From positions 33,262,690-33,326,689 of the forward strand of contig NC_061771.1 in the NCBI RefSeq assembly GCF_022458985.1: DNA of 64,000 nt, in the 5' to 3' direction. This DNA is from Mugil cephalus (taxonomy: Eukaryota > Chordata > Actinopteri > Mugiliformes > Mugilidae). Positions 1 to 64,000 of this stretch are shown one piece after another. Position 1 is the stretch's first letter. The number at the start of each line of letters is the position of its first letter. Both the position numbers and the translations under genes were made by a program. The notes under the pieces are model-generated. The model was given only the letters and a program-made list of their open reading frames with translations, was not told the origin of the DNA and ran no database searches.

Positions 1-443
1 TATATACAAAATAGTGCAAAGACGATATTATTTACAAAAATTTACAAGCTAAAGTTAAAATAGTAAAACTACAAAAATACTGAAAAACATACAACGCTAG
101 CAGGCGACTGTGCACGCTAAGCCGAAAACCAACATGGCAACCCTGAAACTGGTTTCATTAAATGTGTAGGTGAGTAAACACAAACCTAAGTACTGGACAA
201 ACTGCACTAATTAAACTTTGACAAAACATCAAACAGAAACTTTCTTGAGGAGGTGAGATGTTCTCCAGCGTCTCCAGGATTCATCATCTTTAACCTGGCG
301 CTCCCGACTGTGGTTCAGTAGGAGCAGGTTGTCCATGAACGAGAGACATAACGACGTGTCCTTCAGCGAAACACTAAAGTCTGAGCTGCTTCTAGTGCTT
401 GTCTCTGGTTTGAGGATGTGTTTGAATAAATGGATTTCACTGT
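1..443. other. Intergenic, nothing recognised
   Basis: AT-rich single-copy-looking sequence with no plausible exon, no long open frame and no simple repeat. It leads directly into the inverted-repeat element that begins near 444. Confidence 0.5.
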
Positions 444-1044
444 CACTCAGAGCGTTTACATGCAGAGATTAATGGAGCTTTGCTCTAAACTCTACTTTCT
501 GACTTTCAGTCCTTGTCCCAGTTTACATGCAGCGGAGAAAATCTAATAACTGTTCTCCTCCTCCACACTAGGGGGCGATATGTGTCTTTTCAGCGGGTTA
601 ATACCACGTTAATACGGCCCGATTTCTGGTTGATCTATTACGTGATATAATAAACTAGAGTCATTCATGCGTCAGACATTTAAACAACAACCAGACGGAT
701 AATAGAACATTTTTAATCTTGTACGTAATGTTCGTGCTACTTCTGGTGCAGGTAAGATCCGCGCTGTCCCTCAGACGGCTCCATTTCTCTTCTTCTTCTT
801 CTATGATCGGCTTCTTGGACGTTTTTGTTCCCGGGGTCACGCGCCAGCGCAGCGGTGGTGGAGCATGCGCACACGCATTATCCGATGAAAACTCTGATTC
901 AGTCGCATTATCTGTGTCTCAATCAGATGATGAGAACTCTGACTTTAATCAGAGTAACGTGTTTACATGCACTTAAGTTCTCCTGTTAGAGTCCGATTAA
1001 GGCGATAATTCGTTTTTTTCACGTGCATGTAAACACACTGATTG
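444..1044 (+). mobile_element. Non-autonomous inverted-repeat element, copy 1
   Basis: About 600 bp bounded by imperfect terminal inverted repeats: the left end reads CACTCAGAGCGTTTACATGC and the reverse complement of the right end reads CAATCAGTGTGTTTACATGC, differing at three positions. The motif TTTACATGCA also recurs inside the element (near 522 and 960). Two more copies lie in this window on the other strand (18722-19283 and 37556-37865). No transposase is encoded, so this is a MITE-like passenger. An open frame at 719-976 is partly shared by the copies but has no domain I recognise. No target-site duplication is obvious, so the superfamily is left open. The copy also carries a CTCF-like core at 566-579. 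Confidence 0.75.
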
Positions 1045-1459
1045 TGGAGAGCGCTGACACTTGACCATTTGTTGTACTCTCATTCCAAGTACAATTAATT
1101 CTGTCCTGCAAAAACATGAAAACATGTTTGACAGTTTTCACACTGCTCCGTTCTAGCTCTCATTTGGTTTCCCATCTTGTGGATTTAGCCTTCACAGGAC
1201 ATCCCACCACGCCCAGCCCTCCTGCAGCGTCACTGCTCTGCAGTCTCACCATATCATCCTCTCACACACCGCATCATAATTAGTACAGACTTCCCCAGAA
1301 ACGTGTACAGTTTATTTTCTGTCTTAATTCTTTATCAGATGCATCGATCCTGCAGCTCGTTGACTGATCTGGGGAGGCCGTCTGGAGAGCAGCGATAAGC
1401 CGCATGTGTGTGTTTCTCTCTTTCAATGCAGCTCTGCCAGTATTTCTACAGGGAGGAGG

Positions 1460-1490
<31 letters not shown>

Positions 1491-4400
1491 TGTGTGTGGT
1501 CAGGATTAGCACCTCATTAGCTTTGCAGACTCTGCCTTTTTTAACAAGGCTGACACCTTGATGCCTAACAGGCGAAAGACCAATAAACACTGGGAGAGAA
1601 GAACTGGTCGGACAGTTTGGGAGAGAATGAGTTTAATTCTTGTGCAGAAAGTGAAATAATATGCAGAGTTACTCAGAGTTCATCTGATCATCTGATGACC
1701 AGTAATTAATAAAATGTGATCAGATGACGTCCAAAGCTACATGTCTGTATTATTTGCTCTCTGAGTGTTCGATCTTGTTACTGACATATACCAATTTACC
1801 AAAGAGATTAAATATCAGTCAGTTTAAATCTCAAACATGGAAATAACTTTCCTGACAGGACTAAATGTCCACCAACGACGTACCAGTGAAAACTTTTCAT
1901 GAACGTAGTGACTTTCCTGAAACACTCTCCTCTACATTCCTGTAACTACAACCCCAGAACCATGAGTCTGTACAGACTGGATGAGCTGAGGACATGACCT
2001 GCAGCCAGGACCAGGACCTGCACCAGGTTCTCACAGTCTAGGAGGTGCAGCATGATCCTTTAATGACGAGAGCAAACAGCATCAGTAAATACAAAGCCAG
2101 ACTTTCTGGAGACGTGTTGTTTGCGTGTATTAGATGACTTGACTTTTAGAGGTGGTCAGAAAGTGACACACATGTGTTTGAGGAACTGATTATGAGAATA
2201 ATTCAGTAACAACTTACAGACATGAATGAGGATCATTGTTGTGATCCTCACAGGTACGAGGTGGGTTGGCCCACGTCGCACTCGGGTCGGCCAATCAGAA
2301 CTCTTCCCTGTTTTCTGGCTCATTTAAACAACCAACAAGAATGAAGCAGTTATGTTTTGAGCCCCTCCTCTTTCTGACTAAATTAAAGCAAGTATGTCCG
2401 TTAGGGCTACGCATGTCGCTGGGATAGATCAACTCAACAACTTGGTTCAGACCAACTCTGAAGCTTGAATCCTCTCTGCATCCAAAGGCTCCAGATGTAC
2501 AAATAAATGGGTTAAATACAGAGGACATTCTGTGAGACGGTAACTAACTAAATAGGACATAAATCTAATTAAGATATAATTTTCAAATGAAAGTGTTTAA
2601 TATGAGTTCAGTGTGTGTGACTCTGTCATTAAATAAAGTCTTATCGTGTTTTTAATTATGATGAGATCGTGCTGATACAGAAGGAGCCGGATCAGGGTCT
2701 TTATTTCCTTTATTACCAGACGTGTTTGGAAGCTTCCAGGGTTCAGTTATAAGAGGAGTTAAGCACAGGTGTCTAAAATAACCGAGGTCAGGGTATAGAT
2801 CAAGCAATAATAACTTAAGTGTTAGAGATACTGCTGCCTCTGGGCTCATGGCTGTGAAAGGGCTCCCATTAGGACTCTGTTAATGGCCCATTGTGTCCCC
2901 AAACAATTGGCACAAACAGAACATTAACATGGAAATAGTGAAATGTTCCTGGTTAGTCTTCTCTGCTGTCATTGTTCAGCAGAATGAGGATGGAGGTAAA
3001 ATGCTTTTAGATCCACCTGCGTGACGTGTGAAGGCCTCAGCAGCAGCTCTGCAGTGGACTGAATGTAGCGTTAAAGGTATTTTTATATCGTTGTCATCAG
3101 CCACATAAATATGCTCTTAATCCTGGAGCTCTTATCCATCAGAAGACAACTTTAAACTGTTTTAAATCAGAAGAGGTAAGAAGTGTTACGGATAAGAGTC
3201 TATGTTGGGAGTGAAGTTTTAAAGGACCATTCGTCCACCAAGAGGTAACTTGGGTAACTTCACTCCCACCCCACATTAAGACTGTTACGTCCCGGCTCGA
3301 GAGGCGCAACATAAAAGTGGAGACACATGGAGTTTCAAAAAATATTTTACAAGAGCTTCTGCAGTGGAAAAGTCATCCCGCGGGCCTCTTCAACAGACCT
3401 TTTAGTCAGTCTTCTCAGGTGTGGCTGATTAAGGTGATTAGGCACAGGCCGAACACACCTGTACAGCCAATGAAAATGCAGAGGGCGTAACAAAGACACA
3501 GAGGAGGAAACCTGTGTTTTCAGATTTAAACGTCGAGAAAGAGCTTGATGAGATGAAGAGATGTTTATATGTACTGGACACAGAATAGGAAGAATCAGGC
3601 ACAAACCAGGGGCTCAGACTGACACTAAGGAGGCATCAGTACGAGATCATGAAGTCTACGTCTATGACATCATGAAATTAGTTTGACCACTGTTTTTATT
3701 GTCAGTACAAGAAACTGATGTTGTTCTACCCCTGTCATTCAAAATGATGAAGATGACTGATGTTTATATTCTCATGTGTCCTACAACAGACCTGAGATCA
3801 CAGCCTCTCAGGTGGTTCATATGAGACCTTTATTTCATGCTTTTCTATATCTGAGGTTGTGGTTTTTCCAATATTTACTATTGTTGCCAGAAAGATTTTA
3901 TTAATTTCTCTGTATTTATATTTTATTCAGTGGAATTCAGTGTTTCTGTGAAGTACTGACTCAGTGCTCTGCAGCAGATAAATGTTTTGACACTGGGCAT
4001 GAAACTGATCGTGGAGCCTCTGGATTCTCTGGATCCTCTGGAGCCTCTGGAGCCTCTGGATTCTCTGGAGCCTCTGGATCCTCTGAATCCTCTGGATCCT
4101 CTGGAGCCTCTGGAGCCTCTGGATTCTCTGGAGCCTCTGGATCCTCTGGATCCTCTGGATTCTCTGGATCCTCTGGAGCCTCTGGAGCCTCTGGATCCGG
4201 CTACTGAGCCACACTGAGGAGCAGGATTAGGCCTGTTCATAGGCTTTACAGGGATTTAATCTTTAATCCAAAACCATGATATACACCACACCTTCATCCT
4301 AACGTTAGATAAAACACTTGAGTGTCAGAGGACACTCAAACAGAAGCTGTTTGTTTAACGTCCCCAGAGGCCGGCGGTGCTTTAATTGCCTGAATATAGA

Positions 4401-5865
4401 GCGGACACACAGATATGAGGCCTGCGAGGATCACCAGTGGTTTTTATCAACACACAGGAAACAGCTGAAGTCAGGATCATTTGTCAGAAGTAATTCTGAT
4501 TATTATTCTGATTAAGACTAATGTACACATCAAAAGTTAATTTAAGGCTCATCTAGAATTAGAAGCTATTTAATGTCACATTAATGGATGTTTTTTTCTT
4601 ATTTAATCTCATTGTGTTTGACTTGTGGTATATTTTTATTTTACTGACATTTCATTGTGAAATAGTTTGTCTAGAATCTGACATTGTTCCTCTGTAGACG
4701 AATACAGTGAGTTTTATTTTTGGTGGTTAAGCACGTCTCATTAAGTGTTGAGTTCCTTTATTAACCATCCATTAAAGTGAGTGCATGTCTTCATCCCTCA
4801 CACTTGAAAATGAATATTAAAGGCGTCGAACGTATCATAAGTTATATAGTTATATAGTCAGTCAGAGTGGTCTGTAATAATATCAGAATAGAATAATGTG
4901 CAAGATGCTTTGATAAATTTATCATGTTTAAGCTGTTTCCTTTCTTCACCCTCCTCCCACCTCTGACGCGTTTACAACAGTAACGATCACACAGTGAAAG
5001 CCTGAAAACACGGCAGAGCTAATGGAGACGGATGAGAAGTTAACGATGACTGGGTGGAGGGAGTGTTTCCTCGTCCAGAAGCAGCTCACTGAGTGGCTGC
5101 TAATTAGCTGCTTGATAGCATCAACAATGAGCGGCTGCAACAGGAGCTGGAGAAGGAGCGAGGTACGAGTCTTTAATGAGTCCCTGAACTCACCCTGAAA
5201 TGATGACCCCACAGAGGTGAAAAGAGGGGGGTTGCTCTGTTGGGGGGGTCACCATGAGTCTTGTTATGTTTCACACTAGATGTGCTCTACTTGTGTTGTT
5301 GCTGTAGCAGCTTGTGAAGAGTTGACTTGGTGAACTGAGCTTCTGAAGGCTGTGTGGAAACATCTGGACTGATTATCTGCACACTGAGGTCAGGTCCATG
5401 GCTGCGTCCCATAGGGGTCAAGTCCCGAACCAACGGCCCAGCAGATCATAATAGATCCGTCTGTTATTTAAGTAGAAGTTCATCTTCACCTGCACGTTAT
5501 CAGTATCTGTTTCAGTATTTACAGACTTGACAGTGTTTTAAAACATTAAAACATGTCAAATAATTTATTTTCAACGATGGTTTCTGGTTTTAGGCCATTA
5601 ATATAATGTTGATGAAGTGTCATTTTTTTTTTGGAGAACTTTAGTTTCAGGTTGTTATGTTGCTATGGAAACAAGATTGGTTAATAAAAACTTTTCATAT
5701 TTTTGTGCCCAAACTCCAAAATGTGTCTCACACCAGGTTTTCACAGCATATATATATATATACTTCACTCACTCTAATGCCTCGTGTTTTAACTGAGATC
5801 CTCTGTTAACAGAGGGCAACAAACAGCAGGGGGACAGACGTGGCGATGTCCACCGTGTTGCTTCT
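1045..5865. other. Intergenic, no gene seen
   Basis: No exon-like open frame with splice signals is recognisable on either strand. Contents are a (TG)n tract at about 1459-1498, a 9-bp minisatellite at 4013-4199 and a short (TA)n at about 5748-5762. The rest is AT-rich sequence without family resemblance. Small transcribed elements cannot be excluded. Confidence 0.45.
4013..4199. repeat. Minisatellite, 9-bp units
   Basis: About 20 tandem units alternate between CTCTGGAGC, CTCTGGATC and CTCTGGATT. The 9-bp period keeps frames open on both strands, which produces spurious Gly-Ser-Arg-rich and Leu-Asp-Pro-rich reading frames. These are not genes. Confidence 0.9.
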
Positions 5866-5869
5866 CATT

Positions 5870-6310
5870 TGTATTTGCAAATTCGCATCATTCCTGCTCC
5901 AAGATGGCGGCACAGCTTCAGATCCCGGCTCCAGAGCCTCATAGCAGCACAGCTTAGCAGAGTGACATCACTCCACTTCCTCCGCCATCATCAAAGCCTT
6001 TCATTGTCTCCACGTCCTCGCTCTGTCCTCTGGGACGAGGTTGGGGAGTTTCCCAGCTGCCTCTGTGCTGACGGCCGGGGGTTAATAGGTGTTCAACCCT
6101 CCCATTATCCAGGAGCGTTTGTGAATTACCAGCCGAGTGATGTTTACCACTGATATCATATATATGCTAATGTGGGCTCTTAATTGGAGGGGAGGGGCTG
6201 GAGGACGGGAGCCACGGGGCTGCAATCAAGTGTAAAATTGATTTGTGAGGGCAGATATTTGATGGGTGGAGGAGGCCAGAGCTGCAGGCGGGCGTCCGAC
6301 GCTACAACTT
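5870..6310. promoter_or_regulatory. Candidate regulatory tract, about 20 kb upstream of otx1
   Basis: A low-repeat, mixed-composition tract with homeodomain-type cores (CTTAATTGG near 6180) and a YY1-like motif CAAGATGGCGGC at 5900-5911. It differs in texture from the surrounding AT-rich, repeat-bearing DNA, as conserved non-coding elements around developmental genes usually do. This is inference from composition only; conservation was not tested. Confidence 0.3.
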
Positions 6311-6687
6311 GTTTCCAAGAAACATACCTGGTCTAAAGACCTGGATAAAAACAGGTACTGCATTAAAGAACGAATCGTCTCTCAGCCTCTAACATCTAAA
6401 CTTTAATAGTTAAATCAGCCCCTGGATCCTGAGGAAACCTTCAAACGATGACATAATCTTTAAACATTGAAAACAGAATGAATCATAAATTAAACATCAT
6501 AAGCTCAGTATGAAGTGAAGTATGTAATCTACTGAAAGATGTCCTATATTTATTCTGCATGTCCCATATAATCTAAATATAAACTAAATGTTGACTGTCT
6601 GAATCTAATTCAATAAATGCATCTTCTGAACGCAGCATATCACTAATGTATCCATGTTTTATATTAATTAAGCTTTAATTCAATTTA

Positions 6688-6810
<123 letters not shown>

Positions 6811-7079
6811 CACCACTTGTTGTTCTTGTATTTATGTTCAGTAAATGATGTTTGCAGAATAATTACGATGAACGGTTCAAAGAGGAAAAAAGAAAAAGAA
6901 AAGTAAATCCGTGTCCATAGTTGGTTTAATAATCGTTATAATTTATTATTATTTCAGTGTAAATAAGAGTGGAAGGACTTGAGCTCATCGTGGATTCATG
7001 AAGGCGGCAGGAAGCTCCTGTTTTAAGGAGGAAACATCCGTAGCTTCTCTGACGCCGTGAGAAGAGTTTCCTCAGTGAA

Positions 7080-7500
7080 ATGATGTGAAAACTTCTCCCG
7101 TGGATCAAGTCGCTCTGCAGACTCGACATGAAAATCACAGCCACGTTTTCCATTCGTCGAGGCCCAAGTCTTAAAGTGTGAATCAAGCACACTGAGACAA
7201 ATATGGTTTCCTTTGATAAGTTGAGTTTCTCTTGTGCTGCCAGCCGCCGCTCGCACATTGTGGCTCAAGCTGGCGGTTTTAAGCCGGCGTACGTGAGTCG
7301 CATGGCTAAACGTCTGCTGGCTTTGAAACAAACAGCCCGCCAACGCTTTAAGTATATTATCAGCCAAGTTCTTTTAGGAACGTATTGCTAAAGGAGCTTA
7401 CCATTTAATTAATGTAACTTCAGCGAGATTACACCCGGCCCAGGCTTGTAAGCAGAGGCAGAGTCTTATTGACCTCCTATGCAAGAGCTTAAAGACACAA
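7080..7500. promoter_or_regulatory. Candidate regulatory tract
   Basis: Low-repeat sequence with balanced composition and homeodomain-like cores (TTTAATTAATG near 7405). Open frames here overlap on both strands and lack splice logic or family resemblance, so I read the tract as non-coding. Assignment as an otx1 enhancer is inference. Confidence 0.3.
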
Positions 7501-8016
7501 GAATGGCGTTTTTACTTAACTTTGATGGGATAACTTGTATAATCTTTCACAGGAATGGGAGGAATAAAGTGTTTTAAACATAATACCCTTCCTAACGCTG
7601 AGTGGGCCTGTGTGACACTCAAGTGGTGCACGGTGAAAAAGAAACTTTGTTATTTCACCAACCTTGACTTTTGAAAGTCGACAGTAAGAAGAGAAGAAGA
7701 AATATACGAGGGCTGCTTTTAGACACGGGAATGAAACTTCCACCAGGGCTGAATGAAAAAAGAATTAGATAAAATAAAACTACACATAAAATGTTCTTCA
7801 TTCTGCTGAAAAACCATTAGAAATAATGGATATATGTGAAAATACGTGAGACAAAGAGACGTCAGCACCAAGTCATTTAACCTTAAAGTTAAATCGCACA
7901 CGGTCGAAGCTGAGAATGAAAATAAATAAGTGCTCTTCCTATTCCATGTTATCGTGCTCTGTTGAGGCCGTATACGTCCCAGATGTCACTGACCCTCCTC
8001 CAACACCCTTTCTTCC

Positions 8017-8037
8017 TTTTTTTTTTTTTTTTTTTTT
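8017..8037. repeat. Poly(T) tract
   Basis: An uninterrupted run of about 21 T, followed by CAG. It resembles a splice acceptor but no exon is recognisable behind it. Confidence 0.9.
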
Positions 8038-8179
8038 CAGTATCGCCCTTTCAAACATTCTTTAACAGTGGGATAAAGGGACGGGAGGGATTGGGGAGAT
8101 TAGGCTACGGGATCCTCCAGGCATTGTCTGACAATCTGCAGATAAAAAAAGAAGCATTGGGTTTTGATTTGGTTAGAAA

Positions 8180-8250
8180 GGGGGTGGGAAGGCACGGAGG
8201 GGGGAGTAGGGGGGAGGGGGGAGGGGAGAGGGGGGAGGAGGGGGTGGAGC
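8180..8250 (+). repeat. G-rich tract with G-quadruplex potential
   Basis: Nearly pure purine with many runs of four to six G separated by one or two A, so at least four G-runs fall within a short span. Frames reading Gly/Glu/Arg through it are composition artefacts. Confidence 0.75.
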
Positions 8251-8631
8251 CAGCAGACTGAGGGCCAGGTGGTGGTGTTGCCACTATTTTCGTCTTGTGT
8301 GTTGAAAGGTTATTTTAATGTGTCTGGGGAGGAACTGATCATTAGCTTTTATTCATCAGTCTAATAATTAAAATGGAGACTTTGAGTGTAAATGTTGGTC
8401 TCTGGTCATGAGCTTAGTTTATCTGAGCATGAGGCCGGCAGCTTCCCTAAAGTTCACCTAGACAAATAAAGACGACTGAAGGGAACTAAAGAGAATCCTG
8501 GAACCATTACTGTTATTTCACTCATTTAATCTGAGTGACATGTTGATCTGACTCATTTATCTCTTTATCTTCTACACCTTCATAAATATAGAGATATTCT
8601 TTCTGTAAAGTCCTGGAGGTCAGTGTGTGTC

Positions 8632-8850
8632 TCTAGTTTAGACTCTAGACTCTAGTTTAGACTCTAGTTTAGACTTTAGACTCTAGTTTAGACTCTAGTT
8701 TAGACTTTAGACTCTAATTTACATTCTAGTTTAGACTCTAGACTCTAGTTTAGACTCTCCCTTAGACTCTAGACTCTAGTTTAGACTCTATTTTAGACAT
8801 TAGTTTAGACTCTAATTTAGACTTTAGGTTAGACTCTAGGTTAGACTCTC
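8632..8850. repeat. Degenerate minisatellite, GACTCTAGTTTA units
   Basis: Repeated variants of TTTAGACTCTAG with substitutions (TTTAGACTTTAG, TTTAGACATTAG, GTTAGACTCTAG). Frequent TAG in the units blocks any reading frame. Confidence 0.85.
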
Positions 8851-8959
8851 GTTAGCTGGGGTTCTAGATGTGCTCAGAGATATTTTCCTGTTGAAACAGT
8901 TTTCAGTGTCAAACTAAAACCTTCATTGTTCAGGTGTAAACGCTGAGGAAAAGTAACCT

Positions 8960-9870
8960 GAGTGGTTTTGTTGCTTTTCTTTCGCGTTGTGCCGGATCAG
9001 CAGGTGGTTATCAGCTGTTTGCCAGCAGCCTGTTACAGTTTCCATTCAGATGCTCATATCAGTTAATTAGGCTGAATCTCTCCCAATAATCTGCCTCCAT
9101 TCACATGCAAAAGCTGCCGTGTCTTCACTTGAGTAGTTGTTATTTCCTTTTGTCTTTAATGTCAGGAATCTGCTGTCTGCATGAAGAGGCACAAGGAACT
9201 GTTCTCATGTGCTTTACTTCTCCACTGGTTTTTAATATCTGCTCTGGTTCTGGTTTAAAATGAAAAGGAAACGATTGGTCATCTTCTTTGTAATTATACA
9301 CGTTTACTTTGAGAGTTTCCTACTTTACCTCTGAAATGAATTAAAATTTGTCCAAATGACCAGAGAATAAGAAAAGACGTGTTCTTTTATTTTGAAATTC
9401 AGCTAAGATATTTTCCTTGTTTTCTTCCTGAACAGAACAGGAAGTATTCACCATTTAAATGTTTATTTTCATTGCATTTCTAATTAATAGGATGATTGTG
9501 CTGAGCTGGAATCCTGCGCCTCAGACACCTCCTGCCTTAATGGAGTCGGCTCAGCCATTAACTGAGCAGATTGATTCATTACGCTAATGTGAGTCTAACC
9601 CTGTTGGCCCTGTTGAAATGCGTGCAATATGACACTCCTCAAATTTGTTCTAACACATGCCCCGGGGAGCCAAACAGAGCCGCTGCTAATGGGGGAGGTG
9701 GAGCCAATTATGCAGAGAGGAGCCGACTGTCAACAGATATTAGGACGATATCTGCTCCGTGTGCCATCAGCCGGCCTCCTCCAGCTCCTCCTCACGCTGG
9801 CAGCAAACCAGCGACGGGAGGGGGGCATGTAGAAACCCTCCCCACCGGCCCATTTAGTCAACACGTCCTA
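8960..9870. promoter_or_regulatory. Candidate regulatory tracts (two blocks)
   Basis: Two low-repeat blocks, about 8960-9130 and 9480-9870. The first has a homeodomain core (GTTAATTAGG near 9063) and an E-box (CAGCTG). The second is GC-richer, with CCAATTATGC near 9705. A 153-codon open frame across the second block (9571-10032) shows no domain, overlaps a second frame and ends in repeat-like sequence, so I do not call a gene. Conservation not tested. Confidence 0.35.
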
Positions 9871-10029
9871 TTAAGAACTTTTCTTCAGGTCAGAGAACAC
9901 AATCATCATCATGCTTATTTGTATTTGAAGCAACGAAAAGCTTCGAGAAACTGCATGAAGACAAACGTTTCAGGATCATATGTCAGAACTTCCAGAAACT
10001 GGTTTCTAATCAGAGCACACACACAGGAA

Positions 10030-10398
10030 TGAGGCAGGTGTAACATGTTCAAACCCATGGATCCTTTTATGTTTAGTATCATTTAAACCTGGTCAAACCT
10101 ACTGTATTATTATATCATCGCTCTGTGTTGTGTTCATGGTCATCACCAATTAAAAGTGTGGGATTCTTTAAAGAAAAGACCAATAAGATGCAGACTTTAG
10201 AAAAACAGACATGATTAAAACAACACGACAACATGACTTTCTAAGCTGAAAACAAGAACACATCAGCGTTTGTGCAGTTCCAGAGAGTTCAGTCTGGTCT
10301 GTGACTAGTCACCACAACTGTGTCTCCCTAGAATTATATATATATAGATATATATCTATATCTATATATATATATGAAAAGGAAACGGGGCATGTGTT

Positions 10399-10457
<59 letters not shown>

Positions 10458-12370
10458 TTGGTAAATATTTAGAGGGGTTGAACATAAAAACTGCTGTTGA
10501 AATATGTTTGATCCTAGTTTAGTTGGATGTGTTTTGTCTCATGTCCCTGAGTCTGATGTGTTTTAGATAGAAACATTTTGATAGAAATAGGTTATTGTTG
10601 TTCATAATTCAGTGTCTTGTTGTCTTGGTAGCTTGTGGAGAGATCCTTTTTGACAGAGTCATATCCTGCTGTGAGTTCTCACGTCTCCTCTGCTGTGAAT
10701 CAGGGAATGAAATTGCATTTGTATTGTAAATAATTTGTAAAATGAAAAATAAATGAAACAAAGCATCTGAAAGGCTCTTTGAAAAGGTCAGTGAGCAGAA
10801 AGTAGAGATGCATCTGAGTCGGTCATAAATGAGACTGTGATGAAATGAGTGGATGTTGAGGTTGCAGGGCGGCACCAGAGGCTCCATCCCACCAGGCCAG
10901 GCTGTCGGCTTATTTAAGAGGTCGGCCGTGAATTAAAAGACATGTTGAACAGTGATGGAGATGAAGCACCGTTGTGTTTTTGTGGCCCGTCTCATCGCCT
11001 CATGCCTGCGTGTTGGTGTTAGTTCTGAACCAGCGTGGAGCAGAGTATCCAGGTATCAGGCTGCAGGGAGATCTGAACCCATCACCACAGAGACCTGGTT
11101 GATACGGCTCAGTCCTGAGGAGAGGAGCTGGTATTAAGTGCGGACTGATGTTTAAATGTCCCTATCTACTATCTGCGGCTCTGCTGACGTCCACAGGAGA
11201 GGGAAGCAGCGTCTGTGGTGGGTGGAGATAAGGTCTGTGCTGGTGGATGTGTGGATGTGGGGGTGGGTGGTCTTTATTTACCTGTAGCTGAAGGGACTTT
11301 CAGCTCCCTGCAGGCTGCCGCTTTACATTGTGTCCCCCCACTGGTCCGTCAACACTCATCCCAAACACTGGCCTCTGAATGGGCTGAGGCCGTGTGGTCA
11401 TGTGCTCCTCGTGCTGCTCTCACACAAACAAAGCATCAGAATACGACACGATGACTTGATTCTTGACAGTAGCGTGTTGGCTACGTGCTAAACAGCCACG
11501 GATGTTCACCCACTGACATCTTTAACCGGCTCTAATGGAACAGGAAGGAAAGGTGAATCTGACGCTGACCGTCTCTAGCAGCACATGTTCAGGTGTAGTG
11601 AGTGTTTCTGTGCAGCAGCAGGGTGGTGTGCTGCAGTATGCTGATGATGTACTGTATTATACATGTTTGAGTTAAGATGTTGGTTCAGAAGTCAACAACC
11701 CTCACTGACGTCTTCTCCACATTTATTAACGTCTACTCCAACACCTCAGCTGACAACTCACCAACACACCAGCACACAGGCACCACTGCACCAGGGAGGG
11801 TGTAAACCAAGCTTAACTCCATGTGTTTGTGACAGCTCACAACCTCCAAGGCTCAACTATGCATTTACATCATGAGGCCAAAAGCATCTTGGATCTGGGC
11901 CGGGACCTGGCCTGTATCTGCTGTAATGTTATTTATATTTAATATAAATCAATATTTATTTAGATTTATATTAAAATCAAATCAGATGTAATATATTAAA
12001 TCAACCAACCTGTGTACGACCGGGATGGAAGCGAATGCACATGGACGTTTACTGCTTCACACAGTAGGACCCATAGTTAACATCACGAATGACTCTCTCA
12101 GCTGACTGTGAATCATCAGGTTAGCATTTATTTTTCTTATCATTAATTATTCGTATGGACTTCATGTTGACGTGAGAGGCAGTTGGGTGAATGAGTGAAT
12201 GTAAATTGTAGAGTGTAGCAGGTGAACGGCTGCAGCAGGTGAGCCCTCGTGTCAGAGGCTCCGCCCTCGTCCAAAAGCCCATTTTGGACCTCCTGCTCTG
12301 TTTGTTCATTTGTGTGAAGGGTTTAAAGTCAGTGTCCATATTGTGGTACATCTGGTGTTGTCGCTAGCTT
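10030..12370. other. Intergenic, no gene seen
   Basis: No recognisable exon. Contains interrupted TA/TATC-like tracts at about 10336-10375 and a long (TA)n at 10404-10456. The remainder is ordinary AT-rich sequence. Confidence 0.45.
10404..10456. repeat. (TA)n microsatellite
   Basis: About 26 perfect TA dinucleotides, self-complementary and prone to cruciform extrusion. A shorter interrupted relative lies just upstream at 10336-10375. Confidence 0.95.
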
Positions 12371-12379
12371 AGCGCTGCG

Positions 12380-13760
12380 CCACGCAGGTGCTGCTCCTTC
12401 CCCCCGACGGCCACATTCTTCTGTGGCCATGTGCTGCCTGAGCAAACTGTGCTTGTGAGCGGGCCTGTCCCACCACTGACTGGCCACTGCCCTGGCAACA
12501 TGCATTGTTGCTCTATGCAAATCCGCTCACACTGGGACAGAGGCTCGGGGAGGGGGTATCCTGAGCTCTGGAGCCGGGATAGAGAACGGAGGCCGGCCAA
12601 TAAATGAAAGTTTGCCTTAAATCCTTGGGATAATAGAAGCAGAGGTTGGGGCCGAAGCCTCGAAGCCGAGATAAACAGAGGGATTACTCCTCGGTTTTGC
12701 ATCACTCACTCTCCTCTGGGTGGCCCTTAACCGTCAGGAAAGCAAAGAGGGGAGGGGGGAGGAGGGGGGCGGCAGGAGAAGAAAAAACGTTTAACGCATG
12801 GACATTCACACAGCACATAGGGGGAAAGAAGTGAGCCTAATTCCATCAAAGACTGAGAAATTAGAAATTAATTTATTCCAACCTCCCCGCCCCTGGTCCT
12901 TTTCTATTTTCAACCCAATTGTTGGTTAGTTCTGCAACATCTGGTCCAGAACAGGCAGCGCGCCTGATGACGGATGCGCCCTCCATTAAAGTAGAATGGC
13001 GGAGAAAATCTTCCCTTTTTCATTCAGTTCTTGTCCATGGGAGATTAGTTTGGTACCATGTGAAAAGTAATCATTAAAAATGTTGCTCTTTTTGCAGGCC
13101 ATGCATATCCACCACGGGCAGCGCCTTTATTTGCAATTGTAATTTAAAGAATAATTAAAGAAGTTAAATGATTCTGTAAATGTAGAACAACTTGAGTCTT
13201 TGTGCTCAAGGGTGCATGAACCTGCGCCTTATGGCTGGTTGCTCTGATAAACCCGGTAATGAAAGAATGTAGCGCCGCACTAATGACAAATTTTCAAGTG
13301 TTTTGGATTTGCTCGCTCCTCTTTCCTCAGCTCCCTGTCACCGACTGACGGGAGCCAGGGAACAGGACTTTTATCTGAATGATTGGCTGATACACGTCCT
13401 TTAATCAATTAGAGGAAAATAACAAACACATGAAGCCAATGAATATTAAATTCTCCATGATTCACTCAGTCGCCATTAAGCAAAACAGAACATCTTTTCC
13501 ATTTAGCCCTCCAACAATATAAAACAATTAAAGCAGCAAATCTAAAGAGGAAGTGGAAACCACCCATTGCTTGGAATTACTTCTTAAATATAGATTTTTT
13601 TTTTTTTAAATGGTCAAATTAGGTGTAAAACTAGTTGCCAGATAATTTCTATTGATGGTTTATGGCTGTAAAAACATTGTCAAACAGCCCTTTTTCTTTT
13701 CCCAAATGAAATTCTCTCTGAACAGTCGCAGTTCCACTCAGAGTTAAACTGAGACAGAAC
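12380..13760. promoter_or_regulatory. Long candidate conserved regulatory block
   Basis: About 1.4 kb almost free of simple repeats and rich in homeodomain-type cores: several TAATTA/TTTAAT sites around 13140-13165, ATCAATTAG near 13405 and AACAATTAAAG near 13527. The left part is GC-rich. The reading frames in it are short and mutually overlapping. The texture fits conserved non-coding DNA in the otx1 landscape; this is inference. Confidence 0.4.
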
Positions 13761-14479
13761 GTTTAACTCAAACCTCTGTTCGCTGATTTGTTGGATATAG
13801 AACTGCGAGTGTTGCAGAAACGTTTTAATATCAATCACATGAAGCTTTCAGCTTTTGAGTTTACGTTCTTCTTTCTGTATCTAGATCTGTCTCACACACA
13901 CATGCACACAAACCCCGGCTCTGGTGGAAATGAGCTGTTGACACTCTTTAGGGTCATTGTCCACGATAGCAGGGCCGACCGCTGGGATCTGGTAGATAAA
14001 ACCCGTCCTCAGAGACCTGCATCTGTTACACATCTCAATACATCGCCTGGTCACTGAATGTTGTCCAGTTTAATCCCATATGTTACCGGGGGAAGTCTTT
14101 GGGAACGTTTGCATGTCTGGTCAAAATGTGCACACATGGTTGGATGCATGAAGAACATTCCCAGTGATGCTGATGTTACAGACGTGGTTGTTCTGGTCCG
14201 AAGCGTCGCTGATTCACGGTGTTCAGGAAACCCTCCCTGGAGAAAACCAAACACAGAAATCCATCACTTTTCATTTTATAATTCTTCAGGTACCAGTGAT
14301 TAGCTTCCCAGTTGCTAGGCTAATGCAGTAGCGTTTATTACATGTGTACTCTAACACCATTCATGCATGAATGCAGCATTAACCAGCCTCAATCTGACCC
14401 CACAACCAATGTCTTTCATTCGTCTCTCTCTGCAGAGCTAAGGTGTGGTTCAAAATATCCAATATTAGCACGAAAACCA

Positions 14480-17010
14480 TGACTTAATCACGTGTCCCTT
14501 TTATTTTGATGAGCCCAGGATACAGATGACATTGTCTTTTTTTCCCATGATCCCTTTTGGCAACGTCCCACCTAGGATAGCAGACTGCCACGACAAAAAA
14601 ATCTTGAAAGAACACAAAGGCACAAAGAGGCGGAGGGCGCAGCGGCGGAGGCGGTCGTCTCGGGCCCGGCAGAGACCCCGGCCTCGCCATACAGCCGGGC
14701 CACTCCAATTCTGAGCGAATGCTAATGAGATTGCTCTGATCCCTCCGGTGCTTCCCATGTTTTCAACACCTTCAAGGACCACATGGCGCTGCAGCATAAA
14801 GACAACTAAATGAGAAATCTGAACGTTTTTTTGTGACGCCGGGGGCCTCTTCGCTTTTCAACCTGGCCGCCCATTCAGCGCACCTCCCCGAGAAGGAACG
14901 ATAAGAAAGAGCGTGCAGCGGGGGGTGTGGATGAGTAAACTTTTGAGGAAAATGGCATATTTGTGAACCTGAAGCAATAATCAATTTATGGCCAAGCAAG
15001 GGCGAAGCCTTTGACGCGGGACGAAGACTGAAAAGGAGGCGAGCGCACGGGAAGGGAGATGCTCAAACTTGGAGGCTGTTTCTCACAACCGCTGTAATGA
15101 GATCACTAACATCTTGAGCCGCCTCCACTATAGCCGCCAAACAACAGGCCCCTAGATGAAAGGTGAATGGGCCTAGGTTCCCGCTGGCTGGTTCAGAAGC
15201 ACTTTAATAGCACAGCGCCCTATGAAAGGTTCCCGGGCAGTAGCTCATATTAGCGGCGAAGCACACTGCTTAATAGGATGATGCCTTTTGGCTTTTGTCA
15301 TGAGATGATTAAGGGCTTCGTTGTCACCGGTGCCTGTTGAGCACAAGGCACTAGAATCCACTCTGACCGACTTATTGTGTGAGTCCGTGCGATAGAAAGG
15401 GGCCCTTTTGATGAAAACACCTCTCAGGGTTCCATCAGGTGAGTTCTGCTTTGGAGTTCCACATCGACGCCTCCTTCAAAATATCTCAAGTGCTTTGTTT
15501 TCTTCTAAAGACCCTTGAATCTGTCATCATCTCTGGACAAAGACAAACGGCAGAGACGGGAGCAGCACAGCGGCGGAGCTCGTCGTCCTCAGACATGTGT
15601 GCACGTCTGGAAGTCAGGTGCTGCATATTTGATGAGAAAATTCAGCTTTTTTAAAATGTCTAATTTTAGGGAACTGGTGCATCAGATACAGTCACACGGA
15701 GAAGACAAATAACAGCAGACTCAGCTGTAGAGTGATACCAGACGCGTTAAATAAAAGTGACACTGGGCTTCAACAGACGACGCTCTCGAACCGTGTTTTC
15801 TAATCAATGCAGGTCCTTTCAATCAGGAGAGCTTTATTCTCTGGATTAGTTTTGGTGACTTAAGAAACTAGACTACCTCTGCACCCCCACCATCTGCAAC
15901 TGCAACCCCCCCTCACCCTCCTTCACCCCCTACAAACCCCCCTCACAAAAATAGCGCAGGGATTGTGCCAGCCTTTTCATTCCGTCCTAACAAGGCAGCT
16001 CCGAAGCACAGGCCCACTCCAAGTAATTAAATCAATCCCTTTGTGTTCCCCAATATTCCCCTTCAGTGGGTGACTGCCCAAGATCTGATTATGGCTCTTC
16101 ATGCATATTCAAGCTGAAGCCACGACTTGTCTTAGTTTTTATTCTGGAGTCATGAGCAGTCAACATGCACCAGTTTCCTCGGCCTTTCTTTTTTCTTCAT
16201 AACGCGCTAAACTTTTTTTTGTTTGTTCCTGAGACACGTCCCAGAGTCGTCCCACGGTTGCTCCAGAGGGACTCGAGTGAAGAGGGGTCTCTGAGTCCGG
16301 AGGCTCAGGCACATTTAAGATGAGGAGAAGTTAAAGTCGGAGCACGAAAGACAAATTGGATTAGCAAGTATTGGATTAAAGGTAAAACGGAGGGATAACA
16401 AACAAGAAAAGCTGCCTGTGATCACAGGCTTTAATATATTTCTTTTCCTCTCAGATCCCTTTCTTCTCTCCCTCCCCCTTTTTCTTTCTTCCTTTCTTTT
16501 CAAGTAAAGATCCCAGGCTTAAGACAGACTTATTAAAACTGGGATTAATTTGTAATGCTCCCCTAACCCTCAGGGTCAACCAAAGATTTGTTATCTAAAG
16601 CAAACGTGGAAAATGTACTATAACAACACGAGGAGGGCGTTAAGTCCGTGTCTGTGGGTCTTTCTGGGCTTTTAGCTTTGTACCGAAGGTGTTATCCCTG
16701 AGATATTTATTTGAGCAGGGAGAGAAAATCCTTTCAGGACAATCTGGATGTGGATTAATCTTTTAATTATTGAGCTTCATGAAACACAATAGTCTAAATG
16801 TTTATTACATGTAATCTTGATTTGAAAAAGGGAGGCTGAGAAAGGAACATACTTTTATTCTGTTTCTAATCAGCAGGCCTCTCTCATTAGCCTTATCTTT
16901 TTAATGTCGCACCGGCTCAGATTGGGATCTTAATCTTATTTGGTTATAGAGGCTTCACTCACTTCAACAAGTACAAAGACCTTCGGGGAACAAATCCATC
17001 ACCTTCGCAA
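14480..17010. promoter_or_regulatory. Long candidate conserved regulatory block
   Basis: A low-repeat region with several sub-blocks (about 14500-14720, 15000-15430, 15940-16140, 16500-17000). The 15940-16140 part combines a homeodomain core AAGTAATTAAAT, a SOX-like CCTTTGTG and an octamer-like ATGCATAT at 16101-16108 within roughly 100 bp. A C-rich patch lies at about 15880-15950. No exon is recognisable. Regulatory role and link to otx1 are inferred from texture and position. Confidence 0.4.
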
Positions 17011-17879
17011 AACAGAAAAAACAAAATAAAAAAATCCTTCTGTCTGTGAGATCACACTCACGCATGTGACAAACAAGAATGTTTAGAATGAACTTCTAAA
17101 ACTACCGTGAAAGCAAAGATCCCATGTGAGCCAAATACATCTGGTGGAGTGTCCTCCATCATTAAGGGCCCTCAGGTTGAGTCTGTACCCAGAATGTTCT
17201 GGAGTAATTGTCTGGATGCAGACTTCACAATGACAGTAGACGCACTCGCCTGCCACTGTGCAAATAAAGTCTCTGGTTGTAAAACTTTAGAAATATCTTT
17301 GTTTTGGTTGCGTTTCTTCTATTGTCCGCGTAGTGTGTTTAAACGTCAGACCACAGGGATGAAACAGCATTCGATAAAAACTGTTTTATTCTCTGTATCT
17401 TGTAGAGACGAACCCAAACTGTGTGTGTGTTGACTGTGGCTGGTTTAGCTGCTAATGAACACGGCTTCACCGCTGTGTTGTTAAATAATATGATTTTTAT
17501 TTAAGGGAGCACTCTCCTTTTAAAAGCTCTGTTGACCTCGGCCACAGAAGAAGAAAAGGACGTCTCCTGATGCCTCGTTTCATCTCCACCACAGAAAAAC
17601 CTGATCAGTGTCTCTCATGTCCGTTCTCCGTCGGTAATCCTCCACAAATTGCCTCCGTTGCAGTTTGTGTATCAGCTATTTGCACTGGATTAATGTGAGT
17701 CACTGGTGGCAAGTGTTCAAATCAATGTTTATTAATGGTTTCTTTAAGTGTTTAAAGATTAAGTCATTAACATATTGATGAAGTTTTCAAAGTTGCCCAG
17801 GGAGAGAAAAGGAGCCGGAGCTGGAGAGGGTTTGACGAGCAGCTGAACTGATGCCAGCCGGCGAAAAACAAGAGGCTTG

Positions 17880-17978
17880 GAGGAGGAGGAGAAGAACGAG
17901 GAGAAGAAGAAGAAGGAGGAGGAGAAGAAGAAGAAGAAGAAGAAGAAGAAGAAGAAGGAGAAGAAAGAGGGGGAGGAG
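17880..17978 (+). repeat. Purine-strand GAA/GGA microsatellite
   Basis: About 100 bases of nearly pure A/G on the + strand, made of GAA and GGA triplets including a GAA-rich core. Long homopurine mirror tracts can form triplex (H-DNA). Arg/Lys-rich and Phe/Ser-rich frames through it are artefacts. Confidence 0.95.
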
Positions 17979-18089
17979 TGGTGGGTTTCCTGAGAGGACG
18001 GCGTCAGGTGATCCACTCAGTAATGCAGTTTGTTGTGTTTAGTAAAACAGAGACAGTGTTTGCACACGTCTGTGGAGAAACGTTCTCTT

Positions 18090-18540
18090 TCATTTAAAGG
18101 TGAAATACTCACATGTTGTTCAGAGCAGATGCAGCACGTTGGCCTCACATTGATTTTACCATTCAACAGCGACCTGCCGCAGACCTTTGGTCGCCATGGT
18201 AATTCCCTCTCTCACCTGATAAGGTACCTGATCCATATTAAATCAATTCTAATTAGTTTTATGTTGCCAGGGAATGAATGGGGCCGGGCTTTGTTGGGGG
18301 GGGGGGGGACTCTCTGCTGCCCCCATCATCCGTGGTGGTTCCAGCCGCCAGTCATCCACACACCTGAAATCAGTTAATCTCCTGATTATTAAGTGCGGAT
18401 TATTGATGGAGGGGAAGCGGATGTATTTGCTGCTGTCTCTCATATCAAGGACACACAGGATTTGTTTCCTCTGTTGTTTGTTGGCAGAGCGGCAGGCGTG
18501 GGACAAACATGTCCTCAAACCCTGTCCTGATTAAGACGAA
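18090..18540. promoter_or_regulatory. Candidate regulatory tract with K50 homeodomain-like sites
   Basis: A low-repeat tract with TCTAATTAG near 18250, GTTAATCTCC near 18374 and GGATTA at 18397-18402; the last is the bicoid/OTX-type core. It is interrupted by a run of about 14 G near 18296-18308. Enhancer status is inference. Confidence 0.35.
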
Positions 18541-18721
18541 GTAACACTGATGGAATCTCAGCAGCACATTTCAGTGTGTAGACAACAGACAGATCCTGGC
18601 CCACATCTAAAAACCCGTCATCTGTCTGATCAGCTCAGCTCTCACCATCAACATGTGTTCAGAACAACCTTACATTCAACATTTAGGATTTTACACCTGC
18701 AGCACAATAACACAACAGGGC

Positions 18722-19283
18722 AAAAAAATAATCAGACTCTAACAGGAGAACTTAAGTTCATGTAAACACGTTACTGTGATTAAAGTCTGAGTTCTCATTA
18801 TTATTGAGTCGCTCAGATAATGTGATTGAATCAGAGTTTTCATTGGATGATGCGTGTGCGCATGCTCCAGCACCGCTGCGCTGGCGCGTGACCCCGGAAC
18901 AAAAACGTCCAAGAAGCCGATCATAGAAGAAGAAGAAGAGAAACGGAGCCGTCTGAGGGACAGCGCGGATCTTACCTGCACCAGAAATAACACGAAGATT
19001 ACGTACAAGATTAAAAATGTTCTATTATCCGTCTGGTTGTTGTTTAAATGTCTGACACATGAACGACTCTAGTTTATTATATCATGTAATAGATCAACCA
19101 GAAATCGGGCCGTATTAACGTGGTATTAACCTGCTGAAAAGACACGTATCGCCCCCTAGTGTGGAGGAGGAGAACAGTTATTAGATTTTCTCCGCTGCAT
19201 GTAAACTGGGACAAGGACTGAAAGTCAGAAAGTAGAGTTTAGAGCAAAGCTCCATTAATCTCTGCATGTAAACGCTCTGAGTG
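18722..19283 (-). mobile_element. Non-autonomous inverted-repeat element, copy 2
   Basis: Reverse-complement relative of the 444-1044 element. The shared sequence runs from about 18727 to the terminal motif TTTACATGC (on the reverse strand) at the right end, where both copies share the end sequence CACTCAGAGCGTTTACATGC. The opposite end is truncated or diverged and lacks a clear terminal repeat. It keeps the CTCF-like core (19148-19161) on the opposite strand. The shared minus-strand frame 18739-19008 begins like that of copy 1, then shifts. Confidence 0.75.
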
Positions 19284-19667
19284 TCTGAGGTGAAGATCAG
19301 GGTTCACTCGTCCTCTATCAGGTGTCAAACAGGAGCAACAACCTCTACGTTTCCATTCAGGACGAAGAAATACAAGGACATTATTAAAAAAGCTTCACGT
19401 CTGATCAACTTTAACAAAACATTTCACAAACAACCTGAAATCAACTATTAACTATAACTATTCCAGCAGCTTTCACTGTTTCATGAGTGACATCATCATC
19501 GAGTCCATTTTCACCACATAATAGACTTTAAAAAACCCATAAAAAGTCATTCAACCACTTGAAGTCACAGGTCAAAATGTGAAGAGGAGTGTTAGTAGAA
19601 TACTGAGGTGGACCTGGACGTTCGGACGGAGTTCATGTGATGAATCAGCAGAGAGACATAGACACTA

Positions 19668-19870
19668 TAATAATAATAATGCATTGGTTTTATATTGCGC
19701 TTTTCCATTTTTAGATGCTCAAAACACCACCAACACCACTCACGATCATACACCAGGGAGCACACACCTGGAGGCAGGTGGGTTCAGTGTCATGCTCAAG
19801 GACACAACGGACAGACTAGGGACAGGAACCACCAACCTGTCTGATATCAGACGACCACTAAAAGAATAAC
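19668..19870 (+). mobile_element. Teleost interspersed repeat, diverged
   Basis: Begins with an ATA-rich run, then a stretch like 'atattgcgcttttcc' and later GGGTTCAGTGTCATGCTCAA. These are landmarks of a very common fish interspersed repeat family whose typical core is 'ggttcagtgtcttgctcaagg'. The copy is diverged and encodes nothing. The class of the parent element is not settled here. Family assignment is from memory of the motif. Confidence 0.6.
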
Positions 19871-20300
19871 GGTGCCAACTCCTTTGTGCCTCGTGCCATC
19901 AGCTCTACAACTCCCCACTCAGGGGGAGGAAATAGGCCACAGGGGACTGAAGGGAAGGAACGGTGGTCACCCACCCACTCAGCAATATTTGAAATTTAAT
20001 CTGTAATTTAATCTATGTTTTATACTTAGCTTAAGTTTATCGTTTATTGTACATTGTTTATTCCTCTTATCTGGTTCTTAAAAGTCAGAGGAGCTTCAGA
20101 CGTGAGTTTAGTAGCAACGATTCCAATATTTAATGAAACACTGCATGTGGACGACTAATACGAATAAAAATGTTTTATGTTTGAACAACTTCTTTAAATA
20201 GGCACGACAACAAAGACAAAGAAAGTGGTGTCAAAGGAATTTTAAGGATAAAGATATATGAAGGCAAACGATAAGAGGCAGAGAGAGGAGAGGTCGAGTT
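19871..20300. other. Intergenic, no gene seen
   Basis: AT-rich sequence following the interspersed repeat, with no exon-like frame. The first 110 bases may still belong to the repeat. Confidence 0.4.
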
Positions 20301-20720
20301 GTGATTCTTCAGCTGACAATGTGCCACCGAGCCATTGATTTCTCTGCCATTTATTTCTGTTTTGCTTCATGCTCAGCTCTCTGTATTTGAAAGTTGATGC
20401 TTCTCTCTGAAAGATGGATTCATGCATAGACTCTGCTACTTTTGTAGTCTGCCGCGGTTTTATATGATAAGCTTTTTTAGACGTTCAGAATCAATATGTA
20501 ATCCTGTGCAGGGGCTTATCCCCAGGACTGGGCCATTTGTGAGGCTCTTTGAGCTTTGTTACAGGTCTTCTGGCAGCTCCGTGCTGCACATTGATTAGCT
20601 GCAGTGCCAGAATCCTATCAAATAACCGGCTCTGGTGATGGAGCAAACTCTCACCGCCTCTCGCTGACTGGACCTGGAGATAAGGACCGACGGCGATTCC
20701 CTCCCTCACCCCGACCGAGG
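20300..20720. promoter_or_regulatory. Candidate regulatory tract
   Basis: Low-repeat sequence with GATTAG-type cores (ACATTGATTAGCTG near 20590) and balanced composition. No exon is recognised. Enhancer status is inference. Confidence 0.3.
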
Positions 20721-21002
20721 GCCGGGGAGGGAGGCTCGGTCCTGCCCTCTGCTCCCTGGTGGCTCAGAACAGGGTCAGGACGTGTGGGGAAGATCCACAT
20801 ATTTCACGTATTTAGTTGAGGATATTATTCTTCTTACATCCTCCACAGAACAGAACAGAACAGAACCTGAATAAACTATGAAACCTCCTAATATGTTTAG
20901 AATATGAACAAAGACAAAACTTCTGACCCATTTGTGTCAAAGATGTTTCTCTCAGCACTTTGTAACATGTGTGTGTCTCTGGTAGATTGAGGCCAGTAAT
21001 AA

Positions 21003-21290
21003 GAATCTAGAGTCTAGGGTTAGTGTTAGGACTAGAGGGTTAGGTTTAGGATTACAGGGTTCGGGTTAGAGGTCAGTGGGGATCTGATTTAGGGCTAGGG
21101 TCTAGGGTCACTGTCTAGGTTTAGGTTTAGGTTTAGGATCAGAGTGTTAGGGTTAGAGGTCAGTGTGGATCTGATTCACCTCACTGGGCTCTAAGCCCTA
21201 TGGCCGATTCAACACGTTTGATGAGCAAGGAAACTTTCTAACACAGGGTCAGGGGTTAGAGGTCAGGGTTAGGGTTATGTCATGTTCTTC
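21003..21290 (+). repeat. Degenerate telomere-like TTAGGG/TTTAGG repeat
   Basis: Scattered and locally tandem GTTAGGG, GGTTTAGG and AGGGTTAG hexamer variants on the + strand, with three consecutive GGTTTA units near 21118. It is far too degenerate to be a working telomere. It may be an old interstitial telomeric tract or an independent minisatellite with similar units. Confidence 0.6.
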
Positions 21291-21677
21291 ATAGTCTACT
21301 TTTTTATATACAGGATATATTTTATTTTTTCATATTCTCAACGTGGCACATTTCTTGTTTACTCTTTTTGTTTAGCTGCTGCATCGTAGCACTTTGAGGC
21401 TGGTGATTTCATTCCTGTGCTGTGTTGTACGCGTCAGAATTGACAGTAGAGTTGATTTGACCTGACTTGGTGGAATAGTCGCAGATAAAGATGAAACAAA
21501 AAGAGGAGGAGACTTGTTAGATAGCAACAAACTAAAACTACAAGTCCCAAAAAAAAAAACAAACATCTAGAACGACTGCCAGAGAGAAAACATATAAACT
21601 CATTAGGGTAAAATAAAGAGTAGTAAAGACGATATATTCATGTGTCAGGCATGAATATATCGTCTTATTGTAATTCT

Positions 21678-21810
<133 letters not shown>

Positions 21811-21989
21811 CGTCTGCTCTGCTGGTGGATGTGAACGCGTACATACATTCCTGCAGCCTGGTTACCAGCGCTACGCATTGTTGGAGATATGTGAATGAGC
21901 AGCGGCCGTGCAAGTTTTAAGGTGATTGCCCGAGGGGCAGCAGAGTGAAAGAGTGAAGAACAGAGCCAGGGGGGTGGGGGGTGGGTGGG

Positions 21990-23549
21990 GGGCATAATCC
22001 TAAAAGGATTGGAAGCCCCCCCCATCAGAGTGAGTAACTCCCTCCACACAGTCTCTCTGGGGTGATGGGTACTGGATGGGGTCAGTTGGTTTCGTGGCTC
22101 TGGTGTCTGATTTCTCCCCCCTCCTCCCTTATTGTTTGCGTTCTTAATGAGGGGGGCGGGCCCACGGGGCCTGTGATTGACAGCTGCATGCTCCCTCCTG
22201 TCTGTACTGTACTTGACTGTGGATGACAAGTCGTTTCTCAGCTTTCATGACGACGCTGTAAAGAAACACCGGCGCTGGTGACACGCTGTTAAACACGCAC
22301 ACCTGAACCTCGACGGAGTGAAACCGGCTGCATGACAGTGACTGAAGGAACCCGGGAGAACCCTCGGTTCTTACACTGCATGGGAAAATGTGTCTGAGCA
22401 ATAAAACACAACTTATCTCCTGTGCTTCCTGAACGTCTCCTCATCCAAATGAACATTTTTCTAAGATTTATCTCCTCTTGTACCGAGCTCTTGATATTTG
22501 TTCGTACCTGATGAAACAAAGACTCAGCTACTAAATCAGAGACACATCTAGTCTAGAAACGACCAGAACTAGGTCAGAAATATTAGTATTAGACTCAGGA
22601 CTGAGTTTATTAGAAACTGGAACTGGTCCAAACTGTGTGTGTTTAGGTTCAGGGTTAATGTTTCAGACATTCTCCTAAAATCTCTGATTTCATCATTTTC
22701 ACTTTATAATGAACGCGTGAAGTTCGCTGGATACACCCCCCACTGTCTGTCCACTGTCTCTGTCCACTGTCTCTGTCCACTGTCTGTCCACTGTCTCTGT
22801 CCACTGTCTGTCCACTGTCTCTGTCCACTGTCTCTGTCCACTGTCTGTCCACTGTCTCTGTCCACTGTCTCTGTCCACTGTCTCTGTCCACTGTCTGTCC
22901 ACTGTCTCTGTCCACTGTCTGTCCACTGTCTGTCCACTGTCTGTCCACTGTCTCTGTCCACTGTCTGTTCACTGTCTCTGTCCACTGTCTCTGTCCACTG
23001 TCTGTCCACTGTCTCTGTCCACTGTCTGTCCACTGTCTGTCCACTGTCTCTGTCCACATGTAGCAGCAGAACAACGAACACAAGCTTCTACAAGGACTAA
23101 AATAAAACGAGTGAATAAAGTAAAAGCTGTGAACATTCAGAAAATCATAGATCACAAACATCCAGACTTCAACATGTGTTTAAAAGTTCTCTTTCACTTT
23201 AAACCTTTTAAAATGCTGGTTTTAAAGACACATCCCTGTAGGAGACATGTAGAGTACAGCCTGGACACAGAGGACACAGAGTGGACTGTAGCTCATGAGT
23301 TTTGTTTGGCTGCGTTTAAACGTGAACATAAACAGAATAAAAAGGTCTGAGCTGCGTCTCGTTTGATGGAGACGTTTTTAGGCCTCACAGAAAGAAAAGG
23401 CCTCGAACGGTCGAACGTCTACGTGTGTAGTTTTACTTTTTAATGCCGATGATGTAACAAATAAAGGCCATAAATGATGACATTCACTCACAGTCTGAGA
23501 CACAATCAACCACAAACCACAGTCTAACCGTAGACGTGAAGAGAACACA

Positions 23550-23586
<37 letters not shown>

Positions 23587-24190
23587 TTCTGTCAACTGAA
23601 AAAAAAAACTAAAAACACAGTAATTTCTGTCTTTTCTTGTAGATGTTTCACGTCCTGGATTTATTCATGATAAAACTTTGATAAATTATTTTGGGTTATA
23701 AGAAAATATCTTCAGGTTTATTTTTCATCTGTGATTTAAATAAATGTGAATTGTAACAGTTGTAAAACATCATTTATAGTATGAATGTAAAGATAATAAG
23801 ACCCCCCCCCCACTCACACACACACATACACACTCAGACACACTCACACACACTCAGACACACACACACACTCACACACACTTAGTCAGAGCAAAACTCA
23901 CAAACAAACCTGTTTTTTTAAACCTGTTTTTAACCTGATGTGTTTCCTGTTTCAGATGAATTATTTTATCAGATTTTATGATGAATAACTTCTCATTGTT
24001 AGATAATCACCGTAATAATAATAATGTCTCCACAAATAAAAGCCTCTTTTTGAACATCAACCTCAGAATCAGCTTTAAAGGCAGAAGCAACAACGAATAA
24101 CATTAAATAATAACCAGAGTCTCAGAATTAAATTCAAACATTTGCTTTGTCACATTCATGTAACACACGCAGTGACCTTTAAACAGAGGA
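21990..24190. other. Intergenic, no gene seen
   Basis: Contains the 22740-23053 minisatellite, an (ATT)n tract at about 23553-23583, and a C-run plus CA-rich region at about 23803-23881. I see no exon or RNA gene in the remainder. Confidence 0.45.
22740..23053. repeat. Two-unit minisatellite (11-bp and 13-bp variants)
   Basis: Twenty-six tandem units of two kinds: A = CCACTGTCTGT (11 bp) and B = CCACTGTCTCTGT (13 bp). Read left to right the order is ABBAB ABBAB BBABA AABAB BABAA B (12 A, 14 B), which sums to exactly 314 bp. One unit boundary carries a C-to-T change. The array has stop-free frames on both strands, giving spurious proteins of up to 168 residues. Confidence 0.95.
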
Positions 24191-24468
24191 AATAATCCCA
24201 CATGTTTAGTTTTTCTTACCAGAGTCTGAGCGTCTCTCGTCCCGTCCCGTGTTTCCTCTTGTCCCACGTTCACACACTCAGCGCTCTCAGATCATTTCAC
24301 GTCTTTCTGTCTTTCTGTCTCCGCGGCTGCTTCTTCCTTTTCTTTTCTTTCTCCTTTTTCCAGGTGCTTTTGTGCAGCCGTCGGCTTTTCTGACAACCTG
24401 AGCTTTAATGCATCATGCTTTTAATAAGCGCCGACAACACCACTGCAAACTTACCCCCACTCCCTCCA

Positions 24469-24470
<2 letters not shown>

Positions 24471-24501
<31 letters not shown>

Positions 24502-24541
24502 CACACACGCACACACACACACACACACGCACACACACACA
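24471..24541. repeat. (CA)n microsatellite
   Basis: About 70 bases of CA dinucleotides with scattered GCAC interruptions. Confidence 0.95.
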
Positions 24542-24544
24542 CCT

Positions 24545-25000
24545 CTTCAGGCCTGATCCCTGGATTTACGGGCTTAGTATTAAGAAAATACTCCTGCAAT
24601 TTGGGATTAGAGCCCGAACCCCCTCACAACAAGCGCCGGGTCCGTTTCATATCTTGATGCTTCTGATCAATCACGTCGCTGCTTTTCACACGTTTTCAGC
24701 GGAAATGACACCACAAACATTTCTGTGTGACTCCCATTAATTTCCCTTTTCTTTGCTTTCAGAGGTTGAAGCTGCTGCAGATTCTAAGAACTGATTTTAC
24801 TGCAGGAATGTGTTAGTTTGTTAACGTGCTTCACTTTTCTCTGCAGCAGATAAAATATCAGCTGCAAGTCAACAAGTACATTCTGATTGTTATTAGGACA
24901 AACAGCTGAGATCATTGTTTTTATTCTAATCTCAATCTGTGGGAAAAGGCCTCGCGCCTGTTGGAGGAGATTAGTTCAGATTAAAGAAATACAATAATAA
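24545..25000. promoter_or_regulatory. Candidate regulatory tract close to the otx1 promoter
   Basis: Low-repeat sequence immediately right of a CA microsatellite, with a bicoid/OTX-type core GGGATTAG at 24603-24610 and several TAAT cores. About 1 kb upstream of the otx1 promoter. Enhancer role is inferred. Confidence 0.35.
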
Positions 25001-25010
25001 GAAAATCACT

Positions 25011-25170
25011 TTTTATTTTATTCTATTTTATTTTATTTTGTTTTATTTTATTCTATTTTATTTTATTTTATTTTATTTTATTTAGTTCTGTTTTATTTTA
25101 TTTTATTTTATTTTATTTTATTTTATTTTATTTTATTTTATTTAGTTCTGTTTTGTTTTATTTTATTTTT
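25011..25170. repeat. (TTTTA)n microsatellite
   Basis: About 30 TTTTA/TTCTA pentamers with a few TTTAGTTCTG interruptions that themselves recur 60 bp apart, suggesting an internal duplication. Confidence 0.95.
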
Positions 25171-25670
25171 TGGTTATTGTGGTTATTTTAAACTGTTTGA
25201 CCTTGTTTGGTTCCAGCTCTTCCACATTATTTCCATGTGGGGCTGAATTTATTCATGTAGCAGAAATAAAAGCAGATTTCTCATCTCTTTCCTCCAGACA
25301 CTAATAATTCTTAGACTTTAATGATCCACTGGGAAAAAAACTTGTTCACAAAAAAAAAACACCCACAGGCAAAAAGAAAGATCAAATAAAATGAGCTTAA
25401 AATAAAACTCAAATAAGTAAATAAGTAAATATATATCAAGTTAAATAAAACATAGCGTTAGCAAAACATGTACAGAATTAATATATGAAGAAAAACATGT
25501 TTGTAGGATCGAGAATTAGCTGCAATAATAATTAACTTTAACATGAATAACATTTCTATTTTTCTGTTATAAAAATAATGAACTATTATCTGGTGGAAAG
25601 TTTCTTTCTCTACTTTTTCTACTTTCTCTGGACCGACTCACCTCAAACCGATTCCCCGTCACGTCTCTGA

Positions 25671-25860
25671 GGGGGCGGGTCGTTCTCTGCCCAGCTCGCA
25701 TCCTGATTGGCTGCCCGCTGGAGGGCGGGTCTCTCCGTGTCCAGCTCGCTCCCTGATTGGCTGCCCGCGGAGCGCTGCTATTGGCTGTGAGGCCTCGGAG
25801 CGTCGCGCTTCCTGGACTCATAGAAGCTGAGGCCTCGGAGACGAGGATCAATCTTCACCT
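25671..25860 (+). promoter_or_regulatory. otx1: Probable otx1 promoter: GC boxes and inverted CCAAT boxes
   Basis: A CpG-rich patch in AT-rich surroundings. It has two GGGCGGGT boxes (25673-25680, 25723-25730) and three inverted CCAAT boxes ATTGG (25706-25710, 25756-25760, 25780-25784). The first two box pairs lie in a direct duplication of exactly 50 bp. No TATA box is evident at a fixed distance. The purine-rich leader and a consensus donor follow within 200 bp. Such NF-Y/Sp-type promoters are common at CpG-island genes; the assignment is from motif content and position, and no start site can be read directly. Confidence 0.6.
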
Positions 25861-26046
25861 GGAGACAGACAGAGACTTTCAGCCGCTTTCTTTTATTTCT
25901 GGATCCTTTCTGTCTGGAAATGTTCGCACGGAGCCGCAGACCAGAATAAACCTTCCTCCTTTATGCGGATATTTTATTTTTCACACTCTGGATCTGGTTT
26001 GTTTGACATTTCACAGGAATTTAAATTTAAAAAGAACAGGAACCAG
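25861..26046 (+). other. otx1: Probable non-coding first exon of otx1
   Basis: Downstream of the CpG-rich promoter, the sequence ends in AACAGGAACCAG followed by a consensus donor GTGAGA at 26047. A matching acceptor (TCTCCTGCAG, ending 27530) lies 133 bp before the otx1 ATG, so the transcript is probably this leader spliced to 27531. The left boundary is a guess. A (CA)n tract (26489-26548) and AT-rich low-repeat sequence lie in the resulting intron. Confidence 0.5.
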
Positions 26047-26488
26047 GTGAGACTCTTAACTTCATCCAGTTTAATTGTGTTTTTTCTCTTTTAGCTTAAT
26101 ATTTGGTTTAACCCCAAAACTGTGATTTTATTTTATTATAATTATTAGAAAAATCTGTGTCATTTAACATAAATATTACGTTATAATTGATTTCATTTTA
26201 TTTTACTTGTCTGCACCTTTAAATAAACGCATAATGACGCAGAGCACCAACTTCTCTTGAACTGTCCGTGGACGGCGTGGCTCGTGCTCCGTGTCACAGC
26301 CCCACACCAGACCGGCCTCTGTCCGCAGATCTAATCTAAATTGCAATGCAGCTGATTTGCACACAGTTTTTTTTTTTTGGTGCATTTACATTGCGTAATT
26401 CGGCTCCTTCCCGTGGTTATGGAAATAAGTGGAGCTCATTTGGAGGTTAACGCCTCAGTTCAGATTCATCAGGGGCCCGGGGCGCGCA

Positions 26489-26540
<52 letters not shown>

Positions 26541-26548
26541 CACACACA
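26489..26548. repeat. (CA)n microsatellite in the presumed otx1 leader intron
   Basis: About 60 bases of CA dinucleotides with GCGC at the left edge and one GCAC break. Confidence 0.95.
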
Positions 26549-26554
26549 AAGATG

Positions 26555-26880
26555 CTATTAGTCCGAAACTTGAGCATTTAGCTGCTAAAAGGACTCCAGT
26601 GGATTATGGAAATTCTTATCTAAATACAATGTCTTACACTAATACTAACAGTTACCAGCTAATTAAAGCTGCGGCCTCATGGAGAGAAGATCTTTATTCA
26701 GGCCTCAGCTGTATTATTTGCTGCTGTTCTTTAAATATGCGTTTTATATTTATCTGTGTTCATTTTCTAATAATTCTAGAGGCCAAAGCAGAATTTACTC
26801 TAGATTTCCTGGTGCGCTTCATCCTGTTAAAAGGATATTTTTCATTTTAAGGAGCTTCTTATCTGAGTGAATAACACGTT
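26555..26880. promoter_or_regulatory. Candidate regulatory tract in the presumed otx1 leader intron
   Basis: Low-repeat, AT-rich sequence containing AGCTAATTAAAGC near 26658 and several further TAAT cores. Open frames here show no domain. Intragenic enhancer status is inference. Confidence 0.3.
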
Positions 26881-27663
26881 CAGAACAAATGTCAGCGGAC
26901 AATATAGAACACAGAAGTTATTTATAAAAATGAACGAATAAATTACAAGTAGAGCAGCAGTAAACTGTTTGGAGGCGTAACTGAGTCTGGAGGTGGAAAC
27001 TAAAAGCGGCCTCGCTGCGCTCAGACGCGCGTCCCAGCTGAGAAGTCTCGAGTGGCCGCGGCTCCACAGGTCCATTAATTGTGAGCTATTGAATTAATGA
27101 AGCGTAATGAAGATCCGGGTGATAACGGGCTGTTAAAAGCATGAACGTCCTGGAGAAAAGTCAAGTGTGACCAGTTAAACTCATTCCTGAGGCTCCTCTA
27201 AAAACGTTTATATTCCTTTTATTTATGTGTCAACAGTTAAACGCTGTTTAAATGAAACACACAGCGGATCAGTTAATGAACCAGTGTTCAGTCTCTACAC
27301 TGTTGTGTGTTTAAACGTGTCACCTGGAGGATTCTTATGGGAGCAAATGATCAAATAATCTCGGTATTTAAATCGGTTTATTTTAATCGCCCCAAATTTA
27401 AACTCAGGTTTTTCATAATAATGTATTTTATTTTTATTTATTTATTTATTTTTGCCGCGTTAAAGTCAAAGTTGTTGCAGCCTTGATGAGCTGTGTTGTC
27501 TATTATTCGTCGTTGATGTGTCTCCTGCAGCAGCTGATCCGATCCGAGCCGAACGCACCTGGTCACCGGGAGATCCGCGCCTCCTCCTCCGTCCAGACTC
27601 CGGTCCAGACTCCGGTCCCCCCTCCGCCCGTCCAGACTCCGGTCCCCCCTCCGCGCTTCGAGC

Positions 27664-30476
27664 ATGATGTCTTATCTCAAACAGGCCCCGTACGGGATGA
27701 ACGGGCTGGGCCTGAGCGGAGCTGCCATGGACCTGCTCCACCCGTCTGTGGGATACCCCGGTACGGCCCGAACAGACACAAACACGTCACAATGTTCAGG
27801 ATAAACAAATGTTCACATACATTTTATTTTACTTTTATTTCTGTGACATAGAAAACATGTCAAACTTAGACTGCGTGCGCATGACTGAGATCTGTTATTG
27901 TTGCATGTAATTCTTCTTTAATATTTCTCTAATCTGGTCGTTTAGTATGAGGAGTAGGATTAATGTTTCCAAGAGTTAAAACAAGCTGCTAATTTTATTT
28001 TTTAATTTTTTAATAACTGACTCTTAAATGTGCGCCAATCTCTCGACTTTGCGTTTAAACTGCGCCAACGTGAAAACAGATGAGTCCGTGTTTTTGAAAT
28101 ATTCTCATAGCAAGGCCTGTGTCACTTTTATTTAATGATACGTTTCATAAGTAAATGTTCTAAAATGTGGGAATAAAGAGGCCGCAAAAATACAGATGTG
28201 TTTATAAAAAAGAAAAGAAAAGAAAAGAAAAGAAAAGAAAAGAAAAGAAAAGAAAAGAAAAGAAAAGAAAAGAGACCTTTGCGCACAGAGCTCACGGCCA
28301 CATTCTTGCTGTATAATAACATATGATGGAATATTAAAATGGAATATAAAAAATAAGAATTGTTTTGTTTGTTTGCTTTTCCCTTTGGTCGCAGGGAACC
28401 CGCGGAAGCAGCGCCGGGAGCGAACCACCTTCACCCGGACGCAGCTGGACATTCTGGAGTCGCTTTTCGCTAAGACGCGCTACCCCGACATCTTCATGAG
28501 GGAGGAGGTGGCGCTCAAAATCAACCTGCCCGAGTCCCGAGTCCAGGTCAGCAAGTCACAGAAACCGCTTCATGCGCCAGGAATGTTGTAACCAGGCAGG
28601 AAGAGTCAGGACGAATCATGGCGCGTAGATACTCAGGACGTTTTTCACTAAAAACAACAATAATCACTTTGTATTTGTGGTAAATAATTGGATGTTGAGG
28701 TGATGTTTTGACAGACGGTGAAGCAAAAGGTGACAGAGATGTAGAAATGAGTTTTGGAGGCTCAGGCCTCTGAATGAAAAATGTTCAGCTATTATTGATC
28801 AAGTAGAGACAAGTCTTTAATGAAAGGGGAGCGTTTGGCTGAGCTCAGGCTCAGTGAACAAGCAGCTTTTGATGCGCTGAGCTTTCTTTAGAAAACGCTC
28901 TGAAGGCTTTTCCATGGCGGCTTTATCGGCCTCTGCTGGGCTTAAAGCTGCAATTATGGCCGCTGCTTCTCCGTTTACTGCTGCGGCCCGGGCCTGTGTC
29001 ACCGCCGGCACAGGAGACGCTGTTATCACACGGGTCATTACTCTACTGCTAATTATTTAAATATACGCAGAATTAAAAGTATTCATGTTGTAAACACTTT
29101 TAAAAACTTTAATGTGGTCGTGGCCAGTGATTTCAGTTCGTGGAAGATGCAGCCTTCACATAAATAAATGAATAAAATTAAAGGCACGATTCATCTTCCT
29201 GGTGTTTCCACATGTTGAGTCCAGATCAAATCAATCCAGAGGTTCAAATAGTATTTAGGTCTATGAGAGGGATGAACAGGCTGGTTTATATACAATGAGT
29301 GACTGAGCTACTATGAACATATTGTACAGATGGATTAAATGTTTAAACATGTTAAATAATTTCCCTTTAAAAAGCTCTATGAGTTACTGGGACGGTTATG
29401 ACACCGTGTTTCTTCACATCCTCACTCTCCTGAAAACAACTATGGGTCAGACTTAAAGGACTCACACTGAGATATTCTCCAGTGAACAGTACTGTCTCCT
29501 CCGTGGTGGGAGGGGCTTAACGGGGCTGCTGTGTTTAACTCCACAAACCCATGAAGTGAAAGTAAAACCTTAGAATAAACTGCACTGATCTTTTCTTTGT
29601 GCTGAAAGCTGAAGTAAAAAGTGGGAGGTGAAAGGTGAGGGACATGTGTGGCTCACCGGTGACCCTCTGACCTGTCCCCTTCCTCAGGTCTGGTTTAAAA
29701 ACCGACGAGCCAAGTGTCGGCAGCAGCAGCAGAGCAGCAGCAGCAGCTCCAAGGTCAAACCCATGAAGAAGAAGTCGTCTCCGACCAGAGAGAGCACTGG
29801 TTCAGAGAGCAGCGGTCAGTTCACCCCCCCGGCCGTGTCCAGCTCCTCCTCCGCTACCTCCTCCTCCTCGTCCTCCTCCACGTCCTCGTCCTCCGTCTCC
29901 TCTGGTCTGATTAGCAGCTCTACCTCCGTCACCGCTCCGGTGTCGTCCATCTGGAGCCCGGCACCCATCTCCCCGGCCCCGGCCCCCGCCGCTCTCCCGG
30001 ACCCGGCCGCCCCCACCAGTGCGTCCTGCATGCAGCGCTCCGTGTCCTCGTCCTCCTCCGCTGGAGGGACGCCGTCCTACCCCGTGTCCTACGGCCAAAC
30101 GGCGGCGGCCTACGGTCAGGGCTACCCCGCCTCCGCATCCGGCTCCTACTTTGGGGGCGTGGAGTGCGGCTCGTACCTGGCACCCATGCACTCCCACCAC
30201 CACCCGCACCACCCCCACCAGCTCAGCCCCATGACGGGCAGCTCCATGTCAGGACACCCCCACCACCACATCGGCCAGACAGCAGGACACCACCACCACC
30301 ACCACCACCCGCCACACCACCACCAGGCGTACAGCGCGCCCGGCCTCGCCTTCAACTCCACAGACTGTCTGGATTACAAAGAGCAGACGGCGGCTTCGGC
30401 CTGGAAGCTCAACTTCAACGCCTCCGACTGTTTGGACTACAAAGACCAGGCCTCGTGGCGTTTCCAAGTGCTGTGA
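27664..30476 (+). CDS. otx1: OTX1 homeobox transcription factor
   Basis: Coding exons are 27664-27760, 28395-28546 and 29688-30476 (345 codons; human OTX1 is about 354). All splice sites are GT-AG, and the start is the first of two adjacent ATGs, giving the family N-terminus MMSYLKQ. The product is a nuclear DNA-binding factor of the OTX family that patterns forebrain, midbrain and sense organs. The homeodomain covers about residues 38-97 and is split by intron 2 after residue 83; recognition residue 50 is Lys (WFKNRR, K87), giving bicoid-type TAATCC preference. A short Gln run follows, then a long Ser-rich stretch, the SIWSP motif near residue 169, a His-rich segment near 284-298, and the paired OTX-tail motifs with DCLDYK near 308 and 330, ending SWRFQVL. 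Tail and His-rich region favour OTX1 over OTX2 or CRX. Which fish duplicate it is cannot be told from sequence alone. Confidence 0.97.
28207..28272. repeat. (AAAAG)n microsatellite in otx1 intron 1
   Basis: About 13 AAAAG units, purine-only on the sense strand, about 120 bp before the homeobox exon. Confidence 0.95.
28800..29060. promoter_or_regulatory. Candidate regulatory tract in otx1 intron 2
   Basis: GC-richer low-repeat block between the two homeodomain exons, containing AAGCTGCAATTATGGCC and CTGCTAATTATTTAAA. The rest of the 1.1-kb intron shows nothing notable. Regulatory role is inference. Confidence 0.3.
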
Positions 30477-30968
30477 CTTGCTGTGTTTCTCTTCCTCTGT
30501 GCTTTCAAAGAAGTATTCTTTTTTGTTGTTGGAGAGCCTTTAAACTATTAGAAGAAACATCTAAAACGTGTTTTGTTTGTGAACGAGCTGAAACGACGCA
30601 CACACGTCAGAAGCCTGAGCATCCGGCCTCCACTCATCAGTGGAGCAACTCATCCCGGATTATTTTCTACTCCGTTTTTCTGGAGGCCTTTAATAGGAAA
30701 GTTTCAGTCAGTTTCAGCCTGGAGACGACCTCAGCGATTCTTCCTCACAAATAAGATGAGTGAGAAACACTGACTATGTGTGTGGGCTTCTCTGAAGCAG
30801 GAAGCTGCCAGGACTTTGCTGATGTTCTCTGTTTGATTTCTGACTTGAATCTTGTTAAGAAAATCACTGTCCAGCCTGTGACTGTTTGATTTGCAGACTG
30901 AATTGCAGCACTTGGTTATAAGGTGAAAGATTTTGCTATTTTGTTCTTTGCAGAGGAAATAAAATAAA
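30477..30968 (+). terminator. otx1: otx1 3' UTR and poly(A) signals
   Basis: Non-coding sequence after the TGA ends in overlapping AATAAA signals at 30958-30963 and 30963-30968. A further AATAAA lies at about 31026 (TATAATAAAGTC) and could serve a longer 3' end. The true cleavage site is not visible. Confidence 0.65.
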
Positions 30969-31039
30969 AATGTGAATTAGACACGCATCCCATTGAGATT
31001 TGAAACATGTACCTTCGTGTCTTTATAATAAAGTCTTGT

Positions 31040-33150
31040 TAAAACATGAGCAGTGCAAAGAAACAGTTATTATTTCTAGTGTTCAGCCAAAGCAAAGCGT
31101 CCGACATGAGAAAGACAAAGAAATGACACTGGTTCCAAAGGGTAAAGTCACATTAGCTGCTGTTCACCGCTGGTCATTTCAGAAGACGTTCACTCCTGGA
31201 GGCCGACGGATGTGTCGGCAGTAGGAGGTCGTCCTGACAGGGTTAAAGCATTAACTGGTCCAGCCGGGGGACACTGTGTCAGCCCGTACGTGATTTAAAT
31301 AAACTGGACTACCGTAGTTATAAAGGTTTCCTTCAGTCAAATAAATTTAAATCAGCTTCATCAATCCGAGTTTTTTTTAACTCATCTACGTGGCCTGAGG
31401 ACGTAAACCAGGGAGCAGCTCAAAGGCGCCTCAGTCAGGGATCCAAACCAGTGACCCCACAGTCCTGAATCAGCTTCTCCAACTCGTCCTCCACTCAAAA
31501 TCCAAATCATGATAAACATGTAGCACGCAGTCGACCTCACTGCTTCGTGTGTGATCGCTGAGTGAATTCATCCCAGAAGTTCGTCTTTGTCTTTTCACTG
31601 CACAGAAGCAGATCCTTGAAACTAGCTCATAAAATATCTACTTTGATATTTGGGGGCATCTGATTAAATGGTCTTCTGTGTCTGTCAATGCACCCAAACC
31701 ACTTTGTTGTAGTTTATCTGGACGTTGGCTTGGAGACGAAGGCCCAGTGTCTGTCAGGCAGATGCTCCATGAAACACCTCGCGTGTCATTTAACGCCTTA
31801 AAATCACAGGACGAGTTTCACATGTGTCGATGTCTCACCAGGCGTCAGTGGCTTTTAATGATCTCGTCAGATCATAGTAACGATTAACACACTCACTGGT
31901 CTAAAAGCATCTAACTCTTTATTGAGTTCCCAGAACGTGTTGCAGGGTTCGGTGTTTTCTCCAGAGCAGGACGTGCTGCTGCATGGACTCACACTCAGGC
32001 AGGTAAGCAAACATGTACATTGGCATCCTGCCGTTTGTTTGGCTGTCGACAGTAAAGTACAACTCATCTGATCCGAGGGAAAAAGGGACGAATCACGATT
32101 TTAATTAACCGCCATCGCGCTCCGTAGCTGCGTCCCTCCAGCAGCTGGACAAACTCTTTTTGGTAAACATGGCGTCGGGCAGTTTGTTTGCCCACTCCGT
32201 GTCCTGCTGGGCTTTACCAGCCGCCACCGCTGCTCCATGCAAACACGAGCAGGGATTTACCACGTTAGGACAAACTAATCTTTAAGCCATGTCCACCAAA
32301 TCTCTGGTGCTGATTTTAGAGAAGGACACCTGTCCCTGAACAGCTGTTTCCGATGTCTTATTATGCTGCCAGCCTCTTCCCGGGGACCAAAACATCGATT
32401 CTTCATCTTTGTAGTGACTAAGTGACTCTGTTTTGGTTTAGTTTCCTAGTCTTCCAGAAGGCTGCAGGGGAAAAGAAGACTTCTCAGGGGATCACCTCAC
32501 TTCTTCTGACATGACCCACGCTCGAGGCCGTGAAAGTGTCCTTTCCTGAAATAAAGCTGTGTGGCCCCAAAACGATTCACGGAGGAGCTGGTTTCAGCTT
32601 CCAGGAACCTGCTGACTGAATGGTGACAGAAGTTAGTGTGATAAACTGTTTAACTCACGATATCAAGAGAAAGAAACGCATGAAAAGTCCAGTTCAGCAT
32701 TTACACCGAGTCCAGTCCATTAGTCCACTTCACTCTTTAAGCATCATGTGGACGAGTCTCTGGTCACATGACTGTACCAACATGGCCGCCTCCATGAAGA
32801 CAGGTGAGGAGTCCAAAGGGTCTTCAGTGAAGATGAAGCCCAGACTGAGTTTTACCAAAACAATCCTGAGAAACAGCAGGACAAGTTGTGAGTCTGTGTT
32901 GAATGATCATAGTGTTTGTAGGTTGTAGGTCAACTCCCTGAAAAATAAATAAAATTACTATAAAAACTCCTACTGGCCCGGTTTGAATCACTGATAACTT
33001 TACTGTACAGATTTTCATGGTGTTGTAGATGTTATTTTCAACATTTAATGCATCTAAGGCTACACATTAGTCTAAAAATATATGTTGAATAAAGCAAGAT
33101 TGAATTTTAATTGTTTTACATCATCGGTTTTAAAGATAAAACATTAAACA
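31040..33150. other. Intergenic downstream of otx1, no gene seen
   Basis: Mixed sequence without recognisable exons on either strand. It includes a YY1-like motif AACATGGCCGCC at 32779-32790. Some parts (about 32100-32420) are low-repeat and could be regulatory, but I see no specific signal. Confidence 0.4.
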
Positions 33151-33159
33151 TGATGCAGT

Positions 33160-33597
33160 GCTCTGTCCGTTAACGAGGCTTCACAGTCACCAGTCCAGTT
33201 CCCGGGCAGCATCCAGGGACGCTTTGATCAAACACATAGAATAGTGAGCCTTTTATTTTCTGGCTGTTTATCATTTTATCTAGTTTTTACGTGGCTCTCC
33301 CTCTTGGCTCATTACGGTGCGTCGCTAGCTAAAGAACGAGAAACCCACAGAGAGGAAAAGCGGGTAAAAAGCCAAACGATGAGTTATGATTTTGAACAGT
33401 TCCAGCTTCCATGTGTGTATAGTTTCATATGGAAATCCCTTTATCACGGCGGGTAAATAGATTACGATACAGGGAGGGATTAGGGACTGCCTCGCCGCTG
33501 GCCCACTAATCCCGATCGCAGACTGTCAACAGCCCTGACATGTCCGGGACTCCTTCTGCACAAAATGGCTCCTCGGCTGTTTAAGAAGCCAATCTAT

Positions 33598-33634
<37 letters not shown>

Positions 33635-33800
33635 AGCATGAATATTCCTATCAGGCCTGTCAGCGGCGGGAAAGACAATGACATCCGCCTTCAAAGAGGA
33701 AGATTAGATGCTGCACGAGACAAAAGCAAAGACTCTTTGAAGTGATTTCGCTTCACATTCCAGCAACTTAACCGTACGGGGATGAAAGTTTCAGAAACTT
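33160..33800. promoter_or_regulatory. Candidate OTX-responsive element 3' of otx1
   Basis: Low-repeat tract interrupted only by a (CA)n at 33601-33633. It contains two opposed bicoid/OTX-type cores, GGATTA at 33477-33482 and TAATCC at 33507-33512, with 24 bp between them, about 3 kb past the otx1 stop. OTX proteins bind this core as monomers or cooperatively as dimers, so autoregulation is conceivable. Not tested. Confidence 0.4.
33601..33633. repeat. (CA)n microsatellite
   Basis: About 16 CA dinucleotides within an otherwise low-repeat block. Confidence 0.95.
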
Positions 33801-34139
33801 CTGTCAGACCTCGACTCTTTTGTTCTGTAAAGCATGTGATCATAAGAACAGTTTCACAGAATTAAACGCGCTGTGACGACTTCACTCTCCGACGTGTTTT
33901 AAATGAGGAGACGCACAGGATTCATTCAAACAGCAGCACACGTGTTCATAATAAGAGGCTGTAATTTAAACGTTCGTTATAAAAACTAAAACTACTGACG
34001 GCATTTCTTCAAACTGGAATAAGATTCAGAGGTTTCATCCTCCAGAGCCTGGGGAACATTAGTGCACTGCTTCCATCTGACTTTTCAAAGGGACGTTAAA
34101 AAACATAGAGGTTTATGTATTTGCTGTAATGAATCAATG

Positions 34140-34720
34140 AACCAATGATCTGTTCTCTTTGTGGCCCTAAAACGACCAGCGTTTAAGTCCAGTAAAAACA
34201 GCACACGGTTGTTTTCTCCGTCTCTTCTCAGAGTCAGACCCTGTACAGCTGATTTGTTTCTTGTTTTCAGGTTCCTGCGTTTCATGACTTTTCTTTCCAA
34301 GTGCCGAAGCAGGGCCTCTCCTCGAAACAAACGGCGATGGGGAATCTCTTTGTCGGGGCCGTGCCTAAGTCTAATCTAATGACTCAGATGACTGGGGGCT
34401 GTGCTTAGCGGACAGCCACCGGCTCGCTTCAAACAACTTTCCCAGGGATTAACACTTAAAGAAGCCGCAGAGAGAGGGAACGGACCAAGAAGAAAAGGGA
34501 GTCAGTGCTTTCCAGGGAATCCCCATTAAGTCCAGTCTTGGAGTGGCACTCAGGAATGTGTTTCTGTTTCAGCACAAAAGGAAAAATTACAGCTGGAATT
34601 ATTTCCAAAAGCGAAACATGCCCGTGTGATTTCATGACTTCATGTAGACATCATTACAGCGGAGTTTCTATTGGACAAGGAAGCCTCACCTCTCCATGCA
34701 TTGGTTTGCCCCACAGATAC
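34140..34720. promoter_or_regulatory. Candidate regulatory tract
   Basis: Low-repeat sequence with TCTAATCTAATGACTCAG near 34370 (TAATCT plus an AP-1-like TGACTCA) and GGGATTAACAC near 34445. Reading frames are short and overlap on both strands. Enhancer status is inference. Confidence 0.35.
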
Positions 34721-34799
34721 GTTAGGAAGACGCTGGTGATGGTGTTTCTAAAAGTAACTCTGATGGGACGACAGAGGGTTGGGAGGTTAGGAGGTTAGG

Positions 34800-35790
34800 A
34801 GGTTGGGTTTCTGCACTTTTCTTGAGAAAAAGAAATGGAGTGAATCATCTTTGTGATATATGTGTCTCATCTTCATGGACTAAGTGCTGCAGTGCAACAA
34901 CAATTAACCCTATGACAAGTAAATAAGTCTGGTCTTTAGGAGCAGCTGCCTCAATGTTCGGTTAATAATGTATAAATACTGGATCAGTTATGAGCAGAAC
35001 ATGTTTCCCTTGTTCTTATTGCCCTCAACCATTTTAAATCTATTTACGTTCATTTAAATGAGTCAAAGCGTTCACATGATGCATCGTTCAGTCCCATACC
35101 TGGCTAACATGTATTGTGCTGGAGTGATGCAGGGAAACCTGCCACACGGACACAGTGTTGGTGTAGTTATGTGATCACTCTGTGTGTTCACTGTGTGTCC
35201 TTGGAGCCTCAGCGACGAGTCCGAGCATGTGTTGGGTTCTAGTTGTTGGAGGTGCCCTTCGGTGCTGCTGTCACCACGTTGACTGACAGGCCTGTGAAAC
35301 ACCAGGAACCCGGGATTAAAGTCAGCCTGACTCTTTAAAGAGCTGCACACACAGACGCACACTCCAGGGATGTGGTTCTATGTCTTTAGGCTGGAAACAA
35401 GCCCAGCCTGAACCAGAGAAGACTCCAGGGACATGTTCCTCTGTGTCACGTCTTCAGTCCGTTTCTGTGGTGAACCATGAAGTCCTGGATGACTGAGGGT
35501 CGGGTTAGTCTCAGTCTTCTGTCCATCACCTCATGAGGCCCCGTCCACATGCTTCCATTCCCCTGCAGGTCTCTGCTGGTTCCTAATGAAGCAACTGCAG
35601 CTTCAACATTTATGAATAAATATGCAAACTCTGGATGTGTTTGCTTGGTGGTTTAAACTTTAAACATTCAGAAGTCAAGTATCCAGACGCCCTGAGGATG
35701 TTTTATTATTCTGTTCATAGAGTTTTAATGCTTTTATCTCTGTATTTATATGATTCATTGTTTTCCATATATCTGTGTGTTATTTGGTCC
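34800..35790. other. Intergenic, no gene seen
   Basis: No exon, RNA gene or known repeat family is recognised. A short GGAGGTTA triplication lies at about 34780-34807. Confidence 0.4.
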
Positions 35791-35791
35791 C

Positions 35792-36500
35792 AGTGACCTC
35801 CACACTGGTCGCAGTGACCTCCACACTGGTCCCAGTGACTCCCACACTGGTCCCAGTGATCTCCACACTGGTCCCAGTGATGCCCACACTGTCAGTGTCA
35901 TAGATAATGTTTTTCTCGTGACTAGATCATAGTCCATAATCGTGTGTTATTGTCCGTGCTCCACACTGGTCCCAGTGACCTCCACACTGGTCCCAGTGAC
36001 TCCCACACTGGTCCCAGTGATCTCCAAACTGGTCCCAGTGACTCCTAAACTAGTCCCAGTGACTCCCACACTAGTCCCAGTGACTCCCACACTGGTCCCA
36101 GTGACTCCCAAACTAGTCCCAGTGACTCCCACACTAGTCCCAGTGACTCCCAAACTAGTCCCAGTGACTCCCACACTGGTCCCAGTGACTCCCAAACTAG
36201 TCCCAGTGACTCCCAAACTAGTCCCAGTGACTCCCAAACTAGTCCCAGTGACCTCCACACTGATCCCAGTGATGCCCACACTGGTCCCAGTGACTCCCAA
36301 ACTAGTCCCAGTGACTCCCACACTAGTCCCAGTGACCTCCACACTAGTCCCAGTGACCTCCACACTGATCCCAGTGATGCCCACACTGGTCCCAGTGACC
36401 TCCACACTGGTCCCAGTGACCTCCACACTGATCCCAGTGATGCCCACACTGGTCCCAGTGACCTCCACACTGGTCCCAGTGACGCCCACACTGAACCAGC
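35792..36500. repeat. Minisatellite, 21-bp units in two blocks
   Basis: Tandem 21-bp units of the type CCCAGTGACTCCCACACTGGT with variants (ACCTCC, GATGCC, AAACTAGT). A left block at about 35792-35895 and a right block at about 35959-36497 are separated by about 60 bp of unique sequence. Units meet at ACTGGTCCCAGT, an inverted repeat. Because 21 is a multiple of three, frames stay open on both strands, giving spurious proteins up to 253 residues. Confidence 0.95.
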
Positions 36501-36532
36501 AAAACGCTCAAGCTCCCAGACCTCTGGTAGAA

Positions 36533-36533
<1 letters not shown>

Positions 36534-36570
<37 letters not shown>
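36534..36570. repeat. (CA)n microsatellite
   Basis: About 18 CA units directly right of the 21-bp minisatellite. Confidence 0.95.
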
Positions 36571-36573
<3 letters not shown>

Positions 36574-36699
36574 ACTGTACATATATATTTATATTTCTAT
36601 ACATGTATCTCCTCAGAGACATTTGTCATTTCTTCAGAGCGTATTAACAGAACAACTACCAGTAGCCTTTCTTCTGATCTGCTCCATATTTTCTCTGTT

Positions 36700-37330
36700 T
36701 TAATGTAACCCATTATAAACAACGCAGCCAAAAGCTCCAGCAAGAGAGAGATTTGATTTTATTTCCTCCCCCCTTCCTTCCCTCCCTGGTCCCAGAGAGT
36801 TATAGATTTTGCTCAGCTTGGGGAGGCTGCAGGCGGTCGAGCAGCAACAGCAGCAGTCTGGTTGCTGGCTGCCAAAAATGGAATTAAGTCAGTTGCCAGG
36901 CTGGATAAGAAATTGGATTCTCTTCCTCTTCTGTTATCCCTCTGGACCAGATCCTGTTTCCCCCCCAAGGGGTGTGGGGGAGATACTGGGGGTTAGTGGT
37001 GATAGAGGGGAGTGCAGGTGGTACAATAGGGTTAGATCTCTGCCAGGTTGCTGTCACCACAGCCCCTCAGTGGGCCTACATCAGGCCACACCTGTCCCCC
37101 CCCCCCCCCCCAACCCCAGGCTCTGGGTCTGGGCAGCAGCTGCAGCCGGCCGGGGGTCTGAGTCTGTGGAACGGCCGAGGTCTTCTCCACACCACGCTGC
37201 CTTATTTATCTGCACAGGATGCAACACCTGGCCAGGCCCCCACCCAGCTGGACCACAACACTGCAGTACACTGAGTTTCATCACAGATCTCCTAGCAACC
37301 TGGGCCGGAGATGGGGGGTGTTAGTGAAGT
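36700..37330. promoter_or_regulatory. Candidate regulatory tract
   Basis: Low-repeat region, GC-richer to the right, with a C-run at about 37097-37112. Contains GGAATTAAGTC near 36880 and a GATAAG site near 36905. A 171-codon frame through it (36809-37324) has no recognisable domain and overlaps two other frames, so it is not called. Enhancer status is inference. Confidence 0.3.
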
Positions 37331-37555
37331 CAGAGATTCTGCTACATTACTGTTCTTTGGCTGGCAGCTAGTTTTACACAGAACAATCACAACAACTGGT
37401 TCCCTTCATACATGTGTTAATGATGACTTGACATTAATGCTAACCACAGTTTACCACTTTAACGCTCTCCAGAGGCTTTTCACCACACCCCCAGTTTCCC
37501 CTTAACACTGATTCATTTGGCCCCAGGAACTTTTTTTATTTACTCTGTTTTTGCA

Positions 37556-37865
37556 ACGAATTATTGCCTTAATCAGACTCTAACAGGAGAACTTAAGTGC
37601 ACGTAAACATGATTCTCATTATCCGATTGAGACGCCCAGATAATGGGAATGGAATCTGAGTTTTTATCAGATAATGCGTGTGTTCATGCTCCACCACCGC
37701 TGCGCTGGCGTGTGACCCCGGAACAAAAACATCCAAGAAGATGATCATAGAAGAAGAAGAAGAGAAATGGAGCCGTCTGAGGGACAGCGCGGATCTTACC
37801 TGCACCAGAAGTAACGCGAACATTATGTACATGATTTAAAAAATGTACTGTTATCCGTCTGGTTA
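37556..37865 (-). mobile_element. Non-autonomous inverted-repeat element, copy 3 (truncated)
   Basis: Reverse-complement relative of the 444-1044 element, covering only its right half. Shared landmarks are AGACTCTAACAGGAGAACTTAAGT, the GCTGCGCTGGCG core, GACCCCGGAACAAAAAC and TTATCCGTCTGGTT. It ends abruptly at about 37865, so the CTCF-like part and one terminal repeat are missing. Confidence 0.75.
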
Positions 37866-38600
37866 ATTATATTACAACAACTGTTTTGTAGCTGAACATA
37901 TTCTTGGTTTCCAGGATCGATGCCACGTGCTCCCTGGTGTCATTCCTTCTAAGAAGCTGTGTGACAGTGAGACTAGAGACAGAACATTCACTCTTCATAA
38001 AAGATCTTGTTTTGTGTGTGTTGCTGCTGATCCACTCATAATGTGATTGTTAAATTGAGTCAGATTTACGTCTGGGCCTCATTGACGTCCCTCTCAGGTT
38101 TTCTTTAAACACAGTCAGCTGTAAAGCCTCATCATGGAGACAGACACTCCTGTTTAATGTTGAGGAAGATGGGATTCATCGCTGTGACTTAGCGCCGTGA
38201 ACGTTTCCTAGCAACATTTCTAAGCAACAAATTTAAGAACCTCAGGAAGTTGTTGGGGAATGAAGCCCAGTCCCAGACGACGTGGTCTGAGCATTTCCAA
38301 CTATCTGCATAACATTTTGGTCAAACCTGGCTCAGGCTGACCTACACACACATGTCTTTGGTCTTTGTCGTTTAGAAGAAAGGCCACTGTCAGTCCAAAG
38401 GTTTAGACTTTCTGGCTTTTTATGATAAAATACCATCAAAAAACAAATCACACTCTCTCCGGCCTGAAGCTAAACCCACAGCTCAACCTCCCCAGAAATG
38501 AACTGAGACGGCAGCTAACGTAGCTAACGCTACATAACTACAACCAGTGAGGTCACTGTTGCTGTAAATGGTCTGTTGTTCACATATAATCTTTAATAAA
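37866..38600. other. Intergenic, no gene seen
   Basis: Ordinary mixed sequence with no exon or repeat family recognised; short GCTAAC repeats near 38517-38532. Confidence 0.4.
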
Positions 38601-40250
38601 AGCAGTTATTTAACATCGTGGCCGTGAGCAGTGAGCAGCCTCTCCTGTGATTCCACTGCGTCACGGTGTCTTTGGTGTCGATTTCATTTCCGTAAACATC
38701 TGAAGACACGCAGACATCAGATGACTCTTGGGGAGAATTATGATTCTAATTATTCATGTTCCCTCCCTGTGCCTCCCTCGGCCTTTTTTAGTGAAAGTAT
38801 TAACCACAGCGGGACGTGTCCGTTTAGGGAATGGGGGTTTGTTGCGGGTGAGGGGTGGGTTGTTTTGTGGAATGGACCATTGGACCTTGGAAAACGTTCC
38901 CTCCTCTACTTTTTCATTAAAATGATTTTTCCATTCTCCCAGAATGATTTGGAATTTAAAGTCCCTTATAATTGGGCCTATATTTTGCCGGCTTGCCGCG
39001 GCTGTGCTTATCAGCGAGGGGTAAGAATTAAGACCACATAGGGAACCAAATAACATTTTTTAAAAGCTGTGAGACTTAAGTAGAAAATTGGCTTAGCATG
39101 CAGATAGCAAAGTCAACAATGGGAACATATATCCCAGCTCCCAGTGATTGAAGTCCCTGTCTTTCTGATGAACAAAGTGTTTGATTTTCACCACGGCTCT
39201 TACATAAACTGCTAACTTGATTTCACACCCCGGATCTGAGGGTGACAACAAACACTTTAATTAGAGGAAGATGATGCAGGGAAGGGGAGGAGGAAAAGGT
39301 GATAGACGGTAACAAATCCCCAGCACACTCCAGACAGCCTAAATATACAGCCGGCAAAGCCAAATATAATAATTTCTTTCTCCTACTTTTCATATCTTAT
39401 TATTTTTCTCTTCATTCTCCTGCTTGGAATTGTGAATATTTTTGCATAGCTTAAAGCCTGCGTGCTATCTCACCCAAACCTACGTGGTTCATTTGCATTG
39501 TGGAGGGTTTAGAGCGGAGGCTGGTGGGGCTGGGTGGGGGGTGGGGGGGAAGCGTGCGAACCATAATTAGACCTTTGTGGTGGAGATGTGGACCGGACAG
39601 TGTACCTGCCATCCTGGCTTGTAGCCGCTGTAGCGCCTCAGCCCGAGTGGCACCTTGCAGCCCTTTGAACCGAGCCTCTCGACGCTGGGAGATTAGCTCC
39701 TTTCAAAGCGCCTCCATCCTCTAAGTAGTTGTTTTTACGCTGATAGAAGAGAAGAAAGAGAAAGGGAATGAAAAAGAGCTGAACAAAAAGCACAAAACCT
39801 TTGCACTTGATCCTGCGGACGTTATTAAGCAGCCGGACAGATCACCAGAAGAGATAAACACCGTCCAATAAACGCGCCAATCATGGCCTCCACCTTCTCC
39901 ACAGCCCCCGAAACAAATCTGCCTCCGCTCTCAGTTTGGCCTTTGTTGGTCAGCAAATAATCAAAGCGCTTCTTTTTTCTTTTCCTATGGAAGGGATTAG
40001 GAAGGCGAAGCTAAGCCCGCTGGACCAGACACTTGCGGGGAGGCCAGGGGGTCTCCTTATCAGGGCCGGGCTGCTGGAGGCAGCTCCCTGACGGGACCGA
40101 TTGTTTTCACCGCCGCTCGTCTACAGCGGCGAACAAAGATGCTCCACCGGCGCCATAAAGCCCCGGCTCTGACGGGACACGAGGCCTCCGAAAGACACCT
40201 TCATGTATTCACCACGAGGAGCAGGAAGATCACACACGCCTCCGCTCCCT
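38600..40250. promoter_or_regulatory. Long candidate conserved regulatory block
   Basis: About 1.6 kb mostly free of simple repeats, with many TAAT cores (GATTCTAATTATTCATG near 38742, TTTAATTAGAGG near 39257), GATAAG sites and GC-rich edges. It stops abruptly at the (CTT)n microsatellite. No exon recognised; the overlapping frames at 38631-39041 lack any domain. Its texture matches the upstream blocks; regulatory role is inferred. Confidence 0.4.
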
Positions 40251-40310
40251 TTCTTCTTCTTCTTCTTCTTCTTCTTCTTCTTCTTCTTCTTCTTCTTCTT
40301 CTTCTTCTTT
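40251..40310 (+). repeat. (CTT)n microsatellite
   Basis: About 20 CTT units, a homopyrimidine tract on the + strand. Poly-Lys, poly-Leu and poly-Phe frames through it are artefacts. A short (TA)n follows at about 40463-40484. Confidence 0.97.
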
Positions 40311-40489
40311 TCTTCCATCCATCTGGCCTCTGTTAAACAGGGTTCAGTTCTTCTTCATAACTTGCTCACACAGATAAATGTGTGTGTCTTATCGAAGCTC
40401 AAGTAACGTTGAATCAGGCATAAATTAAATAAATCTTGAAAATAATCTCTGCACAATCTATATGTATATATATATATATATATATGTCT

Positions 40490-43400
40490 AGTCTATCGTG
40501 ATTGAATGTTACTAATGACGGAGGCTCCACAGCGTTTCCTGGCTTCACTCTGGTTCATCGTGGTCATTGACAGAAGCTCAGGATCCAGGTCGTCTGACTT
40601 GACTTGACTCTGTGAAACGGGAGCAGACGTAGAGTAAATGATGAAGCGTGAGACGTGTAGTCAGATCCAGTGAGGACGCTGTAACATAAGCTGAGGCAGG
40701 TACAGCTTCTTTTTCGTTCTGGACCCTGACCGAAGTCTCCTGTGTCCTCTGAAATCACCATTATCAGCATCTTCTTGCGGTCGGTGGCAGAACGAGGCGA
40801 GCTCCACCCGATGGGGATGAGCCCACGGTGAAGATCTGCTGAACTCAAATCTCTCTCAAACTTGAACCCGAACCCTCAGGCTTGTGTTCATACGAAGGCT
40901 TTTGTCATTTTTCTGAGGGAGTGTGTGTGAGTGTGAGCAGACCGAGGTGAAAATCCCCAGGTGTATTGAGGCGACTGTGTCTACTCTTAGAGTCCTGTAG
41001 CCCGCGCACTTATACACATGTAACACCGTTTGTAGAGAAAGCGCTGACAGGAGCTCTCTGTAAACACTGAGACTATAAATGTTTTCGCTGGCGGCCATGT
41101 TGTAAGTCTCCTGACATGTAACCCCAATTTGCGTCACACTAATTCCAAGTTTTAAGTTACGCCTCCTCTTTCTCCCTCTTCTCCTCTAATCTCTGATTTC
41201 TGCTTGTCAGTAGTTTACTCTCACTCTTTCTCTTTCTCCCTCTCTGAGCTTTAGGCCCTCTGGGGTTTTGGGCTCATTTCTTGTGCAGAATAAAGGCGAC
41301 ATAAAGGAGCGAGCCGCCCGAGGAGGAAACGTGGCGCTCGGCGGACAGAGCGGCGCCAGGACTCAGCCTCGACACACTCCCCCAGAGCAACTGAAACATG
41401 GGACACGTCAAGAGAAAGTCGCCCTGCAGGACTCTCAGGCCTCGGCCGTGTTCGGGCTGAGGCAGCTGATACCTCAGAAACCTTCTACGATAGATGTGTG
41501 TCAGGGATTCATCGAGAAATACACAACAAACTAAAGGGTCAGTTCCCCCCGTAAACTGTGTCCTGGGATGATTATGAGACATGTCGCATTTAGCCGCTCT
41601 GTAATCCAGCACTCAGGACGCCACAGAACAGAGTGTTTTACTGGTACGATCAGGTTTCAGTCTGTATCGCAGCCAGAGTTCAGTTAGGATGTTTTCTTCC
41701 TTCACTTGTTGCTATCAGTGCCGTCAATCACAGGGAACAGCACAAACTAGAGAAACAGAAACAAGGTTACACAATGCAGCAGTGTGTGATGTGTGATGTG
41801 TAGAGGAAAGCAGCTAAAAATAAAAAGACTGACAACATGATTCCACTTTGACCTGAGGATTAACAGGGGGAGACCAGGACCCGACCTCCAGCCCGACGTT
41901 ACGGTTAAATAGTCAGAGAGCTGCTTCCACTATTTATTCGACGTTTTCCAGTAAAATAAAGTCATGACATGACACGACACGATAATCCCCACATGAAGAC
42001 GCGATCCAAGAATTTAAACCATGAAAACAAACAAAGCTTCACTGTTTGCACCAAAGACAGGGAGGAGTCACTACAGATCACTGGCTAAATCTGCTCAGAC
42101 GTCTGTTCATTAATTGTGTAGAATCATAAATGTAGATTTACTCCTGGACACACTCTGACTAGGCAACACAATGTTTCTACAACATGTTGAACCCAACCAG
42201 CTTTCACATCTTAACACATTTACACAGTCCTCCCCCAGGCTTGGAAAGCGAAACGCATTTAGTGGCAGCTTCCTGCTACTAAGAGAAATGGAAAGAAAGA
42301 ATTGTTGTAGTGTGAAACAACGTAGAGGTGTAACTTCAACTAAGAGATAAACACACGTAAAAATGATGTTAAACCCAGCGTAGAAGCTTCCAGTAGATGT
42401 GTAGACGAAGCAGTCACATCTAGAGACGCCCCTTCACCTCCTGCTCCAGGTCTACTGTGACATCTCAGTCCTGAAATCCAGCTAAAGTCCTACTGCAGCT
42501 ACAAAGACATGCTAAGGCTAATGCTAACAGAGGAACGGTCCAGGTCCTCTGGACATCAGGTACAACATCCTGTGGTACCAGAGAAGGAGGCTGCACATCA
42601 ACTATGTGATAAAGTTATTAAAGAAATACCTGCTCCACCTTCCATCTACCACCAGGCTGTGGAGGACGAGGACATGCAGCCTGGTTTTATCCAGGCTATA
42701 CATATCTGCACCTCACAGTGTGGACATGAGGGGTCTGTCCTCAGGTCAGTGATTTTATTAGGGTTTCATTAGTTTGATTTCTTACTTTAAAAACTCGTGT
42801 AACCCCGACTGTAACGTAACATTTCTAAATATTTTACATCTTACTGAAGGCCAGTTTGATGCATCATATTTTCAGTTTATTTGTTGTATTTAAAGCTTGT
42901 TTTTAATGCACAGACCTCGAGTGCTTAAAACTAAATGTATTATTTTTAATATGTGGCAAATAAAGCTCCAGAGACGCGTGGTTCACTCCAGAGTGATGTC
43001 CTGGATAAAAGTGTTCCCAGGATGACAGATGTTGTGTCAGTGCACGTGCCTGGAATGCATATTGTTAATCGACAGATGGCTGAACTCTTCTAAAATCTGC
43101 CTCGCTGAAAGAGGAAGGAGAGCGCATCTGTCGGCCTCTCCCCCCTCACGTCTAGGTACGTCCAACATGGCCGCAGGACTCTCAGCCAGGCAAGAGGTGA
43201 CACGACGGCGGGGGCGTGGCCGCAGACAAGCGAGACGTCAGAATTTAAACCCGGAGCGTGAGTGCAGAGTGGAAGGGTTGAAAAGTTCAAGCGCAGGGGA
43301 GAAGAAAGCCGCGCACAAACGTGACATGAAGACAGGACAGGGGGCGGGGCCAGTCCCAGCTAAGGTGACAGAGGACGAAGAATAGGTGGCACGACGGTGA

Positions 43401-43800
43401 GTGTTTTACAGCGTAAACTGAGATGCTTTATGTTTCCTCTGGGTTGAGTAATAATTTCCAGCTCTTAAACTGAATGTGGTGACAGGTCTGAAACCAGAAA
43501 CATGTTGGGTACTCAGACAGATCCATGAGTTATAGACGCTTTAAGGATAAAGTGAATGGATATATTATGTATATCACATATCTACCGTACGGTTTAATCC
43601 TTCACTAGGGTCGCAGGGGTTATATATATAAATTAAAATCAGTGCTTCCATTTAAAATGTTTCATGTGAAGTTGACGCCTGAGTTTGATGTTGAGTTGTT
43701 GGTGGGAGAATAAGGAGCACGGCTGAAGTGATGTGAGGTGACAGACTGAGAATTCCTCACATTGTTGTGTTCATCTCAGATTGAGGGGGGGGCATGGGGG
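40490..43800. other. Intergenic, no gene seen
   Basis: No recognisable exons. Two YY1-like motifs occur (GGCGGCCATGTT at 41090-41101; AACATGGCCGC at 43164-43174). Part of 41190-41530 is GC-rich and low-repeat. The frame 43029-43385 is basic and low-complexity with no domain. Confidence 0.4.
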
Positions 43801-44830
43801 GGCGCACGGAGAGGTTCTCCATTAAGCATTAATCAGCGTACGGAGAAGCGGCTCTGGCCCTGCACCAGCTCTTCAGGGCGTCTTCTATCAGGCCGTTCCA
43901 GGCAGATGGTGGAGTGAGTGTGATTGGCAGGAGAAGTGGAAGCAGCGGAGACAGAGCAGATACTGTTGCCAGAGCGTTGGGGGGGGGTTAAGAAGGTGCG
44001 GTGAATGGAGGGGCGGTGGGGGTGTAAGGTGTGACCGCTCTTAATTATCCCAAAGGGCTGCCAAGTGTTGGTTTCAGAGCCAAGTGTCGGTTCCCTGCTC
44101 CACTGATCATTTCTATTTCTCTCAGGTTCTGATTCTAAAATGTGACTAATGTGTTTGTTGCCATTAGGAACTCTGACAGTCATTCCCATGACACAGGAGG
44201 AAGCAGAGAGGCGGCCGGCGGCCGTTATCAGAGCATCTGAACAGGCTCAGAGGTCTAATCCTTGGTTTAGATGAGTTTCTCCGATCCACTCTGCAAATCC
44301 CCGGCGGAATGTGGCCTCGCACACGTCGTCCTGGTCGAGATACGCATCGACTGGTGCGACCTGAAGAGAAGCCTCCAAGAGCAGACGAACAAAGTCAACC
44401 GCCACCGGGCTGAACGCCGCGGGGCCAGCGCGGCTCCTGGGGAGGCACCACAAATGGCGACTGAGCGTTGGGTTCATGGGGGCGAGGAGGAGACATGAGG
44501 ACGCCCGCCTCTTCTACCCGAGTCACGCAAGGGGGAGGAGATAAGCGGCCATCGCAGGTGAGATCACCAGCTCTGGGTTCAGCCCGAGGCCAGGAGAGGC
44601 CGCCACGATGCCCCCCATCTCCACCAGAACCAACCACAGCCCCGAGAGAAACCGCCGCTCTGATGCAATCGCGTTCCCTGGCTGCCGCCTGTGCTGTTGT
44701 TGTAGTGGTGTCGCTACGAGCTCCTGAAAGTATTCATAATCCCCACATAGCTGCTCACACACAACACAGACACAACAAACAGCTGACGCCAACCGGACCC
44801 GGACACGGGCACCGTCGGCTCAGACCCACC
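43800..44830. promoter_or_regulatory. Candidate regulatory block, GC-rich
   Basis: Low-repeat, GC-rich tract with an OTX-type TAATCC at 44256-44261. Overlapping open frames exist on both strands (for example 44247-44477 minus and 44468-45130 plus), as expected from GC content, and none shows a domain I recognise. A coding exon cannot be fully excluded; a regulatory element is my preferred reading. Confidence 0.3.
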
Positions 44831-45704
44831 AAAGACCGGTTTGTCTTTTACCTTCAGCAGGCGAGTGATGAAAGCTGGAGCTTATGTTCAGTTCAACGGT
44901 CAGAAAACTACATTCCCCACATTCTTCCTCCTCCTCCTCCTTCTCCTCCTCCTCCTCTTCCTACTCCTCCTCTTCATTCTGACAAGCTGAGCTGTAATTA
45001 TACTGCAGAGCTCAGAAATATTATCACCAACAACCTACTTCCGTCCATCACTGGTGACTCTGAAATGGTCCAAACCTTCTGGTGCTACTCATTTAACAGA
45101 TTTGCTTCCAAAACCAAAGCAACCGAATAATGATTTGTGTATTTTGTGATTTGTGTCTGAGCTGAGTTCTCATGGTAAGAGCCATGTGTGGGTTCCTGCT
45201 GAAAACATGTTAACCTGAACATGTTAAGGGTTCATGTGAATGAACTATGACCTGTAGAGCTCAACTCATTGACACTTATCATGTATGTATGTGTGTAATA
45301 TCTCTTATTTATTTAAAAGTGCGAGGTTGTTTTGCTCTACAGAACTCAGGCGGCAGCAGGAGGATCCTCCATCAGTTAGTTAAGGTTGTGTCAATCATTC
45401 TGTTGCATCAGTGCACATTCACAGATTCAAGTTTCCCTCAGAAGAAGTGAAGTCACAGAGAGAAGCTGTCAACACGAGACAAGTTAATGCTGGTTCTCCT
45501 TCAGTCTGTTCTCGTGGTGACTGAAGGTGACGGCTTCGTTTTTGACATTCACCTTATTGAATATGTCAAGTCTGGAGGAATGACGAGTACCTGAGAACTG
45601 AAGGAAGAAATGAACACTTTCTGCATCAGCATGTACTGATCAGTCCCTCTGTAATAACACGGAGGACAGAGTCCAATGATATATGAGGAATAGAAGTATA
45701 TGGA

Positions 45705-46170
45705 ACTAAAGTGAACATGAGTTACTGCTCTTTATCAGTATAAATGTGTTTGTAGGTGTGAGTTCTGAGGAGTTGTCCAGGATGGTTTTCACCTTGTGAA
45801 GCGTTCTCCTGTGTGACACTGTCAGAGGCTCCAGCTTCACCCCCACTACGTCACCGGCCTCATGTATCAGTCTGTTCAGTCTGTTAGCGTCCGCTACCCT
45901 CAGCCTGCTGCCCCAGGACACAACACTGGCCCCACAGACTCATACAACATCCTGACCATAGTCCTGCTGAACCGCCTCAGAACATAGAGGAGACTCTGGT
46001 TCTTCCTGTAGGGGGCGTCAGTGTTCTGCCCCCAGTCCAGTCTATTATCAGTGTGGACCCCCAGATACTTATAATCCTCCACTATGTCCACATTGACCCC
46101 TGGATGGAAACAGGGTCAGCGGCACCTTGGTCCTCCTCAGGTCCTCCTCAGGTCCCCCACCAGCTCCTCA
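45705..46170 (-). pseudogene. LINE reverse transcriptase C-terminal fragment, degraded
   Basis: On the minus strand two overlapping frames (45900-46091, then 45706-45921) match the C-terminal part of fish non-LTR reverse transcriptases of the L2/Rex1 type. The marker is VEDYKYLGVHTDNRLDW, the usual 'YKYLGxxxDxxLxW' block, followed after a frameshift by a segment with SRLRVADANRLNRLI. The frames are not continuous, the upstream catalytic part is absent, and a (TG)n array begins where it should extend. This is a dead, 5'-truncated copy. Family assignment is from motif memory. Confidence 0.75.
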
Positions 46171-46185
46171 GTCTGAGTCACACTG

Positions 46186-46233
46186 AGCTGTGTGTGTCTG
46201 TGTGTGTGTCTGTGTGTGTGTCTCTGTGTGTGT

Positions 46234-46278
<45 letters not shown>
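46186..46278. repeat. (TG)n microsatellite with TCTG interruptions
   Basis: About 90 bases of TG with regularly spaced CTG breaks in the left half. It abuts the LINE fragment. Confidence 0.95.
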
Positions 46279-46280
<2 letters not shown>

Positions 46281-46373
46281 CTGTCCTCAGGCTTCTGTCA
46301 GTGACTGACAACTAAATGAGCCCAGGGAGGACAGACAATAAGGAGTAATGACAGGTGGTAAACAGGCTCAGCC

Positions 46374-46455
46374 TTGTCTCCTCCTCCTCCTCCTCTTCCT
46401 CCTTCTCCTCCTCCTCCTCTTCCTCTTCCTCTTCCTCTTCCTCCTCCTCCTGCAG
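46374..46455 (+). repeat. (TCC/TTC)n microsatellite
   Basis: About 80 bases of pure pyrimidine on the + strand, made of TCC and TTCC units. Poly-Leu, poly-Pro and poly-Glu frames are artefacts. Confidence 0.95.
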
Positions 46456-46459
46456 ATCT

Positions 46460-47630
46460 GTCCAGACTGGCTGATCACACACCGGAGACGGCGCCGGACT
46501 CCTGGAACTCGTCTTTGTCGTCACCATCATTGTTGGTTTTTCTTCACCTGTTCACATGAAGTGGAACCAAATTATCAGTGAGAGTTTAAAATGCAGCCAC
46601 TGTAATGTTGAATAAATAAATAAATAGATAAATAAATAAAATGAATGAAGGGTCACAGGTTTGAGTCCCTCTGAAACCGCCCATAAAAACCTACGTTTGA
46701 ATCAAGACTGATTTATTTATTGATTTATTTCTGCGTCAAACTGCTTCATGCTACAAGTTCTAAAAAATAAAAATATTAAATTACCCAAAATAACTAGACT
46801 ATAATAAGTTAACACACTGAGTCACGGATGAAAGGCCTCTACTGTAAACTACCAACATTTAACTTCATTTTCCAGGTAAGTAGCGACCTCTGCTGGATGG
46901 AGGTGGTACCATTTTAAACTTCAAACTACGTTCATTTCACAATTAAATTAAGTGCTACACACAAATACAAATACAAATTACTGACTTACTAAGAGTTGTG
47001 CAAAACTAGTGAATTATATATTTGAATTATGAATTATACTTCATTTGAAGTAGTCTGGAAATATATTGTATAACCACAAGGTCACAGGGAAACACATGAA
47101 TGACCAACAAAGAGAAACCGGCTCCTCCTGCATAAATACAGTCGGTTCAGAATATGTGGAGACGGAGCTGGTGGTTGGAGCCAGAGGGCTGGAGGAAGGA
47201 AAGATGGTGTCTCAGTGATGAGACGACCTCAGCGCCTCCTCAGACTCCTGTTTAATCCTCATCTTCCCAGGATGAGTTTGGGTTTTCTGACCAGACTCAC
47301 TGATCCCGAGCGCTCGGCGCCGTGACTCATTCATCCGTGGAGATTTCAGAGAACCGTCCCGATAGCAGCTGTTCCCCACCCAGCATCAGCCAGTATTTTC
47401 ATGTCCTCTGGTCCTGCTGGTCAGTAATGACAAAACAAACACACATCCATGGATCAGTCACACCGTATACACACTCCCTGCTGGTACCGTGCTCACAATA
47501 CTTTCACAGAGTGTGTACGTTTACTGTAGAGAAAGACACAGTATTTTATTTACATCTGTTTAGTAGTTTTACTTTCAGAAGTTTGTTTATCTCAGGCTCC
47601 ATATGAGCTGGTTCTGGTTCTGGTTCTGTT
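46460..47630. other. Intergenic, no gene seen
   Basis: AT-rich sequence including an (AAAT)n-like patch at about 46606-46640. It carries a CTCF-like motif AGCGACCTCTGCTGG at 46882-46896. No exon recognised. Confidence 0.4.
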
Positions 47631-47945
47631 TTTTTCCTGTTAAAGGGAGGTTTTCCTCTGGAGGTTTCAGGGCGGTTTTTGTGAAGAGTCTTGAGACAAG
47701 TTGCGTTGTTATTAACAGTGGCAATTTTGGTTTGTAAATCCTGGTGCAGCCATGAAGGAAAATCTTATGCTACAGTCCTGAAATACCACAATCAACCCCC
47801 TCACAACACAAACACAGAAGGTGGAGAAAAGCCACGCAACATGCAAACTCCACCCAGAAAGACCCGAGTCAGACTCAAACCCGGATCTTCTCACCGGGAG
47901 GTGTCAGTGCTAACCATTAAACCACCACCACTGTGCCCAACATAT
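47630..47945 (+). mobile_element. Teleost interspersed repeat, diverged
   Basis: Contains two landmarks common in fish interspersed repeats: a 'gttaaagggaggttttcctct' start with 'agtcttgagacaa', and a 3' portion with CATGCAAACTCCACCCAGAAA, then a region ending GTGCTAACCATTAAACCACC. Such repeats are abundant across teleosts. This copy is diverged, non-coding and possibly composite; parent class not assigned. Confidence 0.65.
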
Positions 47946-48600
47946 GTTAACATATGTCAACATCTCACTTCATCAGGTACTGAAGATCGAAACGATAACG
48001 TGACAACAGTAAAAACACAATGCACGACTCAGTACACAACAATCAATACACAAAGTCACCAAACACAACATACCACAGCCAAACATTTCAGCACCACAGA
48101 CAGGTGGACAGCTCCACACATGTATCACCAGTTACATAAATCCCACTATAATTCAGACAACATGTAAACTACATGATCAGTTCTATTTATATTAAAATCA
48201 ATTAGACTCACCAGCTCCTTTTTATGAGCTCCCTGTTAACAAGTTTTCTCCTTAAACGTCTCCTGGTTGAATGTCCTTGTTTTATCTTTTCCCTCTTGAG
48301 AAATGATTAAATCCTCCTAAAACTTTTATCTCCAACTTCTGGTCCAGTGGTGAAGTCCTGAATCTGACACTAGTCAGGTAGAAAACTCCCTTCATCATGA
48401 AATGAATCACTGAAACATGAAAACGTGAAACATGCTACTGGTTCCGAGAGAAAACAGAGACACAGCATCAGACACAACAAACTATTCACACGCTACACAC
48501 AACTACAGTACAAGAAGTGTCAACATGGGAAATTATGTGCATCAAATGAAAACTGGGAACATTTCATTGGGGACAAAGTTGAATTTATTATTAACTTGTA
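47946..48600. other. Intergenic, no gene seen
   Basis: CA-rich then AT-rich sequence with no exon, RNA gene or further repeat family recognised. Confidence 0.4.
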
Positions 48601-48637
48601 TTTACGTATGAAAGTGTGTAATCCTCTCCTCCACAGC

Positions 48638-48756
48638 AGCGCCCTCTAGTGGAGCTGTGCCCTTAATGCAAAGAAAACACTGGTTATTTATGCTGTAGAA
48701 ATAAAAATCTTACTTTTATACGTGTATTTCTACATTTTTGGCCACTAGAAGGCGCC
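48638..48756. promoter_or_regulatory. Divergent pair of CTCF-like motifs
   Basis: AGCGCCCTCTAGTGG at 48638-48652 is a full match, in reverse orientation, to the usual CTCF core (CCASYAGRKGGCGCT). CCACTAGAAGGCGCC at 48742-48756 matches the forward core at 13 of 15 positions. The two point away from each other across 89 bp, between the otx1 desert and mdh1. Insulator function is inference. Confidence 0.5.
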
Positions 48757-48930
48757 ACTTGGCACCAAGGAGCATGGACTCATTTCAGTCCACGTTAAAC
48801 ATGATAAAATAAAAATAAAATAATCACTGTTGTGTTTAAAGCTCATATGAACATTTACAGCTTCTGCTAAGATTTAGAGAGTCCACATGCAGAGGAGAGA
48901 TCAGACCTCTGCAGTGCAGTACAAGCTGCT

Positions 48931-48973
48931 CCTCCTCCTCCTCCTCCTCCTCCTCTTCGACTCTGCACCAGCC

Positions 48974-49042
<69 letters not shown>
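48931..49042. repeat. Compound (CTC)n, poly(C), (CA)n microsatellite
   Basis: A CTC run (about 48931-48955), an unbroken C run of about 18 (48973-48990) and about 26 CA units (48991-49042). TACTGTGTGT decamers and GT repeats follow at 49153-49250. Confidence 0.95.
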
Positions 49043-49045
<3 letters not shown>

Positions 49046-49152
49046 GTCTCTCCACTCTTCATTTCCAGCAGCTCGAGCTCTAAAGCTTCAGTCTCCGTCT
49101 ATTTACGTCCTCACAATCTTATTAAGGGACTAGACTGCAGCGCTCGGTCTTA

Positions 49153-49252
49153 CTGTGTGTTACTGTGTGTTACTGTGTGTTACTGTGTGTATTAGTGTGT
49201 TACTGTGTGTGTGCTTGTTTGTGTGTGTGTGTGTGTGTTTGTGTGTGTGTGT
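49153..49252. repeat. TACTGTGTGT tandem repeat and (GT)n
   Basis: Five or so copies of a TTACTGTGTG decamer pass into plain GT repeats with TTTGTG breaks. Confidence 0.9.
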
Positions 49253-49439
49253 CAGCTATATGAAACCGTCCGAATCGTTCATTCGCCTCTAGAGCTGAGG
49301 ATCACATCGCACCTGCCTCTCCGTCCCGGTATCTGTCTCTGTCTCGATCTCCGTCTCCGTCTCTGTCTCCCTGACTCTCTCTGTGGGTTGTCCACCTGTC
49401 TTTCCATCTGTCGTCGATGCACCATTTGTTCTTGTGCAG

Positions 49440-49600
49440 AGAGGACTGCAGCTACTAGAGGACGAGGACAGACTGAGGAGAGACAGGTGGACCATCAGAG
49501 GACGAGGACAGACTGAGTAGAGACAGGTGGATCGTCAGGGGACAGGAACAGACCAAGGAAAGACAGGTGGACCATCAGAAGACGGGAACAGACCGGAGGG
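49440..49600. repeat. Short imperfect direct repeats
   Basis: Four imperfect copies of a roughly 50-bp unit containing GACAGACTGAG and GAGACAGGTGGA. No coding role seen. Confidence 0.6.
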
Positions 49601-49830
49601 AAGATGCTGACGCTGTTGACCTCCATGTATCTGGTGGTGAGGGCGGTTTCTTCACAGGTGAGTGAAAGTGTCCTTGAATGCACCATTAAAGGCCACACGT
49701 GGACACAGTCGTCCTCTCAGGACAGTGAAAGCATCGTCTTCTATTGTCCTAACTAGGAGGGGGACTGGTTGGACTGTGGACAAGTTTTGTCTTTTTCTGA
49801 GGCTGTCATCATTAATTCATCCTGAGTCGT

Positions 49831-49988
49831 CAGAGGACAGGTCTGTCCTCAGAGGACAGGTCTGCCCTCAGAGGACAGGTCTGCCCTCAGAGGACAGGTC
49901 TGCCCTCAGAGGACAGGTCTGGCTTCAGGGGACAGGTCTGCCCTTAGAGGACAGGTCTGTCCTCAGGGGACAGGTCTGGCTTCAGAGT
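49831..49988. repeat. Minisatellite, 20-bp units
   Basis: About eight tandem units of AGAGGACAGGTCTGCCCTC with variants (GGCTTC, TGTCCTC, AGGGGACAGG), about 2 kb upstream of mdh1. Confidence 0.9.
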
Positions 49989-49989
49989 T

Positions 49990-51640
49990 AAACGTTTAAG
50001 GTTAATTTATTTGAGTTAGTGGTTCTGATTTAAAATGTCTTAGAAGTAAACTTCATGTCCACTCACATCCTCCGTCCTTCGTCTATACATAAAATATAAC
50101 TTTAAAGATTTTATAGATTTTTTATAGATTTTTTAGATATCTTAGTGTGTGTAGTTCAGCGTTTTAAAGAGTGATGACTTTTATCTACGAGGGTCAGAAA
50201 ACAGCAAACTGTTCCTTTTTTAGATAAATAATCATATGATGGCGTCGTCATGTTCCTTGACTTGAATGACTCTCATTCATTCATTGACCCGTTTTAAAGG
50301 ACTTTTATTGTGAAGGCCGTGATAACGTGTCCAGGCTGTTTTTACTGAACCTGAAGCAGCAGATTATCACTTCCTGCCTCACGGCCCCAACATGGCCGCC
50401 GGTGTCCTTCACAGGCTGAAGGATGCACAGGACTCCACATGTAACTGGAAACCTGGGCTGAAACTACACAGCAGGTCTTTGGAAACACTACGTGTCCACC
50501 TGAACGTTCCCACAGTCAGGACCTTCTGCTGGAGCCAGGTCACAGACTGAGGTCAGGGTTGAGGTTGACTGAACATGACCCTGGAGCATTCGCCTGCTCA
50601 GCCTGGTCTGTTATGGTCCAGGTTCAGAGAAGAAGGAAAAGCCAGGCCTCGTTTGTAATCTTGTGTGTCTGATCTGAGAGGATTTGCCTCCTGCCAGGAC
50701 GCTGACAGACGAGTCAACAAGCCGACAGATAAACTTGAGCTGGTCTGGAGAATGAACTTGACCTCAAGTCTCTGCTGAGCCTGATTTAAAAACAGCCTGG
50801 AAGAGCCAGACTGCTCACTGTGGACTGGTCTACCTTCAGGAGACACTCTGCCTTTAACATGTAGCTTCTGACACTATTAGCTCTGGTTCTCATGGAGGAG
50901 GTCTTAGAAATGCTAATGAGCTGGTTTCCATGAGGTCAGGATGGTGGTGGTTGTTTGAGTCTAGTGGAGACAAATAAAGTAAATCTGTTCATCTACCGGC
51001 CGGAACTGGTCTGAACATCATCTAAATGTTTGTGGTCACATTGATCATTTGGAGGAGTTTGATCCCATTAATCAGAACAGAACCAGCTGAGTTGTGAGAT
51101 GTTGGTGGTTTCCTCTCATCAGCTGATGCTCCAACATTTCTACTGGATGAAGGTCAGGACTTTGACTTGTTCCTAAACATTCATCTGGTTCTACTTTAAT
51201 CGTCTGGAGTTGGTTGGTTGGTTGGTTGGTTGGTCACATGGTTTCATCATAAATCAAAAGATTTAAAGTAATATTCACAGACAAAAGTAAAATATTTTAA
51301 ATCAAATATTTGAAAACGTTAATCAGTTTCCAGCGAGGAGGACAAAACTCCTTCAAAACAATCTATCTTCATTTTTGCTACACTCTATATAATAAATGCG
51401 TAATATTATTTATTCTAATTCATCATCACATTAAGCTGAAGGACGTCACTTCTTCAGGAGAGTTCCTAGATATTTATTTATCACGTGGTCACGTTTTAAA
51501 CATTGTTCACTGTCCCTGGTTCTGTCCCTGTGAATCTGTCCCTGTGAACCTGTCCCTGTTTGTTCCCACCCCGTGTCCTTCTGCGGGACAGGTGCTGCAG
51601 TTCCCTCTGTGTCCACCACATGTCGCTGCAGCGCCACTTC
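49990..51640. other. Intergenic upstream of mdh1, no gene seen
   Basis: No exon on either strand. A YY1-like AACATGGCCGCC is at 50389-50400 and a short (TTGG)n at about 51208-51232. In mammals this side of MDH1 carries WDPCP; no such exon is recognisable here. Confidence 0.4.
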
Positions 51641-51700
51641 TCCGCGTCTCCGGAAAAAAATCTTTTTCAGAAAAAAATCCCGTATGTGGCACGAGCGAGT

Positions 51701-51936
51701 GGGCGGGGGTTGACTGAACGGTGCATTATGGGAGACGGTGTTTTTCTCAGCCCAGAAAACCTGAGTCACTGTCGTAAAGTGACTACACGTCCCATGATGC
51801 AGGCGGAGCAGGTCGGTTTGACTTTAGAGAGGGGTAGAGGTGACCCTCCGTCCAGTCTGACTCCGAGCAGCAGCAGCAGGAAGAAGAAGACATCTTCTGT
51901 CTGATATATTCTATCTCCCATCTACCGAGACACAAC
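51701..51936 (+). promoter_or_regulatory. mdh1: mdh1 promoter and leader with ZNF143-like motifs
   Basis: A GC box GGGCGGGGG (51701-51709) is followed by two opposed ZNF143/SBS-like motifs. ACTACACGTCCCATGATGC at 51782-51800 closely fits the long ACTACAnnTCCCAnnATGC form. GCATTATGGGA at 51723-51733 is the TCCCAnnATGC core on the other strand. ZNF143 motifs mark TATA-less, often bidirectional housekeeping promoters, which suits mdh1. The leader exon likely runs from about 51820 to the ATG at 51937. Occupancy is inferred from motif match. Confidence 0.65.
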
Positions 51937-58053
<6,117 letters not shown>

Positions 58054-58119
58054 CTGTCGCCTCCTGCTGGCCAACTGCAGCACTTAGATTCCCTGAAGGC
58101 TGGCTGCTCTCGGCTCTGA
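58054..58119 (+). other. mdh1: In-frame mdh1 stop-readthrough extension with peroxisomal signal
   Basis: If the TGA at 58051-58053 is read through, translation continues for 21 sense codons to a TGA at 58117-58119. The last residues are Gly-Cys-Ser-Arg-Leu, and the final SRL is a good type-1 peroxisomal targeting signal. Mammalian MDH1 is known to make such an isoform through a leaky UGA-CUA stop. Here the context is TGA CTG, differing at the third base. Readthrough itself cannot be seen in DNA. Confidence 0.7.
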
Positions 58120-58348
58120 AGACGACTCCATCATCACAGTCACCGTCCGAGCTGATGGCTGCGTGTCACCTCTGTGTGTGTGTGAGTGTGTGTGTGTTTG
58201 TGTGTTTGTGTGAATGTGTCGAGGCCAAACCTGTTCAGTGACCACGACCTGGCCTCCTCCATCTGCAGAACACCCAGAGAACCTCTCTGTTGGTACATGG
58301 TAACACAGACTAGCTGTCCTCCAACTCTTAACGGTTCCCACCAATAAA
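58120..58348 (+). terminator. mdh1: mdh1 3' UTR and poly(A) signal
   Basis: Short 3' UTR with a TG-rich stretch near 58173-58215, ending at AATAAA (58343-58348). Cleavage probably follows within about 30 bp. Confidence 0.75.
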
Positions 58349-58479
58349 AGTACAAGGAAACCCACCGACCAGACTCCAGCCTCTTCCTTCCCGCTCTCTT
58401 TTGTCGTCACCATTCAGTTTGAAGATGTTTCTAACACAAACACCACAGATAAGTCATTAGTATGATAATAAATAAATGA

Positions 58480-58645
58480 TTCCCTTATTGATCCATCTCT
58501 GCATTCTGACCCATCCATTAGTTTGTACAGTTGGAGCCGTGTCTGGGGAAAACTGGGGGTTGGGGGTTTGCTCAGGGCACTGCAGCCATGGACGGGGTGG
58601 GAGGTGAACCTGTGACCCTCTAACTGCTACTCCACAGCTCCCAAA
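58480..58645 (+). mobile_element. Teleost interspersed repeat, diverged fragment
   Basis: Landmarks GGGGGTTTGCTCAGGGCACT, CAGCCATGGACGG and a 3' GTGACCCTCTAACTGCTACT match a very common fish interspersed repeat (typical text: 'ttgctcaagggcacttcagccatgg'). Non-coding and diverged. Family assignment is from motif memory. Confidence 0.55.
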
Positions 58646-58669
58646 TAATACTAATACCAATACTAGAGG

Positions 58670-58800
58670 GAGGAGCTACACCACTATACATCACTTTACA
58701 CCACTAAATACTACTATATACATCATTATATACCATTATACACACCACTAAATACTACCATACTATAGACCACTAAATACTACTATACACTAAGACAACA
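58670..58800. repeat. Low-complexity CACTAAATACTACTATA tandem repeat
   Basis: Imperfect 15-25 bp units containing ACCACTAAATACTAC and TATACA. No coding role. Confidence 0.8.
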
Positions 58801-59220
58801 GAGTATAATTGAGCAGTGAACACCAGAACCTTCCTGGAGCTGGACGCCGTGCAGCCTGTACAGGTTCTGGTGAAGGAGCCATGTCTGGGCTGTGACCTCC
58901 TCCAGCTAAAGCCTCCTGACTCACATCCAGCCTCCTGCAGGGAATCACTTTCACCACATGGGGGCAGCATCGGTCAGAAGGCTGAAAGCCTTCGTCAGTC
59001 AGCGTTAATCTCTGGGCCTTTAATGCCTCACTGTCAGTGCAGGAGATCAACTCCTTGTTCTACGGTACATCCATGGATTATTTTACATGATTTTGGTTTC
59101 ATGTTTTTATTTTTTTCAACAAACTGGTTTATTTCTGAAAGTCACATTCACGCATTAACCCTTAAGAGGAAATAAGACAACTTTTTAATTCTCTACCTGG
59201 GAGGCAGGTGGCAGCAACCG

Positions 59221-59345
59221 ACCAATCAGCGCCGCGCTTTAAGGCTTGTCACGGCGCTGCGTCATGACGCCGGTGTGGATCATGCGTCATGACGCCGGTG
59301 TGGATCATGCGTCATGACGCCGGTGTGGATCTGAGGCTGCAGAGA
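59221..59345 (+). promoter_or_regulatory. ugp2: Probable ugp2 promoter with triplicated palindrome
   Basis: A CCAAT box (ACCAATCAG at 59221) and CpG-rich sequence precede three perfect 25-bp repeats (starts 59259, 59284 and 59309). Each contains GCGTCATGACGC, a perfect 12-bp palindrome with two outward TGACG half-sites like those bound by ATF/CREB-type bZIP factors. A likely leader exon follows and ends at about 59440, where CTAAAA is followed by the donor GTGAGT (59441). Promoter assignment is from composition and position. Confidence 0.55.
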
Positions 59346-59635
59346 GCTGGTATGGGTGTGTGTGTGTGTGTGTGTCAGTCAGCTGCGATCAGCTGCAGGA
59401 TGAATTCACAGCGAGTTTAACTCCTGGGTTCCTTCTAAAAGTGAGTCCCCCGGGTCTGACCTGACCTGGTCCGGGTTCTGGTGCCTCTCTGACCTGGTCC
59501 GGGTTGTCCTCAGTCCCGTTTCTGTGAGTCCAGGTGCGTAAGAGCTGCACAAACCAGAAAAGGAAAAGTTGTTGAAAAGAACGAGAGCAGGTTTGTTTCC
59601 ACCTTTAATGTTTGTATTTGATGCACGAAGCAGCT

Positions 59636-59771
59636 GCTGCTGCTGCTGCTGCACTGTTACTGTGTTAGTGTGTGAGTGTGTGTTAGTGTGTGTGTGTGTG
59701 TGTGTGTTAGTGTGTTGGTGGTGTGTGTTAGTGTGTGTGTTAGTGTGTTTTTTTTTTTTTTTTTTTTTTTT
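59636..59771. repeat. Compound (GCT)n, TG-rich, poly(T) repeat in the ugp2 leader intron
   Basis: Six or so GCT units, then GTGTTAGTGTGT-type repeats, then a run of about 23 T. A close relative of the TG-rich part recurs at 60565-60625. Confidence 0.9.
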
Positions 59772-59839
59772 GTCTGCATTTGTCTGCATAGTTGAACACC
59801 ACAGGGTGTCAACATTATATGAGGTTCATGCAGTTATAT

Positions 59840-60545
59840 TCTTGCAGCTGAAAGCTTTATTACTTCAGTGCGTGAGTGTGACCATCACCAGCCCTCCCTG
59901 AGAACTGTCCTGTTGAACTTTATTGAGTGTAGTGACCTTGTGTGGCAGGGAGGGCAGTGCTACACCTCAGTGAATAGAGGGGGGGAACAAAGGAAAGAAA
60001 ATATGTGGAAGGATGGACAGTGGAGGAGATTGATTGTGGTGCTAGTAGGAACTAGTGGAGTACAGGGTTCTGTGCTTCCCAAGTCACCTCACTCAAGTAT
60101 GACTGGGTACAGTCATCTCTGGAGAGATGAGAGAGTCCAGGGGGGTAAGGGTGTCCCAATGGAAGGAGAGAAATCTGCCATAGGGCACGTAGTGACAGAG
60201 TGAAAGCGAAAATCCAGCCCTTAATAGCCGGGACTCATCAATTCTTTTTGATGTGATCCAGCACGGGCTGGCAGGTGACAACACACATGCATGTGGGCAT
60301 TCCCTAAATATGAGTGAGACCATTACCAGGGCCCAGAGTCAGGTCAGAAGCCCCAGCGCCCGAGAACCTCCACCCCAGTGTGGGGCGCATGGGTGACAGG
60401 ACCAGAGAACCACCGTAGCCACGGGGCAAGCCACACCCCAGCGCAGATGGCGAGCGACGACCAACACCCCCAGACCCGCCAAGCAAGCACAAGTCGGTGC
60501 AGGCCAGAGCAGCTCCCCATACCCCCCACACCCCCCAGCCACTGC
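59840..60545. mobile_element. Unclassified interspersed repeat, probable transposon fragment
   Basis: A GC-richer segment with text such as AGAAGCCCCAGCGCCCGAGA and AGACCCGCCAAGCAAGC that I associate with repeated fish DNA. It is flanked on both sides by similar TG-rich repeats (59655-59748 and 60565-60625). Open frames on both strands are broken and show no domain I can name. The class is not assigned. Confidence 0.4.
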
Positions 60546-60724
60546 AGCCCGTGGGTGGACGGGTGTGTTAGTGTGTTAGTGTGTTGGTGGTGTGTGTTAG
60601 TGTGTTGGTGGTGTGTTGTTTGTGTGTTGTGTGCCATATAACAGCACACTGTCGTATAAATAATAAATAAATAAGTGAACCTGTAGTGTGTGTTAGTGTA
60701 TTCAGCTGAATGTGGAGCTTCTGA

Positions 60725-61362
60725 AGACTGTTGTCCAGTGTTAACCAGCACTGGATGCCACTGGTTCACACTGGTTAATGTTAACCAGTGTGAACCAGTG
60801 TTGACCAGCACTGGATGCCACTGGTTAACACTGGTTAATGTTAACCAGTGGAAACAGTGTGAAACAGTGTTAACCAGCACTGGATGCCACTGGTTCACAC
60901 TGGTTAATGTTAACCAGTGGAACCAGTGTGAAACAGTGTTAACCAGCACTGGATGCCACTGGTTCACACTGGTTAATGTTAACCAGTGTGAACCAGTGTT
61001 GACCAGCACTGGATGCCACTGGTTAACACTGGTTAATGTTAACCAGTGTTAACCAGCACTGGATGCCACTGGTAGCACTGTTAGCACTGGTTAATGCTAA
61101 CCAGTGCTAACCAGTGTTAACCAGCACTGGATGCCACTGGTTCACACTGGTTAATGTTAACCAGTGGAACCAGTGTGAAACAGTGTTAACCAGCACTGGA
61201 TGCCACTGGTTCACACTGGTTAATGTTAACCAGTGTGAACCAGTGTTGACCAGCACTGGATGCCACTGGTTAACACTGGTTAATGTTAACCAGTGTTAAC
61301 CAGCACTGGATGCCACTGGTAGCACTGGTTAGCACTGGTTAATGTTAACCAGTGCCAGAAGT
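60725..61362. repeat. Minisatellite of inverted-repeat units in the ugp2 leader intron
   Basis: About ten units of roughly 55-67 bp, each with AGCACTGGATGCCACTGG followed by CACTGGTTAATGTTAACC and AGTG. CACTGGTT and AACCAGTG face each other repeatedly, so every unit can fold into a hairpin. A segment of about 350 bp appears duplicated (compare 60860-61060 with 61110-61310). Long minus-strand and plus-strand frames here are artefacts. Confidence 0.9.
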
Positions 61363-61925
61363 GCTACCAGTTCTACTTCGTTTCGTTCCTGCTCTTGTGA
61401 ACATGTTGGTGTGAACACACTGATAGTGAGCTCAGGTGGATCTTTTTAAAGTCACAGCCCCTCCCTCTTGAGACTCTCTGGTCCAAACCTCTGTCCTGAC
61501 ATCACCCCCCAGAAAGCTGCTGCTGTTCATGTTGTCCTTTGGCAGCCAGTCCCAGATTCCCAGCTGTGTCCAGACGGTGAATCCTGACTAAAGGCTCGTT
61601 AGACGCATGTACAGAGTGAAGCGGCTTTAGTCCGACCACGTCTCTTCCCTCTGACGAACACCTTCCTGATCTACTGCAGGTCTATTCAGGGTCCAGGGTC
61701 CAGGTCTAGATTGTGTTTGATGCTTCAGACTTGATGCTGGTGATCTGATTTAAGAACCTCCACATATTCAGTTTATTGTCATGAAGACCAGGAAATACAA
61801 TCTGGTCTGTGAAGACCTGGACCCTCTGATCCTCTAAAGCTGCTGATGTATCATACGTTGGTGCAGGTTTAGGATCTGGAGTCACACACACACACACCTG
61901 CTTAATCGTTAATTAGACTTAGACT

Positions 61926-62312
61926 CGTTAGTGTTTAATGTAACTTGAGCTGTGATTGGTCCTCGTTAGTGTTTAAATGTAACCAGAGCTGTGATTGGTC
62001 CTCGTTAGTGTTTAAATGGAACCAGAGCTGTGATTGGTCCTCGTTAGTGTTTAAATGTAACTTGAGCTGTGATTGGTCCTCGTTAGTGTTTAAATGTAAC
62101 TTGAGCTGTGATTGGTCCTCGTTAGTGTTTAAATGTAACCAGAGCTGTGATTGGTCCTCGTTAGTGTTTAAATGGAACCAGAGCTGTGATTGGTCCTCGT
62201 TAGTGTTTAATGGAACCAGAGCTGTGATTGGTCCTCGTTAGTGTTTAATGGAACCAGAGCTGTGATTGGTCCTCGTTAGTGTTTAATGGAACCAGAGCTG
62301 TGATTGGTCCTC
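61926..62312. repeat. Minisatellite of 38-39 bp units, each with an inverted CCAAT box
   Basis: Ten tandem units contain GAGCTGTGATTGGTCCTC followed by GTTAGTGTTTAAATG. The first seven repeat every 38-39 bp and the last ones are a little shorter (TTTAATGG). TGATTGG in each unit is an inverted CCAAT (NF-Y-type) core. The array lies in the presumed ugp2 leader intron. Confidence 0.95.
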
Positions 62313-62900
62313 TTGGTAACAGTGCGTCTCCTCCATGTTCTAGCTGATAGTTGTGGGTCAGTAGAGACTGGGTCAGGTTAACTGAGGAGGTTTGGAGACT
62401 CGGACGTTTGGACGACTCCTGTTCAGTCTCTGTTGTTGAAAGTGAAGCAGGATATAGAAACTAAAATGAACCCGACTGGTAAAAAGACACAGCACCACCT
62501 AGAGTTTGGGTGGAGTTGTTCCAGAGTGAACCAGACTGAGGAGGAACCAGTGGAGATGAGTCAGACTGATGCTAAGCTATGTGCTAGGGTTAACACACGA
62601 CCTGGTTGTTTGTGATTGGTGTCTGTGGTTGTGTGTGTGGTTGTTTGTGGGCCGGCCTTATCGGCCTCATGTTGAATTCTGACTGGCTGCTGCCGACCTC
62701 TGAGCTTCATCCTAGTTGTTGCGAGTTGTTGCGAGTTGTTGTGAGCTGGTGTGAGCTGAGTATGAGGAGGAGGACGTGTGTTGATCTGTGACAGCTGCCG
62801 AATCTTTGAATCTTTGGGAAACTTATCAGTTCTGGACTGGAACACTTGGGGCTGCTTCCTGACCTTCACTGTCTCTTGTTCTTTAGACTGAGCCTGTAAA

Positions 62901-63878
62901 ATGTCTCTGACTGTAGCCGGTAAGTTTGTGTGAGTCTGTTCTTCTCTAAAGCCGACACTAACAGAGTTTTCCGTGTGGTTCTGGAGCATCGTGAGACTTG
63001 GGTGCAGTGAACGGGGACATTTTTATACATTGGTTTCAAATCCATAGAAACAGTGTTGCTCACCCAAACTACCTGTAATTAACTCCACTAATTAGTGATA
63101 ATTACTCTAATCATCTCATCTATTGAGGCTAAAGTTGAATGTGACGATTAGTTGTTGTCAAATGTCAGATTATAAGATCAGGGACGTGGTTTTAGTTCAT
63201 GTCAGACCTAAAATCAATCACTACTCTTACTGACCAGGATATCCCAGCAAATATTTCCTTGTTAGCGATGAACACGGAAAAAGGTTCCAGGGTTATTAAA
63301 TGGCCACTAGATATTAGGGTTTATACAGTCAGACGAAAACATTTATTGGTTGAAAGAACTGGTGCAAGGTGCATTTACAACTTAGTTTTTTTCTGCACGC
63401 GTTTGATTTGTTAATAAAAAGCTGAAATAAAAAAAAAATCCAATGTATAAAAATTCAGAGGCTAATGTCCGAGCAGTTAGCTGAAGGGATGTTAGCAGCG
63501 AGGGTGTAATAAGTAACCAAAGACAACAACGCATCAGCGTCAACAATATGTAGACAATGAAGTCATGGACCATTGTTAAAGTTGTTCTGTGTGAATAAAT
63601 AACAGTGATGGGTTCTTTACAGCTTCTGCTCCTCCACTAAGAAGAATCTACTAGAATATACAAGTTTTCAGGAAGACTGGACACGGCCGCGCTGCACCGG
63701 ACTCCGAACATGTCCAGCTTCATGTCGCTGGACGAATTAATGTCGTATTGGTGTGTTTTCAGATCTGACCAGAGGAGCCATGACCGAGTTCCAGGAGAAA
63801 CTCCGTCAGCAGCACGAGGACTCGATGCATCGGGATCTGGAGGCGCTGCTCAACACGGCCAACAAGGTCGAAGCAGAG
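62901..63878 (+). CDS. ugp2: UDP-glucose pyrophosphorylase 2, N-terminal exons (partial)
   Basis: Two coding exons, 62901-62919 and 63763-63878 (45 codons), open at the right edge. The first starts in an exon whose acceptor (CTTGTTCTTTAG) ends at 62886; its donor is GTAAGT. The predicted N-terminus MSLTVADLTRGAMTEFQEKL continues with QQHEDSMHRDLEALL, matching the N-terminal helix of UGP2. The catalytic and UTP-binding parts lie beyond the window. The enzyme makes UDP-glucose from UTP and glucose-1-phosphate in the cytosol for glycogen and glycan synthesis. A second in-frame ATG (residue 13, 63781) sits in a good context and may be the start of a short isoform like that of mammals. The donor after exon 2 (GTTAGA) is acceptable. 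Confidence 0.9.
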
Positions 63879-63885
63879 GTTAGAG

Positions 63886-64000
63886 TCCTAGGACAGAGGT
63901 CCTCTAAACCTAGAACGTCTCAACACAGAGGTCTTCTAAACCTAGAACCTCTCAGGACAGAGGTCCTCTGAACCTAGAACGTCTCAACACAGAGGTCTTC
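63886..64000. repeat. Minisatellite in ugp2 intron, cut by window edge
   Basis: Units of about 30 bp (ACAGAGGTCCTCTAAACCTAG with GAACGTCTCAAC or GAACCTCTCAGG) start just behind the exon 2 donor and run to the end of the window. Confidence 0.9.

Follow-up and report, generated by a model that had tools for sequence, protein, structure and literature searches.

Vertebrate cytosolic malate dehydrogenase (MDH1) gives rise to a peroxisomal form, MDH1x, through readthrough of its UGA stop codon (Hofhuis et al. 2016, PMC5133446; Stiebler et al. 2014, PMC4207609). According to PMC5133446, MDH1x ends in CRL in mammals and in SRL in non-mammals, although amphibia are excepted in one passage; in the same paper, SRL at the end of zebra finch MDH1x is shown to confer peroxisomal targeting, and the UGA of human MDH1 is described as decoded as tryptophan or arginine. 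A cryptic PTS1 of MDH1 has been reported as far as Hydra (PMC4207609), and the readthrough isoform Mdh1x of zebrafish Mdh1aa, NP_001303854.1, likewise ends in SRL (PMC8919083). The mammalian enzyme form LDHBx (Schueren et al. 2014, PMC4359377) is related in that readthrough of UGA CUA G likewise reveals a PTS1 hidden behind the stop of a cytosolic dehydrogenase. It concerns another enzyme, however, and LDHBx is reported to be absent from non-mammalian species (PMC5133446).

The locus that we describe here lies in a stretch of 64,000 nucleotides of Mugil cephalus DNA, hereafter the window, which belongs to contig C2 of a genome of 634.8 Mb in 24 contigs. The gene under study encodes cytosolic malate dehydrogenase: the NCBIfam model TIGR01758 MDH_euk_cyt matches with 540.9 bits (cut-off 470.4), and the best PDB match of the product is the cytoplasmic malate dehydrogenase 9fqr (E 6.3e-180). 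Eight exons spliced at AG/GT borders give 332 uninterrupted residues (Table 1); the start-codon exon is not among them. The residues FLSQ directly precede the TGA at 58051-58053, and since the two best PDB sequences align up to residue 331 of the 332, the normal C-terminus of the enzyme is at this TGA. It had been claimed that the frame remains open for 21 codons behind this stop and ends in SRL, and both the coordinates and the reading turned out to be exact (second TGA at 58117-58119). The AATAAA motif further downstream, which is a motif match only, implies that the extension should belong to the mature 3' UTR.

Table 1. Features of mdh1 and of its in-frame extension in the window
Feature	Position	Strand	Basis
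mdh1 first coding exon found (AEPIRV...; start-codon exon not located)	52571..52669	+	AG/GT exon assembly, family match
mdh1 coding exon	52984..53080	+	exon assembly
mdh1 coding exon	54093..54268	+	exon assembly
mdh1 coding exon	55537..55659	+	exon assembly
mdh1 coding exon	56316..56492	+	exon assembly
mdh1 coding exon	57164..57277	+	exon assembly
mdh1 coding exon	57557..57646	+	exon assembly
mdh1 last coding exon, normal TGA stop included	57931..58053	+	exon assembly
Stop context, -10 to +13: CCTGTCCCAG TGA CTGTCGCCTC	58041..58063	+	comparison with human MDH1 (table in PMC4359377) and the C13 copy
In-frame extension, 21 sense codons: LSPPAGQLQHLDSLKAGCSRL	58054..58116	+	sequence; comparison with the C13 duplicate
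PTS1-type tripeptide Ser-Arg-Leu	58108..58116	+	sequence; SRL function from zebra finch MDH1x (PMC5133446)
Second stop, TGA	58117..58119	+	sequence
AATAAA, likely polyadenylation signal	58343..58348	+	motif match only

With vertebrate MDH1x as described by Hofhuis et al. and Stiebler et al., the window gene shares the enzyme, the UGA stop, a short in-frame tail with a PTS1 and the SRL typical of non-mammals; with zebrafish Mdh1x (PMC8919083) it shares a teleost mdh1, a UGA stop and the SRL end. The original prediction was that hidden peroxisomal targeting, if real here, extends to this fish. That this would be new for fish is not supported, since the device had been reported for non-mammalian vertebrates (PMC5133446) and for zebrafish Mdh1aa (PMC8919083), and by itself the window gene adds one more fish to the known MDH1x list. 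The main idea is thus known already. What is specific here is that the leaky stop context, retained by a duplicate of the gene on contig C13, is altered in the window copy, among others at -3, +6, +7 and +9, which published reporter assays link to readthrough.

The locus differs from the described cases in several respects. Its stop context is TGA CTG T, and 21 codons follow the stop, versus 18 in human MDH1x (19 residues with the recoded stop; PMC5133446). The second stop is UGA, whereas it is UAA in zebrafish Mdh1aa (PMC8919083). Moreover, there are two gene copies in this fish, one of which ends in ARL, an end that the available passages of PMC5133446 and PMC4207609 do not name for non-mammals. 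The SRL that is common to zebrafish Mdh1aa and the window gene gives no more than a weak hint that the window copy is mdh1aa. Duplicates that differ in both the stop context and the PTS1 end (CSRL versus DARL) were not found in print in a limited search of the open-access literature.

The second mdh1, of which a whole-genome DNA search found the last exon on C13, has all eight of these exons intact and of the same lengths as in the window copy. The two copies are identical at 285 of the 332 residues that these exons encode (286 of 333 with the stop), and 212 of 333 third codon positions match (stop counted). At both loci, mdh1 is followed on the same strand by a gene that, judging from its protein motifs, we take to be ugp2. 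Because the two loci have this mdh1-ugp2 pair in common, they are copies of one duplicated segment, so that the two mdh1 genes are very likely duplication partners; the segment very likely stems from the teleost genome duplication, as we infer. Upstream of the window mdh1, at 27538-30476, there is also a homeobox gene with a homeodomain and a His-rich C-terminal part, presumably otx1-like from its protein sequence motifs; the C13 sequence, which extends about 36 kb upstream of its mdh1, contained no match to it. The TGA of the C13 mdh1 is followed by the tail LDSAGPPHQHLDSTKTPDARL and then a stop; this tail also has 21 codons, and it ends in ARL.

Compared without gaps, the two tails are identical at 9 of 21 residues. 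Three of the nine shared residues have identical codons and six have synonymous ones (CTG/CTA, GAT/GAC, TCC/AGC, AAG/AAA, CGG/CGC and CTC/CTG), and the other 12 codons differ non-synonymously. The aligned tail DNA has a BLOSUM score of 32 in frame 0, versus 4 and -3 in the other frames; this score was reached by 248 of 20000 shuffles of the alignment columns and by 12 of 200000 residue shuffles, and the nine identities by 107 of 20000 column shuffles. Counted by codon position, 11, 12 and 9 of 21 bases are identical, a codon-like pattern that is weak by itself, and conservation is poor over the first eight codons (10 of 24 bases). Ungapped DNA identity amounts to 32 of 63 bases in the tail and to 20 of 63 in an equally long stretch directly behind the second stop. 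In a gapped alignment, CTGCTGGCC of both copies is paired at a three-base shift, and gaps totalling three bases restore the frame. None of 2000 shuffles reached the local DNA similarity between stop and second stop; in the UTR beyond, the highest local similarity is that of a TG-repeat run, which 39 of 2000 shuffles reach. Apart from this run, the conservation, as read from the alignment, stops at the tail end, as a peptide predicts.

Thus, the suspicion that the extension is more than an open frame is borne out by the C13 duplicate, in which the tail is kept as protein with a PTS1-type end. It should be noted that this test of tail conservation concerns one gene pair within one genome, and that constraint on the C13 copy only, together with slow decay of the window copy, could contribute part of the conservation signal. 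Likewise, the longest identical DNA run between the tails, which has 11 bases, could be kept as a nucleotide element or for another non-peptide reason.

A conserved protein tail with a PTS1-type end in the duplicate makes a chance reading frame very unlikely, and the background points in the same direction. This background consists of all TGA triplets in all frames of both strands in 184 kb around both mdh1 genes, both mdh1 copies being left out. As regards its length, an open frame of 21 codons is unremarkable, since 110 of the 7925 downstream frames are exactly that long, and to this extent an accidental opening with an accidental SRL is conceivable. The end of the tail, however, is rare: closed tails ending in SRL, ARL or CRL occur after only 4 of the 7925 other TGA triplets, and it is also the duplicate's equal tail length and PTS1 class that stand against an accident. 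Tails ending in [SAC][KR][LM] follow 14 of the 7925 TGAs, and 80 have a tail that falls within the wider PTS1 list of Stiebler et al.; the 471 TGACT sites are followed by no SRL/ARL/CRL tail, no [SAC][KR][LM] tail and three tails of the wider list. On the strength of the duplicate gene and the background count, we reject a chance tail in the main, and grant it next to no probability. As a side control, an LDH-like gene (L014) has a TAA stop and a tail that ends in PRP, without a PTS1.

The two copies also differ in the sequence around the stop codon. UGA CU constitutes the core readthrough motif, and an A at the next position stimulates readthrough further (PMC4207609). The window gene has the core but lacks the full UGA CUA G. 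The description of its context as one base off holds within the TGA CTA core; over the span from -10 to +13 it does not, since 15 of the 20 flanking positions differ from human MDH1 (TTCCTCTGCC TGA CTAGACAATG, table in PMC4359377), including -3, +6, +7, +8 and +9. The C13 copy, with the context CCTGGGAGAA TGA CTAGACTCTG, carries TGA CTA G, and its TGA CTAGAC is identical to that of human MDH1 (PMC4359377). Because CTAGAC at +4 to +9 is common to C13 and human MDH1, and the window gene has other bases than either at -3 and at +6 to +9, the CTGTCG of the window is most simply the derived state.

Published reporter data bear on these differences. Human MDH1 gave 4.34% readthrough, which fell to 0.4-0.8%, still above background, upon changing +5 or +6, the replacing bases being unspecified in the available text (PMC5133446). 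In human reporters, G is frequent at -3, as is C at -5 and +9, in contexts of high efficiency; GA at -6/-5 is unfavourable, and changing G to C at -3 of human MDH1 lowered readthrough from 7.8% to 1.4% (PMC12233894). In the window context, -3 is C and +9 is G, but C at -5 has been retained. In the C13 context, -3 is G and +9 is C, but -6/-5 are GG, and judged from these bases it is not ideal for readthrough either. Since the window gene is without CUA G, G at -3 and C at +9, it should leak less than the C13 copy, and actual readthrough at its stop may be very low. A limited open-access search yielded no published readthrough value for UGA CUG, and neither CUG nor CTG appears in the main text of PMC12233894. 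We therefore group the window copy with the MDH1x tails but outside the UGA CUA G class, since the full context is what marks efficient readthrough and is no requirement for MDH1x.

Other routes to the SRL were also considered. Stimulation of readthrough by a stem-loop was rejected, because there is no fold signal downstream of the stop at either the window gene (z 1.39; a fold as good or better in 189 of 200 shuffles) or the C13 copy (z 0.11; 103 of 200), and no Rfam family matched in 57500-58800 at the gathering threshold; readthrough of human MDH1 needs no RNA structure (PMC5133446). Selenocysteine at the mdh1 UGA is unlikely, given that no Rfam family was found in 57500-58800. The SRL could, alternatively, be reached by splicing at a CAG acceptor inside the extension, with 58081 as the next exon base, in frame with the preceding exon: CTGCAG/CAC at 58075-58083 is acceptor-like and in phase 0, and CACCAG/CAC occupies the corresponding place in C13. 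Such splicing would cost the enzyme the last 40 residues of its normal C-terminus, and skipping the stop alone would require an intron of about 30 bases; in addition, the known MDH1 route is readthrough (PMC5133446). We regard this explanation as very improbable.

The reading that we favour, and hold with reasonably good confidence, is that the extension in the window is a real MDH1x tail in reduced use, and that most MDH1x comes from the C13 copy. The readthrough, import, relative rates and metabolic role that we infer for it would be as follows. At the mdh1 UGA, a few ribosomes would insert an amino acid (tryptophan or arginine, if human MDH1 is a guide), translate the 21 codons and stop at the next UGA. 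PEX5 binds proteins that end in a PTS1 and carries them into peroxisomes, and the extended subunit ending in SRL would be bound by it and imported in this way. In peroxisomes, malate dehydrogenase would help to balance NAD+ and NADH. The C13 copy, with a presumably strongly leaky UGA CUA G and its ARL tail, would be the likely main source of MDH1x; the window copy, with UGA CUG U and the SRL tail, would produce an extended form that is probably several times rarer. Either the window gene contributes little, or it contributes where it is strongly expressed, or the function is being lost.

The last of these would make the extension a fading relic: the leaky stop and the PTS1 tail would predate the duplication, the C13 copy would have kept the job, and the window copy would have lost the context, so that its SRL is barely used. 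Such a course would fit the CTAGAC shared by human MDH1 and C13, from which the window deviates at +6 to +9, as it does at -3, and the divergence of the first third of the tail. However, an open frame of equal length and a full SRL persist after the long divergence reflected in the third codon positions (212 of 333), and unconstrained sequence would be expected to lose both; furthermore, the change at +6 alone, with a base that the available text leaves unspecified, left 0.4-0.8% readthrough in human cells (PMC5133446). We consider a relic unlikely, and favour low-level use over decay because the frame, the length and the SRL have survived. It is also conceivable, but quite unlikely in our estimation, that the copies traded leak against signal after the duplication and so shared out the dose of peroxisomal malate dehydrogenase, C13 having the leaky stop with a presumably weaker Asp-Ala-Arg-Leu and the window copy the tighter stop with a presumably stronger Cys-Ser-Arg-Leu. 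Leak and signal would then evolve as separable dials that compensate for each other, perhaps with each gene serving different tissues.

The two duplicates, which have the same tail in different contexts within one genome, constitute a natural test of the evolutionary value of the base that follows UGA CU. Should the split turn out to hold in most teleosts, pairs of mdh1 genes could serve to quantify the co-evolution of PTS1 strength and readthrough rate, which has been raised as a question before for mammals versus other vertebrates (PMC5133446).

Some further observations concern the surroundings of the gene and the rest of the genome. Three head-to-tail copies of a 25-base unit, TGCGTCATGACGCCGGTGTGGATCA, lie between mdh1 and ugp2 at 59258-59330 (starts 59258, 59283 and 59308); they contain the CRE/ATF-like words CGTCA and TGACG, and are possibly promoter elements. 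On contig C11 (L009:922-2010; match 16607074-16607568) there is a full-length mdh2-like mitochondrial malate dehydrogenase with a presequence in a single uninterrupted frame, as an intron-less retrocopy would have; no intron-bearing mdh2 was among the six PF02866 matches, in a search that may miss split genes. In the window, several minisatellite-like arrays with more than one open frame, noted by eye in the list of open reading frames, are present at 22700-23100, 35950-36520, 53500-53800, 60690-61050 and 61935-62240. Finally, a dispersed repeat with the shared peptide FLDVFVPG... occurs in three related copies, at 659-976, 18739-19068 and 37593-37835, and has a match on C13 near 21464590.
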